A stretch of 64,000 nucleotides of DNA from an uncultured Clostridia bacterium (GTDB taxonomy: Bacteria; Bacillota; Clostridia; Oscillospirales; Ruminococcaceae), in assembly GCA_947625615.1 (NCBI GenBank), contig CANQPB010000001.1, positions 81,669 through 145,668 on the forward strand. Direction: 5' to 3'. Position numbers and translations under genes: made by a program. Below the pieces are notes generated by a model. The model saw nothing but the letters and a program-made list of their open reading frames with translations. It was not told the DNA's origin and did not search any database. This document shows positions 1 to 64,000 of this stretch, in pieces (position 1 is the stretch's first letter; the number at the start of each line of letters is the position of its first letter).

Positions 1-288
1 GCGCTCGGCGTGCTCGCGGTCAATATCCTCGGGGGCCTCGGCAGTCTCGACAAGAATGAGAACGCTGTTCTTTTCTATCTTACAGACGCCGTTTGAAAGG
101 ACGGCGTCCCGCTTTTTGCCCTCAGAATCGGTAAAATGGGCAATACCGATGGACACCGCGATGATCGTGTCCTCGTGGTTTGCCATGATTCCGTAGAGGC
201 CGTCGACGGTGGGCACCGCAAGCGACGTGCTCTCGCCGCGGTAAAATATCTTGTCTGCGGCAAAAATTTCAAGTGAAAAAGAGGTCAT
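1..288 (-). CDS. atpC: ATP synthase F1 epsilon subunit (partial, runs off window start)
   Basis: Reverse-strand translation from 288 reads MTSFSLEIFAADKIFYRGESTSLAVPTVDGLYGIMANHEDT..., typical of epsilon; directly follows atpD. The ORF track lists only a different-frame ORF here. Confidence 0.9.
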   Translation of the reverse strand, partial: MTSFSLEIFAADKIFYRGESTSLAVPTVDGLYGIMANHEDTIIAVSIGIAHFTDSEGKKRDAVLSNGVCKIEKNSVLILVETAEAPEDIDREHAER

Positions 289-309
289 CGGCACCTGCTC
301 CTTAATTCA

Positions 310-2621
<2,312 letters not shown>

Positions 2622-2622
2622 G

Positions 2623-4353
2623 TTATGCTTCCTCCCTGTCGGAACGCGCAAATTCCGCGATGTCGCTTCTGTCCTGCTCGGATATCTTCTCTCCGCCCGA
2701 AAGCCTTGAAACAATGTCGGGGCGGGCGGCCTTAAAGGCGGCGGTCATTTTTCTCAACGTCTGCTCGAAGCCGTCGTCGGAAAGATTGTCGAAAGAATGG
2801 GCGGTGGCGGCGGTGAGAATAAACGCCTGCTCCCATTCCTCCCAGGGGTTATACTGCTCCTGCCGAAGAATGTTCATTAAGATCTCGCCGAAGCGCAGCG
2901 AGCGCTGCATTTCGTCGTCAAGATAGTTCGAAAACTGGGTGAACACCTTCATCTCCCTGTATTGCGCAAGCTCGAGGCGAAGCGAGCCCGCGGCGTTTTT
3001 AAGGCAGGGGGTCATGGCGTCGCCGCCGACGCGCGACACCGAAAGCCCGACGTTCACCGCCGGCCTCTGGCCGGAGCGGAACAGCGAGGTGTCCAAAAAG
3101 ATCTGCCCGTCGGTGATGGAGATGATGTTCGTGGGGATATACGCCGAGACGTTGCCCGCAAGGGTCTCGACGATAGGCAGAGCGGTCATCGAGCCGCCGC
3201 CGTATTCCTTTGAAAGATGCGCCGAGCGCTCCAAAAGCCTTGAATGAAGGTAAAAGACGTCGCCGGGGTAGGCCTCGCGGCCGGGCGAGCGCCCCAAAAC
3301 AAGGCTGAGCGAGCGGTAAGCAACAGCGTGCTTTGAAAGATCGTCGTAGATTATTAAGACGTCGCGGCCCTTTTCCATGAAATATTCCGCCAGCGCGCAG
3401 CCGGCGTAGGGGGCTATATACTGAAGCGGCGCGGGATCGCTCGCCGAAGCAAGAAGCACCGCCGTGTATTCCATGGCGCCGGCCTCCTCAAGTATATTGA
3501 CTATCCTGCGAACCGAGCTCGACTTCTGGCCTATGGCGACATATATGCATATGACGTCCTTGCCCTTTTGGTTGATTATAGTGTCTACGGCTATGGCGGT
3601 CTTGCCGGTCTGGCGGTCGCCGATGATAAGCTCGCGCTGGCCCCGGCCTATCGGGAACATGGCGTCGACGGAAAGAAGCCCCGTTTTAAGAGGCTTGTTG
3701 ACCGGCTCGCGCGCGGCAATTGCCGGCGCAGGGCTCTCCACCGGGCGGTAGCCCGAGCTTTCAATGTCGCCCTTGCCGTCTATGGGCACGCCGAGGGCGT
3801 CGGTTACGCGGCCTATAAAGCCCTCGCCGACCGGAACGCCCGCCGAGCGGCCCGTGCGGTGAACCGCGCTGCCCGACGTTACCGAGCCGTCGTCGTCAAA
3901 GAGAATGCAGCCGATCTCGGTTTTTGTAATGTTTTGCACCATTCCGCGGACGCCGCCCTCAAAGAGGAGGATCTCGCCGTAGGCGGCGTTTTTAAGCCCT
4001 TTTACCGTGGCCACGCCGTCGCCGACGGTTATCACCTTGCCGCGCTCCTCCGAGACGGCTTTCAGCTCGAAGCTCTCCACCGCAGATTTTAACAGCGGTA
4101 TTACGTCCGAGGCCTCGGCCGCATGCATGGCTGCCGCCTCGATGGCGCCGGTTATCTGTTTAAGCCTGCCCTCGCGGCTCCAGTCGTAAACGTCGCTGCC
4201 GAGCTCAAGCCGAAAGCCGTCTTCAAGCTCGGGCTCGTTCACCCATTCAAGGGTGCTGTCTTCGCCGAGGCGGCTTTTTGCAAATTCCTCGAAGCGCTTA
4301 AGCTGGCTGTCGCTCGGCCTTTCGGCGGAATAAAGAAATGCGTTTTTGCTCAT
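2623..4353 (-). CDS. atpA: ATP synthase alpha subunit with an N-terminal delta (OSCP) C-terminal-domain-like extension
   Basis: GDRQTGKTAIAVDTIINQK and the full alpha sequence. The first ~75 aa (SDSQLKRFEEFAKSRLGEDSTLEWVNEPELEDGFRLELGSDVYDWSREGRLKQI) resemble the delta C-terminal domain. Confidence 0.95.
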   Translation of the reverse strand: MSKNAFLYSAERPSDSQLKRFEEFAKSRLGEDSTLEWVNEPELEDGFRLELGSDVYDWSREGRLKQITGAIEAAAMHAAEASDVIPLLKSAVESFELKAVSEERGKVITVGDGVATVKGLKNAAYGEILLFEGGVRGMVQNITKTEIGCILFDDDGSVTSGSAVHRTGRSAGVPVGEGFIGRVTDALGVPIDGKGDIESSGYRPVESPAPAIAAREPVNKPLKTGLLSVDAMFPIGRGQRELIIGDRQTGKTAIAVDTIINQKGKDVICIYVAIGQKSSSVRRIVNILEEAGAMEYTAVLLASASDPAPLQYIAPYAGCALAEYFMEKGRDVLIIYDDLSKHAVAYRSLSLVLGRSPGREAYPGDVFYLHSRLLERSAHLSKEYGGGSMTALPIVETLAGNVSAYIPTNIISITDGQIFLDTSLFRSGQRPAVNVGLSVSRVGGDAMTPCLKNAAGSLRLELAQYREMKVFTQFSNYLDDEMQRSLRFGEILMNILRQEQYNPWEEWEQAFILTAATAHSFDNLSDDGFEQTLRKMTAAFKAARPDIVSRLSGGEKISEQDRSDIAEFARSDREEA

Positions 4354-4832
4354 TCGCCGCCGCCCTTTCCGACCGCGGCCAGAAACGTCTCAAAGACGTC
4401 CTCGCCGCCCGCCATGGCGGCGTTTTCCACCGATTTTACGGTGAGCTCCGAGATGTCGTCGCGGCTGTCGGTTATCGCCTTGCGGCGGATCTCCTCCGCC
4501 TCGGCGCGCGCGTGCTCAACTATGGCTCTCGCCTCGGTCTCGGCCTCGGAGATGCGCCTGTTATAGGCCTCCTGCGCCTTGTGGGCAAGCTCGAGCCGCT
4601 CGGCCTTGGCCTCCTCTTCCTTTTTGCTGAGATCGTCGTTTAAAGAGGACATGGCTGCGTCGGCCTCGGAAAGCTTTCTTTTTGCCTCTTCCGAAGCCTT
4701 TTTATACTCCTCCTCGCGCGCGGCGATATACTTCTTTACAGGGCTGTAAAGAAGAAAATAAAGCGCCGCGAACAGAATCACGAAGTTGAGCATATGCAGA
4801 AGTATCTGCTGGAAATCAATATTCAGAGGCAT
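4350..4832 (-). CDS. atpF: ATP synthase F0 b subunit
   Basis: N-terminal TM followed by a long charged coiled coil; stop overlaps the atpA start. Confidence 0.9.
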   Translation of the reverse strand: MPLNIDFQQILLHMLNFVILFAALYFLLYSPVKKYIAAREEEYKKASEEAKRKLSEADAAMSSLNDDLSKKEEEAKAERLELAHKAQEAYNRRISEAETEARAIVEHARAEAEEIRRKAITDSRDDISELTVKSVENAAMAGGEDVFETFLAAVGKGGGE

Positions 4833-4849
4833 AAGTCTTCCTCCCGCGG

Positions 4850-5203
4850 TTACAGGACGAATACGACAAGAATGGCGACGATAAGGGCGTAGATGATGGC
4901 GGTTTCAATGAAAACAAGGCCCAGCATCATTACGCTGCGTATCTGCGAAGCCGCCTCGGGCTGCCGCGCTATTCCGTCTATCGTTTTCATGATGGTGAGC
5001 GCCATGCCTATGGCTCCGCCTGCGGCGACTATGGCTATAATAACCGCAGCCGACATGGCCTTGAAATCGCGGACGGTGTTTTCGCCGCCCTTGGCCGCCT
5101 CGGCCTCGGGAGCTGCGCTGCCCTCGGCAAATACGGGAAGCGCGAGCGCAAAGGCTATCGCCATGGCAAGTATCACCGCTAAAATTCTCCTGATTGTTTT
5201 CAT
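4850..5203 (-). CDS. atpE: ATP synthase F0 c subunit with N-terminal signal-peptide-like extension
   Basis: Two-helix hairpin with ...DGIARQPEA... loop and helix 2 GLVFIETAIIYALIVAIL; preceded by MKTIRRILAVILAMAIAFALALPVFAEG. Confidence 0.92.
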   Translation of the reverse strand: MKTIRRILAVILAMAIAFALALPVFAEGSAAPEAEAAKGGENTVRDFKAMSAAVIIAIVAAGGAIGMALTIMKTIDGIARQPEAASQIRSVMMLGLVFIETAIIYALIVAILVVFVL

Positions 5204-6060
5204 ATGCTGTCTTCCTTTCCCGGTATTGCTGCCGGTTTTTTGATTTTTGATTTTTTGGGCTTAGGTGGGTGGGGCTCGGTGCTTTCCCCGTAGAACACCG
5301 AGACAAGCATCGTTAAAACGTAGGTCTGTATCACCGCGTGAAGCAACGTGAAGAGCACCGCCACCAGCGACGGCAAAACGAAGCTGAGAGGCAGGTAGTG
5401 GTAGACGAGATCCGTTACCAGAGCGCCGCTTAAAAGCGCGCCGAACAGACGGAAGCTCATCGAAACCGGCAAAGAGAAGTCCTTTAAGGCGTTCACCGCG
5501 CCCTTGGCCTTGCCGTAGATGATGCCGCTGACAAGTATCATGCCGTAGGACATAAACCCCATCGCGATGGCGCCGTTTATATCGGCAAGGGGCGCCGGAA
5601 GCGACACGCTCGTGCCGGAGGTCGTAACGGCCTGAAGGCCGAACAACTCAAAGAGCGTGCTTATGAACACGTAGACGCCGGCGGTGAAGATATAGGCTCC
5701 CAGAAAGCCGTTTCGGTGGGGGCTGTTCGAGCTTGCAAGCCCCGAAAACAGCTTTACGGCCTGCTCTAAAAGCAGTTGCAGCTTCCCGGGGATCTCGGTG
5801 AACCGCGGTATAACGAATATCCGGATTATCACCGCAAGGACTATGATTATCCCGCTGACCGTGAACGCGGATATCAGCCCCGGGTTTACATCTAAAAGGC
5901 CGAAAAGACTTATCTTCGAGCGCTCGTGAAGCACTCCGTCGCTCATAGCCTCCCTGATAGGCTCCTTTTCATGTCCTGGGACGAGGATTATTCCGACAAG
6001 CAAAAGGATTATCAGTACGGCGAAGACCGCTATGCTTATTGCCCGTGTTTTTTTTGGCAA
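5200..6060 (-). CDS. atpB: ATP synthase F0 a subunit
   Basis: Multi-TM protein with subunit a features (FRLFGALLSGALV...; C-terminal ALVAVLFTLLHAVIQTYVL); first gene of the atp operon. Confidence 0.92.
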   Translation of the reverse strand: MPKKTRAISIAVFAVLIILLLVGIILVPGHEKEPIREAMSDGVLHERSKISLFGLLDVNPGLISAFTVSGIIIVLAVIIRIFVIPRFTEIPGKLQLLLEQAVKLFSGLASSNSPHRNGFLGAYIFTAGVYVFISTLFELFGLQAVTTSGTSVSLPAPLADINGAIAMGFMSYGMILVSGIIYGKAKGAVNALKDFSLPVSMSFRLFGALLSGALVTDLVYHYLPLSFVLPSLVAVLFTLLHAVIQTYVLTMLVSVFYGESTEPHPPKPKKSKIKKPAAIPGKEDSI

Positions 6061-6140
6061 GTTATCGCCTCCTATACAAAAAACGAACCTCGGGCCGGCA
6101 CTCCGTTGCGCCCTGAGCTCGTCACTGTTGGATTTACTAC

Positions 6141-6168
6141 ATTATATCACCTGACGGCAAGATGTCAA
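6141..6168 (-). promoter_or_regulatory. Sigma70-type promoter for the atp operon
   Basis: Reverse strand TTGACA-16 nt-TATAAT, about 80 bp upstream of atpB. Confidence 0.75.
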
Positions 6169-6258
6169 GTGAAAGTTTTTTCACAAAACGTCCCGCCGCT
6201 GTGATAATTTGCCGAGGGGAGGGTTCAAGCCCCCTCCCCCGGACATATAAACTTAAAT

Positions 6259-9798
<3,540 letters not shown>

Positions 9799-9833
9799 GA
9801 CATTGCAAACCGAATTCTTTGTTGTTTTCGCTC

Positions 9834-9862
9834 TTGATTTATTTTTCGCAATGTTGTATAAT
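9834..9862 (+). promoter_or_regulatory. Promoter for the spermidine-synthase-like gene
   Basis: TTGATT-17 nt-TATAAT upstream of the ATG at 9900. Confidence 0.65.
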
Positions 9863-9899
9863 TGCTCCATACGTTTCATCTCGACAGAAAGGATCACCC

Positions 9900-11498
9900 A
9901 TGGAAAGAAAAATCCTGAAAAACAAAATCTACCTCTATATGACGGAATTCTTTGCGGGAATGTCGGTCATGGCGGCCGAGCTCGGCGCGTCGCGGCTTTT
10001 GGCGCCCTATTTCAGCTCGTCGCAGATAGTCTGGACAATAATCATCGGCACGATAATGATAGCCATGGCCCTCGGAAACATCTTCGGCGGGCGCTCGGCC
10101 GACAAAAATCCCGACCCCGACCGGCTCTATCTTCGCATCGCCTTTGCGGCGGTCTGGCTGGCGGCCATACCCGTGCTCGGAAAATACGTCATCGTCGGCA
10201 TCTCCGGCATAATGATCTTCGCCGTCAATTCAAACCTCTTGATATGGGCGGCGTTCGCGGCCTGCATGCTCATCTTCGTCTGCCCCCTCTTTCTTCTCGG
10301 CACCGTCACGCCCTCGCTGGTGAAATACACCGTCGACAGCCTTGACAGCAGCGGCAGAACCGTCGGCCTTTTAAACGCCTCCAACACAATAGGCAGCATT
10401 ATCGGCACCTTTGTTCCCACCTTCGTGACGATTCCCTCAGTCGGCACCTCGGCGACGTTTCTGATCTTCGCGGGGATACTTCTCGCCCTTTCGGCGGTTT
10501 ATTTCATCTCGGAAAAAAGAAAGCTTGCGCAGATAGCCGTCGCCGCGGTCATAACCGTTATATGCTGCATTTTCGGCGCAAGGTCGAGCTTTGCGTTCTG
10601 GCAGGACGGCATGGCCTACGAGGGGGAATCGGTCTATAACTACCTCCAGGTGACCGAGGACGACAGCGAGGTAGTCCTTTCGACAAACGTGCTGTTCGGC
10701 GTGCAGTCTATGCTGAAAAAAACCGGCGGGCTCACGGGAATGTACTACGACTACGCCATGGCGGCGCCCTATATGGCCGGGGTGTACGAAAAAGAAAGCC
10801 TCGACGTTTTAATACTCGGCATGGGCACCGGCACCTACGCCACGCAGTGCTCGCGGTATTTCGACAACCTCAGCTTTCGCGGGGTGGAGATCGACGAAAA
10901 AATAATCGCCCTCTCCCGGGAATTCTTCGAGCTGCCCGAATCGGTGGAGGTAACCCTTTACGACGGCAGGGCGTTTTTGGAGGCCGACAAGGGAATCTAC
11001 GACATCATCATGGTGGACGCCTATCAGGACATCACCATACCCTTTCAGATGTCCTCGGTGGAATTTTTCACCCTTGTTAAGGAGCACCTCGCCGAAGACG
11101 GTATCATGGTGATGAACATGAACATGAAGACCGGCGGCGGGGGGATAAATTCCTACCTTTCCGACACCGTTTCGACGGTTTTTGACAGCGTTTACACCGT
11201 CGGGGTGAACATGTCCTCGAACGTCGAGCTGTTCGCCGCAAACGGCGTGGATATCCCCGCAAGAATGGCCGAAAACCTTGAAAGCGAGGAAAACGGCAGC
11301 CTCGCCTCCTTTATGGAAAGCGTATGCGGCGGGTTGGAAAAATATCAGCCCGGAGAAAAGATCATGACTGACGACCGTGCGCCGGTCGAGCTTTTGGGAA
11401 TGAGGGCTATAGACGCCATGATATTCGACGAAGCGGAGTATTATAAGGATATATTCAGAAAATACGGCTTCAAGGGGCTTATAAGCTCGCTGAGCTGA
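9900..11498 (+). CDS. Membrane-fused spermidine synthase-like protein (N-terminal TM domain plus class I methyltransferase fold)
   Basis: N-terminal multi-TM (MTEFFAGMSVMAAELGASRLLAPYFSSS...) and C-terminal VLILGMGTGTYATQ...FRGVEIDEKII...IIMVDAYQDITIPF. Confidence 0.85.
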   Translation: MERKILKNKIYLYMTEFFAGMSVMAAELGASRLLAPYFSSSQIVWTIIIGTIMIAMALGNIFGGRSADKNPDPDRLYLRIAFAAVWLAAIPVLGKYVIVGISGIMIFAVNSNLLIWAAFAACMLIFVCPLFLLGTVTPSLVKYTVDSLDSSGRTVGLLNASNTIGSIIGTFVPTFVTIPSVGTSATFLIFAGILLALSAVYFISEKRKLAQIAVAAVITVICCIFGARSSFAFWQDGMAYEGESVYNYLQVTEDDSEVVLSTNVLFGVQSMLKKTGGLTGMYYDYAMAAPYMAGVYEKESLDVLILGMGTGTYATQCSRYFDNLSFRGVEIDEKIIALSREFFELPESVEVTLYDGRAFLEADKGIYDIIMVDAYQDITIPFQMSSVEFFTLVKEHLAEDGIMVMNMNMKTGGGGINSYLSDTVSTVFDSVYTVGVNMSSNVELFAANGVDIPARMAENLESEENGSLASFMESVCGGLEKYQPGEKIMTDDRAPVELLGMRAIDAMIFDEAEYYKDIFRKYGFKGLISSLS

Positions 11499-11537
11499 GC
11501 GCCCCGAAGCTTAAGGTTAAGGAGTTTTTGTTTTACA

Positions 11538-13013
11538 ATGGACGACCGTAAGACCGCCGCGCAGACAGACGCGGCAGAGGCAAAATATATAAAGATGACG
11601 ACCGAGCCGGTTGAAAAGCTTGTGGCAAAGCTCGCCGTGCCGACGATAATAAGCATGCTCGTCACCTCGTTCTACAACCTTGCCGACACCTTTTTCGTCA
11701 GGCAGCTTGAGAGCGACTCGATGATAGCCGCCGTGGGAATAGTCTTCCCGCTGATGGCGATAATACAGTCCTTCGGGTTCTTCTGCGGGCACGGCTCCGG
11801 CAACTACATATCCCGGGCGTTCGGCCGGCGCGACTACGCCGACGCCGAGGTGATGGCGGCAACAGGCTTCGGCTACGCCGTTGCATTCGGTCTCGCGATA
11901 TGCGTCTTCGGAACAATTTTCAGGGGGCCTTTGGTCTCGCTTCTCGGCGCAAAGACGGCGGCGACGGCTTCGGCCTCGGCGGACTACATGCAGTGGATAC
12001 TTTTCGCCGCGCCCTTTATGACCGGCGCGATAGTCATGAACAATCAGCTGAGAATGCAAGGCAACGCCTTCTTTGCGATGCTCGGCCTCACTTCCGGCTC
12101 GATACTCAATCTTATCCTCGACCCGCTTTTCATCTTCAAAAAAGGCGACCCCCTGTTCGGCGGCGTAATAACAATGCCGTTCGGAATCGGCATGGGCGTG
12201 GGCGGGGCGGCTCTCGCCACCGGCCTAAGCCAGCTCGTCAGCTTTGCGGTGCTTCTCATAGGAATCTACCGAAGCGACAACATAAAAATACGGCTTAAAA
12301 ACATTTCGCTAAAGCCCTACTATTTCAAGGGGATCGTTCAGGGCGGGCTGCCCTCGCTTGTAAGACAGGGCCTTGCGAGCATAGCCACCACCACCCTCAA
12401 CCACGCCGTGGGACTTTATCTCAGCGGCGACGAGATGATAGACGCCGTTCAGGCGGCGATGACCGGCGTTTCAAAGCTCATGAACTTCGCGGCCTCGGCG
12501 CTTATAGGCTTCGGGCAGGGGTTCCAGCCGGTCTGCGGCTTCAACTACGGCGCAAAAAAATTCGACCGCGTCCGCAGGTCTTATTACTTCTGCTTCAAGC
12601 TCTCCCTCGGGGTGCTGATAGTGCTTTCGGCGGTGGGGATAATCTTCGCCAAGCCGATAACCGCCGCCCTTGCGGGTTCGAGCGAGCTTGCGCAGTCGAT
12701 AGCGGCGTTTACGCTTCGCGCGCAGCTTATCGTCTTCCCGCTGATGAGCTGGGTGACCCTCTCGAACATGATGCTCCAGAACATCGGCATGACCGCCCGC
12801 GCCACGATAGTTGCAATGACAAGGCAGGGGCTGACGTTCATACCCTGCGTTCTGGCGCTGCCGTTTATCGTGCAGCTCTTCGGCGCCGAGCCGGTTTTGG
12901 GCCTCGAGCTTGCGCAGGCCGTCGCCGATCTTTTCGCGCTTATGATAGCCCTGCCGATAGGCCTGCAGGTTTTAAACGACATGAAAAAGCAAAGCAAAGA
13001 GGCGGAGGAATAA
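11538..13013 (+). CDS. MATE family efflux transporter
   Basis: Twelve-TM-like sequence with MATE features (PTIISMLVTSFYNLADTFFVRQL, GFGQGFQPVCGFNYGAKKFDRV). Confidence 0.92.
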   Translation: MDDRKTAAQTDAAEAKYIKMTTEPVEKLVAKLAVPTIISMLVTSFYNLADTFFVRQLESDSMIAAVGIVFPLMAIIQSFGFFCGHGSGNYISRAFGRRDYADAEVMAATGFGYAVAFGLAICVFGTIFRGPLVSLLGAKTAATASASADYMQWILFAAPFMTGAIVMNNQLRMQGNAFFAMLGLTSGSILNLILDPLFIFKKGDPLFGGVITMPFGIGMGVGGAALATGLSQLVSFAVLLIGIYRSDNIKIRLKNISLKPYYFKGIVQGGLPSLVRQGLASIATTTLNHAVGLYLSGDEMIDAVQAAMTGVSKLMNFAASALIGFGQGFQPVCGFNYGAKKFDRVRRSYYFCFKLSLGVLIVLSAVGIIFAKPITAALAGSSELAQSIAAFTLRAQLIVFPLMSWVTLSNMMLQNIGMTARATIVAMTRQGLTFIPCVLALPFIVQLFGAEPVLGLELAQAVADLFALMIALPIGLQVLNDMKKQSKEAEE

Positions 13014-13020
13014 TCCTCCC

Positions 13021-13094
13021 CGCCGGCGACACCTTGAAATTCTATCTTCTAATTTCTAACTTCTATCTTCTTGATGTGGCCATCAGGCCACATC
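13021..13094 (+). repeat. Dispersed heptad pyrimidine-tract repeat, copy 1
   Basis: GGCGACACCTTGAAATTCTATCTTCTAATTTCTAACTTCTATCTTCTTGATGTGGCCATCAGGCCACATC; matches 30005-30079 and 40487-40566. Confidence 0.85.
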
Positions 13095-13186
13095 GCACCT
13101 ATTGAAAATTCCGCAAAAGTGTGGTATAGTAGTCAGAAGCCGCGCGGCGGACGCGGACATATCAAATTTAGGAGTGACACAAAAGC

Positions 13187-13462
13187 ATGGATCTCGGAAG
13201 CTGGGGAATGTTCTTTTTAAAGCTCATAGTGCTCTTTGCGGGCGTTTACGTTATTATCATACTCACCCCAAAGCTCGCCGCGTTCATCGACAGCCGCCGC
13301 AAAACGGGCGACCGCCCCGACGAGCCGCGACCCGAAAGGGTGCAGAGTGAAAACGATACCGAAAACCTCCCGGCGGACGCCGAAAGCGGCGAAAATCCCG
13401 CCGAAGAAAGCGAAAATAATATTACCGAAAGTATAAATCAATCTGAAAATAAACAGGAGTAG
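13187..13462 (+). CDS. Small single-TM protein with acidic C-terminal tail
   Basis: 91 aa, one hydrophobic segment, E/D-rich tail; directly upstream of proS. Confidence 0.6.
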
Positions 13463-13469
13463 AATTATT

Positions 13470-14912
13470 ATGGCTAAAAATGAAAAATTGGTCGAATCCA
13501 TCACCTCAATGGACGAGGATTTTGCGCAGTGGTACACCGACATTGTAAAAAAGGCGGAGCTTATCGAATACACCTCCGTCAAGGGCTGCATGGTTATCCG
13601 CCCCTACGGCTACGCCATCTGGGAGAACATGCAGAAAATTCTTGACGCCCGCTTCAAGGAGCTCGGCCATGAAAACGTCTGCATGCCTATGTTTATCCCC
13701 GAGAGCCTTTTAAACAAGGAAAAGGATCACGTCGAGGGCTTTGCGCCCGAGGTGGCGTGGGTCACCCACGGCGGAAACGAAAAGCTTGAGGAGCGCCTCT
13801 GCGTCCGCCCCACCTCCGAGACGCTTTTCTGCGAGCACTACGCCAACATCGTCCACAGCTACCGCGATCTGCCGAAGCTTTATAACCAGTGGGTTTCGGT
13901 CGTGAGATGGGAGAAGACGACGAGGCCGTTTTTGCGGTCACGCGAGTTCCTTTGGCAGGAGGGGCACACCATTCACGCCACCGCCGAGGAGGCCGTTGAG
14001 GAGACCGAGCGCATGCTGAACGTCTACGCCGATTTCTGCGAACAGGCCCTCGCGATGCCCGTAGTAAAGGGCAAGAAGACCGAGAGCGACAAATTTGCCG
14101 GCGCGGTCTCGACGTATGCAATCGAGGCTTTGATGCACGACGGCAAGGCGCTTCAGGCGGGCACGTCTCACTATTTCGGCGACGGCTTTGCCAAGGCGTT
14201 CGGCATAACCTATACCGACAAAAACAACACCGTCTGCGTGCCTCACCAGACCTCCTGGGGCGTCACCACACGCCTCATCGGCGCAATAATCATGACCCAC
14301 GGCGACGACAACGGCCTTGTGCTTCCGCCGGCGGTCGCGCCCATTCAGGTGGTTATTGTCCCCGTCGCGCAGCATAAGGAAGGCGTCCTTGAAAAGGCGA
14401 ACGAGCTTTACGAGACCTTGAAGGCCGCCGGAATAAGGGTAAAGCTCGACGATTCCGAGCAGTCCCCCGGCTGGAAATATTCCGAATACGAGATGAAGGG
14501 CGTTCCGCTGAGAATAGAGATAGGCCCCCGCGACATTGAGGAGGGCCACTGCGTGGCGGTAGAGCGGCACAACCGCAACAAGACCTTTATCCCGCTCGGC
14601 GAGCTTGTCGAAAAGGTGAACGAAAGGCTCAAGGCCGTCCACGACGGAATGTACGAAAAGGCCCTTGAGAACCAGAAGCGCAGAACCTACGCCTGCCGCT
14701 CGGTAGACGAGATAAATAAGGCCCTTGCCGAAAAGGGCGACGGCTTTGTCAAGGCGATGTGGTGCGGCGACGAGGAATGCGAGAAAAAGGTAAAGGAGCA
14801 GACCGGCGCCGGAAGCCGCTGCATACCCTTTGAGCAGGAGCAGATAGACGACAAATGCGTTTGCTGCGGCAAGCCCGCGAAATGCATGGTCATCTGGGGA
14901 AAAGCCTATTAA
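13470..14912 (+). CDS. proS: Prolyl-tRNA synthetase (short 480-aa, archaeal/eukaryote-like type)
   Basis: [70 protein letters not shown]. Confidence 0.96.
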
Positions 14913-14919
14913 ACAACAT

Positions 14920-14948
14920 AAAGCCCCCGACAGCTCGGGGGCTTTTAT
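14920..14948 (+). terminator. Rho-independent terminator after proS
   Basis: AAAGCCCCCGA-CAGC-TCGGGGGCTTTT. Confidence 0.85.
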
Positions 14949-14977
14949 TTGACAAAATATCCGCATTGTGATAGAAT
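14949..14977 (+). promoter_or_regulatory. Promoter of the putative toxin mRNA
   Basis: TTGACA-17 nt-TAGAAT. Confidence 0.7.
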
Positions 14978-15105
14978 GAGCGTGAGGAGACCCCGCTTTA
15001 ATGCGAACAAAGCGGAAAACGGCGTGGCGCTGAAATGCCCTTCGGGGATAACGCCCATTGCTTGTACATCGCCCGAGGGAGTAAGCAGCCGAGGGAGGTA
15101 TGTGC

Positions 15106-15204
15106 ATGACAGCTTTTCTTGAAATTGCCGCCAACATTTGCAGCATCGTCAGATTTGTTCTCGACCTGCTGATCTACATATCGAAGCGCGAAGATAAAAA
15201 GTGA
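15106..15204 (+). CDS. 32-aa hydrophobic peptide, candidate type I toxin (holin-like/Fst-like class)
   Basis: MTAFLEIAANICSIVRFVLDLLIYISKREDKK; preceded by RBS GAGGGAGGT; below the ORF-track length cutoff. Confidence 0.65.
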   Translation: MTAFLEIAANICSIVRFVLDLLIYISKREDKK

Positions 15205-15292
15205 GCCGTTTGTCCGATCCACAAGCGGCTCTTGTCAGTTTGATCTGACTTTTGTTTCTTGCCGTTCGGCGACCCGTCGGGTCTCCTCGCTT
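15193..15292 (-). ncRNA. Candidate antisense antitoxin RNA, convergent with the toxin mRNA
   Basis: Reverse-strand TTGACA-16-TATAAT at 15299-15326; hairpin GAGCCGCTTGT..ACAAACGGCTC (15203-15231) followed by ACTTTTTATC on the reverse strand. Confidence 0.55.
15234..15258 (+). terminator. Terminator of the putative toxin mRNA
   Basis: GTCAG-TTTGAT-CTGAC-TTTTGTTTCTT. Confidence 0.55.
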
Positions 15293-15298
15293 ACATAT

Positions 15299-15326
15299 AT
15301 TATACCACACATTTCGGCTTTGTCAA
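15299..15326 (-). promoter_or_regulatory. Consensus promoter of the putative antitoxin RNA
   Basis: Reverse strand TTGACA-AAGCCGAAATGTGTGG-TATAAT, perfect hexamers, 16-nt spacer. Confidence 0.75.
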
Positions 15327-15352
15327 GCGTTTTGCGGAAAGGACGGCTTTTT

Positions 15353-15829
15353 ATGAAAATCTCCCGGCCGACCAAGGGCAAGTTAATGGTTATGGCGCTT
15401 TTTTTGACAGCGATATTTTTCTGCATTCTCTGGCTGTCGTCAAAAATCGACATAGGAAAATATATCAAATGGAGCCGGCTCTATTATGAATCCCACCTTT
15501 ACCACGCCGTCGATTCCATGGAGGACTACGTTTCGGGCGGCGACGTCAGGGACTGGAACGCCGCGGCCGAACAGTTTCACGCGTTTTCGGTGCTCATGAC
15601 GGAATCGGAGCTTCGTGCGGACGTGAACCCAAAGCTCCATTCCGACGCCGACCCCACCGTCGCGGGGGTGTGCTATACGGTGTCTGAGGCAATGCTGATA
15701 AACCGCGAGGCGCTGATCCCCTATGCCGATGACATTCTCTCGGCGCTTAAGCTTCTGAAAGAAAACTCGAACAGCGCCGAGGCCGCGAAAATCCTGCAGG
15801 AGATAAAAGAGGGCGCCCTCGGCGGCTGA
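15353..15829 (+). CDS. Hypothetical membrane-anchored protein
   Basis: MKISRPTKGKLMVMALFLTAIFFCILWLSSK...; single N-terminal TM. Confidence 0.65.
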   Translation: MKISRPTKGKLMVMALFLTAIFFCILWLSSKIDIGKYIKWSRLYYESHLYHAVDSMEDYVSGGDVRDWNAAAEQFHAFSVLMTESELRADVNPKLHSDADPTVAGVCYTVSEAMLINREALIPYADDILSALKLLKENSNSAEAAKILQEIKEGALGG

Positions 15830-15963
15830 AGCGAGTGATAAAAATTACCGACTACGCGATTGCAAGGTCGGATTTTTTTGTATCAAATGCCGAAACAGCG
15901 CGGTTTTGTTGACTTTGCCTGCCGCTTCTGCTATATTAAAGTAAAGCTAAAGGAGGGACGCCC

Positions 15964-16512
15964 TTGAAAATAATGATCGCCTCGGACATTCACGGCTCGG
16001 CCGAATTCTGCCGCAGGCTTCTTGACGCGTTCGACCGCTCAAAGGCGGATAAATTTCTTCTTTTGGGAGATATTCTCTATCACGGGCCACGCAACGGCCT
16101 CTGCGAGGGATACGACCCAAAAGCCGCCGCGGATATGCTCAACAGTTACGCCGACAGAATAATCTGCATAAAGGGAAACTGCGACAGCGAGGTAGACCAG
16201 ATGGTTCTTGATTTCCCGATAACAAGCGAGATCGCGCTGGCTTATAACGGCGGCGCGGCGGCCCTCGCCGTGCACGGGCACAAGGACATGGATAAACTCC
16301 CCCTCGGCGGGATAGACATAGTCTTTTCGGGGCACACCCACGTTCCGACTAATGCCGTTAAAAACGGCGTTCTGTTCGCAAACCCGGGCTCGGCGTCTAT
16401 CCCGAAGGAGAACACCCCTCGCGGCTTCATTCTCTGGGAGGGCAGCACCCTTGACTGGTTCTCCCTTGACGGCGGGCGGTATGATTCCCGCGATATCGAA
16501 AAGCCTTTATAA
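15964..16512 (+). CDS. YfcE-family metallophosphoesterase (TTG start)
   Basis: MIASDIHGS, LLLGDILYHGP, IKGNCDSEVDQ, GHTHVPTN, NPGSASIP. Confidence 0.93.
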   Translation: MKIMIASDIHGSAEFCRRLLDAFDRSKADKFLLLGDILYHGPRNGLCEGYDPKAAADMLNSYADRIICIKGNCDSEVDQMVLDFPITSEIALAYNGGAAALAVHGHKDMDKLPLGGIDIVFSGHTHVPTNAVKNGVLFANPGSASIPKENTPRGFILWEGSTLDWFSLDGGRYDSRDIEKPL

Positions 16513-16533
16513 TTCTTTATTAGGAGGATATAT

Positions 16534-19152
16534 ATGGAAAAAAGAAAGTATGAGACCGTCGACAGCGTGCCAAAGCTTGAAGAGGCCATAGCGCGCGTGC
16601 GCAGGGCTCAGGAAAAATTTTCGGGTTACTCGCAGGCCGAGGTCGACAGTATATTCCTCGCCGCGGCGACCGCCGCAAACCGCGCAAGGATCCCCCTTGC
16701 AAAAATGGCGGTCGAGGAGACCGGCATGGGCGTCGTCGAGGACAAGGTGATAAAAAATCACTACGCCTCCGAGTATATCTACAATCAGTACCGCGACACG
16801 AAGACCTGCGGGGTCATTGAGCGTGACGAGGCCGGAGGCATCACCAAAATCGCCGAGCCTATAGGCGTAATTGCGGCGGTTATACCCACCACCAACCCCA
16901 CCTCTACGGCGATATTCAAGACGCTCATTTCTTTAAAGACCCGCAACGGAATAATCATAAGTCCCCACCCGAGGGCGAAAAAATCGACGATAGAGGCCGC
17001 AAAAACCGTCCTTGAAGCGGCCGTCGCGGCGGGAGCGCCCGAGGACATCATCGCGTGGATAGACGTTCCCACCCTTGAGATGACAAATCTTCTGATGCGC
17101 GAGGCGGATATTATCCTCGCCACCGGCGGCGCGGGAATGGTGAGATCGGCCTATTCAAGCGGCAAGCCCGCTTTGGGCGTCGGCGCGGGCAACACCCCCG
17201 CGATAATCGACGACACCGCGGACGTGCTCCTTGCCGTGAACTCGATAATCCACTCGAAGACCTTCGACAACGGCATGATCTGCGCCTCCGAGCAGTCGGT
17301 GATAGTGCTCGACGGGGTTTACGATGCGGTTAAGGCGGAGTTTTCCCGCCGCGGCTGCTACTTTTTGAATCCCGAGGAGACCGACAGGGTGCGGCACACG
17401 ATGATCATAAACGGCGCTCTGAACGCGAAGATCGTCGGACAGCGCGCGGCGGACATCGCAAAGCTCTGCGGCGTGACGGTGCCGGAGGAGACGAAGGTGC
17501 TTATAGGCGAAGTTGAGAGCGTTGAGCTTTCGGAGGAATTTGCCCACGAAAAGCTCTCGCCGGTGCTCGCGATGTACCGCGCAAAAGATCTTGAGGACGC
17601 GTTTTCAAAGGCGGAGCGGCTTATAGCCGACGGCGGCTTCGGTCACACCTCGTCGATATATCTTGACGTTCAGACCGGCGGCGAAAAGCTTGCGGAATTT
17701 TCCGAGAGAATGAAGACCTGCCGCATTTTGGTGAACACGCCTTCTTCTCAGGGCGGAATCGGGGATCTTTACAATTTCAGGCTTGCGCCATCGCTCACCC
17801 TCGGCTGCGGCTCATGGGGCGGCAACTCTGTTTCAGAAAACGTCGGCGTAAAGCATCTGCTTAACATCAAAACGGTCGCCGAAAGGAGAGAGAATATGCT
17901 TTGGTTCCGCGCGCCCGAAAAGGTATATGTTAAAAAAGGCTGCCTGCCGACCGCGCTTTCGGAGCTCGGCGAGGCGAACAAAAAGCGCGCCTTTATCGTC
18001 ACCGACAGCTTTCTTTATAAAAACGGCTTCACAAAGCCTATCGAGCAGAAGCTCTCGGAGCTTAAGATAGCCTACACCTCCTTCTTCGACGTCGAGCCGG
18101 ATCCCACCCTCGCCTCGGCAAAGGCGGGTGCAAAGGCCATGCACAGCTTTGAGCCCGACGTTATAATCGCCGTGGGCGGTGGCTCGGCGATGGACGCCGC
18201 AAAGATAATGTGGGTGCTCTACGAACACCCCGAGGCGGACTTCGCCGACATGGCAATGAGATTTTCCGATATAAGAAAGAGGATATACAAATTCCCGAAG
18301 ATGGGCGAAAAGGCCTATTTCGTCGCGGTGCCCACCTCTGCCGGAACGGGTTCCGAGGTCACGCCGTTCGCGGTCATCACCGACGAATCTACCGGCGTGA
18401 AATATCCGCTTGCAGACTATGAGCTTATGCCCGACATGGCGGTTATTGACACCGACCTTTACATGTCGGCGCCTAAAGGTCTGACCGCTGCCTCCGGCAT
18501 CGACGCCGTGACCCACGCGCTTGAGGCCTACGCCTCGGTGATGGCCACCGACTACACCGACGGCCTCGCCGTTCAGGCGCTGAAGATGCTGTTTGAATAT
18601 CTGCCGAGGGCTTACGACAACGGCTCGGACATTAAGGCGAGAGAAAAGACCGCCAACGCCGCCACCATGGCGGGCATGGCGTTTGCTAACGCGTTTTTGG
18701 GCGTATGCCACTCGATGGCGCACAAGTTAGGGGCGTATCACCACATAGCCCACGGGATTGCAAACGCGCTTCTGATAGACGAGGTCATTCGCTTCAATTC
18801 GGCGGAGGCGCCCCGGAAGATGGGAACCTTCCCGCAGTATGAATATCCCCACGCGAGGGCAAGATATGCCGAGCTTGCCGACGCCCTCGGGCTGGGCGGA
18901 GCAGACGACGCCGAAAAGGTGGAAAACCTCATTAAAGCCATCGACGCCCTTAAGGAGAGAATAGGCATTAAGCCGACTATACGCGACTATGCACCGAACG
19001 AAAAGGATTTCCTTGAAAGGCTTGACGACATGACCGAAAACGCCTTTGACGATCAGTGCACCGGCGCAAACCCGAGATATCCTTTGATGAGCGAGATAAA
19101 ACAGATGTATCTAAACGCATATTACGGCAAAAAACAGGGTGAGGAGGCCTGA
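16534..19152 (+). CDS. adhE: Bifunctional acetaldehyde-CoA/alcohol dehydrogenase
   Basis: N-terminal aldehyde dehydrogenase (PTTNPTSTAIFKTL, FDNGMICASEQSVIV) plus C-terminal iron-type ADH (GGGSAMDAAKIMW, GICHSMAHKLGAYHHIAHG-like). Confidence 0.97.
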   Translation: MEKRKYETVDSVPKLEEAIARVRRAQEKFSGYSQAEVDSIFLAAATAANRARIPLAKMAVEETGMGVVEDKVIKNHYASEYIYNQYRDTKTCGVIERDEAGGITKIAEPIGVIAAVIPTTNPTSTAIFKTLISLKTRNGIIISPHPRAKKSTIEAAKTVLEAAVAAGAPEDIIAWIDVPTLEMTNLLMREADIILATGGAGMVRSAYSSGKPALGVGAGNTPAIIDDTADVLLAVNSIIHSKTFDNGMICASEQSVIVLDGVYDAVKAEFSRRGCYFLNPEETDRVRHTMIINGALNAKIVGQRAADIAKLCGVTVPEETKVLIGEVESVELSEEFAHEKLSPVLAMYRAKDLEDAFSKAERLIADGGFGHTSSIYLDVQTGGEKLAEFSERMKTCRILVNTPSSQGGIGDLYNFRLAPSLTLGCGSWGGNSVSENVGVKHLLNIKTVAERRENMLWFRAPEKVYVKKGCLPTALSELGEANKKRAFIVTDSFLYKNGFTKPIEQKLSELKIAYTSFFDVEPDPTLASAKAGAKAMHSFEPDVIIAVGGGSAMDAAKIMWVLYEHPEADFADMAMRFSDIRKRIYKFPKMGEKAYFVAVPTSAGTGSEVTPFAVITDESTGVKYPLADYELMPDMAVIDTDLYMSAPKGLTAASGIDAVTHALEAYASVMATDYTDGLAVQALKMLFEYLPRAYDNGSDIKAREKTANAATMAGMAFANAFLGVCHSMAHKLGAYHHIAHGIANALLIDEVIRFNSAEAPRKMGTFPQYEYPHARARYAELADALGLGGADDAEKVENLIKAIDALKERIGIKPTIRDYAPNEKDFLERLDDMTENAFDDQCTGANPRYPLMSEIKQMYLNAYYGKKQGEEA

Positions 19153-19154
19153 AT

Positions 19155-19904
19155 ATGAATCTTGACAACATTATAGCCGAAAGGGCGACAAAAACGGTCT
19201 ACCGCGACGGCGACAGATGCATAAAGCTGTTCGTCGAGGGGTATTCAAAGGCAAACATTCTCAACGAAGCCCTCAACCAGGCGAGAATAGAGGAGACGGG
19301 GATAAACATTCCCCGTCTGCTTGAGGTTACCACCATCGACGGAAGATGGGCGATAGTCTCGGAATATATCGAGGGAAAGACCCTTGCCGAGCTTATGGAG
19401 GAGCACCCCGAAAAGAAGGACGAATATCTTGAGCAGCTTGTCGACATTCAGGTGATGATACAGAGCAAGACCTGCCCCATGCTTAACAAGCTCAAGGACA
19501 AGATGAATTCGAAGATTTCCCAGACAAAGCTTGACGCCACCACGCGTTACGAGCTGCACGTCAGGCTGGACGGCATGCCGAAGCACAACAAGGTCTGCCA
19601 CGGCGACTTCAACCCCTCGAACGTGATAATCACCTCGGACGGCACGCCTTATATCATCGACTGGGCGCACGCCACGCAGGGCAACGCCTCGGCCGACGCC
19701 GCAAGAACCTACCTGCTGTTCTGCCTGAACGGCGAATATGAGACCGCAAAGAAATATCTCGACCTGTTCTGCCGCAAATCAGACACCGCAAAGCAGTACG
19801 TCCAGAAGTGGATGCCGATAGTCGCGGCGTCGCAGTCGGTAAAAGGCAACGAGAAGGAGCGGGAGTTCCTTCTCAACTGGGTCAACGTGGTCGACTACGA
19901 ATGA
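19155..19904 (+). CDS. APH/choline-kinase-like phosphotransferase
   Basis: VCHGDFNPSNVIITSDGTPYIIDWAHATQGN catalytic motifs. Confidence 0.85.
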   Translation: MNLDNIIAERATKTVYRDGDRCIKLFVEGYSKANILNEALNQARIEETGINIPRLLEVTTIDGRWAIVSEYIEGKTLAELMEEHPEKKDEYLEQLVDIQVMIQSKTCPMLNKLKDKMNSKISQTKLDATTRYELHVRLDGMPKHNKVCHGDFNPSNVIITSDGTPYIIDWAHATQGNASADAARTYLLFCLNGEYETAKKYLDLFCRKSDTAKQYVQKWMPIVAASQSVKGNEKEREFLLNWVNVVDYE

Positions 19905-19982
19905 TCGCGGCCCGGCGCCTCGCTAAGGGCTTTGGCCTAAAGCCTGAGCGCGGGGGATAATTTTCAGATAATTGCAGCCTTA

Positions 19983-20077
19983 GGGCGAAGCCCCGCCGCG
20001 GCCTGCGGCCGCGGCGCCCCGGGCCCCCGCAGGGGGCCCGGGGCCCGGCACGCGAAGCGTGCCGGAGGGCTTCGCCC
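19983..20077. repeat. Perfect four-way-junction palindrome (three hairpins inside an 11-bp closing stem)
   Basis: GGGCGAAGCCC [GCCGCGGCC-TGC-GGCCGCGGC][GCCCCGGGCCCCC-GCA-GGGGGCCCGGGGC][CCGGCACGC-GAA-GCGTGCCGG] GGGCTTCGCCC. Confidence 0.95.
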
Positions 20078-20116
20078 GAGGGGCGGGCGCCAACCGCTTT
20101 TTGGAAAGAGGACAAC

Positions 20117-21112
20117 ATGATAGTAATACTCAGACAGAATCCCGACAAGACGCAGCTGCGCGGTCTGATGACCTGGCTCGAGTCGAAGGGCATAAGCGTT
20201 CACACGACAGTGGGCGCGCAGCAAACCATTCTCGGGCTTGTCGGCGACACCTCGCAGCTCGATATAGACCTCATCTCGGCGCTCGATATCGTCGAGTCGG
20301 TGCGCAGGGTGCAGGAGCCCTATAAAAGCGCAAACCGCAAGTTCCACCCGCAGGACAGCGTCATCGACGTCGGCGGGGTCAAAATAGGCGGCGGAAACGT
20401 CGTTAAAATAGCCGGCCCGGGGGCGGTCGAATCTTCGGAGCAGATATGCAGCCTCGCGCTCACCTTAAAGGGCGCCGGCGCCGACATCTTATGGGGCGGG
20501 GCGTTCAAGTCGCGCACTTCGCCCTATTCCTTCCAGGGGCTTCGCGCCGAGGGCCTCGGCTTTCTTAAAGAAGCAAAGACCGCGTCGGGTCTTCCCCTCG
20601 CCGCCGAGATCGCCGAATCCTCGCAGATCGATCTTTTCGACGGCGTCGACATGCTCATCGTCGGCGGGCGGAACATGCGCAACTACGAGCTTTTACGCGC
20701 CCTCGGGAAATCCTCAAAGCCGGTGCTTTTAAAGCGCGCCGTCTCTGCGACATACGAGGAGCTTTTAATGAGCGCCGAATACATAATGTCGTCGGGGAAC
20801 CCGAACGTCGTTCTCTGCGAGCGCGGCATACGCACCTTCGAACCTCACACCGCATTCACCATGGACATCTCGGCGGCACCTGTGCTTAAGACCTTAAGCC
20901 ACCTGCCGGTGATGTTCGATCCCTCGAACGCCTCGGGGAAATACGATCTCGTCGAGCCGCTTGCGCTTGCGGCGGTGGCGGCGGGCGCCGACGGCATAAT
21001 CGTCACCGTTCACGCAGACCCCGCCCACGCCATGTGCGACGGCCCCCTTTCGGTCAAGCCGGACAGATTTAGGGGGATCTGCGAAAAGATAAAGACAATA
21101 AAAGGCCGGTGA
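20117..21112 (+). CDS. aroF: 3-deoxy-7-phosphoheptulonate (DAHP) synthase
   Basis: VKIAGPGAVES, GADILWGGAFKSRTSPYSFQGL, VLCERGIRTFE, LPVMFDPSNASGK. Confidence 0.94.
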   Translation: MIVILRQNPDKTQLRGLMTWLESKGISVHTTVGAQQTILGLVGDTSQLDIDLISALDIVESVRRVQEPYKSANRKFHPQDSVIDVGGVKIGGGNVVKIAGPGAVESSEQICSLALTLKGAGADILWGGAFKSRTSPYSFQGLRAEGLGFLKEAKTASGLPLAAEIAESSQIDLFDGVDMLIVGGRNMRNYELLRALGKSSKPVLLKRAVSATYEELLMSAEYIMSSGNPNVVLCERGIRTFEPHTAFTMDISAAPVLKTLSHLPVMFDPSNASGKYDLVEPLALAAVAAGADGIIVTVHADPAHAMCDGPLSVKPDRFRGICEKIKTIKGR

Positions 21113-21134
21113 CCTCGTAAAAAAGGAGCCTAAA

Positions 21135-22268
21135 ATGGAGATCAACGAGATAAGAAGCCGCATAGACGAGCTTGACAAAAGCCTGCTGCCCATTTTGCTG
21201 AAAAGATTGCAGTTTTGCGCCGACGCCGCGAACACCGGGGTGCTCACCCCGGCGGAGATAAAATCGCGCGAGCGTGAAATTTTAAGATGGGCGAGCGAGC
21301 AGGGCGGCGACATGGAGCTTTATGTAAACAGGTTTTACACCGCCCTCTTCGAGCTGGGCCGAGCCTACCGCGAGACAAATTCGCCGCTCGGCGGAAAGAT
21401 CCGCCGGGACATCGCCGAGGCGCTTTCTAAAGAAACCGGCGAGTTCCCCGAGACCGGCATGATAGCCGTCCAAGGGGTGGAAGGCGCAAACTCGCAGATG
21501 GCCGCCGACAGCCTCTTCCCGAGGGGGAACCTTATATTCGTAAAGAGCTTCGAGGCCGTCTTCGATGCCGTTGAAAGCGGGCTCTGCCGCTTCGGCGTTC
21601 TGCCTATTGAAAACAGCTCGAACGGCTCGGTGCGCGCAAACTACGAGCTTTTGAACCGCAAGAACGTCAGGATAGTCCGCTCGACCCGCCTCTGCATACG
21701 CCACGAGCTTCTCGCCCGCCCCGGCGCCACCCTCGAAAGCATTCGCGAGATCCGCTCTCACGAGCAGGCCCTCGGGCAGTGCTCGGAATTTTTGAAGTCG
21801 CTCGGCGACAGGGTGAAGATCACCCCCTGCGCAAACACCGCCATGGCGGCCGAGCTCGCCTCAAAATCGCCGACGGGAGAAATTGCCGCAATAGCCTCGC
21901 ACCCCGCGTGCGAGCTCTACGGGCTCGTCCCGATAGCCGAAAGCATTCAGAACAGCGACAACAACTACACCCGCTTCATATGCATCTCCCGCGAGTGCGA
22001 GATCTACCCCGGCTCGGACAGAATAAGCCTTATTCTCGCCCTAAAGCACCGCCCCGGCGCGCTTTACGAGATACTCGCCCGGCTCACCGCCCTCGACATA
22101 AACCTCATAAAGCTTGAAAGCTGCCCCATAGTCGGCCACGACTTCGAATTCATGTTCTTCTTCGAGATGCAGGGCTCCGTCCGCGATCCCCGCGTGGCGG
22201 CCATGCTTGAAAGCCTCGAGCAATCCTGCGAGAGCTTTAAATTCCTCGGAAACTATTCCGAGAGCTGA
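21135..22268 (+). CDS. pheA: Bifunctional chorismate mutase/prephenate dehydratase
   Basis: N-terminal chorismate mutase (EINEIRSRIDELDKSLLPILLKR), prephenate dehydratase (FGVLPIENSSNGSV, HEQALGQCSEFL), ACT domain (HRPGALYEILARL). Confidence 0.95.
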   Translation: MEINEIRSRIDELDKSLLPILLKRLQFCADAANTGVLTPAEIKSREREILRWASEQGGDMELYVNRFYTALFELGRAYRETNSPLGGKIRRDIAEALSKETGEFPETGMIAVQGVEGANSQMAADSLFPRGNLIFVKSFEAVFDAVESGLCRFGVLPIENSSNGSVRANYELLNRKNVRIVRSTRLCIRHELLARPGATLESIREIRSHEQALGQCSEFLKSLGDRVKITPCANTAMAAELASKSPTGEIAAIASHPACELYGLVPIAESIQNSDNNYTRFICISRECEIYPGSDRISLILALKHRPGALYEILARLTALDINLIKLESCPIVGHDFEFMFFFEMQGSVRDPRVAAMLESLEQSCESFKFLGNYSES

Positions 22269-22283
22269 TAGGGAGGTCAACCC

Positions 22284-22823
22284 ATGCAAAACGCGGAACA
22301 ATATTCGGCAGTCCGAAAGATGGCGGAGGTCGCGGTCTTTTCGGCGTTGCTATGCGTAATTTCACCCTTTGCGATACCCATAGGCCCCGTCTCGATAACC
22401 CTTGCGACATTCGGGGTATATCTTTCGGGAGCGGTGCTCGGCTGCAAAAAGGGCGGCGCCGCCGTCGCGGTATATCTCATGCTCGGGTTTATAGGGCTGC
22501 CCGTCTTTTCGGGATTTATGGGAGGCGTTCAGCGCCTTATCGGCCCCACGGGCGGATACCTTGTCGGCTACATACCCTGCGCCATGATAACGGGCTTCTT
22601 CTCTCGCAAATTCAAAAGGCTTTGGGCCTCCGCCGCAGGAATGGCCCTCGGTACCGTAGTTCTCTACGCCTTAGGCACCGCATGGTTCTGCCTTATGAGC
22701 GGCACATCGCTTCTGCCGGCGCTTTCGGCCTGCGTGTTTCCCTTCCTTCCCGGCGACGCCGCAAAGATAGCCTGCGCGGCCCTGCTCGGCGACCGGCTGA
22801 GAAAGCTCGCCGAAAGGGTATAA
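22284..22823 (+). CDS. bioY: Biotin transporter BioY
   Basis: GLPVFSGFMGGVQRLIGPTGGYLVGY signature; multi-TM. Confidence 0.93.
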   Translation: MQNAEQYSAVRKMAEVAVFSALLCVISPFAIPIGPVSITLATFGVYLSGAVLGCKKGGAAVAVYLMLGFIGLPVFSGFMGGVQRLIGPTGGYLVGYIPCAMITGFFSRKFKRLWASAAGMALGTVVLYALGTAWFCLMSGTSLLPALSACVFPFLPGDAAKIACAALLGDRLRKLAERV

Positions 22824-22837
22824 ATTTTGAGAGATAT

Positions 22838-22871
22838 AAATAAGTCCTGCCTGAATGGCGGGACTTATTTA
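22838..22871 (+). terminator. Rho-independent terminator after bioY
   Basis: AAATAAGTCCTGCC-TGAAT-GGCGGGACTTATTT. Confidence 0.75.
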
Positions 22872-22918
22872 TAAGAAACCGGAGCATCTAATTAGGCGCT
22901 ATGTTTGCAGCCATACTC

Positions 22919-23120
22919 TAAAAGGGGACGCCCTCTCTTGCAGGACACAGTCGTGGAGCGTCCACCTCTTGCCAAAACTGTCCACCGGACAGTTTTGGCA
23001 ATTCACCCCTTGCGGAGCGCCTGATGTATAGGATTCCGCGACTGCGGTCGCGGCCAGAGGCTGCTCGCCTCTGGACTCTCGCAAGCCTTTTGAAAAAGTC
23101 TTGACCGAAAACTTTTTCAC
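22919..23120 (-). repeat. Hairpin-mosaic repeat, copy B (reverse orientation)
   Basis: Reverse complement reads AAAAAGTTTTCGGTCAAGACTTTTTCAAAAGGCTTGC..CCAGAGGC..GCCTCTGG..CCGCGACCGCAGTCGCGG..AAAACTGTCCGGTGGACAGTTTT; adjoins the 3' end of the minus-strand gene at 23133. Confidence 0.85.
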
Positions 23121-23132
23121 GGCGTGCCGGGC

Positions 23133-24233
23133 TTACTGCATTACCTCACCGTTATTCAGCACGAGCGTGCTGTACAGGAAAAGCACGTCGGCGCCGTCGA
23201 AATCGACAAACTGCCCGAGGCGCGCGCTCGCAAGATACCGTATATCCACCAGCGTGACCTTCGAATATCCCTCGGCAAGAAGCGGGGCTATCGACGAGCC
23301 GAAGCTGTCGCGGAAAATTATCAGCTCGCCCTTATCTTTCGCCGCGGGGTTTTCCACCGTCATAAGCGAGCGGGGCCCGCTGAGAAAGATCTCATAGGGG
23401 TCGGTGCCGGAGGCGGCGTCAAAATCGTAAACTCCGCCGTAGGCGTCCGTCTCGAAATTATAGGCGGTCATGCCGTTTATAGCGGGGCTTTCAAGATATA
23501 TCAGGCTCTCCCCCTTAAGCGGCAGCGCCGACTGCCCGCTGTAAACTCCGTAAAAGGGCGCGTCGAGCGCTTTTTCGGTGTATTCGCCGCCTATCTCGGC
23601 GCCCATGGCCTCGGCGAGGGTGCGCGCAGTGTCGATTATTTTCTCCTGCCGCCAGTGGGTATCGGTGGTATAATAATCCGAGATGTCAAGCGTCGGGAAG
23701 ATGTCAATATACTCGGCAAAGGGGACGCTCTCGCGAAGCGTGTTCACCATTTTTTCGCTGTCAAGGCAGGGATATCCCGCATCGGGAGCCAAAAAGCAGT
23801 TTTTGTCGGGGATCACCGACAGAAAGACCTTACCGCCGCCGTCTTTGATATATTCGTCGTAGATATAGTTTATTTTATTAGAGACGTTTGTCAGCGCGGC
23901 CTCGTTTAAGGGGTATTCCAGCTTCGAGGCGTAGCCGTCCTTAAAATATATCCCGTTCGAATCGAGCTGCCAAAAGCCGTAATATTCGGCATAGGCCTTT
24001 ATCCTGCGGAAGCCGTCCCGCAGGGGGAACTGGTCGGCGGAATATTTTTCGAAATCGGACATGAATTTTCCGCTGACAAGGTTTTCCGCCGTGAGCTTAG
24101 GGGCCTGCGCAAGCCGTCTGCGCTCGCTCAGCGAGGTCTCGGCGTCGGGGGCGAAGATCCCCCATAGCGACAGCCCGAATATCCACAGCGCCGCCGTAAG
24201 GATAACGGCGATATTCTTTGTTTTTTGCGTCAT
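23133..24233 (-). CDS. DHHW-family (AlgX/SGNH-like) protein
   Basis: DTHWRQEKIIDTA and LIIFRDSFGSSIAPLL; N-terminal TM; next to an MBOAT gene. Confidence 0.85.
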   Translation of the reverse strand: MTQKTKNIAVILTAALWIFGLSLWGIFAPDAETSLSERRRLAQAPKLTAENLVSGKFMSDFEKYSADQFPLRDGFRRIKAYAEYYGFWQLDSNGIYFKDGYASKLEYPLNEAALTNVSNKINYIYDEYIKDGGGKVFLSVIPDKNCFLAPDAGYPCLDSEKMVNTLRESVPFAEYIDIFPTLDISDYYTTDTHWRQEKIIDTARTLAEAMGAEIGGEYTEKALDAPFYGVYSGQSALPLKGESLIYLESPAINGMTAYNFETDAYGGVYDFDAASGTDPYEIFLSGPRSLMTVENPAAKDKGELIIFRDSFGSSIAPLLAEGYSKVTLVDIRYLASARLGQFVDFDGADVLFLYSTLVLNNGEVMQ

Positions 24234-24244
24234 TGCCGTCCTCC

Positions 24245-25648
24245 CTAAAATCTGAAATACAAAAACGGATTGAACGAGCCGTCGGCGAGATATCCCGTCG
24301 AAACCGCCAGCATCAAAAGAAGCGCTGCCGGCTCGGCTATCATCATGATCTTTTTGCCGGCGCCGCCCTGCGAAATTTTTTCAACTATCCTCTTGGGCAG
24401 CGGGGTCGAGCCTATAATGCCGATTATAAGCAGCACGGCGTAGCTCCGCAGGAAATATACCGCCTCGCCGGAAACGAGGGGCAGGCCGCCGAGGCCGAAC
24501 AGCGAGCCTATGCTTTTAAACGCCTCACCCACCGACGGCGCGTCGAACAGCGTGAAGCTCACCGTCACGAAAAGTATCTTATAGATATGCGCCAAAAACT
24601 TCGATTTTTCGAGATACTTTAAATACCACAGCTTTTCGGCCACCAAAAGGGCGGCAAAGAAAAGTCCCCAGAGGATAAATGTCCAGTCGGCGCCATGCCA
24701 GAAGCCGGTCAAAAACCACACCGTCAGAATGTTCAGCAGCCAGCGCGGCTTTGAAACGCGGTTTCCGCCCATGGGAATGTACACATAGTCGCGGAACCAG
24801 CTCCCGAGCGTCATATGCCAGCGCCGCCAGAATTCGGTGCCGCTCTTTGAGATGAACGGATAGTTGAAGTTTTCGGGGAAATCGAAGCCGAATATCTTTC
24901 CGAGGCCTATCGCCATGTCGGAATAGCCGGAGAAATCGAAGTAGATGTGCACCGAATAGGCTATCGCGTATACCCACACAAAAAGCACCGATTTGTCGCC
25001 CGAGGCTTTGAACGCGTTTATAAGCTCGGCGAGCTGGTTTGCTATCAGCACCTTTTTTGCAAGGCCGATGACAAACCTGCGCGTGCCGAGGGCGATTTTT
25101 TCAACCGAATGACTCCTCCGGTCAAGCTGCGCGGCGATGTCGGTATAGCGGACTATCGGCCCGGCTATAAGCTGCGGGAACATCGCGACATAGGCGCCTA
25201 AGGTTATGGGATTTTTCTGCGCCGCCGCGTTCCCGCGGGAGACGTCTATCGTGTAGCTTAAAATCTGGAAGGTGTAAAAGCTTATTCCTATCGGCAAAAC
25301 TATCCCTAAAAGCGGCAGCGAAAGCCCGGTGACGGCGTTGAAATTCTTTATAAAGAAATCGGCGTATTTGCAGTATACCAAAAGTCCTATGCTGACCGCG
25401 CAGGAGAGCCCTGTGAAAAGCGCTTTGAGGCGCTTTTTTTCGCGGTATTTCTCTATAAGCAGCCCGAAGACATAGCCCTGGACTATGGCGGCTATCATAA
25501 AAACGGCAAAGCGAGGCTCGCCCCAGGCGTAAAACCCGAGGCTGAACACCAAAAGCACCGCGTTTTTAAGCGCCCGCGGAACTATGAAATATACCGCAAT
25601 TACCGTGGGCAGAAACCAATAGAGAAAGGGTATGCTTGAAAATACCAT
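24245..25648 (-). CDS. MBOAT-family O-acyltransferase (AlgI-like)
   Basis: PIGISFYTFQILSYTIDV, FDFSGYSDMAIGLGKIFGFDFPENFNYPF, FWRRWHMTLGSWFRDYVYIPMGGNR, GFWHGADWTFILWG. Confidence 0.96.
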   Translation of the reverse strand: MVFSSIPFLYWFLPTVIAVYFIVPRALKNAVLLVFSLGFYAWGEPRFAVFMIAAIVQGYVFGLLIEKYREKKRLKALFTGLSCAVSIGLLVYCKYADFFIKNFNAVTGLSLPLLGIVLPIGISFYTFQILSYTIDVSRGNAAAQKNPITLGAYVAMFPQLIAGPIVRYTDIAAQLDRRSHSVEKIALGTRRFVIGLAKKVLIANQLAELINAFKASGDKSVLFVWVYAIAYSVHIYFDFSGYSDMAIGLGKIFGFDFPENFNYPFISKSGTEFWRRWHMTLGSWFRDYVYIPMGGNRVSKPRWLLNILTVWFLTGFWHGADWTFILWGLFFAALLVAEKLWYLKYLEKSKFLAHIYKILFVTVSFTLFDAPSVGEAFKSIGSLFGLGGLPLVSGEAVYFLRSYAVLLIIGIIGSTPLPKRIVEKISQGGAGKKIMMIAEPAALLLMLAVSTGYLADGSFNPFLYFRF

Positions 25649-25650
25649 AA

Positions 25651-26256
25651 TTATCCGAGCTCGGGCACCGCGAAGGAAGCCGTGTTGTCTCCGCCGGCGG
25701 TGGACATATCCTCTTCGATAGCTACAACGGCTGCGTCGCCGTAAATCTCTACAGCCTTATCCTTAAAGGCGGTGACAAGGTCGTTGGCGCCGAAGACGTT
25801 TACCACAAGGCGGCTGCCTATCTTTATGACGTAAAGGGTCTCGGGCCAGCCGCACATATAGGCACGGTTCATAAGGCTGTCGCGTATGCCCTTGCAGACC
25901 TCGTCTATGTCGGCGTCCTCGGTGAGATGGTAGGCGCCGCAGGTAAAGGTGTTCGCGTTGAGCATGTGGCGCATCGAGGCCGCCTCGTCTATCATTGAGA
26001 TGTTCGCGGCGGGATAACCTATGCCGTTTTCAAGGTCTGAGCCGTCGCCGATGGCGTGCGGCCCGGGGGCGTTTTCAACGGCGGCGTCGTAGTCTCCGCC
26101 GAAGCTCATGAAGTGCTGATCCTCCGGCATGCCGTCCCATATTTCGGTGAGGACTTCAAGAGCGGTCTTGTCCACCTCGGGCAGGCCCTCGGCGCCGCAG
26201 CCGGCGAGCGCAAACAGCATTACCGCCGCTAAAATGACTGAAATGATTTTTTTCAT
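25651..26256 (-). CDS. Putative lipoprotein in the MBOAT/DHHW cluster
   Basis: Lipobox LFALAGCG; contiguous on the same strand with the MBOAT gene. Confidence 0.7.
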   Translation of the reverse strand: MKKIISVILAAVMLFALAGCGAEGLPEVDKTALEVLTEIWDGMPEDQHFMSFGGDYDAAVENAPGPHAIGDGSDLENGIGYPAANISMIDEAASMRHMLNANTFTCGAYHLTEDADIDEVCKGIRDSLMNRAYMCGWPETLYVIKIGSRLVVNVFGANDLVTAFKDKAVEIYGDAAVVAIEEDMSTAGGDNTASFAVPELG

Positions 26257-26491
26257 GATGATTCTCCTTTTTTAAAGATTTTTTGCGTGTGCACATATAA
26301 TACGCTTTGAAAACGCAAAATATTGCGCCGGCAAAAAAATATTTTATCAATCGGATTATACTATATAAGGAAGCAATTGTCAATTCCAGTGACTTTCGTT
26401 TTGAGCTTTTGCCGGAAATTTTTCCGCCGGCGGAATTTTCTGACAGATTGGCGACGGCGGGGGAATTTTCCCTTCGCATTCTGCCCAAGCG

Positions 26492-26510
26492 AGGTTAGCC
26501 AAAGCTAACT
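26492..26510. promoter_or_regulatory. Palindromic metal-regulator-like box 1
   Basis: AGGTTAGCCAAAGCTAACT. Confidence 0.6.
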
Positions 26511-26556
26511 CTTTTTGTTCACCCCTCCAAAATTGAAAAAACAGGCATAAAACCTA

Positions 26557-26584
26557 TTGACAAAAGCATAAATCTGAATAAAAT
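26557..26584 (+). promoter_or_regulatory. Putative feo promoter
   Basis: TTGACA-16 nt-TAAAAT; box 2 lies immediately downstream. Confidence 0.55.
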
Positions 26585-26591
26585 ATAACTG

Positions 26592-26610
26592 AGGTTAGCC
26601 GAGGCTAACC
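26592..26610. promoter_or_regulatory. Palindromic metal-regulator-like box 2 at the predicted transcription start
   Basis: AGGTTAGCCGAGGCTAACC. Confidence 0.65.
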
Positions 26611-26638
26611 AAATCATTCCAACTAACCGGAGGCAGAT

Positions 26639-26851
26639 ATGATACCTTTGACTTATGCGGACGTGGGGTGCGAGCAGATCATAAAAAAGGTCGGCGGATC
26701 CCCCGATGTAAAAAAACATCTTGAAGACCTCGGCTTTAACGTCGGCGGGGCGGTAACGCCGGTATCCGAGATCGGCGGCAACCTTATTATAAAGGTGAAG
26801 GATTCGAGGATAGCGCTCAGCCGCGAAATGGCGCAGAGAATAATGGTTTAA
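26639..26851 (+). CDS. FeoA-domain protein (first copy)
   Basis: KKHLEDLGFNVGGAVTPVSEIGGNLIIKVKDSRIALSREMAQRIMV, FeoA-like SH3 fold. Confidence 0.85.
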   Translation: MIPLTYADVGCEQIIKKVGGSPDVKKHLEDLGFNVGGAVTPVSEIGGNLIIKVKDSRIALSREMAQRIMV

Positions 26852-26881
26852 GGAAGCCTCGGCTTCCTTTTCGCGGGCAGC

Positions 26882-26902
26882 GGGTTAGCTAAAGCTAACC
26901 TA
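26882..26902. promoter_or_regulatory. Palindromic metal-regulator-like box 3 (between the two feoA genes)
   Basis: GGGTTAGCTAAAGCTAACCTA. Confidence 0.55.
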
Positions 26903-26977
26903 AGCCGCGGCAAAAAGGCTTTCGCGCGGCCCGGGCGGCCGCCAAAGATAAAAATTTAAGACATCAGGAGGCAGCGA

Positions 26978-27199
26978 ATGAAAACACTGAGCGAAGTGAA
27001 GGTAGGCGAAACGGTGAAGGTCGTCCGGCTTCACGGCGAGGGCGCCGTCAAGCGCAGGATAATGGACATGGGAATAACCAAAGGCGTTGAGGTTTACGTC
27101 AGAAAGGTGGCGCCGCTGGGCGATCCCTTTGAGGTGAACGTGCGGGGCTACGAGCTCAGCCTAAGAAAGGCCGACGCCGAAATGATCGAAGTTGAATGA
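26978..27199 (+). CDS. feoA: FeoA-domain protein (second copy)
   Basis: VKRRIMDMGITKGVEVYVRKVAPLGDPFEVNVRGYELSLRKADAEMIEV. Confidence 0.92.
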   Translation: MKTLSEVKVGETVKVVRLHGEGAVKRRIMDMGITKGVEVYVRKVAPLGDPFEVNVRGYELSLRKADAEMIEVE

Positions 27200-27213
27200 A
27201 AGAGGTAGACAGC

Positions 27214-29682
27214 ATGGCAGTAACAATAGCCCTTGCGGGCAATCCTAACAGCGGCAAGACGACGCTTTTCAACGCTCTCACCGGCTCGAACCAGTTCGTG
27301 GGAAACTGGCCGGGCGTAACTGTGGAGAAAAAGGAGGGCAAGCTTAAAAAGCACGACGGCGTTACCGTCACCGACCTCCCGGGAATCTATTCCCTCTCGC
27401 CCTACACCCTTGAAGAGGTGGTCGCGAGAAACTATCTTATAAACGAGCGCCCCGACGCGATCTTAAACATCATCGACGGCACCAACCTTGAAAGAAACCT
27501 TTATCTGACAACACAGCTGATCGAGCTTGGTATCCCTGTCGTGGCGGCCGTCAACATGATGGACGTTGTGAGAAAGAACGGCGACAAAATCGACACCAAG
27601 GAGCTTGCAAAGCGCCTCGGCTGCAAAATCGTCGAAATTTCGGCCCTTAAGGGCGACGGCATCATGGAGGCGGCCGAGGCCGCGATAGAGGCGGCGGAGG
27701 AGAAAAAGCCGATTCCGCTGCACACGTTTTCCGGCGTTGTCGAGCACGCCCTCGCGCATATCGAGGAGGCAGCCGTGCACGATCTTCCCGCCGAGCAGCA
27801 GAGATGGTACGCAATCAAGATCTTCGAGCGGGATTCCAAAGCCATGGAGGCCCTGAATATCCCCGAAAACGTGCTTAAGCACATCGAGGAGGACATAAAA
27901 TCGGCCGAGGCCGAAATGGACGACGACGCGGAATCGATTATAACCAACGAGAGATATGTGTACATAGCCGAGCTTATAAAGGGCTGCTGCAAAAAGCGCA
28001 GCACCGGCAGCCTCACCGTCTCGGACAAAATTGACAGAATAGTCACAAACCGCTGGCTCGCCCTGCCCATCTTCGCGGTGGTAATGATAATAGTCTACTA
28101 CGTTTCGGTCACGACCGTCGGCAGCATAGCCACCGACTGGGCCAACGACGGAGTCTTCGGCGACGGCTGGCATTTCTTGGGGATAGGCACCGGCGCATAT
28201 GAGGAGGCCGCCGAGGAATACGGCGAGGCGGTAAACGCAATCGACGCCTTTGCGGGGCAGTACGGCGTTGAAGCGCCCGATCTTGAAACCGCCGACAAGG
28301 CCGCGGTCGACGAATTCGCGGCGCAGTTTGCCGCGGGCGACACCGCCGTTCTGAAAATCGTAGACGAGGAGACCCTCGCCGAGGACGAGGCGGTGTATTC
28401 CGGCGAAGACCTCGCGCTTGCGGGCACCACCCTTGAAAAATATTCCTTCGCGGAGCCCGATCCCGCCGACTACGGCCTCTGGATCCCCGGCATTCCTCCG
28501 CTTTTGGAATCCGCCCTCGACGCCATTCACTGCGCCGACTGGCTTAAGGGCCTGATTCTTGACGGCATTGTGGCCGGCGTGGGCGCGGTGCTCGGGTTTG
28601 TCCCGCAGATGCTGATTCTCTTTATCTTCCTCGCGTTTTTGGAGAGCTGCGGCTATATGGCGAGAATCGCTTTTGTCATGGACAGGATCTTCCGCAAATT
28701 CGGCCTTTCGGGAAAATCGTTCATACCCATGCTCATCGGCTCGGGCTGCGGCGTTCCGGGAATCATGGCCTCCCGCACGATTGAAAACGAGCGCGACCGC
28801 CGCATGACCATAATGACCACGACATTTATTCCCTGCGGCGCAAAGCTGCCCTTTATAGCGATGATCGCGGGGGCAATATTCGGCGGCGCCTGGTGGATAG
28901 CTCCCTTTGCCTACCTTTTGGGCGTATGCTCGATAATCGTCTCGGGAATCATACTCAAAAAGACAAAGATGTTTGCCGGCGACCCCGCGCCCTTTGTAAT
29001 GGAGCTTCCGGCCTACCACTGGCCGACGTTTTCAAACGTCATGCGCTCGATGTGGGAGCGCGGCTGGAGCTTCATCAAGAAAGCGGGCACGATAATCCTG
29101 CTCTCGACGATAGTCGTATGGTTCACCACCTACTTCGGCTTCATCGACGGCCGCTTCGGAATGCTCACCGAAGATCAGGTTGACCATTCGCTGCTGGCGA
29201 CGGTAGGCGGCGCTATCGCCTGGATATTCAAACCCCTCGGCTGGGGCAACTGGCAGGCCGCCGTCGCCTCGATAACCGGGCTTGTCGCAAAGGAAAACAT
29301 CGTCGGCACAATGGGTATCCTCTTCGGCGCGGAGGGCTCGGCCTATGCGGCAATCTCCGCGGCGTTCACCCGCTCAAGCGGCCTCTCGTTCTTGATATTC
29401 AATCTTCTTTGCGCGCCCTGCTTCGCGGCTATAGGCGCTATCAAGAGAGAGATGAACAGCGCAAAGTGGACTTGGTTCGCGATCGCCTACCAGTGCATAT
29501 TCGCCTACGCGATAGCGCTGATAGTCAACCAATTCGGGCTGTTGTTTGCGGGCTCTGCGAATATAGTCGGTCTGATTTTTGCGGTGCTGATAATTGCCGC
29601 GATGCTCTACATGCTGTTCAGGCCGTACAAAGAGGCCACTACGCTTGAGAAAAAGGTAAAGATATCCTCAAAATCGAAATAA
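27214..29682 (+). CDS. feoB: Ferrous iron transport protein B
   Basis: G1 GNPNSGKTTLFNALTG, NWPGVTVEKKEG, DLPGIYSLSPYT, NMMD; FeoB TM core (GSGCGVPGIMASRTI). Confidence 0.97.
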   Translation: MAVTIALAGNPNSGKTTLFNALTGSNQFVGNWPGVTVEKKEGKLKKHDGVTVTDLPGIYSLSPYTLEEVVARNYLINERPDAILNIIDGTNLERNLYLTTQLIELGIPVVAAVNMMDVVRKNGDKIDTKELAKRLGCKIVEISALKGDGIMEAAEAAIEAAEEKKPIPLHTFSGVVEHALAHIEEAAVHDLPAEQQRWYAIKIFERDSKAMEALNIPENVLKHIEEDIKSAEAEMDDDAESIITNERYVYIAELIKGCCKKRSTGSLTVSDKIDRIVTNRWLALPIFAVVMIIVYYVSVTTVGSIATDWANDGVFGDGWHFLGIGTGAYEEAAEEYGEAVNAIDAFAGQYGVEAPDLETADKAAVDEFAAQFAAGDTAVLKIVDEETLAEDEAVYSGEDLALAGTTLEKYSFAEPDPADYGLWIPGIPPLLESALDAIHCADWLKGLILDGIVAGVGAVLGFVPQMLILFIFLAFLESCGYMARIAFVMDRIFRKFGLSGKSFIPMLIGSGCGVPGIMASRTIENERDRRMTIMTTTFIPCGAKLPFIAMIAGAIFGGAWWIAPFAYLLGVCSIIVSGIILKKTKMFAGDPAPFVMELPAYHWPTFSNVMRSMWERGWSFIKKAGTIILLSTIVVWFTTYFGFIDGRFGMLTEDQVDHSLLATVGGAIAWIFKPLGWGNWQAAVASITGLVAKENIVGTMGILFGAEGSAYAAISAAFTRSSGLSFLIFNLLCAPCFAAIGAIKREMNSAKWTWFAIAYQCIFAYAIALIVNQFGLLFAGSANIVGLIFAVLIIAAMLYMLFRPYKEATTLEKKVKISSKSK

Positions 29683-29691
29683 GGTGAATTT

Positions 29692-29862
29692 ATGGAATGG
29701 CTGAGTGAAAATCTGGGAACTATAGTCGCGCTGATAATTCTTGCGGCGGTGGTGGCGTGGATAGTCATATCGCTCGTAAAGGACAAAAAGGCAGGCAAAA
29801 GCTCCTGCGGCTGCGGCTGCGAAAACTGCGCCCTGCGCGGCAAATGCCACGGCGCAAAGTGA
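29692..29862 (+). CDS. FeoB-associated Cys-rich small membrane protein (56 aa, missing from the ORF track)
   Basis: MEWLSENLGTIVALIILAAVVAWIVISLVKDKKAGKSSCGCGCENCALRGKCHGAK, directly downstream of feoB. Confidence 0.88.
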   Translation: MEWLSENLGTIVALIILAAVVAWIVISLVKDKKAGKSSCGCGCENCALRGKCHGAK

Positions 29863-30004
29863 CCTAAGGCATCACGATACCTCATTTTATATACCTTGAC
29901 GGTTCGGGGGAGGACTTTTGTCCTCCCCTTGGACTTTAGGGGAGATTCGTTAATTTTTTGCGAGAGTTTCCGCTCCGCATGCATTATTTGAAATATTCAG
30001 ATGC

Positions 30005-30079
30005 GTCGCCGTAGGCGACACCTTGAAACTCTAACCTCTAATTTCTAACTTTTATCTTCTTAATGCGGCCGCATTAAGA
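30005..30079 (+). repeat. Heptad pyrimidine-tract repeat, copy 2
   Basis: GTCGCCGTAGGCGACACCTTGAAACTCTAACCTCTAATTTCTAACTTTTATCTTCTTAATGCGGCCGCATTA. Confidence 0.85.
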
Positions 30080-30292
30080 TTTTTTGCCGCAACGTCTTGT
30101 AATCTCCGGAAAAATAGTGTATAATAAGTTATCATAGCGCTTTATGCGCCCGAATATTCCGGCTTGTAATATTTTCCGGGTATTTTACGAAAAATAATTT
30201 TTTGAGACTGCAACAAAAACGCAGTTTTTTGACACTATCTATACAGAGGCCAAGCGAACGGCTCTGTATAGCCGCAAGCGAGGTGAGAAAAT

Positions 30293-30841
30293 TTGAAATC
30301 CGCCTTTTCCGATCTGGTAAAAAAGGCCTCACATGGGGACAGCGCAGCTTTTGCCGAGCTTTACTCGGCCGTCTACAAAGAGCTTTACTACTACGCCCTC
30401 TGCAACCTTAATTCCCCCGACGACGCCGCCGACGCCGTTTCGGACGCCGTTTTAGATGCATTCGTCGGAATAAAGAACCTTAAGAACGAGGACGCCTTCA
30501 AGGGCTGGATCATAAGAATTCTCACCGCCAAGATAAAGCGAAAGCAGGCGGAATACATCTCAGACCGCGAAAACCTCAGCTATCTCGATTCCGCAAGCGA
30601 CGACAATGACGACGACCGCTTAAGAGAGATCCCCGACCGCGAATCGAAATACGGCGGGATAGAGCTGCTCGAACATATTGAAAGCCTCAGTGAAAACGAA
30701 AAGATATGCTTCTCGCTGAACGCCATCTACGGCTACACCAGCGACGAAATAGCGGGTATCACCGGCATAAACGCCGCAACAGTGAGAACCCACCTTGCAA
30801 GAGGAAAAACTAAGCTGCGGCGTCTTTTGGAAGAATCTTAG
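30293..30841 (+). CDS. ECF-type RNA polymerase sigma factor (TTG start)
   Basis: Sigma70 region 2-like N-terminus and region 4 HTH (LSLNAIYGYTSDEIAGITGINAATVRTHLARGKTKLRRLL). Confidence 0.87.
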   Translation: MKSAFSDLVKKASHGDSAAFAELYSAVYKELYYYALCNLNSPDDAADAVSDAVLDAFVGIKNLKNEDAFKGWIIRILTAKIKRKQAEYISDRENLSYLDSASDDNDDDRLREIPDRESKYGGIELLEHIESLSENEKICFSLNAIYGYTSDEIAGITGINAATVRTHLARGKTKLRRLLEES

Positions 30842-30886
30842 CTTTAAACACTGCTTTAAAAATATCCCTGAAAGGAGGACACCCCG

Positions 30887-33097
30887 ATGGCAAACCGCAC
30901 GCCCGGCATCTATAACGAGCTTTTCGGCCAGCTTCCCATTCCCGAAAGACTTGAGCCGGAAAATATCGCCGCCATGTTAAGCGAATACGCGGCGTCTTCG
31001 GAAAACGCTTCAAAGCGCGCCGACAAGGCAACTGCCAAAAGGGCTGCTCCGATTGATATAAGCGCCGGATCGCGCAAAACCGGCAATTCCGCCGACATCG
31101 GCGCCGGAAGAAGAACTTCTCCCGTTTACCGCTCGGTCGCCTCAATAGCGGCCTGCGCGGCGCTGGCTCTCGGCGTCGTGGGATACCTCAATTCGGGCAG
31201 GGCTCCTCTGCCGGAGGAAAACCCCAATCCCGGCGGAGCCTATGCAAGCGACTATAACGACGTCCACAAGACATTTGCGAAATATTACGTCGACGACGAA
31301 GACAAGCGCACCCTCGATTCCGCTATAGAAGACATCGAACATTCCTATAACGGCAACGAGATGGATCCCTCGCAGGTGAACGAGCCCTCGCAGGATACCC
31401 CTGCCGAAACCGAGGCCGCCTCTCCCGCCGAGACGACCGCCCCCGACACCTCTTCGACCGACGTTCAGACCCAGACCCCTCCCCCCGAGGAGACCGAACC
31501 CGCCGACACCCCCGCCACACCTCCCGCACAGGAGGACGACGGCCCCGTCACCGTTGAGGACGGACTTCCGATACCGCCTAACGACGCGGTAGTCGACACT
31601 TCGGACACCGTTTTCGGCAACGGCTTTATGCTCAGACAGGACGGCAACATTCTGAGAATCATCACCACGGTAAACGGCATAACCGTCTATACCGACAATA
31701 TCTTCCCGTCGTATGAGGGATTCTCCTCAAAGACCCTTGCGGGATTCTATGCCGACGGCAGCAAGGCGATAGCGGTTTATTCCGTAGTCACCGGCGAGAC
31801 CCCGGCGGTCGAATCTCAGCCCCGCGACGGCGTGGTGGGCGGACTTCTTGACAGCCTTTACGGCCCCGAGGAAGTCCCGGTTGAAAAGCCGCGCAGCGCC
31901 GTTGAGGTGTGCATCTACGACATCGCGGACGGCCTTGCCTATCTCGGCAGCGACACCGTCCAGGGCGGCAGCCTTATAAACATGAACTATGTGAACGGCG
32001 CGCTCTATCTCGTCACCGCGTATGACGACTACCGCACCGAGCCCATAGCGGGCGTGGACGATCTTGAAAACTACGTTCCCACCTACACCGTGAACGGAAA
32101 CAAATTCTACGTCTCAGCCTCGGATATAATGATACCCGACTACATCTCGAACACCGATTACACCGTCATTTCCGGCATCACCGCCGACGGCACGGTTTCG
32201 GTAAAGGCAGTCCTCGGATATGAGGGCAGGGTGGTCATGAAAAACGGCGCGGTCTACCTCTTCTCCTACGACAACTCCGCAGGGACAGACCTCACCTCGG
32301 TAAGAGTATTCAGCCTTGCGGGCGGAAACGTCATCTATGCCGGCTACACCGACATCGAGGGCGTGGCGCTCGGCGGCGACGGCATAGCTTCCTTCGGCGA
32401 CGCGGTCGTCGTGACGGCGATAAGAAAGTCGGAGGGCGCATATATCACCTCGCTCGGCGTCTACGACGGCACCATGAATTTCATCTCGGGATTCGACTAC
32501 CCGGCGGCGCTCACCTCGGCTAAAAGAGTGGGCAGCAAGATAATCCTCAGCGGCATCGGCGGAAAATGCGTGGCGGATCTTTCCAACCTCAGCGTTCCTT
32601 CGGTCACCGAAGGGGAGCCGGCTAAAAATCCCGCGGAAGGGCTTTTAAGCTTCAACGGCGGATACGTCACCCTGACAAAGAACGCCTCCGGCCAGATTGA
32701 GCTTTCAAAGCTTGCCGACGACGGCATCGGCGGACTTGTCCTTATAAGCAAAACGCTTGTCTGCGCGGAAAACGGCGCCGATTCAAAGGCCCTTGAAAAC
32801 AACGGCATTCTCTTCGTGAGCGGCGACACCGTCGGCGTCCCCTACGGATTCTTCGACGGCCTCGACTACTGCTACAGATACGCCATATACCGCGAGACCC
32901 CCGAGGGCTTTGCCCTTATCGGCGAGACCGAAGTCCACGAGACGGACAAAACCTTTGAATACGGCGAGGCTATCCTCAACGGCGGCGTGCTCTATATAAT
33001 GTCCGAGGGACGCGTGAGCGCGGCGGTCGTGGGAAATTCGCTGGCGGTTATAAGCTCGGCGGATATCATCGAGGGCTCCCACAGCGCCCACAGATAA
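30887..33097 (+). CDS. Membrane-anchored protein with C-terminal beta-propeller-like domain; possible sigma partner
   Basis: TM SIAACAALALGVVGYL, then a P/T/E-rich linker, then repetitive beta-rich region; follows the ECF sigma gene by 45 bp. Confidence 0.75.
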   Translation: MANRTPGIYNELFGQLPIPERLEPENIAAMLSEYAASSENASKRADKATAKRAAPIDISAGSRKTGNSADIGAGRRTSPVYRSVASIAACAALALGVVGYLNSGRAPLPEENPNPGGAYASDYNDVHKTFAKYYVDDEDKRTLDSAIEDIEHSYNGNEMDPSQVNEPSQDTPAETEAASPAETTAPDTSSTDVQTQTPPPEETEPADTPATPPAQEDDGPVTVEDGLPIPPNDAVVDTSDTVFGNGFMLRQDGNILRIITTVNGITVYTDNIFPSYEGFSSKTLAGFYADGSKAIAVYSVVTGETPAVESQPRDGVVGGLLDSLYGPEEVPVEKPRSAVEVCIYDIADGLAYLGSDTVQGGSLINMNYVNGALYLVTAYDDYRTEPIAGVDDLENYVPTYTVNGNKFYVSASDIMIPDYISNTDYTVISGITADGTVSVKAVLGYEGRVVMKNGAVYLFSYDNSAGTDLTSVRVFSLAGGNVIYAGYTDIEGVALGGDGIASFGDAVVVTAIRKSEGAYITSLGVYDGTMNFISGFDYPAALTSAKRVGSKIILSGIGGKCVADLSNLSVPSVTEGEPAKNPAEGLLSFNGGYVTLTKNASGQIELSKLADDGIGGLVLISKTLVCAENGADSKALENNGILFVSGDTVGVPYGFFDGLDYCYRYAIYRETPEGFALIGETEVHETDKTFEYGEAILNGGVLYIMSEGRVSAAVVGNSLAVISSADIIEGSHSAHR

Positions 33098-33272
33098 AAC
33101 CCGGAGCAAAACTTCTGACAGAACAGGCGGCGCGGAAAATTCGCGCCGCTTTTTTCGGGGATCTGTCGAAAGGCCTCGGATCGGCTCAAAAAAATCTCCG
33201 GAAATTTTAAAAAAAGGCTTGACATTCCCGCCCGATTGTGGTAATATAGCACCGTTGCGAAAAAACACCGAT

Positions 33273-33348
33273 GCCGGTGTAGCTCAGTTGGTAGAGCAGC
33301 TGATTTGTAATCAGCAGGTCGGGGGTTCGAGTCCGTCCACCGGCTCCA
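33273..33348 (+). tRNA. tRNA-Thr (anticodon TGT)
   Basis: Cloverleaf GCCGGTG..CACCGGC-TCCA, anticodon loop TTTGTAA, T-loop GGTTCGAGTCC; upstream TTGACA-17-TAATAT. Confidence 0.95.
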
Positions 33349-33364
33349 CCAAAAAATTAAATAT

Positions 33365-33449
33365 GGGAGAGTTCCCGAGTGGCCAAAGGGGGCAGACTGT
33401 AAATCTGTTGCGCTATGCTTCGATGGTTCAAATCCATCCTCTCCCACCA
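33365..33449 (+). tRNA. tRNA-Tyr (anticodon GTA)
   Basis: GGGAGAG..CTCTCCC-ACCA, anticodon loop CTGTAAA, long variable arm. Confidence 0.95.
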
Positions 33450-33881
33450 GTAAAAAGCACCTGCAAGGGTGCTTTTTTGTTGGTGGGACAAGGGTGTCTG
33501 CGAACTATTACCAAAGCGCTGTTGTAAAAACGCACAAATGCGCGATTTGTAAAAAGCCTTCAAAACGGCGGAGATTTATTGCCCTGCCGCGCTTTGGGCT
33601 CAAGTGCGAGCGCCTTGGCGCGAAGCACTTGGAGCGAATGGTTACAAATCCATCCTCTCCCACCAGTAAAAAGCACCTGCAAGGGTGCTTTTTTGTTGGT
33701 GGGACAAGGGTGTCTGCGAACTATTACCAAAGCGCTGTTGTAAAAACGCACAAATGCGCGATTTGTAAAAAGCCTTCAAAACGGCGGAGATTTATTGCCC
33801 TGCCGCGCTTTGGGCTCAAGTGCGAGCGCCTTGGCGCGAAGCACTTGGAGCGAATGGTTACAAATCCATCCTCTCCCACCA
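33450..33881 (+). repeat. Exact 216-bp tandem repeat x2, each unit ending in a copy of the tRNA-Tyr 3' end
   Basis: 33450-33665 and 33666-33881 read identically; both end CAAATCCATCCTCTCCCACCA, as the tRNA does at 33449. Confidence 0.97.
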
Positions 33882-33969
33882 AAAAAAGAACACCCTCATG
33901 GGTGTTCTTTTTTTGGTAAATGGCGGTACAGCGGCGCTTAAATTCTCAAAGCAATCTGCCCTTTTCCTC

Positions 33970-35163
33970 TCACTCGCACCCCATGTCTCTCGCGATGTCG
34001 GCGAGGATCTTTATCCCCCTGACGATCTCCTCGTCGGTCGGCATGGAGTAGTTCAGCCTGAAGGAGCGGCTCGGCTCGGCGGGGTCGGCGGTGAAGGCGG
34101 TGCCGGGGACGACGAATACATTCTTTTCGCCGGCGCGCTTCACGAATTCGTCGAGGCTCTTGCCCTCGGGCAGGCTGCACCAGAGGAAGATGCCTCCCTC
34201 GGGGCGGGTGAAGCTTACGCTTGCGGGCATGTTCTCCTCGAGGGCCGATATCATCAGCCCCGCCTTGTGGCGATACATGTTTCGGATCCCCGCTATGTGA
34301 GCCTCAAGGTCGCATTCGCTGAGGTACTTCGCGCAGACCATCTGGAAGAACACGTTTGTATGAACGTCCTCGACCTGCTTCGCGACGACTATCTTTGAGA
34401 GAATATCTCTGTTCGCGCAGAGGAATCCTATTCTCATGCCGGAGGAGAGCACCTTCGAAAAGCTCCCGCAGTAGATCACCCTGCCGTCGCGATCCATGCT
34501 CTTATATGTCGGGACGTCCTCGCCCGAAAAGCGCAGGTCGCCGTAGGGATTGTCCTCCAAAATAAGTATGTCATACTTTTCGGCGAGGGCCAAAACGGCC
34601 TTTCTCGTTTCAAAGTCGGCGGTTATGCCGGCGGGATTCTGAAACGTGGGTATGGTGTATAAAAATTTCACCTTGGGGTCGGATTTGAGCACTTCTTCAA
34701 GCTTTTCGGGATCTATGCCCCTGTCGGTCAGCGGGACGCCCCTGAGATTTGCCCCGAGCGAGCGGAACGCGTTGAGCGCGCCTATAAAGCTCGGGTTTTC
34801 GCAGACGACGGTATCTCCCTCGTTGCACATAACCTTGCAGGTCAGCTCAATTCCCTGCTGCCCGCCGGTGACAATTATAAGGTCGTCGTCCGGCGCGCCG
34901 ATGTTGTAGACCCTTTTTAAGCGGTCGGCGACAAGCTTTCTCAGCGGGGTATAGCCCTCGGTGATGCCGTATTGCAGGGCGGTGACGGGATCGCTCGAAA
35001 AGATCTCGTCGGCAAAGCGGCGCATGTCCGCAACCGGGAAAGAATCGGGATTCGGGTTTCCGGCAGCAAAGGATATCGAGCCGGGGGTGCCGAGGCTCTT
35101 GAAGATCTCGCGGATCGCCGACGGCTTTAAGCTTACAAATTTGTCGGATATTCTGTAATTCAT
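33970..35163 (-). CDS. PLP-dependent aminotransferase, class I/II
   Basis: SFAAGNPNPDSFPV, TGGQQGIELTCKV, NPYGDLRFSGE, YCGSFSKVLSSGMRIGF. Confidence 0.93.
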   Translation of the reverse strand: MNYRISDKFVSLKPSAIREIFKSLGTPGSISFAAGNPNPDSFPVADMRRFADEIFSSDPVTALQYGITEGYTPLRKLVADRLKRVYNIGAPDDDLIIVTGGQQGIELTCKVMCNEGDTVVCENPSFIGALNAFRSLGANLRGVPLTDRGIDPEKLEEVLKSDPKVKFLYTIPTFQNPAGITADFETRKAVLALAEKYDILILEDNPYGDLRFSGEDVPTYKSMDRDGRVIYCGSFSKVLSSGMRIGFLCANRDILSKIVVAKQVEDVHTNVFFQMVCAKYLSECDLEAHIAGIRNMYRHKAGLMISALEENMPASVSFTRPEGGIFLWCSLPEGKSLDEFVKRAGEKNVFVVPGTAFTADPAEPSRSFRLNYSMPTDEEIVRGIKILADIARDMGCE

Positions 35164-35246
35164 GGCAATGGCCTCCTTTTATCTTTTTATATTTTCGCGC
35201 ATTTTTGCGGATTTGTCAAGAGGCAGGCGATAACGGAACAAAAAAT

Positions 35247-35405
35247 AAAAGTTTTCGGTCAAACCTTTTTCAAAAGGGTGGCGCGGGTCGAGGGGCGCGC
35301 AGCCCCTCGTCGCGCTCCGCAGAGCGCGAAATCTCCCCGGAGGACGCCGAGCAGGCGTACTCCGGGTAATGCGAAGCGAAGCGCCTTGTGCGCCTCGCAC
35401 ACAAA
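35247..35405 (+). repeat. Hairpin-mosaic repeat, copy C (divergent module content)
   Basis: AAAAGTTTTCGGTCAAACCTTTTTCAAAAGG...GAGGGGCGCGCAGCCCCTC...GCGCTCCGCAGAGCGC...CCGGGTAATGCGAAGCGAAGCGC. Confidence 0.75.
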
Positions 35406-35546
35406 AAGGGCAGGGAGGGTGAAGCAGGCAAGTTTCTTAACCAAACCTTAATTTTTCTTTAATAATGTCGCCAATTATTGACTTTTTCGCCATATAGTGA
35501 TAAAATAATCTCGGAGATTGCTCCAAACCTATAAGGAGGGTTAATT

Positions 35547-36647
35547 ATGTACAATACCGTATCACAGAACTACCGTTCTGCCTGGAAAGTCCTTCGGGCC
35601 GCGTTCTGGCCGCTGATAGGCATATCGCTCCTTGCCGAGCTTATCAGCATGCTTGTCGGGGGCGCCTGCGTCGCCGTTCCAATAATCGCGGCGCCGATAG
35701 TCGTTGCGCTCTCGGCCGCGCTCTCGGCGATCTATCTGAAATCGGCGCGGAGATTGCCTTTTGAAACTGCGGATCTTTTCTCGGCGTTCTCAAGCTGGAA
35801 CACCGCCACTCACGTCATCGGCGGCATGCTCTGGAGAATGCTCTGGGTGTTCATCTGGGGGCTGATTCCCATAGCCGGCCCCGTCATAGCGGTGATAAAG
35901 AGCTATGAATATGCCTTCACGCCGTTTATTCTGATGACCCGCCCCGAAATTAGCGCCACCGAAGCCCTTAAAGAATCGAAAAAGCTCACCTTCGGCTTAA
36001 AGGGCAGAATGTTCCTTGCGGAATTCATCATCGGCATTATCCTTTCGGCGATATTCATTATCAGCATAGTCTTCGCCCTTATCCCGATAATAGGCAGCCT
36101 ATTCCTGCTTCTTATATTGGCGCTTATAATCGTCACCGCCGCGGTTCTGCCGGTGTTCAGCGGACTTGTCGCCGCGTTCTTCTATGAGAACGCCGTAAAT
36201 CCCGCCGCCGCTCAGGCCGAAGCTCAGGCCCAGGCGCAGGCAAGGGCGCAGTATTACAGCAGCCGCTATCAGCAGTATTATCAGAATCCCCAGCAGGGGC
36301 AGTATTACCAGGGCTATCAGCAACAGTGGCAGCAGCCCGGCCAGCCCGGGCCGATCCCGCCCACCCAGGGCGGCACTCAGGTTCCCCCGACGCAGGGCGG
36401 CGAGCCTATTCCACCGACCCAGACCGCGCCGGTGCAGCCCGAGCCTCAGACCGTTTACACCGCGCCCACGCCCCAGACCGTTTCCGAAACCGTCGCCGAC
36501 GTGCCGGATCCCTACGCCTCGGGTCAGACTGTCATGCTGAACGGCGCGCCGCCGATCCCGCCGGCCCCGCCCGCTGCCGACGCTTCTGACAATGCGCCTC
36601 AGGGCGACGTTCCTCCCGCCCTGCAGGAGCCCCCGGCGGAGGAATAA
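35547..36647 (+). CDS. DUF975-like multi-TM protein with Q/P-rich C-terminal tail
   Basis: Membrane domain followed by QAQAQARAQYYSSRYQQYYQNPQQGQYYQGYQQQWQQPGQPGP... low-complexity tail. Confidence 0.7.
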   Translation: MYNTVSQNYRSAWKVLRAAFWPLIGISLLAELISMLVGGACVAVPIIAAPIVVALSAALSAIYLKSARRLPFETADLFSAFSSWNTATHVIGGMLWRMLWVFIWGLIPIAGPVIAVIKSYEYAFTPFILMTRPEISATEALKESKKLTFGLKGRMFLAEFIIGIILSAIFIISIVFALIPIIGSLFLLLILALIIVTAAVLPVFSGLVAAFFYENAVNPAAAQAEAQAQAQARAQYYSSRYQQYYQNPQQGQYYQGYQQQWQQPGQPGPIPPTQGGTQVPPTQGGEPIPPTQTAPVQPEPQTVYTAPTPQTVSETVADVPDPYASGQTVMLNGAPPIPPAPPAADASDNAPQGDVPPALQEPPAEE

Positions 36648-36691
36648 AAACATCAAGAGGACAGACGTAAGATCTGTCCTCTTTATAATAT

Positions 36692-36955
36692 AAAAGTTTT
36701 CGCCGGCCTTTTTTAAAAGGCCGCGGGGGTCTACTGCAAGCTGGTTTTGTTTCTGCTCGACTGCCCTCGGCGACAATGATTGCCTCGGTTGTCTTGCAGA
36801 CAAAACCCCGCGTGCATTGGGGCGGCGCCCTCGTCGCGCTCCGCAGAGCGCGAAATCCTATGCTTCGCGCGCTCCGCAAGGGGTGAATTGTCAAAACAGT
36901 CCGGTGGACTGTTTTGACAAGAGGGGCCGCCCTGCAAGAGAGGGCGGCCCCTTAT
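36692..36955 (+). repeat. Hairpin-mosaic repeat, copy D
   Basis: AAAAGTTTTCGCCGGCCTTTTTTAAAAGGCCG...AAAACAGTCCGGTGGACTGTTTT...GGGGCCGCCCTGCAAGAGAGGGCGGCCCC. Confidence 0.85.
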
Positions 36956-37059
36956 CAAACGCTCGAGCGGCCATATTTTTTCCCGAAACCCCTTGAAATT
37001 TTCCGCGCAATATGCCATACTTAACAAAAAGCCCGCGGGCAAAAATCAGGAGGTAAAAT

Positions 37060-39021
37060 ATGGACAGAATCAAAGAACTCGTTTCACAGCTCACCCTTGA
37101 AGAAAAGGCCGGCCTCACGTCGGGCAAGGACGCCTGGCTGACGAAGGCGGTCGAGCGGCTGGGGATCGTCTCGGTGCGCGTGTCGGACGGGCCTCACGGC
37201 CTTCGCGCAGACGACTACTCCCGCCCCGACCACGCGACGATGCCCGCGGTATGCTTCCCGACCGCTTCGGCGACCGCCGCAAGCTTCGACAAGAAGATGC
37301 TCTACGGTCTCGGCGAGGAGCTCGGCCGCGAATGCCGGGCCTACGGCGTAGACGTGCTTTTGGGCCCCGGCGTAAACATGAAGCGCTCGCCTTTGTGCGG
37401 ACGCAACTTTGAATATTTCTCCGAGGATCCCTGCCTCGCGGGAGAATTGGGCGCGGCGTTCGTCAACGGCGTGCAGTCGCAGGGAGTGGGCACCAGCCTT
37501 AAGCATTACTTCGCAAATTCGCAGGAGACCCGCCGCTTCACCTCGTCTTCTGAACTCGACGAACGCACCGCGCGGGAGATATATCTCGCCGCGTTCGAGA
37601 CCGTCGTCAAAAAGGCGCAGCCCTGGACAATAATGGCCTCCTACAACAAGATAAACGGCACCTATTCAACCGCCAATAAATTCTATATCGACGAAGTCCT
37701 CCGCCGCGAATGGGGCTTTGAGGGAGTTGTCGTGAGCGACTGGTGCGCCACCCACGACCGCCCCGGGGCCATCGCCGCCGGCACCGATCTTACGATGCCC
37801 GCCGAGGACACCGACGGTAAAATCGTCGAGGCCGTGAAAAACGGCAGCCTGCCCGAAGAGGCCCTCGACGCCTGCTGCGAAAGGCTCTTAAAGCTCGTCG
37901 AAAAGGCAGTAAAGGGCAGAAAACAGGGCGCCGAATGCGACAAAAAGGCCGCCCACCTTATGGCCGCCGATTTCGCCGCAAATTCGCTGGTGCTTTTAAA
38001 GAACGACGGCATTCTGCCTCTGAAAAAGACGGACAAGGTCGCCTTTATAGGCGCGTTCGCTAAGGAGCCGAGAGTTCAGGGCGGCGGCTCGTCGCACATC
38101 GTCGAGACCGAGATCACCGGCGCGCTTGAGGCCGCCGAAAAAGAGGGCATAAGCGTAACCTACGCCAAGGCCTACGACCGCAACACCGGCGAGACTACAG
38201 CTGAACTCTTTGCCGAGGCGGTTGAGGCCGCAAGATCGGCGGAAAAGGCGGTTCTGTTCATCGGCCTTCCCGACAGCATGGAATCGGAGGGCGGCGACAG
38301 GCCGCATATGAAGCTCCCCGAGGCGCACGACCGCATCGTTGAGGCGGTATGCCGCGAAAATCCGAACACCGTCGTGGTGCTCCACAACGGAAGCCCCGTA
38401 GAAATGCCCTGGATAGAGGCCCCGAGGGCGGTTTTGGAATCCTATCTCGGCGGGCAGGCGGTCGGCATCGCACAGGTGAAGATACTCTTCGGCGACGTCA
38501 ATCCCTCCGGCAGGCTGGCGGAAAGCTTCCCGAAAAAGCTTGAGGACAACCCCTCCTACCTATACTACATCGGCGAAGGCGACAAGGTCACCTATAACGA
38601 GGGCGTTTTCATCGGCTACCGCTACTATGAGACCAAGAAGCAGGAGGTGCTCTTCCCGTTCGGCTACGGGCTGAGCTACACCGAATTTGAATATTCAAAC
38701 CTCAAGGTTGAAAAAACCGGCGAGCACGCCTATAACGTGCACGTCGACGTCAAAAACACCGGCGCCGTCGGCGGAAAAGAGGCCGTCCAGCTTTATGTGG
38801 CGCCGAAAAAGGTGAAAGCCATTCGCCCCGTCCGCGAGCTTAAGGGCTTTGAAAAAATCAGCCTCGAGCCGGGCGAGACCAAGACCGTCAGCTTCAGCTT
38901 AAGCGAGCGCGCGTTTGCCTACAGAAACGCCGACACCCACAGCTGGGAGATCGAAGACGGCGGATTCGGCATTGAGATATGCAAAAACGCCCACGAGGTA
39001 ATATTCAGGCAGGAAATTTAA
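37060..39021 (+). CDS. Glycoside hydrolase family 3 (beta-glucosidase-like)
   Basis: LLGPGVNMKRSPLCGRNFEYFSEDP, GVVVSDWCATHD, LPFGYGLSYTEFEYSNL; C-terminal FnIII-like domain. Confidence 0.95.
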   Translation: MDRIKELVSQLTLEEKAGLTSGKDAWLTKAVERLGIVSVRVSDGPHGLRADDYSRPDHATMPAVCFPTASATAASFDKKMLYGLGEELGRECRAYGVDVLLGPGVNMKRSPLCGRNFEYFSEDPCLAGELGAAFVNGVQSQGVGTSLKHYFANSQETRRFTSSSELDERTAREIYLAAFETVVKKAQPWTIMASYNKINGTYSTANKFYIDEVLRREWGFEGVVVSDWCATHDRPGAIAAGTDLTMPAEDTDGKIVEAVKNGSLPEEALDACCERLLKLVEKAVKGRKQGAECDKKAAHLMAADFAANSLVLLKNDGILPLKKTDKVAFIGAFAKEPRVQGGGSSHIVETEITGALEAAEKEGISVTYAKAYDRNTGETTAELFAEAVEAARSAEKAVLFIGLPDSMESEGGDRPHMKLPEAHDRIVEAVCRENPNTVVVLHNGSPVEMPWIEAPRAVLESYLGGQAVGIAQVKILFGDVNPSGRLAESFPKKLEDNPSYLYYIGEGDKVTYNEGVFIGYRYYETKKQEVLFPFGYGLSYTEFEYSNLKVEKTGEHAYNVHVDVKNTGAVGGKEAVQLYVAPKKVKAIRPVRELKGFEKISLEPGETKTVSFSLSERAFAYRNADTHSWEIEDGGFGIEICKNAHEVIFRQEI

Positions 39022-39051
39022 ATCGGGCGCAAATAAAAAGGAGGGCTGCGC

Positions 39052-39489
39052 ATGGGACATCTGAAAAAGCTGCTGTCGGTTAAGGCGGTAAGATATCTCA
39101 TATCCTCATGCGCGGCCTTTCTGGCCGATTACGCCGTGTTTTTGGCGCTCGACAGGCTGCTTGCGGGCGCCTCGGTGCTTTCGATGGAGCTTTCGGCGGT
39201 GATCTCCTTTGCGATAAGCTCGCAGATAAATTTCTGGATAAACCGCAGGTGGGTTTTCGGCTCGGACAAGCCGCCTCTCCCCGAGCTCGGCGGATACTAC
39301 TCTCTCGCGGGGGTGTCCTTTTGCGTAAAGACTTTTTTGCTGCTGGAGCTTTTCGTGAGGGTGATAAAGCTGCCGAAAGCGCTTGCAAAGCCTCTTTGCG
39401 AATGCGTGATGTTCGCGGTGAATTATGTTGTGCAGAAAAAAATAATCTTTAAAAAACGCGAAAAGGAGCCGACGCCGAAAAAGCCATGA
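39052..39489 (+). CDS. GtrA-family membrane protein
   Basis: Four-TM protein: VRYLISSCAAFLADYAVFLALD...INFWINRRWVFGS. Confidence 0.88.
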   Translation: MGHLKKLLSVKAVRYLISSCAAFLADYAVFLALDRLLAGASVLSMELSAVISFAISSQINFWINRRWVFGSDKPPLPELGGYYSLAGVSFCVKTFLLLELFVRVIKLPKALAKPLCECVMFAVNYVVQKKIIFKKREKEPTPKKP

Positions 39490-40400
39490 TATTCACCCCC
39501 GACTATTACCGGGAATTTCACTGCCGCGCCTCGGCCTGCCCCGATCCCTGCTGCCGCGCCGGCTGGCAGATCCCCATTGACGAAAAGACATATAAATTCT
39601 ACCTCTCGGCGATTGCGGACATCGAAGACAACACCGAGGTTTCAGATGGCGAGAGGATTTTTAAAACCCGCCCGGGCGGCGAATGCAGATATTTTCGCAG
39701 CGACGGCCTCTGCGACATCTACATAAAGACCGGCGGCCGGCTCTGCGAGATATGCGAAAAATATCCCCGCTTCTTTGAGGAATATGAGGGCTTTACCGAA
39801 GCGGGGCTTTCCGTCTCCTGCCCGACGGCGGCCGCGCTGATACTTCAAAAAACCGCCGACTGCTATACCGGCCTTGAAAGATCCTCGCCCGACCCGCTCT
39901 TGCAGCTTTTGGCGGATTCCCGCCGCCGCGCTTCAAAAATGATTTTTTCGGAGCGCGACCCCGACGAGGCCGCAAAAAAGCTCATAGGCTTCGGCGCAGA
40001 TCTGCAGGAGCTTATAGATCTTAAAATGACGGATAAGGCCGGGGAACTCGAATTTTTGCCGATGGAGCTCATTCCCGCCGAGGAGATGGCGGCGGCGAGG
40101 AAATATCTCGCCGAGAACACCGAAGCCCTCTCGCCCGAATGGAAGCCCGCGCTTTTAGCTCCGCCAAAAAGACAGGGGAGCGCCGTTCAGCGCAGGAATT
40201 ACCTGCAATACTTAAATTACCGCTATTTTTTGAAGGCGATAAATTCGGGAAACGTCTATGCGCAGTGCGCCGCGGCGGTGTTTTTGTACTGCCTCGCAGG
40301 GGAGCTGCCCTTTGACTACGAAAAAAACGTCATGACCGTCTCGCGGGAGCTTGAGCACAGCGCCGAAAATATGGCGCTGCTTACGGAGATGGTGGGATAA
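39486..40400 (+). CDS. FliB-like lysine-N-methylase family protein
   Basis: Cys-rich N-terminus FHCRASACPDPCCRAGWQIPIDEKTY, CRYFRSDGLCDIYIKTGGRLCEICEKYPR. Confidence 0.8.
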   Translation: MIFTPDYYREFHCRASACPDPCCRAGWQIPIDEKTYKFYLSAIADIEDNTEVSDGERIFKTRPGGECRYFRSDGLCDIYIKTGGRLCEICEKYPRFFEEYEGFTEAGLSVSCPTAAALILQKTADCYTGLERSSPDPLLQLLADSRRRASKMIFSERDPDEAAKKLIGFGADLQELIDLKMTDKAGELEFLPMELIPAEEMAAARKYLAENTEALSPEWKPALLAPPKRQGSAVQRRNYLQYLNYRYFLKAINSGNVYAQCAAAVFLYCLAGELPFDYEKNVMTVSRELEHSAENMALLTEMVG

Positions 40401-40435
40401 AAGTTTTCGCCCCCTCCCCCGGGAGGGGGATTTTT
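40400..40435 (+). repeat. Hairpin-mosaic family, short copy F
   Basis: AAAAGTTTTCGCCCCCTCCCCCGGGAGGGGGATTTTTG directly after the fliB-like stop codon. Confidence 0.5.
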
Positions 40436-40486
40436 GTGCCAATTCGGGGTTGTCCATTCCGCACGCATTATCTTATGATTAAAAAT

Positions 40487-40566
40487 GTCGCCGAAAGGCG
40501 ACACCTCGAAACTCTAACTTCTAATATCTAACTTCTATCTTCTTGATGCGGCCGTCAGGCCACATC
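40487..40566 (+). repeat. Heptad pyrimidine-tract repeat, copy 3
   Basis: GTCGCCGAAAGGCGACACCTCGAAACTCTAACTTCTAATATCTAACTTCTATCTTCTTGATGCGGCCGTCAGGCCACATC. Confidence 0.85.
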
Positions 40567-40673
40567 TTCTAACCGGCTGCATCTTGACATTTTCTCATAA
40601 AAGCGCTATACTGTTGAAGTGTTTACGGCCAAAGCGCCGGAGTAATAATTTTTTATGTAAGGAGTAATCCGAA

Positions 40674-42410
40674 ATGCCGACAGAAACCAAAGCGCCGTGG
40701 CTTAACAACTACGGCGACGTACCCAAAACGCTTGAATACTACCCCGGAACAATGTGGGAAATGGTTGAAGACGCTGCAAATTCCCGCCCCGATCACATCG
40801 CCTACGACTTCATGGGGAAATCCACCACCTACACAAAATTCAAGGAGAACGTCCATGCATGCGCAAAGGCTCTCTGCGCCGCCGGCGTAAAGCCGGGAGA
40901 CAGGGTGACCGTCTGCATGCCCAACTGCCCCCAGGCGGTTGTGATGTTCTACGCGATAAATCTCATGGGCGGAATCTCGAATATGGTTCACCCGCTTTCA
41001 AGCGAAAACGAGATACAGTTTTACCTAAATCTTTCAAAGAGCGTTCTCGCCCTCACCCTTGATCAGTTCTATCCCAAATTCGAGGCTATCCGCAAAAACG
41101 TGCCCACCCTTAAAACTCTCGTCATAGCGGCAATCAAGGACGAGCTGAAACCTCTTTTAAAGATAGGCTACAGCCTCACCGAGGGCAAAAAGCTGCCCAA
41201 GCTTCCCAAGGGGGGCGACTATATCACCTGGCGCAATTTTATCGCCAACGGCAAAAATTACAGCCAGCGCTATATCTGCCACAAAGACCGCAACGAAGCG
41301 GCGGTAATTCTTTACAGCGGCGGAACCACCGGCACAACAAAGGGCATTCTGCTCTCGAATTTAAACTTCAACGCTCTCTCGCAGCAGGTCATCTCGGCCA
41401 ACCCGATATATCAAAGGGACGACAAGATCCTCTCGGTCATGCCGGTGTTCCACGGCTTCGGCCTCGGGGTGTCTATACATACCTTCCTTTCAAACTGCGG
41501 CCGCTGCGTTTTGGTGCCCCGCTTCACCCCGAAGACCTACGCGCACGACATTTTGAAAAACCGCTGCAACTTCATCGCCGGCGTGCCCACGCTGTTTGAG
41601 GCCCTTTTAAGGCAGCCCGAAATGAAGGACGCCGATCTGAGTTGCTTAAAGGGCGTTTTCTCGGGGGGAGATACCCTTACCGCCGAGCTTAAAAAGCGCT
41701 TCGACAAATTTTTGAAGGATCACGGCGCGTCGATAACCGTTCGGGAGGGCTACGGCACCACCGAGTGCGTCACCGCCTCCTGCTTGACGCCGCTTCATCT
41801 TTATAAAGAGGGCTCCATAGGCCAGCCCTTTGCCGACACCTACTACAAGATAGTCGAGGTGGGCACGAACATCGAGGTGCCCTACGGGCAGGAGGGCGAG
41901 ATATGCATATCCGGCCCGACCGTTATGATAGGCTATCTTGACAACCCCGAGGAGACCGCGAACACCTTAAGAATTCACGGCGACGGCAGAACCTGGCTTC
42001 ACACCGGCGATCTCGGCGTTATGGACGAGGACGGCTTTATCTACTTCCGCCAGAGAATAAAGAGAATGATAATCACCTCCGGCTATAACGTATATCCCTC
42101 TCAGCTTGAAAACGTGCTCGAGGGCTGCGAGGCGGTTCAGCTCGCCTGCGTGATCGGCGTGCCCGACCCATACAAGATGCAGAAGATAAAGGCGTTTGTG
42201 GTGCCGAAGACCGGCTACGCCCCCGACGACTCCACCCGCGAGATGATAATGTCCTACTGCAAAAAGAACATCGCAAAATATGCGCTGCCCTATGAGATAG
42301 AATTCCGCGAGAGCCTGCCCACCACCCTTGTCGGCAAGGTGGCCTACCGCGTTCTTGAAGAGGAAGAGGCCGCAAAGCGCGGCGAAAAGGTTCCCGAAAA
42401 GGTAGGATAA
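40674..42410 (+). CDS. AMP-dependent acyl-CoA synthetase/ligase
   Basis: ILYSGGTTGTTKGILLSN, REGYGTTECVT, GWLHTGDLGVMDEDGFIYF-like, RIKRMIITSGYNVYPSQLE. Confidence 0.95.
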   Translation: MPTETKAPWLNNYGDVPKTLEYYPGTMWEMVEDAANSRPDHIAYDFMGKSTTYTKFKENVHACAKALCAAGVKPGDRVTVCMPNCPQAVVMFYAINLMGGISNMVHPLSSENEIQFYLNLSKSVLALTLDQFYPKFEAIRKNVPTLKTLVIAAIKDELKPLLKIGYSLTEGKKLPKLPKGGDYITWRNFIANGKNYSQRYICHKDRNEAAVILYSGGTTGTTKGILLSNLNFNALSQQVISANPIYQRDDKILSVMPVFHGFGLGVSIHTFLSNCGRCVLVPRFTPKTYAHDILKNRCNFIAGVPTLFEALLRQPEMKDADLSCLKGVFSGGDTLTAELKKRFDKFLKDHGASITVREGYGTTECVTASCLTPLHLYKEGSIGQPFADTYYKIVEVGTNIEVPYGQEGEICISGPTVMIGYLDNPEETANTLRIHGDGRTWLHTGDLGVMDEDGFIYFRQRIKRMIITSGYNVYPSQLENVLEGCEAVQLACVIGVPDPYKMQKIKAFVVPKTGYAPDDSTREMIMSYCKKNIAKYALPYEIEFRESLPTTLVGKVAYRVLEEEEAAKRGEKVPEKVG

Positions 42411-42411
42411 A

Positions 42412-42969
42412 ATGAAGACCCTTTTGCATATATGCTGCGCGCCCTGCTCGATAACCTGCATTGACACCCTGCGCCAAGAGGATATAGAGCCGGTGGGGCT
42501 GTGGTATAACCCGAATATCCACCCGGTGACGGAATACCGCGCCCGGCGGGACACCCTTATAGAATACTCGAAAACGATCGGCCTTGAGCTGAATGTAATC
42601 GACGACTACGGGCTTAGGCAGTTCGTCAGGGCGATATACCCCAAGCTTGAAAACCGCTGCGGCGTATGCTACGACATGCGCCTGAGGCGCGCCGCGCAGT
42701 TTGCCGCCGAAAACGGCTTCGATTCCTTTTGCACAACCCTTTTTGTCAGCCCCTATCAGAATCACGAGCTTCTGCACGAAACCGGCGAGCGCATCGCCGA
42801 GGAATACGGGATAAAGCTTTTGTACCGCGATTTTCGCCCCCGTTTTCGCGAGGGGCAGGCGAGGGCCCGCGAGCTCGGGCTGTATATGCAAAAATACTGC
42901 GGCTGCGTCTTCTCGGAAGAGGAAAGATATATGCACAAAAAGACGAATAACCAAAAGCCCGAAAAATAA
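42412..42969 (+). CDS. queH: Epoxyqueuosine reductase QueH
   Basis: LLHICCAPCSITCID, YNPNIHPVTEYRARRDTL, RCGVCYDMRLRRAA, SPYQNHELL, KYCGCVFSEEERY. Confidence 0.95.
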   Translation: MKTLLHICCAPCSITCIDTLRQEDIEPVGLWYNPNIHPVTEYRARRDTLIEYSKTIGLELNVIDDYGLRQFVRAIYPKLENRCGVCYDMRLRRAAQFAAENGFDSFCTTLFVSPYQNHELLHETGERIAEEYGIKLLYRDFRPRFREGQARARELGLYMQKYCGCVFSEEERYMHKKTNNQKPEK

Positions 42970-43007
42970 CTCCCGGCGCGCCGGCCGCGGATCAAAACAT
43001 AACGACA

Positions 43008-43856
43008 ATGAAAATTATTGACACTTACTCTTTGGCACTGACCTCCTATGGCGATTCGGGTTTTTCCTTTGAGCGCTGGAAAAATTATATCGATTCGGCG
43101 CTGCCGGGGCTGTTTCCCATACTCGCCGAGGACGTCAAGGACGTTTTGCGCACCGGCGAATTTTCCGAGGAGGATTATTTGGCCGCGCTGAACATGGCCG
43201 GGCAAAACCGGGATTGCCTTGAAGCCGCGCACGATTCTTTTGCGAGGGTGACAAACGGCCTTGACGGGATAATAACCGAGCGCTTCGGAAAAAGCCCCGA
43301 CGCCGACGTGATCTTTTATCTCGGCCTGTGCAACGGCGCCGGGTGGGTGACGGAATACCGCGGAAAGACGGCGATTCTTCTCGGCATGGAGAAAATTGCG
43401 GAGCTAAACTGGTGCGGCGTAGGGGACATGTACGGGCTTATATGCCACGAGCTCGGCCACGTCTACCAAAAGCAGTACGGCATATTAAACCGCAGCTTTG
43501 ACAAAAGCGAAGATTCACTTCTTTGGCAGCTCTTTACCGAGGGCGTGGCGATGTGCTTTGAGCAGACCGCGGCCGGCGATCCCGAATTTTACCATCAGGA
43601 CAAAAACGGCTGGAAAGAATGGTGCGACGGGCATTTTGAGCAGATAAAGTCGGACTTTGCGAGCGACCTTAAAACGATGACCCCCGCCGATCAGTGCTAT
43701 TTCGGCGACTGGGTGAGCTATAACGGCCGCGGCGACGTGGGCTATTACCTCAGCTGCCGCTTTGTGCGTTACATTCTGTCGGATTACGGCTTCGACGAAA
43801 TAATCGGCTTTGACATCGACAGGGCGAAAGAGCTGTTTGAGAGGTTTATGCGGTAA
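43008..43856 (+). CDS. Putative zinc metallopeptidase-like protein
   Basis: MYGLICHELGHVYQKQYG (HExxH-type HELGH) motif. Confidence 0.65.
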   Translation: MKIIDTYSLALTSYGDSGFSFERWKNYIDSALPGLFPILAEDVKDVLRTGEFSEEDYLAALNMAGQNRDCLEAAHDSFARVTNGLDGIITERFGKSPDADVIFYLGLCNGAGWVTEYRGKTAILLGMEKIAELNWCGVGDMYGLICHELGHVYQKQYGILNRSFDKSEDSLLWQLFTEGVAMCFEQTAAGDPEFYHQDKNGWKEWCDGHFEQIKSDFASDLKTMTPADQCYFGDWVSYNGRGDVGYYLSCRFVRYILSDYGFDEIIGFDIDRAKELFERFMR

Positions 43857-43883
43857 GGCGGGAGCTTAAGGAGAAAAACCACA

Positions 43884-44399
43884 ATGCTTCTTATCAAGAA
43901 CTTAGAGACACCAAGATTGACGATTCGTTCTTGGCAGAAATCAGATAAAGACTTTACGCTGTCTCTATGGGGAGACAAAGAAAACGGAAAGTATATGAGC
44001 GACCCTATCCGTGAAAACATGGACGAAACGTATCTCAAATATGTCGATGAGATGGAAGACAACCCCGAGGGATATTATCTGATTGCCGAATGGAAAGAGG
44101 ACAGATCGCCTGTCGGCACCTGCTGCATATTCCCCGAAAACGGAAATTACGATATCGGGTATTGCATCTCAAAAAAACATTGGAGAGAAGGGCTCGGAAC
44201 CGAAACGATTGACGCTATCATTCGCTGGGTCAAAGCGGAAGGCGGCAAGTCTATCACAGGAGAAGTGGCGGACATCAATCTTGCGTCGATTGCGCTTCTT
44301 AAAAAATTCGGGTTTTCAGAGGACAGAAAAACGCGCTACAAAAAATGGGGAGAAGAAACCTATTTTGACGCCCATTATTATAAGCTGAACTTAGAGTGA
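43884..44399 (+). CDS. GNAT family N-acetyltransferase
   Basis: LETPRLTIRSWQKSD..., DIGYCISKKHWREGLGTETIDAIIRW, NLASIALLKKFGF. Confidence 0.93.
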   Translation: MLLIKNLETPRLTIRSWQKSDKDFTLSLWGDKENGKYMSDPIRENMDETYLKYVDEMEDNPEGYYLIAEWKEDRSPVGTCCIFPENGNYDIGYCISKKHWREGLGTETIDAIIRWVKAEGGKSITGEVADINLASIALLKKFGFSEDRKTRYKKWGEETYFDAHYYKLNLE

Positions 44400-44487
44400 G
44401 CGTTTCTTTGAGTGAGCGTTTCTTTCTGCGCAGCTAATTGCCCGCTTTTCTGTCAGACGATTTTTAATATGCGCGCTTTTATACGCA

Positions 44488-44518
44488 AAAGCAGACGGCG
44501 AACGTCTGCTTTTTTTGT
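44488..44518 (+). terminator. Rho-independent terminator
   Basis: AAAAGCAGACG-GCGAA-CGTCTGCTTTTTTT. Confidence 0.8.
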
Positions 44519-44593
44519 TTATGCGGCCCTCATGTATTTTTAAAGCGAATTTTGCATAGAATACGGACAAGAAAACATTTTTGTGAGGTTGCT

Positions 44594-45082
44594 ATGGATA
44601 TTGCGGCAAAAATAAAATACGACAACAAAATAAAGGCGGCGGTGTTCACCCTGCTGCCGCTGGCGGTTGGGGCGCTCTCCGCGGCGATCGCGGGGGACAT
44701 GTCGAAAACGGACTATATTCAGCCGCCGTTTTCGCCTCCGGCATGGGTGTTCCCCGCCGCGTGGACGGTTTTATACCTTATGATGGGCTTTGCTTCCTAC
44801 CTTGTCTACCGCGACTGCGACTATCTTCTTAACGACGCGATGAAATGCTTTTTCTATCAGCTTTTCGTCAACTTCTCCTGGTCGATAGTCTTTTTCAGAT
44901 TCGGGTTTTACACCGCGGCGGCGGTGGTGCTTTTAGCGCTTATTCTGCTCACCGCCGGGACGGTCTATCAGTTTTTAAAGATAAACAAAACCGCCGGCAG
45001 GCTGATGGCGCCCTATCTTGTCTGGCTTCTCTACGCGCTTTACCTCAACTGCGGCGTGGCGGTGCTGAACGGGTCGAGATAA
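44594..45082 (+). CDS. TspO/MBR family protein
   Basis: YIQPPFSPPAWVFPAAWTVLYLMMGFASYLV, NFSWSIVFF, LVWLLYALYLNCGVAVLN. Confidence 0.93.
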   Translation: MDIAAKIKYDNKIKAAVFTLLPLAVGALSAAIAGDMSKTDYIQPPFSPPAWVFPAAWTVLYLMMGFASYLVYRDCDYLLNDAMKCFFYQLFVNFSWSIVFFRFGFYTAAAVVLLALILLTAGTVYQFLKINKTAGRLMAPYLVWLLYALYLNCGVAVLNGSR

Positions 45083-45360
45083 AAGTTTTCGCCGGCCTTT
45101 TTCAAAAGGCCGCGAGAGTCCAGAGGCGAGCAGCCTCTGGCCGCGACCGCAGTCGCGGAATCCTTATGCTTCGCGCGCTCCGCAAGGGGTGAATTGCCAA
45201 AACAGTCCGGTGGACTGTTTTGGCAAGAGGGGACGCCCTGTAAGAGAGGGCGTCCCCTTTGCTCAGTGACGGCAGTCACTGAGCGCCCGGAAAAGGGCGC
45301 GGGGAAAACCCCGCAGGGGATTGTCCCCGATTTGCCGAGCGCAAGCGAGGCAAACAAAAG
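45083..45360 (+). repeat. Hairpin-mosaic repeat, copy E (full-length)
   Basis: Begins AAAAGTTTTCGCCGGCCTTTTTCAAAAGGCCG overlapping the tspO stop; modules as in copies A, B and D; ends GATTTGCCGAGCGCAAGCGAGGCAAACAA. Confidence 0.88.
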
Positions 45361-45417
45361 AGACGCCCCCGTTATCGGAGCATCTTTTAAACATATATAT
45401 TGCCGCACGGTTATTCG

Positions 45418-46026
45418 TTATTCCTCCGCGCTGTCGGCGTCTTCGGTCTTATAGTCGCAGCCGGCCATGGCCCACCTGCCCTCCGTCTTTATGACGAAGC
45501 ATTCAAGCTCTATGTCGTCCTGCGATTTCTCCCCCGAAAAATGCGCGGTGGCGTCGACCTCGAAGACAGAGGAAATTTTTATCTCCCGGCCGTAAATGTC
45601 AAGGTATGACTGCTTGAAGTTGTCGACATACTGCGATTCGGGGCGGGAGCGCCCGGTTATCTCGACGCTGACCGATAGATCTTCGCCGAATTCGGTGAAG
45701 TAGTCGTCGTAAAGCCTGCGCATGTAGTCCTCGCCGCTCAGGCCGAGCTCGTTCATCTCACTGCGATATCCCTGGGCGATGTCGTCCGGCATCGTGGCGA
45801 CGTATCCCTCAAAATCCTTGGCGGCGATGGCGTTTAAGTAATCCTCAACCGGCTGACGGCTCGCGTTTCCGCCGATAACGCCGTTGCGGTAAAGAATTAT
45901 CACCCCGCCGATTATCACAAGAATTATCAGCACCAAAAGAATGCGCTGCTGCTTCTGGGTCTGCTCCTTCGAGGGGGCTTGCTTTTTGGGCCGCGAAGCC
46001 GCGGTCTCGTTTACATTGTCCGGCAT
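45418..46026 (-). CDS. Single-TM hypothetical protein
   Basis: Basic/Q-rich N-terminus, TM ILLVLIILVIIGGVIILY, extracytoplasmic domain. Confidence 0.65.
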   Translation of the reverse strand: MPDNVNETAASRPKKQAPSKEQTQKQQRILLVLIILVIIGGVIILYRNGVIGGNASRQPVEDYLNAIAAKDFEGYVATMPDDIAQGYRSEMNELGLSGEDYMRRLYDDYFTEFGEDLSVSVEITGRSRPESQYVDNFKQSYLDIYGREIKISSVFEVDATAHFSGEKSQDDIELECFVIKTEGRWAMAGCDYKTEDADSAEE

Positions 46027-46110
46027 ATGTGGTGTCCTCCTTCCAAAGGGGCCGATGTAAGCCGATGCGAATATTCCGAAATTCCCGCACGGGTTTGTGC
46101 GGGAATCTGT

Positions 46111-46977
46111 TTATTTATGCGTTCCCACGAAGAAAAGCGCAAGGGTGCCGGGGCCGGAATGGGCGCCTATCACCGGGCCGATATCGGTTATCAGCGAGAC
46201 CTTAACGCCGTATTCGTTTTTAAGGATCTCCGCCAGCGATTCGGCGTCGCCCAAACAGTCGCCGTTCGAGATGAACACAGTGCCGTCGGCGGCGCGGTCT
46301 TTAAGCTCGCCGAATTTGTCGGCAAGCGCCTTTACCGAGGCCTTTCTGCCCCGAATCTTCATCATGTTTATAAGGTGGCCCTCGTCGTCGACATGCAGAA
46401 CCGGCTTTATTCCGAGGACTGCGCCCGCAACGGCGGCGGTGGCGCTTATTCGGCCGCCGCGGCGAAGATATTTGAGGTCGTCTACGGTGAACCAATGGCA
46501 GATGCTGTCGCGCATGTTCTCGCAGAAATTCGCCACCTCGTCGATCCCCGCGCCCTTTTCCTTTTCGTTAAGGGCAAGCCTTAAAAGCAGGCCGTAGCCC
46601 GCCGAGGCCGCCAAAGAATCCACCACCCTAAGTATGCGGTCGGGATATTTTTCCCGCAGCTCGGCCGCGGCGGTGACCGCAGAGGAATAGGTTGAGCTGA
46701 GGCCGGAGGAAAACGCAAGGTAGATAACGTCGTTGCCGGCGGCGAGCTCGGGCTCGAAGACCGTCAAAAAGGTGTCGACGTTGATAGCCGAGGTGTGCGC
46801 GACGGTGCCGTCCCTCATTTTCTGATAAAATTCCTTTACGCTCATGCCGTCGTCGTTATAGGTGACGTTCTCACCGTCGAACGAAAAGCTGAGACTGATG
46901 CATTTAGCTCCCCACTCGGCAAGCTTTTTGGGGGAGATATCGCACGCCGAATCGACAAAAACAGTGTAATCCTTCAT
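46111..46977 (-). CDS. DegV family fatty-acid-binding protein
   Basis: VDSACDISPKKLAEWGAKCISLSFSFDGE, SSGLSSTYSSAVTAA, VDSLAASAGYGLLL, GPVIGAHSGPGTLALFFVG. Confidence 0.94.
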   Translation of the reverse strand: MKDYTVFVDSACDISPKKLAEWGAKCISLSFSFDGENVTYNDDGMSVKEFYQKMRDGTVAHTSAINVDTFLTVFEPELAAGNDVIYLAFSSGLSSTYSSAVTAAAELREKYPDRILRVVDSLAASAGYGLLLRLALNEKEKGAGIDEVANFCENMRDSICHWFTVDDLKYLRRGGRISATAAVAGAVLGIKPVLHVDDEGHLINMMKIRGRKASVKALADKFGELKDRAADGTVFISNGDCLGDAESLAEILKNEYGVKVSLITDIGPVIGAHSGPGTLALFFVGTHK

Positions 46978-47110
46978 AAGTTTTCCTCTCCTTTCGCGGA
47001 TAGCGGCAGAAAATTTTCCAAAGCTTCTTTACCATTTAATTATAGTCTTAATTTTCGTTGTTGTCAATAACCCGCCGCCAAAAAAATTGCTCGGAAAACC
47101 GCTTTTAAAG

Positions 47111-47139
47111 TTGATTTTTTCGGTGGAATTTGTTATAAT
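47111..47139 (+). promoter_or_regulatory. Promoter for the rnf operon
   Basis: TTGATT-17 nt-TATAAT. Confidence 0.65.
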
Positions 47140-47242
47140 TAAATGTCAGGTATCCGGCGCGGCCGTAAAGGTACATTTTGCACCTTCTCCGGGCAGATAC
47201 GGGCAAAAATCCTCTTGATATTTTTATTAAGGAGGCCTCACC

Positions 47243-48574
47243 ATGTCCACCAAAACATTTCGGGGCGGCGTTCACCCAAAGGACAACAAGCAGCTTTCGG
47301 AAAACGCCGCGACAGTCCGCCTTGAAGCAAAGGGCGAGCTCACCTTTTTAACCAACCAGCATATCGGCGCGCCGGCAAAACCCGTCGTTAAGCCGGGCGA
47401 CCGCGTTTTGCTGGGGCAGCTTATAGCCGAGGCCGGCGGATTCGTCTCCGCGCCGGTTCACAGCTCGGTTTCCGGCACCGTGAAGTCGGTCTCGATGAAG
47501 ATGACCCAGTCGGGCGACGAAGCCATGGCGATAACCGTTGAAAACGACAGCGAATACGAGGCCGTGGAGGGGCTGGGCGAGCCCCGCGACTACGCCGCCA
47601 TGTCGAAAGAGGAGATACGCGCGGCGATCCGCGACGCGGGAATCGTCGGAATGGGCGGCGCGGGCTTCCCGACAGCCGTGAAGGCGACCGTCAAGGACGA
47701 CTCGAAGATAGATTACATAATCTGCAACGGCGCCGAATGCGAACCTTACATCACCTGCGACTACCGCCTTATGCTTGAGCGCCCCCGCGACGCCGTCACG
47801 GGCATGAAAATTCTTTTAAAGCTGTTTGAAAACGCCGTCGGCGTGTTCGGGATCGAGGACAACAAGCCCGCGGGCATAGCCGCCGTAAGCGAAGCCGCGG
47901 CGGGGTCTGAAAAAATAAGCGTTCAGCCGCTTAAGAAAAAATATCCGCAGGGCGGCGAGAGAATGATAATCTCGGCCATCACCGGCAGAAAGATAAACTC
48001 AACCATGCTTCCCGCCGACGCCGGCTGCGTTGTCGTCAACTATTCCACCCTTATCGCCATTTGCGACGCCGTTACAAGGCGTATCCCGCTTATCAGGCGG
48101 GTGGTCACCGTCACCGGCGACGCCGTTAAGGAGCCCTCAAACTTCGACGTTCCTATAGGGATCGACGCCGCCGAGCTTATCGAGGCGGCGGGGGGATTCA
48201 CCAAGGAGCCGGAAAAACTCATCTTCGGCGGGCCTATGATGGGCGCCGCGGTTTACACCGAGGATCTGCCGATAACGAAGACCTCCTCCTGCATTCTTGC
48301 GATGATAAACGACGGGGCAAAGGGGCTTGAGCCCACCGCCTGCATTCGCTGCGGAAAATGCCTTTACGCCTGCCCCGAGCATTTAATGCCGATAGAGCTT
48401 AAAAATTCCGCCGACCGCCGCGACTACAAGGCGTTCGAAGCCGCACACGGGCTTGAATGCATAGGCTGCGGCTGCTGCACATACGTCTGCCCGGCAAAGA
48501 GGCGGCTTTCACAGACGATAACCATGGCGAAGAGATATGTTCTCGCCGAGAAAAAGAAAGGAGCGGCAAAATGA
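47243..48574 (+). CDS. rnfC: Rnf complex subunit C
   Basis: GMGGAGFPTAVK, CNGAECEPYITCDYRLM, two 4Fe-4S motifs CIRCGKCLYACPEHL and CIGCGCCTYVCPAKR. Confidence 0.96.
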   Translation: MSTKTFRGGVHPKDNKQLSENAATVRLEAKGELTFLTNQHIGAPAKPVVKPGDRVLLGQLIAEAGGFVSAPVHSSVSGTVKSVSMKMTQSGDEAMAITVENDSEYEAVEGLGEPRDYAAMSKEEIRAAIRDAGIVGMGGAGFPTAVKATVKDDSKIDYIICNGAECEPYITCDYRLMLERPRDAVTGMKILLKLFENAVGVFGIEDNKPAGIAAVSEAAAGSEKISVQPLKKKYPQGGERMIISAITGRKINSTMLPADAGCVVVNYSTLIAICDAVTRRIPLIRRVVTVTGDAVKEPSNFDVPIGIDAAELIEAAGGFTKEPEKLIFGGPMMGAAVYTEDLPITKTSSCILAMINDGAKGLEPTACIRCGKCLYACPEHLMPIELKNSADRRDYKAFEAAHGLECIGCGCCTYVCPAKRRLSQTITMAKRYVLAEKKKGAAK

Positions 48575-49539
48575 GCAAGTTCAACGTATCAATCTCGCCG
48601 CATATCCGCTCCCGCGAGACTACGGCGACAATCATGCTCGACGTCATCATCGCGCTGCTGCCCTCGGTGATAGTCGGCGTGGCGGTGTTCGGCGCAAGGG
48701 CCTTTGCGATAACCATGCTCTCGGTCACCTCCTGCGTCGCGAGCGAATACATATATGAAAAGCTTTTAAAGCTCCCCGTCACCGTGACAGATCTCAGCGC
48801 GGTCGTCACCGGGCTTATCCTTGCGGTAAACCTTTATTCCACCGCCCCCTGGTGGATCCCCGTCCTCGGCGGCGCGTTTGCGATAATCGTCGTTAAAATG
48901 CTCTTCGGCGGAATCGGCCAGAATTTCATGAATCCTGCCCTCGCCGCAAGATGCTTTTTGCTCCTCAGCTTTTCGAGGATAATGACCGACTACCCGCAGA
49001 TCGACGGCGTTTCGGGGCCCACCCCGCTGGTGCTTGCAAAGCAGGGGACAGTGGTTCCCGTGAGGGATCTTCTTATAGGCACCCATTCGGGCACCATCGG
49101 CGAGACCTCGGCAATTGCGATTATAATCGGCTTTATCTACCTCTGCATTCGCGGGGTGATCAAGCCGCGCGAGCCCCTCTCGGTGATACTCTCCACCGGC
49201 GTCTTCGTTACGCTGTTCAGCGTTATCCAGGGGATCCCCGTTACGCTTAACTACCTTGCCGTTCATATGCTCGGCGGCGGAATGCTTTTGGGCGCGGTCT
49301 TCATGGCTTCCGACTACGCCACCACGCCGGTCACCCCCTTGGGACAGGTGATCTTCGGCTGCTGCGTCGGCTTTATCACCGCGCTGATAAGATGCGTCGG
49401 CGGCGGCACCGAGGGCGTCTCCTACGCCATTATAATTTCTAACATTTTAACGCCTCTCATCGAAAAGGCAACCATGCCCCGCCCCTTCGGAATTGAGCGG
49501 CCGAAAAAGCCTAAAAAGGAGGCGGCAAAAAATGATTAA
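48571..49539 (+). CDS. rnfD: Rnf complex subunit D
   Basis: SPHIRSRETTATIMLDVIIALLPS, FMNPALAARCFLL, DYATTPVTPLGQVIFG. Confidence 0.95.
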   Translation: MSKFNVSISPHIRSRETTATIMLDVIIALLPSVIVGVAVFGARAFAITMLSVTSCVASEYIYEKLLKLPVTVTDLSAVVTGLILAVNLYSTAPWWIPVLGGAFAIIVVKMLFGGIGQNFMNPALAARCFLLLSFSRIMTDYPQIDGVSGPTPLVLAKQGTVVPVRDLLIGTHSGTIGETSAIAIIIGFIYLCIRGVIKPREPLSVILSTGVFVTLFSVIQGIPVTLNYLAVHMLGGGMLLGAVFMASDYATTPVTPLGQVIFGCCVGFITALIRCVGGGTEGVSYAIIISNILTPLIEKATMPRPFGIERPKKPKKEAAKND

Positions 49540-50116
49540 ATCCATCATTCGCGACACCGCTTCGCTCGCCGTTATCACCGTGGTCGCGGCGATATGCCTC
49601 GCGTTCGTCCACGGCCTTACCGAGGACAAAATTGCCCAGGCCGAGGCCGACGAGCGCACCGCCTCCTACCGCGAGGTCTTCCCCGACGCCGCCGACTTCA
49701 TAGCGAACGATACAGATGTTTTTGGCGAAACGGATATAGCCGGCGTCACGATTGAAGAGGCGCTTTTGGCGGTCGACGGAAACGGCGAAATCATCGGCTG
49801 CGTGATATCCTCCACCTCGGCAAACGGCTACGGCGGAGACGTCACCCTTTCGGTCGGCGTTGACCTTTCGAACACGATAACCGGCATGAGGGTGACCTCG
49901 ATGTCGGAAAGCCCCGGCTACGGCTCCCACTGCCAGGACGAGGAATTCGAGGAGCAGTTTAAGGGCCTCGGCGGCGAGATCACCTATGTGAGCGACGGCG
50001 CCGACGAGCCCGGCGAGATCGACATGATCTCGGGCGCAACATTCACAAGCCGCGCGGTAACCGAAGCGGTAAACGGCGCGCTCGATTGCGCCCGCAGTCT
50101 TTTGGGAGGTGAATGA
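49532..50116 (+). CDS. rnfG: Rnf complex subunit G
   Basis: N-terminal TM, FMN-binding domain ending EIDMISGATFTSRAVTEAVN. Confidence 0.94.
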   Translation: MIKSIIRDTASLAVITVVAAICLAFVHGLTEDKIAQAEADERTASYREVFPDAADFIANDTDVFGETDIAGVTIEEALLAVDGNGEIIGCVISSTSANGYGGDVTLSVGVDLSNTITGMRVTSMSESPGYGSHCQDEEFEEQFKGLGGEITYVSDGADEPGEIDMISGATFTSRAVTEAVNGALDCARSLLGGE

Positions 50117-50117
50117 G

Positions 50118-50804
50118 ATGAAGGAAAATACTCCTTCGGAAAGACTTTATAACGGCATTTTAAAGGAAAATCCGACCTTTGTTTTAATGCTCGGAATGTG
50201 CCCCACCCTTGCGGTCACAACAAGCGCTATAAACGGCGTGGGCATGGGGCTCTCCACCTGCGCGGTGCTTATGATGTCGAACCTCATCATTTCGCTTCTG
50301 CGCAAATTCATACCCGATAGGGTGAGAATGCCCGCCTACATCGTCGTGGTGGCGTCTTTCGTCACCCTTGTCGAAATGCTCATGCAGGCATACGTCCGCC
50401 CGATATACACCGCCCTTGGGCTTTACATTCCGCTCATCGTTGTAAACTGCATAATTTTAGGCCGCGCGGAAAGCTACGCCTCTAAAAACCCGCCGCTCGC
50501 CTCCTTCTTCGACGGCCTCGGAATGGGCCTCGGCTTCACGCTGGCGCTGACGATAATCGGCGCCGTCCGCGAGCTTTTAGGCGCGGGGGAGATCTTCGGC
50601 CTGCGGGTTATGCCCGAAAGCTTCGAGCCGGTATCTATAATGGTAATGGCGCCGGGCGCGTTTTTGGTGCTGGCGGTGCTCACCGCCCTGCAGAATCGCT
50701 TCCACGCCCCCTCGGCGACAAATCACGGCGACAGGTTCTGCTCCGGCAACTGTGCCGGCTGCATGGACAAAAGCTGCGGCATAGGTGAAAGGAGCGAGAA
50801 ATAA
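50118..50804 (+). CDS. rnfE: Rnf complex subunit E
   Basis: NGILKENPTFVLMLGMCPTLAVTTSAINGVGMGL; multi-TM; gene order. Confidence 0.95.
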   Translation: MKENTPSERLYNGILKENPTFVLMLGMCPTLAVTTSAINGVGMGLSTCAVLMMSNLIISLLRKFIPDRVRMPAYIVVVASFVTLVEMLMQAYVRPIYTALGLYIPLIVVNCIILGRAESYASKNPPLASFFDGLGMGLGFTLALTIIGAVRELLGAGEIFGLRVMPESFEPVSIMVMAPGAFLVLAVLTALQNRFHAPSATNHGDRFCSGNCAGCMDKSCGIGERSEK

Positions 50805-51388
50805 TGGACTTTTTAACCACTCTGTTTCTGGGGATAATCTCCGCGGCGCTTGTAAACAACGTCGTTCTAAGCCGCTTTTTAGGGCTCTGCCCTTTTCTCG
50901 GCGTCTCGAAAAAGACCTCTACCGCCGTCGGCATGGGCACCGCGGTAATCGCGGTAATCACCCTTTCGTCGGCGATCACCTATCTTATCGATCACTTCAT
51001 TCTGCGCGAAAACCTGAGATATATGCGCACCATCGTCTTCATACTGATAATCGCGGCGCTTGTGCAGACGGTTGAGATAATCCTGAAAAAGAAGCTGCCC
51101 TCGCTTTACAAGGCGCTCGGCGTTTATCTTCCGCTGATAACCACAAACTGCGCCGTTCTCGGCGTGGCAATAGATTCCGCCCAGAAAAACTACACCTTCT
51201 CCGAGACGATGATCTATTCCGTCGGCACGGCGGTGGGATTTCTGATAGCCATAGTTTTGATGGCGGGCGTGCGCGAGCGTATCGAGCACAACGACATTCC
51301 CGAAAGCTTTAAGGGCATGCCGATAGTTCTTGTCACCGCCGGGCTTATGGCTATTGCGTTCTTCGGCTTCAAGGGGACTATCGGCTGA
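50804..51388 (+). CDS. rnfA: Rnf complex subunit A
   Basis: LVNNVVLSRFLGLCPFLGVSKK, YLPLITTNCAVLGVA. Confidence 0.95.
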   Translation: MDFLTTLFLGIISAALVNNVVLSRFLGLCPFLGVSKKTSTAVGMGTAVIAVITLSSAITYLIDHFILRENLRYMRTIVFILIIAALVQTVEIILKKKLPSLYKALGVYLPLITTNCAVLGVAIDSAQKNYTFSETMIYSVGTAVGFLIAIVLMAGVRERIEHNDIPESFKGMPIVLVTAGLMAIAFFGFKGTIG

Positions 51389-51425
51389 CCGGCCGCCCCG
51401 CCCATTTTTAACCGAGGTGATAAAA

Positions 51426-52223
51426 TTGTTGAATACAATTCTTCTTTCCGCCGCCGTCATCGGCGTTGCCAGCGTAATAATAGGCGTGCTGCTCTGCTTT
51501 TTGTCCGAAAAATTCAAGGTTGAGGCCGATCCCCGCGAACATGAAGTCCGCGAGCTTTTGGCCGGCTCAAACTGCGGCGGCTGCGGCTATGCCGGCTGCG
51601 ACGCCTATGCCCACGCCGTCGTCTTCGAGGGCGCAGATCCCGGGCTCTGCGCGCCCTCTAACAACCGCTCGAAAATAGGCAAAGTCATGGGTCTCGACCT
51701 TGAGGACGGCCCGAAAATGGTGGCCTTTGTAAAATGCTCCGGCAACTGCGGCAACACCGTTGAAAACTACAACTACAGCGACGGCCGCGACTGCCGCATA
51801 GCCTACCTCGCCCCCGGGCACGGCGCCAAAAAGTGCGTCTACGGCTGCTGCGGCCTCGGCACCTGCGCCGCCAACTGCCCCTACGACGCCATACGCATCG
51901 TCAACGGGCTCGCAAAGGTAGACCGCACAAAGTGCCACGCCTGCGGAATGTGCGTCTCCGTCTGCCCGAACAAGCTTATCGAGCTTATACCCGAATCGGC
52001 CGACTACATAGTGGCCTGCTCCTCCCGCTCGAAGGGCAAGGACGTCAAGGCCGCCTGCTCGGCGGGCTGCATAGGCTGCGGAATGTGCGCGCGCGTCTGC
52101 GAAAACGGCGCCATAACCGTCGAGAACAACCTTGCCAGGATAGATCAGACAAAATGTGTAGGCTGCGGCAAATGCGCCGAAAAATGCCCCTGCAAGGTAA
52201 TTACGATTGGTCATAAGGCGTGA
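51426..52223 (+). CDS. rnfB: Rnf complex subunit B (TTG start)
   Basis: LLAGSNCGGCGYAGCDAYAHAV plus three further Fe-S motifs. Confidence 0.95.
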   Translation: MLNTILLSAAVIGVASVIIGVLLCFLSEKFKVEADPREHEVRELLAGSNCGGCGYAGCDAYAHAVVFEGADPGLCAPSNNRSKIGKVMGLDLEDGPKMVAFVKCSGNCGNTVENYNYSDGRDCRIAYLAPGHGAKKCVYGCCGLGTCAANCPYDAIRIVNGLAKVDRTKCHACGMCVSVCPNKLIELIPESADYIVACSSRSKGKDVKAACSAGCIGCGMCARVCENGAITVENNLARIDQTKCVGCGKCAEKCPCKVITIGHKA

Positions 52224-53194
52224 AAAAAATACTTTCAGTATTTACAGCTTTCCTGATTTTGCTCTCCCTCTCGGGCTGCGAGGGAATACCGAAAAGATAT
52301 TCTAAGAGTTGGTTCGACGTCTTCGACACCGCCGCCGAATTTACGGCCTACTGCCGAAGCGAGGAGGAATTCGACTGTCTCTGCGATGTTGCACATTCCG
52401 AGCTCAAACGCCTCCACGAAATTTTCGACATCTATAACGAGTACGGCTTTTTCAACGCGCGAAGCCTGAATCTCCAAAAATCGGGCGACTGCCCGCCGGA
52501 GCTCTGCGAGGTGATAAACCTCGGGATAGAGTGGCATAAGCTGAGCGGCGGACAGCTTAACATTGCGCTCGGGAGCGTTTTGGAGCTGTGGCATGACTGC
52601 CGCGAGGCGGGCGTTCTCCCCGACGGAGAGGAGCTTACAAAGCGCTCGCAGCACTGCGACATCTCGAAAATAGAAATCAACGGGTCGGCGGTGACGCTTG
52701 CCGATCCCGAAATGTCCCTCGACTACGGGGCGCTGGCCAAGGGCTGGGCGGTTGAAAAGACCGCGGAGGCTTTATGCGAGGCCGGCGCCGAAAGCTTTAT
52801 GCTGTCGGTCGGGGGAAACGTCGTCGCGAGGGGAGAAAAGCCCTCCGGCGAGTGGACTGTAGGCGTTGAAAGCCCCGACGGCGGGATTCTGACCTCGTTT
52901 AACGTCAAGGACGGAGCCGTAGTGACGAGCGGGGACTACCAGCGCTGCTACGAGGTGGACGGCGTTGTCTACCACCACATCATCGACCCGAAAACGCTTT
53001 GGCCGGCGGGGCTGTGGCGCTCGGTCACGGTGGCGGACAAAAGCTCCGCCGAAGCGGACGCCCTTTCGACGACGCTGTTCTGCCTCTCCTACGAGGACGG
53101 AAAGGCGCTTTTAGAGAAAACCGGCGCCGAGGCGCTGTGGGTTTCGAAAGACGGCGAGATCACCCGCTCGGAGGGATTCCCCGATGAAAACTGA
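52220..53194 (+). CDS. apbE: FAD:protein FMN transferase (lipoprotein)
   Basis: Lipobox SLSGCEG; MSLDYGALAKGWAVEKTAE, SVGGNVVARGEKP, HHIIDPKTLWPA. Confidence 0.93.
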   Translation: MKKILSVFTAFLILLSLSGCEGIPKRYSKSWFDVFDTAAEFTAYCRSEEEFDCLCDVAHSELKRLHEIFDIYNEYGFFNARSLNLQKSGDCPPELCEVINLGIEWHKLSGGQLNIALGSVLELWHDCREAGVLPDGEELTKRSQHCDISKIEINGSAVTLADPEMSLDYGALAKGWAVEKTAEALCEAGAESFMLSVGGNVVARGEKPSGEWTVGVESPDGGILTSFNVKDGAVVTSGDYQRCYEVDGVVYHHIIDPKTLWPAGLWRSVTVADKSSAEADALSTTLFCLSYEDGKALLEKTGAEALWVSKDGEITRSEGFPDEN

Positions 53195-53543
53195 CAGAAC
53201 AGTGCCGAACGCCTGGGACATCGCGGTGTTCGCGGTTATAGCCCTCGCCGCGGCGATAACCCTTATATTCTCGCGGCCGGGCGGCGAGCCGGGCAGCAGC
53301 GTTGAAATACGCGTAGGCGATGAAATTTTTGCGACGGCCGAGCTGTCCTCCGACAAAACTATCGACGTAGACGGGCTATGCGTTGTCGAGATCAGCGGGG
53401 GCGAGGCAAGGGTGATCAGCGCAAAATGCAAAAATCAGATATGCGTGCGGCATAGGGCGATAAGCCGCCCCGGCGAGGTTATAATCTGCCTGCCGCAGCA
53501 GGTGACCGTCAGGGTTACCGGCGGCCCCGACGCGGTGATCTGA
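53184..53543 (+). CDS. NusG domain II-containing protein
   Basis: N-terminal TM; VISAKCKNQICVRHRAISRPGEVIICLPQQVTVRV. Confidence 0.9.
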   Translation: MKTDRTVPNAWDIAVFAVIALAAAITLIFSRPGGEPGSSVEIRVGDEIFATAELSSDKTIDVDGLCVVEISGGEARVISAKCKNQICVRHRAISRPGEVIICLPQQVTVRVTGGPDAVI

Positions 53544-53564
53544 CGGGGAAGGCGAGGGGAGCGT

Positions 53565-54083
53565 ATGACAAGATCCCGAAAAATTGCGGCGGCAGGGCTT
53601 ATGACGGCCCTCTGCTTCGGGCTTTCCTATCTCGAATTCGTGATACCGCTTTCGCCCGGCGTGCCGGGTATTAAACTTGGCCTTGCGAACGTCTGCGTGA
53701 CCGCGGCGCTATATCTTTTCGGCCTGCCGATGGCGGCGGGGATAAATTTTGCGAGAATGGTTCTCAGCTGGCTTATTTTCGGCAGCTTTTCGGGATTTTT
53801 ATACAGTCTCGCCGGGGGAGCCCTAAGCCTTGCAGCGATGGCGCTCAACAAGCGCGCGGGGAAGTGCACCCCTATAGGGGTGAGCGCGGCGGGGGGAGCG
53901 GTTCACAACATGGGGCAGCTTTTAGTCGCCCGGCTGATGACCGGCACCGGCGCGGTAGTCTATTACGCCCCGATTCTTCTGATTTCGGGCGGCGCGGCGG
54001 GTGCCTTATGCGGCGCGGTCGCGTTCAAGATAATTTCAAGGCTGAGGCATTCGGCTCCCGAAAAAATCTTGAAAAAGCGTTGA
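53565..54083 (+). CDS. Gx transporter family/heptaprenyl diphosphate synthase component I-like membrane protein
   Basis: Multi-TM: SYLEFVIPLSPGVPGIKLGLANVCVTAALYLFG; downstream of the NusG-II protein. Confidence 0.85.
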   Translation: MTRSRKIAAAGLMTALCFGLSYLEFVIPLSPGVPGIKLGLANVCVTAALYLFGLPMAAGINFARMVLSWLIFGSFSGFLYSLAGGALSLAAMALNKRAGKCTPIGVSAAGGAVHNMGQLLVARLMTGTGAVVYYAPILLISGGAAGALCGAVAFKIISRLRHSAPEKILKKR

Positions 54084-54137
54084 CATTTTTACGATTTTGT
54101 GGTATTATATTCGGGCGGCGATATTTCGCCTGATTTT

Positions 54138-54214
54138 CGAGGTGTGGCTCAGTTTGGTAGAGCGCCACGTTCGGGACGTGGAGGCCGTGGGTTCGAATCC
54201 CGTCACCTCGACCA
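54138..54214 (+). tRNA. tRNA-Pro (anticodon CGG)
   Basis: CGAGGTG..CACCTCG-ACCA, anticodon loop TTCGGGA; upstream TTGACA-17-TATTAT. Confidence 0.94.
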
Positions 54215-54619
54215 AACAATCCCCGGTAGTCCTTTGGACTACCGGGGATTGTTTTACAACGCGGTAACGCGCGGTTTCGTAGCAAGTCTATTCAACGCTG
54301 GCTGACCTGCGAAACAATTTAACTCTACGATAGTATAGAGAAACCGCTTGGCTCAAAATCCCCGCAGGGGATTTTGAGCGTCGTCACACGAGACCAAATA
54401 CCGCCTCATAACATATCGCTCTGGGCTGTCGATGGGTATTTTACTGCGCGGTAACGCGCGGTTTCGCCCTATCTTTACCGCCTCTCGGAAATCTCTCCGA
54501 GAAACCGCCATGGCTCAAGATAAGCGATTATTTCTCCGCAAGCACGAGCGGTCGGTCATTTATGACCGCGAAGTGCGAGCGGCAAGAAATAACGCCTATC
54601 GAGACGTCACACGAGACAA
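54215..54619 (+). repeat. Two degenerate structured repeat units downstream of tRNA-Pro
   Basis: TTTTAC(AA/TG)CGCGGTAACGCGCGGTTTCG at 54253 and 54440; GAGAAACCGC..GGCTCAA; each ends CGTCACACGAGAC(C)AA, resembling the tRNA end CGTCACCTCGACCAA. Confidence 0.75.
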
Positions 54620-54702
54620 GGCCTCCCACAAAAATCGCCAATGTCATAACACACCGGCGATTTGCTTATTAAATTGCCTTATTTTTACCGCGTCTTCTCG
54701 CG

Positions 54703-55446
54703 TCACACCGTTATCCATGCGCTGCCTCGGATACCCCCAAGGTCAAACAGGCTGCACCCCGCGAGCACCAACCACACGGCGACCATGCCTGAGGCAGGGC
54801 TGTAACCCGCCTTGCCGTTTTTATCGCGGCCGTATGCTATCACCGCATAGTTTGAAAGCTCTAAAAGGATTTGATCAATTTTAACTTTTTCAAATCCTGT
54901 TTCGGCGCAGATCTCGTCGAGCGTCGCGGTGTTTTTCGCAATGATTTTGACGACGGCGAGCATGTTTTCGTCCGTAAAGAGCTTGAGCAGATTATCGATT
55001 CGCGAGCTGTCCATTTTCAGGCAATTGTCCGCAAATTCGGTTCCCGACATCACAAAACCCATGCCGAGAGGATCGGAAAAAAGGACGTTTTGGTCTTTTT
55101 CGAGGCAGATACTGAGCGTGTCATTCCCCGGCACAACGAATTCCTTATTCATCATGCGCGAAATCGCCTGCCGAACCGTTTCGGCGCGGCCGTTTTTTAT
55201 CGCGAACTCGCAGAAATCGTCGATAATACGCGGATCTTCGACACGCTTTCCGCCCAAAAGCAAGTTTGGCGTCGTGCCGAGCGCGTCGCACAGGTCGGGC
55301 AAAATCAAAATGTCCGGCATCGACTCGTCACGCTCCCATTTTGATACGGCCTGTCCCGAAATCCCCAGCTTCTCGCCGAGCTGTTCCTGCGTAAGCCCCG
55401 CCGCCTTGCGAAGCTCAATGATTTTTTGTGAAATGGTTTTTTCCAT
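54703..55446 (-). CDS. XRE-family HTH transcriptional regulator
   Basis: ISQKIIELRKAAGLTQEQLGEKLGISGQAVSKWERDESMPDILILPDLCDALGTTPNLLLGG. Confidence 0.9.
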   Translation of the reverse strand: MEKTISQKIIELRKAAGLTQEQLGEKLGISGQAVSKWERDESMPDILILPDLCDALGTTPNLLLGGKRVEDPRIIDDFCEFAIKNGRAETVRQAISRMMNKEFVVPGNDTLSICLEKDQNVLFSDPLGMGFVMSGTEFADNCLKMDSSRIDNLLKLFTDENMLAVVKIIAKNTATLDEICAETGFEKVKIDQILLELSNYAVIAYGRDKNGKAGYSPASGMVAVWLVLAGCSLFDLGGIRGSAWITV

Positions 55447-55611
55447 AAAAATTCTCCTTTTCGATGTTTTTGAAGATCTTCTGCTGTCATTTTAGAGCAA
55501 TTTTTATGAAAAGTCAACAAACCATTCAGCAAGTTGACTAAACCGGTGGTTGAGAAAGCCGGAGCGCCGTCGCGAAAGGCCGCCGCCCGGAGCACCCTCC
55601 CCCCAAACAAA

Positions 55612-55643
55612 ACCGCCCTGCGTTAAGCAGAGCGGCCTTTTTT
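55612..55643 (-). terminator. Terminator 3' of the GH43 gene (possibly bidirectional)
   Basis: CCGCCCTGCGTTAAGCAGAGCGGCCTTTTTT; reverse strand followed by TTTTGTTT. Confidence 0.65.
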
Positions 55644-55644
55644 G

Positions 55645-57402
55645 TCATTTTACCTTAACGGTTATCTCGCGCATGTTCTCGGGCAGGTCTTTTTCTTCGG
55701 TCATGTCTAAAACGGGCTCGCCGTCGAAGCCGAAGTGCACCCGCCGGATCCCCGAGGAGCGGGGCGCGTTGATGCCCGGGCGGGCGTGGTAGGTGTTCCA
55801 GGTGTCGCCGTATTCGTCGGTGACGTAGGCGTTGTGGCCGGGCCCGTATTCGCCGGGCGCGACAAGCGAATGCAGAAGCGGATAGTTGCCCTTAACCCAT
55901 ACGCCGGGATCCAAAAGATCTTCGCCGCAGTCAGCGGTGAGAAGTCCGACGCAGTAGGTGCTGTCAACAAGCGCCGAGCTGAACGTCAGGTATATCTTTC
56001 CGCCGCGGATAAGCGCAAACGGGCCCTCGTCGACAAGGGTGTGGTTGTTCTGCCAGCCGTATTCAGGCAGGGTGAGCAAAACGGGGTCGCTCGTGAGCTT
56101 CCAGGGCTCCTGCGGGTCGACCGTCGCGATATACACCCATGCGCCGAGATCTATGGGATTGAACTGCCTCTGGCTCCAGGCGACGTACTGCTTTCCGCCG
56201 TCCTCAAAGGTGGTCATGTCAAGGGTGATGCCCTTGGTGTAAAGCGGCGTGCCGTCCTTTTTCAGCACCCTGCGGGGAGCTTCCCAGCTGTCGCGGTCGT
56301 CGAGCTCGCCGCCCTCCTTTAAAGCCATGACGTGCGACTGCTCGTCGCCGAATTCCTTTGGCGTGCAGGCGTGGAAGATATATTCCTTTCCGGCGACGTT
56401 GTGGAATTCCGGCGCCCAGAGAAGCCCGCCGACATGCGGGTAGGTGACGGAATCGAGGATAAGCTTTTCGGGGGCGTTCACAAGCCCGGGGATAGTCTTT
56501 GCGCGGCGGACGTAGATGGTGTGGTTGCCGTCGGCGTCGTTCGTCGCGACGAAGTAGTAGTCGCCCTTATAGCGGTAAACGCAGGGATCGGCGCGGTTTA
56601 TCGCAATCGGGAAATCGTAGTGGTCTATATGGATCTTTCCCTTTGCCTCGCCGTTTTCGGGAGCTTCCCAGTCCACCCTCTTAAGGTGGGTGGAGCCGTC
56701 GGAATACTTTACGGTCACCCTGAAATCTTCAAGATTCGCGGCGTCGACCTCTTTTTCATATTCAAGCGAGACCGCCACGGGCGTGAGCAGCTTTTTCAGG
56801 GCGTAGTCGGCCTTCTCCTCGGGCACTTCGAACTCGCGGGCGTCAAAAGCGCCCTCGATGCCGCACTCGGTGTAGACAAAATGCTTTTGCGGCGCGCAGC
56901 CGCAGCCGCAGCCCGAGCCGATCTCCTTGACGTCGTCGGTGGGCTCGGTGAGAGACCTGAGCTTTCTGCGATATATTTTTCCGCCCGACGAAAATTTCGC
57001 CACAAGCGTCCCGCAGTTGGGGCATACCTTTAACATCACGTCGTCGATATAGCCGTCGCAAAGCTTAATAAGCCCCAGCTCGGTGTAGTGAACGAGATCT
57101 TTTGATTCAAACACAACGGCGCACCCGCGGGAGCTTTCGTCGTCTTCGCCGTTGGCCTCGGTGCGAATGGCGATCACCTTAAAGCTGCCGTCGTGATACA
57201 TCACAAAGGGCTTTTTCAGGCTCTTCGGGAAGATCTGCCCGCTGACGGGATCCTGCGTGGCCTTGACGAACAGCACCCCGTAGTTGTGGTTGAGGGGCGC
57301 AAATCCGCCCTCCTTTTCATAGCCGAGATGCATGCTCAGCCCGAGGCGGGGAGCATATTCCGCCTCGCTTACGGCGGCGCGGGTATAGCTTATAAACCTC
57401 AT
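55645..57402 (-). CDS. Glycoside hydrolase family 43-like protein with Cys-rich insert
   Basis: FPIAINRADPCVYRYKGDYYFVATND, GLLWAPEFHNVAGKEYIFH, VDEGPFALIRGGKIYLTFSS, GPGHNAYVTDEYGDTWNTYHAR. Confidence 0.9.
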   Translation of the reverse strand: MRFISYTRAAVSEAEYAPRLGLSMHLGYEKEGGFAPLNHNYGVLFVKATQDPVSGQIFPKSLKKPFVMYHDGSFKVIAIRTEANGEDDESSRGCAVVFESKDLVHYTELGLIKLCDGYIDDVMLKVCPNCGTLVAKFSSGGKIYRRKLRSLTEPTDDVKEIGSGCGCGCAPQKHFVYTECGIEGAFDAREFEVPEEKADYALKKLLTPVAVSLEYEKEVDAANLEDFRVTVKYSDGSTHLKRVDWEAPENGEAKGKIHIDHYDFPIAINRADPCVYRYKGDYYFVATNDADGNHTIYVRRAKTIPGLVNAPEKLILDSVTYPHVGGLLWAPEFHNVAGKEYIFHACTPKEFGDEQSHVMALKEGGELDDRDSWEAPRRVLKKDGTPLYTKGITLDMTTFEDGGKQYVAWSQRQFNPIDLGAWVYIATVDPQEPWKLTSDPVLLTLPEYGWQNNHTLVDEGPFALIRGGKIYLTFSSALVDSTYCVGLLTADCGEDLLDPGVWVKGNYPLLHSLVAPGEYGPGHNAYVTDEYGDTWNTYHARPGINAPRSSGIRRVHFGFDGEPVLDMTEEKDLPENMREITVKVK

Positions 57403-57492
57403 AAATTACCTCCTATATTTTATTTTTGTACGGCTTCGCCGCCCCTGCGAAGTCACAAGAGGCGGCGAAGTCAGTATCATTTGTCAAGTAAA

Positions 57493-58947
57493 TCAGTCGA
57501 AGCGCGCCATTTCGGCGTTCAGGTCGTCGAGATAATACTGGAACGACTCTAAATTCTTCTCCTTAAGCTGCGCCCATGAGGTTGCCTCGTTGACGCGTAC
57601 AAGGCCGTCGGCTCCGAGGCCGGTGCGGACGATATTCTGAAGCTGATCGGGAAGGTTGCCGGTGACGTCGATGACGACGTTCTTCTTAGCTATCTCGGCG
57701 CAGATCTCGGACATTTCGATCATGTCGTCGCTCCACAGATACTTCTCCTGAAGCTGTCTGCGGTCTATGGCGATAACGGTCGGGTCGATGACCTTGAATC
57801 TTACGCAGGCGGCAAGCAGAGCCGCGCCCTCGGGATTCTCGGCGCCGCTGATTATGCCGATGGCGCCCTTGATGTCGTCGAAGCTGGTGGAGATGTAGTA
57901 GTTGCCGTCGCCCTGCTCGTCTCTCGGGAGAGGAGCAAACATTATCTCGCCGTTGGCGATGTCGCCCCAAACGGCGGAGATCTCGTCAACAGGGGCCTGG
58001 AAGAAAGATTCGCCTATGACATAGAAGAGGCAGTCGCCCTCCTTGATGCCGGCGCCGAAGGTGCCGTTGTTGCGAAGAGCCCAGCGGTTGGTGCCCTCGT
58101 GGTAGGTGCAGTCGTTCTTCTGAAGATCTGTGAGGTAGTTCATGCCTCTTTCAATCTCGGGGGAATCGACGTTGGAATAATATCTGTTGGTCTCGATGTC
58201 GAGGTAGAGCATCTGCTGGCCGGCGGCTTCCATGAACATGCCGGTGTAGGCCCAGCCGTCCAGAGCGAAGCGGTTGGCGTCGGCGTCGGAGAAGTCGAGG
58301 CACATGTTGTAGAATTTATCCCAAGTCCAGTCGTCGTTGAGGTAAAGCTCGGCGGGATCGTCGTAGCCGTACTCGTCGATAACTCTGCGGTTATAAACGA
58401 CGACGTTCGCGGGGGCGGTATCCATGACTATCTGGTAGTGCTTGCCGCCGAGGGTGAAGTAATCGGCCATGTCCTTGGTGGGCGCCCAAAGGGGATCGTC
58501 AAAGTTGATCCAGGGGTCTACCGGCTGGAACATGCCCTTGATGCAGTTCATCGGGAAGATAGCGGTGGCGTTCGAGCCGCCGGTCATGCAATCCGGCGGG
58601 GTGGCGGCGGTGATAAGCGCGGCCAGGGCGTCGGTGTGCTGCTCGTAGGTGGTCTCTATGTATTCGAGCGTGCAGTTGTACTTTTCCTTGAAAGTCCAGA
58701 ATCCGGTGTTTACGATTTCGCCCTCGTCGTAGTTCTGGAAGGGATCGCCCCAGCCGAACCACTGGACGGTGGTGTTTGCTCCCGCGGCTTCGGCAGCGTC
58801 GGGAAGACGTACGCCGGCAGCGTTAAGGATCGCCTCTGCGTCTTCGGTGGAAAGGGTCAGCTCGATGGGCTGGCGCTTTTTAGAGCCGCAGCCGACAAGT
58901 GCGACTATCATCAGAAGACAGAGAGATATTGCTATGAATCTTTTCAT
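57493..58947 (-). CDS. Extracellular solute-binding lipoprotein, paralog 1
   Basis: Lipobox ALVGCGSKKRQPIELTLSTEDAEAILNAAGVRLP; similar to the next two genes. Confidence 0.85.
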   Translation of the reverse strand: MKRFIAISLCLLMIVALVGCGSKKRQPIELTLSTEDAEAILNAAGVRLPDAAEAAGANTTVQWFGWGDPFQNYDEGEIVNTGFWTFKEKYNCTLEYIETTYEQHTDALAALITAATPPDCMTGGSNATAIFPMNCIKGMFQPVDPWINFDDPLWAPTKDMADYFTLGGKHYQIVMDTAPANVVVYNRRVIDEYGYDDPAELYLNDDWTWDKFYNMCLDFSDADANRFALDGWAYTGMFMEAAGQQMLYLDIETNRYYSNVDSPEIERGMNYLTDLQKNDCTYHEGTNRWALRNNGTFGAGIKEGDCLFYVIGESFFQAPVDEISAVWGDIANGEIMFAPLPRDEQGDGNYYISTSFDDIKGAIGIISGAENPEGAALLAACVRFKVIDPTVIAIDRRQLQEKYLWSDDMIEMSEICAEIAKKNVVIDVTGNLPDQLQNIVRTGLGADGLVRVNEATSWAQLKEKNLESFQYYLDDLNAEMARFD

Positions 58948-59118
58948 AAGATTACCTCCGTTATTTTTGGATAATATAATAATACCACAACCGAGGGTTG
59001 CTTCGCAAGAGTAATTATTAACATTTTTGATATTGGCTATTTGTATATATCGCTATTTTCAGGACTTTTCGCATTTTATTTTTGATTTTTCCTCCACAAA
59101 AATATTCGTATAAGTAAA

Positions 59119-59147
59119 ATCGCCCCCTGTTTTTATCAGGGGGCGAT
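59119..59147 (-). terminator. Terminator after paralog 2
   Basis: Reverse strand ATCGCCCCCTG-ATAAAAA-CAGGGGGCGATTTTA. Confidence 0.7.
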
Positions 59148-59167
59148 ATAAGAATAAGTCAATCTTT

Positions 59168-60592
59168 TTAGGCGGCATCGACAATACTGTTATTAAGATC
59201 GGCGATATAGTAGTCGATAAGCTCGCCGTTCTTTTCCTTGAGCTGGCCCCAGGTTGCGGGTTCGTTAGAGCGGTTGATGGCGTCCTTCATGTCCTGAAGA
59301 GCGCTGTTGAGCTGCGTCTGGAGGTTTCCGGTGTAGTCTATGACCGGCTTTCTCGCCGAGATGTTGTAGCACTCGTCGTACATGTCCATCATCTCCTGCG
59401 ACCAGAGGTATGTCTCCATCATCTGCTTGACGTCTACCCTGATGACCGTCGGGTCGATTATCTTGAAGCGCTCGCACATAGCCAGAAGCACGGCTCCCTC
59501 GTGGTTTGCGCCGTCGGAGACGAGCATATAGCCCTCGGGCGAGGAGCCGAGATAGTAAACGCCGTCGCCCTGTTCGTCTCTCGGGAGGGGAGCGAACATA
59601 ACCTCGTGCTCGTGAAGATCGCCCCAGACGTTTTCGATTTCCTCAACGGTGCCGGTGAAGAACGACGGGCCGATCACATAGTAAAGGCAGTCGCCCTCCT
59701 TCATGCCCGCGCCGAAGTCGCCGCGAAGAGCCCAGCGGCTGGTTCCTTCGTGATAGGTGCAGTCGTTCTTTACGAGATCGTAGAGATACTGCATGCCGCG
59801 CTCGAATTCGGGGGCGTCGATGTTGGAATAGAAGCCGTTTTCGTCGCGCTGCAAAAGCTGCATACCGACGGCTTCGATGAACATGCCGTTATAGGCGTAG
59901 CCGTCGAGGGCGAAGCGGTTGGCGTCGGGATCGGAGAAATCGAGGCAGTAGTCGTAGAAGACGTCCCAAGTCCAGCTGTCGTTGGCGTAAAGCTCGGCGG
60001 GATCGTCGTAGCCGTATTCTTCGATGACTCTGCGGTTGTAAACAACGACGTTCGAGGTCTTGACGTCGGTGATGATGGCGTAGTGGCGGGTGCCGAGCAT
60101 ATACTGCTCGCCCATGGGCTTCATGCCGAGCCAAAGGGGATCGTCGTAGTCTATGTACTGGTCAACGGAGACATACATGCCCTTGATGCAGTCCATGGGA
60201 TAGACCGCGGTGGCGCCGGTGCCGCAGGGGGAGAAATCGGGCGGGGTGCCGCCTGAGATGAGGCGGGCTAAATCGTTATTGCGCTCGAAGTAGTCGGTCT
60301 CGACCCATTCGATGGATCCGCCGTATTTTTCACGGAAGGTGAAGAAGCCGGTGTTGACTATCTGGGCCTCGTCGTAGTTCTGGAAGGGATCGTACCAGGC
60401 GAACCACTGGACGGTGGAATTGGCGCCGGGTGCCTCCTCAACAGGGGGAAGACGGATACCGGCGGCGTTCAGAATTGCCTCGGAATCCTCGGTCGAAAGG
60501 GTCAGCGTGATGGGCTGGCGCTTTTTCTTGCCGCAGCCGACAAGCGCGGCAACCATTATCAGCGCGAGGAGAATGGCGAGAAATTTTTTCAT
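59168..60592 (-). CDS. Extracellular solute-binding lipoprotein, paralog 2
   Basis: ALVGCGKKKRQPITLTLSTEDSEAILNAAGIRLPPVEEAPGANSTVQWFAWYDPFQNYDE. Confidence 0.85.
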   Translation of the reverse strand: MKKFLAILLALIMVAALVGCGKKKRQPITLTLSTEDSEAILNAAGIRLPPVEEAPGANSTVQWFAWYDPFQNYDEAQIVNTGFFTFREKYGGSIEWVETDYFERNNDLARLISGGTPPDFSPCGTGATAVYPMDCIKGMYVSVDQYIDYDDPLWLGMKPMGEQYMLGTRHYAIITDVKTSNVVVYNRRVIEEYGYDDPAELYANDSWTWDVFYDYCLDFSDPDANRFALDGYAYNGMFIEAVGMQLLQRDENGFYSNIDAPEFERGMQYLYDLVKNDCTYHEGTSRWALRGDFGAGMKEGDCLYYVIGPSFFTGTVEEIENVWGDLHEHEVMFAPLPRDEQGDGVYYLGSSPEGYMLVSDGANHEGAVLLAMCERFKIIDPTVIRVDVKQMMETYLWSQEMMDMYDECYNISARKPVIDYTGNLQTQLNSALQDMKDAINRSNEPATWGQLKEKNGELIDYYIADLNNSIVDAA

Positions 60593-60793
60593 AAAAGCCT
60601 CCTTAAAGGTTTGCGGGGCAGGGCATGCCCCCTCGTTTATAAATCAGCACAGACATTATACAACATCAGGTTGTTTTTGGCAAGGGATAACTTCAACATA
60701 TTTTCATATCAGTTTTTGGCAACCTTACATATACGCCGAGTTTTTGCCGTTAAAAATTGATTTATTATAATGTCGGGTTATCATATACGCAAA

Positions 60794-60826
60794 AATCCCT
60801 CCGGGATTGTCCCGGAGGGAAAATTT
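60794..60826 (-). terminator. Terminator after paralog 3
   Basis: ATCCCTCCGGGATTGTCCCGGAGGGAAAATTTTT, T tracts on both strands. Confidence 0.7.
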
Positions 60827-60844
60827 TTGTATTCAGCTTATTCG

Positions 60845-62290
60845 CTATTCGGTATACTCTGCGATTCTCGCGTTGAGATCGTCTAAATAATACTGAAGTC
60901 TTTCGCCGTGGCGCTCCTTAAGCTGGGCCCAGGTGTTGGCGCCGCCGGTTCTGACGATATCCCAGTCGAGGGAGTTGTAGGTGGACTGGAGCTGATCGGG
61001 CAGGTTGCCGGTGTAGAACATTCTCACGTTCTCGGCGGCAACGCGGGTGCACTCGTCGAACATTTCAAGCATTTCGTCAGTCCAGAGGAGCTTTTCCTTG
61101 AGCTGCTTGCGGTCGATGTTGACGACGGTGGGGTCGATCATCTTGAAGCGAATGCAGGAGGCGAGCAGAACGGCTCCCTCGGGGTTAGGCGCGCCCTGTA
61201 CGAGCGAGAAGCCGTCGGGACGGGTAGAGAGATAGTAGATGCCGTCGCCGTCGTCGCGTCTCGGATAAGGAACGAACATTATTTCCTGCTGAGTAAGATC
61301 GCCGTAGGTCTGGGCATATTCCTCAACGGTGTTGCCCCAGAGATCGTATTCAGCCGGCCAGAACAGGACGTTGCCGTCCTTAACGCCGTGACCGTGCTCG
61401 TAGTTGTTCAGAGCCCAGTAGTTTGTTCCCTCACGGAAGAAGCAGTCGTTTCTTGAAAGCTCGTATATAAGGGCTTCGCCCTCTTCAATGATAGGATCGT
61501 CGATGTTGGAAACGTAGTTGCCCTCTTCGTCGCGCCCGATTATGTAGTGGCCGGTCGACTGCTCGACGATGCCGTTTGCTACATAGAAGCCGTCGACGCC
61601 GAAGCGGTTAGCGTCAGGATCGGTGAAATCGAGGGCCATTTCATAGAACTTAGACCAAGTCCAGTCGTCGTTGGCGTAAAGCTCGGCGGGATCGTCGTAG
61701 CCGTATTCCTCGATAACTCTGCGGTTGTAAGGGACAACGTCCTTAAACTTCATGTAGGTGATGATGGCGTAATGCTTGCCCTTGAGGAGGTAGTAATCGG
61801 CAGCGTCGGCAACGCCTTCCCAAAGGGGATCGGTCAGATCGACCCAATCGTCAACGGGCTGATACATGTGGTTGAGCGCGTTGAGCGGGAAATTAGCGGT
61901 GTTGGAGGCGCCGGCGGGGTAGAGGTCGGGTGAGGTGTCGGCCATTATGCGGTTTGCGAGGTCGTTGTTGCGCTCCTGATAGGTAGTCTCGTCGAACACG
62001 ATGTTTCCGCCGTATTTTTCGGTAAAGGTGAAGTAGCCGGTGTTGACCATTTCGCCCTCATCGTAGTTCTGGAAGGGATCGTACCAGGCGAACCAGGTGA
62101 CGGTAGAGTTTGCGCCCGCGGCCTCTTCAACAGGGGGAAGACGGATACCGGCGGCGTTAAGGATAGCCTCGGCGTCTTCGGTGGAGAGGGTGAGCTTGAT
62201 GGGCTGACGCTTTTTCTTGCCGCAGCCGACCATTGTGACGACCATCAGCAGACAAAGGGCGAGAGCCAAGATTCTTTTCAAGTTTTTCAT
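60845..62290 (-). CDS. Extracellular solute-binding lipoprotein, paralog 3
   Basis: TMVGCGKKKRQPIKLTLSTEDAEAILNAAGIRLPPVEEAAGANSTVTWFAWYDPFQNYDE. Confidence 0.85.
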   Translation of the reverse strand: MKNLKRILALALCLLMVVTMVGCGKKKRQPIKLTLSTEDAEAILNAAGIRLPPVEEAAGANSTVTWFAWYDPFQNYDEGEMVNTGYFTFTEKYGGNIVFDETTYQERNNDLANRIMADTSPDLYPAGASNTANFPLNALNHMYQPVDDWVDLTDPLWEGVADAADYYLLKGKHYAIITYMKFKDVVPYNRRVIEEYGYDDPAELYANDDWTWSKFYEMALDFTDPDANRFGVDGFYVANGIVEQSTGHYIIGRDEEGNYVSNIDDPIIEEGEALIYELSRNDCFFREGTNYWALNNYEHGHGVKDGNVLFWPAEYDLWGNTVEEYAQTYGDLTQQEIMFVPYPRRDDGDGIYYLSTRPDGFSLVQGAPNPEGAVLLASCIRFKMIDPTVVNIDRKQLKEKLLWTDEMLEMFDECTRVAAENVRMFYTGNLPDQLQSTYNSLDWDIVRTGGANTWAQLKERHGERLQYYLDDLNARIAEYTE

Positions 62291-62536
62291 TTGTTTCCTG
62301 CCTTTCTTAAGGGGAAGAATTTGACATATCTAACAGGTGAAAATCCCCCGTTCAGGGGGAAGTCGGGTGATATGATATTTAATTATACCACAGGTTGCAG
62401 TTTTTTACAATGTGCACATTCAACAGGATTTTTCCGCTTAATTTGTCTATTAGGACAGCAGGGGAGGCCTTTTTGTCACCCCAAAGGGGCTCTGAGCATA
62501 AAATATCAGCAGAACACCCGGCGAAAGGAGAGGGCC

Positions 62537-63610
62537 ATGAAGACAAGTCTGTGCATGATAGTACGCGACGAGGAAGCTGTTTTGGGGCGGTGTCTTGAAA
62601 GCGTCGCCGGCCTTTTTGACGAAATCGTCATAGCCGACACGGGATCGGTCGATGCCACCCGGGACATCGCGAAAAGCTTCACCGAAAAGGTTTTCGACTT
62701 CAAGTGGGAGGACGATTTTTCGGCGGCGCGGAATTACGCGTTTTCAAAGGCCGATGGCGACTATTTGATGTGGCTCGACGCCGACGACGTTGTCGAGGGG
62801 GATAACCGCCCTCTTCTTAAAAAGACGCTTTCGGGGCTTGAAAAAAGCCGCCCCGACATGGTGATGCTTCGCTACGACGTCGCCTTTGACGAAAGCGGCC
62901 GGGTGCTTCTTTCCTACCGGCGGGAGAGGATAGTCCGCGCAAACGCGGGGTTTCGCTTCTGCGGGCGGGTTCACGAGGCCATTCCGCCGCGCGGGAAGAT
63001 AATCTGCGGCGACGGGGCGATATCCCACCGAAAGCTCAGGGCGAATCCCCCGGGGAGAAATCTGAAAATTTTTGAAAAGATGCTCTCCGAGGGCGAGCCC
63101 CTTGATCCGCGAATGAAATACTACTTCGCCCGTGAGCTCAGAGAAGCCGGCCGCGCCGACGGGGCGCTGAAATACTACGCCGAATGCTTTCGGGACGAAA
63201 CCGCCTGGACGGAGATAAGAATTTCGGCGCTGTATGAGAGCTATGAGATCCTCATGGGGCAAAACCGGCCGGAGGAGGCCGAGCGCGCTCTCTTTGAGAC
63301 GCTTAAGCTCGGCGCGCCGAGGGCGGATATCTGCTGCGCCGCCGGCGAAAGCTTTCTGCGGCGGGGAGATCCTGATTCGGCGAAATTCTGGTATCAGCTC
63401 GCGCCGGAACGCTTCGGGCAGGGCGGAGGATTCGTTCACGCCGACTACGGGGGATATATCCCCTACCTTCAGCTTGCGGTCATATACGACCGCCTCGGCA
63501 ACCCGGATCTCGCGGAGAAATATAACTCTCTCGCCGGGAGGATTCGGCCGGACAGCCCGGCCGTAAAAGCGAACGAGGAATATTTTCGCTCGCTTAAAAA
63601 TCGGAAATAA
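62537..63610 (+). CDS. Family 2 glycosyltransferase with TPR-like C-terminus
   Basis: [45 protein letters not shown]...[11 protein letters not shown]; start set by RBS GAAAGGAGAG. Confidence 0.92.
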
Positions 63611-63659
63611 AAGGGCGGGAGCCGCCCAAAAATCAAATAAAATTATAGGAGGAAATTTC

Positions 63660-64000
63660 ATGGCAAATAATAACTGCTGCGACAACCGCTTCCCGAACGG
63701 CACCAACGTCTACAGCTTCGGCTGCGGCGCCACCGGCTGCGGCTGCGGATATCCCGCAGGAATGGTCATCGGCCCCACCGGCATGACCGGCGCAGCCGGG
63801 GCAACGGGTGCAACGGGGGCCACTGGGCCAATCGGCCCAACGGGAGCTACAGGAGCTACCGGCCCCGCAGGTGCAGACGGTGCAGTAGGCCCAACGGGCG
63901 CGACGGGAGCTACCGGCCCTGCCGGCGCAGACGGCGCAGTCGGCCCGACGGGCGCAACGGGAGCTACCGGCCCCGCAGGCGCAGACGGCGCAGTCGGCCC
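63660..64000 (+). CDS. Collagen-like (GXY) repeat protein, truncated at window end
   Basis: [76 protein letters not shown]...; 54-bp DNA repeats from 63834. Confidence 0.92.

Follow-up and report, generated by a model that had tools for sequence, protein, structure and literature searches.

rtT-like units behind clostridial tRNA and tmRNA genes carry sense and antisense arms matched to the local tRNA

The closest described counterpart of the repeats considered here is rtT of E. coli (RttR, tyrT/tyrV, RF00391), where tandem structured units stand behind tRNA-Tyr and the tRNA 3' end is copied at the end of each. In strain K-12 the tRNA-Tyr gene is followed by an arm, GGGGAAGGATGAGAAGCTTCGA, to be compared with the tRNA complement GGGGAAGGATTCGAACCTTCGA, by a structured core and by a 19-nt copy of the tRNA end; the rtT locus scores 137 bits against the RF00391 covariance model. 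The unit is present in 4,696 of 5,426 complete E. coli genomes, at 1 to 9 places per genome, and strain CB209 carries four of them in tandem. A second point of reference is provided by the tRNA/tmRNA genomic islands, in which a displaced copy running from the T-loop to CCA lies downstream of an intact tRNA gene and whose definition (Islander) includes an integrase (PMC4383910). A third is template switching during replication, a process that creates and repairs perfect stems (PMC8794818).

The window, i.e. the whole stretch of 64,000 nucleotides that was analysed, lies on contig C1 of the draft genome of an uncultured gut clostridium (G000; 2.17 Mb, 58 contigs); one of its proteins is 79-83% identical to proteins of uncultured Clostridia MAGs and 73% identical to Candidatus Faeciplasma. 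It holds two arrays behind tRNA genes, with the following features:

33219-33247, + strand: candidate sigma-70-like promoter, from a consensus match alone, upstream of tRNA-Thr/tRNA-Tyr; the sole candidate found near the array
33273-33348, + strand: tRNA-Thr(tgt), co-oriented, upstream of tRNA-Tyr
33365-33449, + strand: tRNA-Tyr(gta), intact, CCA encoded; source of the copied 3' end
33450-33665, + strand: unit 1, 216 bp
33666-33881, + strand: unit 2, 216 bp, identical to unit 1
33450-33479 (unit 2: 33666-33695, the same), + strand: terminator-like palindrome
33480-33511 (unit 2: 33696-33727), + strand: antisense arm (32 bp), which follows the terminator and repeats the tRNA-Tyr 3' half in inverted, degenerate form
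33512-33596 (unit 2: 33728-33812), + strand: core stem P2, CAAAGCGC...GCGCTTTG (strands 33512-33519 and 33589-33596), with its interior; the P2 stem is also found in relatives
33598-33635 (unit 2: 33814-33851), + strand: core hairpin at the P3 position, where relatives have GCG-A-TTATTTC...GAAATAA-CGC
33636-33665 (unit 2: 33852-33881), + strand: T-arm and acceptor 3' strand of tRNA-Tyr repeated in sense orientation, an extra A standing before C56
33878-33917, + strand: differing terminator palindrome after the last copy
54138-54214, + strand: tRNA-Pro(cgg), host of the second array
54215-54617, + strand: two decayed units behind tRNA-Pro with a different P2, GCGGTTTCG...GAAACCGC

The first-pass annotation had described two identical 216-bp units behind tRNA-Tyr, and the identity does extend over all 216 bp. 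The 21-bp terminal tRNA copy and the GGTTAC in place of GGTTC that it assigned to each unit were located in both, and the terminator palindrome, the 8-bp stem CAAAGCGC/GCGCTTTG and the hairpin are present as claimed. It overlooked the antisense arm at 33480-33511, the decayed tRNA-Pro array (54138-54617) and the differing terminator at 33878-33917, which is probably the original terminator of tRNA-Tyr. The tRNA end CAAATCCATCCTCTCCCACCA (21 bp) occurs three times, at 33429-33449, 33645-33665 and 33861-33881, the copy in unit 1 being exact from C56 to A76 (33645-33665), while GGTTAC stands at 33640-33645 and 33856-33861 as against GGTTC in tRNA-Tyr itself. The maximal exact repeat is 237 bp (33429-33665 = 33645-33881).

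A repeat of this length in a genome of 58 contigs makes the number two uncertain, and it is conceivable that the unit is real and its exact doubling partly an artefact of assembly. This we consider very improbable: tandem units that differ in sequence stand behind tRNA-Arg in the same genome and tRNA-Pro in G019, and tandem rtT units are present in E. coli genomes of assembly level complete, so that tandem units as such are real. Among the relatives, tandem pairs of 99-100% identity are found at Tyr (G000), Arg (G004) and Gly (G005), and a near-identical one at Tyr in G027; the pairs at Arg, Gly and Tyr of the latter three genomes arose separately. The tRNA-Tyr unit is single in five other congeners (G005, G016, G023, G026 and G029), which bears out the suggestion that a structured unit was duplicated very recently. 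Unit number also varies among complete E. coli genomes. The simplest source of tandem pairs is recombination or slippage between the tRNA-end copies, and the identical tRNA-Tyr pair is an ordinary recent duplication. The surprising part is not this pair but the fit of both arms to the local tRNA, seen at different tRNAs and in different lineages.

A search by pattern and BLAST covered 31 congeneric genomes. Similar units stand directly behind tRNA or tmRNA genes in 16 of them, and the hosts for which both unit ends were checked comprise Tyr, Arg, Leu (three isoacceptors), Pro, Val, Gly and tmRNA; at all of these the terminal sense copy matches the local tRNA. Units behind tRNA-Tyr were found in nine genomes with both ends checked, plus G027, and the units behind other tRNAs refute a confinement to tRNA-Tyr. 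The pattern matches L060-L067 were discarded, being coding sequence or something else that is not a unit. In L074 a unit carries a copy of tRNA-Ala, the stretch examined there containing no such tRNA gene. The common plan consists of the real tRNA 3' end (S), a terminator (T) whose stem usually takes in ACCA/TGGT, an antisense arm (A) of about 30 nt, a hairpin core (C) and the sense copy (S'). An extra base precedes C56 in 31/31 units and is A in 28 of them, even where the tRNA has C55 (GGTC-A-C in G026 and G029). P2 is CAAAGCGC/GCGCTTTG in most units and GCGGTTTC/GAAACCGC or GATGAAAATCGG/CCGATTTTCA in others, and in another subclade the Tyr units have other core sequences on the same plan. 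Directly observed are this plan, the match of both arms to the local tRNA, the placement of complete units on the 3' side of tRNA/tmRNA genes, and tandem duplication on repeated occasions.

Of the roughly 30 tRNAs of G000 itself whose flanks could be read, three have units, namely Tyr, Arg(ccg) and Pro(cgg); no further copy of the tRNA-Tyr 216-bp unit was found elsewhere in this genome. The tRNA-Arg(ccg) array (L161, C1:44000-48500) consists of two unlike units of 267 and 437 bp that have terminator and ends, not the core, in common, and the second tRNA-Pro unit retains a well-kept P3 hairpin (54503-54616, 73 bits). Recent dispersal within a genome was rejected as a source of the units, cores at different tRNAs of one genome being 54% identical compared with 56% for cores at the same tRNA across genomes. 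A simpler arrangement is found behind tRNA-Gly(ccc) of G000 (L215), where the terminator palindrome runs 10 nt into the acceptor strand, with 10 nt of exact antisense after the terminator; this is a bare sense-terminator-antisense (S-T-A) stage without a core.

The antisense arm is an inverted, degenerate version of the local tRNA's T-arm and acceptor 3' strand, with about 70% identity to the complement. Its pairing is stronger with the tRNA of its own site than with other tRNAs (permutation p 5e-5 over 20 units, which is the floor of the test; p 1e-4 without E. coli and without ACCA). The real tRNA is preferred over the downstream copy as a partner in 19/19 units (mean -25.6 versus -19.2 kcal/mol), and the arm is also co-adapted to the 3' sense copy of its own unit with which it would form the closing stem (p 4.5e-4). 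These tests permuted tRNA types, not units, and their p values do not rest on independent events because the units within a clade have a common ancestry. Own-tRNA matching gave a weaker, mixed result when tested by plain local alignment. The motif TGAGAA recurs in the antisense T-loop, and both this motif and the extra A recur as if selected, a point against the DNA-level reading preferred below.

The same layout is encountered outside the genus. In G348, which belongs to another family of the same order, tandem units behind tRNA-Lys (L247, on C30) have 15 nt of exact antisense and 16 nt of exact sense, and an antisense arm also lies behind tRNA-Tyr; in G078 a unit stands behind tRNA-Thr. The Lys, Tyr and Thr loci of this other family (L247, L165 and L167) have a common core, CGTCAAGAAAA-hairpin-TTTTTAG, which is unrelated to the cores of the genus. 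The likeness to E. coli rtT is equally one of design: tandem structured units behind tRNA-Tyr, a copy of the tRNA 3' end at the end of the unit, a 5'-side arm antisense to the tRNA 3' half with a TGAGAA motif, and a variable copy number. The core, in contrast, is unrelated, with no covariance-model match either way: RF00391 had no match in the window at the gathering threshold, in 33200-34000 at E<=5, or in the units of the relatives. In E. coli the copy (19 nt) joins at AATCC and has no counterpart of the GGTTAC insertion that the clostridial copies carry. The clostridial units differ further in having a terminator at the head of each and in using many tRNAs and tmRNA as hosts. Membership in a known RNA family was rejected more broadly, as Rfam at gathering and relaxed thresholds returned tRNA/tmRNA and chance matches only. 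Since the same plan occurs in E. coli and in a second clostridial family with unrelated cores, the plan as such recurs.

The first-pass annotation had proposed a 'tiny tRNA-targeted integrative or recombining element', of which the recombining part fits the data and the integrative part is not supported. In its strongest form such an element would be non-autonomous and integrate at the T-loop by means of a tyrosine recombinase supplied in trans, with the tRNA 3' end as attachment site. T-loop-to-CCA copies are indeed the classical signature of tRNA-gene islands (PMC4383910), tmRNA and many tRNAs serve as hosts, the terminator after the last copy differs from that of the units, as it would after integration of a circle, and the genome has nine integrase matches. 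All nine, however, lie off contig C1, where a Phage_integrase (PF00589) search had no match and hence revealed no tyrosine recombinase, and no free or viral units were encountered. Unlike genomic islands, the units are 0.2-0.5 kb long, have neither integrase nor cargo, carry a local antisense arm and persist as decayed copies. A duplication of an att site or target site is an inadequate explanation because the arm following the terminator is antisense to the tRNA of its own site, whichever that may be, a match that integration does not produce, and an element carrying the 3' half of one tRNA would make a chimeric tRNA at another. We therefore regard integration as unlikely; the 'att-like ends' are instead part of a recurring plan of tRNA-end copies that is found in E. 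coli rtT too.

Other vehicles were considered and rejected. Viral carriage was dismissed after inspection of ten viral contigs that match the short pattern: the R1 model reaches at most 19 bits there (E 0.04), the contexts contain no unit, and the Tyr-specific unit end was not found in viral contigs. The integron attC motif is GTTRRRY, and GGTTAC does not fit it. A Y1 (RAYT) transposase as the driver was ruled out by its absence from the six carrier genomes G000, G003, G005, G010, G021 and G023. The units resemble the RAYT-mobilised REP/BIME palindromes in that P3 is a dispersed imperfect palindrome, and differ from them in the lack of a Y1 transposase in the carrier genomes tested and in being anchored at tRNA 3' ends.

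In the main clade P3 is a hairpin of 27 pairs, 18 of which have changed on both sides, and its covariation exceeds all shuffles and slides. Fourteen of the 31 genomes contain 13-95 matches to the P3 model and a fifteenth contains one; the many matches away from tRNAs mean that P3 is also a dispersed repeat. One such copy in the window (36735-36816, - strand, 51 bits) has no tRNA nearby and is part of the dispersed repeat family. Among 76 distinct copies 96% of the pairs are Watson-Crick, and the transition mismatches, G-U and A-C, are evenly balanced (22:20), as opposed to 36:4 in the acceptor and T stems of the tRNAs at the examined loci (Fisher p 2e-4). Selection on the RNA strand should favour G-U, and the even split points to a strand-symmetric process; for the P3 of tRNA-linked units alone the ratio is 5:3, a small count.

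The opposite reading is that the units are functional trailer RNAs of the rtT kind, transcribed together with the tRNA, folded into a three-way junction closed by A:S' and trimmed, in the manner of a tRNA, to a CCA end, acting as an sRNA or as a maturation switch between tRNA:A and A:S' pairing. A number of observations argue for it. The 216-bp unit as RNA folds better than all 200 shuffles (z -4.9), and the tRNA-sense strand folds better than its complement in 21/28 cores (p 0.002, a test weakened by shared descent) and 22/31 whole units (p 0.001). The co-adaptation of the 5' arm to the 3' copy and the P3 covariation described above also count in its favour, the plan is kept in the Tyr units of the other subclade despite different core sequences, and in E. 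coli the same plan comes with an annotated RtT sRNA processed from the tyrT transcript. Mismatches in the antisense arm, moreover, lean towards the type that keeps G-U (46:25, p 0.017), although a transcription-linked mutation bias could be an alternative source of this lean. The strand-folding bias and the G-U lean suggest some RNA-level constraint and count against an account at the DNA level. On the other side, a strong terminator separates the tRNA from the unit and no promoter-like site was found within the 216-bp units, the G-U:A-C ratio of P3 is about 1:1, many copies are truncated or decayed, only three of about 30 tRNAs in the window's own genome have units, and P3 is dispersed away from tRNAs as well. 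A functional trailer RNA is the main rival to the reading given next, one that we take seriously but think less likely than not.

The reading we prefer, with moderate confidence, is that the units are rtT-like, tRNA-anchored sense-antisense-sense repeats which are kept by local recombination and template switching. Copy number would shift through unequal recombination or slippage between S copies, giving rise to the identical tRNA-Tyr pair. Formation and re-matching of A, S' and the stems of the core would take place largely at the DNA level, by template switching, with the terminator, the T-arm and the core hairpins as sites of the switch. Fold-back at the terminator could yield an antisense copy of the tRNA end, the bare stage of which may be seen behind tRNA-Gly(ccc) of G000, and a dedicated integrase or transposase would be unnecessary. 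On read-through, A could pair within the transcript with either the tRNA or S', with a putative effect. Like the inverted copies (quasipalindromes) left by template switching, the units show sense, antisense and sense segments around hairpins and paired changes without G-U intermediates; unlike such copies, they have a conserved, recurrent core between the arms, and the same core at different tRNAs. Template switching alone fails to explain one core family behind different tRNAs, and this is the weakest point of the account.

A broader proposition is that rtT is one case of a general class of trailers in which the 3' flank of a tRNA or tmRNA gene acts as a sense-antisense-sense switch: the arm would either open up the tRNA it belongs to or be tied up by the downstream copy, read-through would decide tRNA maturation, and the plan would have arisen independently with unrelated cores in several lineages. 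We put this forward as speculation and think it rather unlikely as a whole. Irrespective of mechanism, the E. coli tRNA-Tyr rtT repeats, seemingly an isolated oddity, become one example of a recurring arrangement that spans two Clostridia families and at least seven kinds of tRNA gene plus tmRNA, with locally matched arms. The origin of rtT thereby becomes testable as DNA template switching at tRNA 3' ends, RNA-switch selection, or both. It also follows that, where a tRNA gene is followed by a short copy of a tRNA 3' end, the copy does not by itself constitute evidence of an integrated element.

Two further kinds of repeat were observed in the vicinity of tRNA genes. Behind tRNA-Tyr of other Clostridia (L184 and L167) there are strings of small hairpins joined by GTGATAT/GTGATG, the one in L184 ending in a T-arm copy. 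A second, terminator-like repeat family, beginning CGCCGTCGCGGACTACGTATCG... or CGGCGTCGCAAGC..., exactly abuts the CCA of many tRNA genes or copies (loci L202, L207, L210, L211 and L213; L005, L006, L034 and L039).
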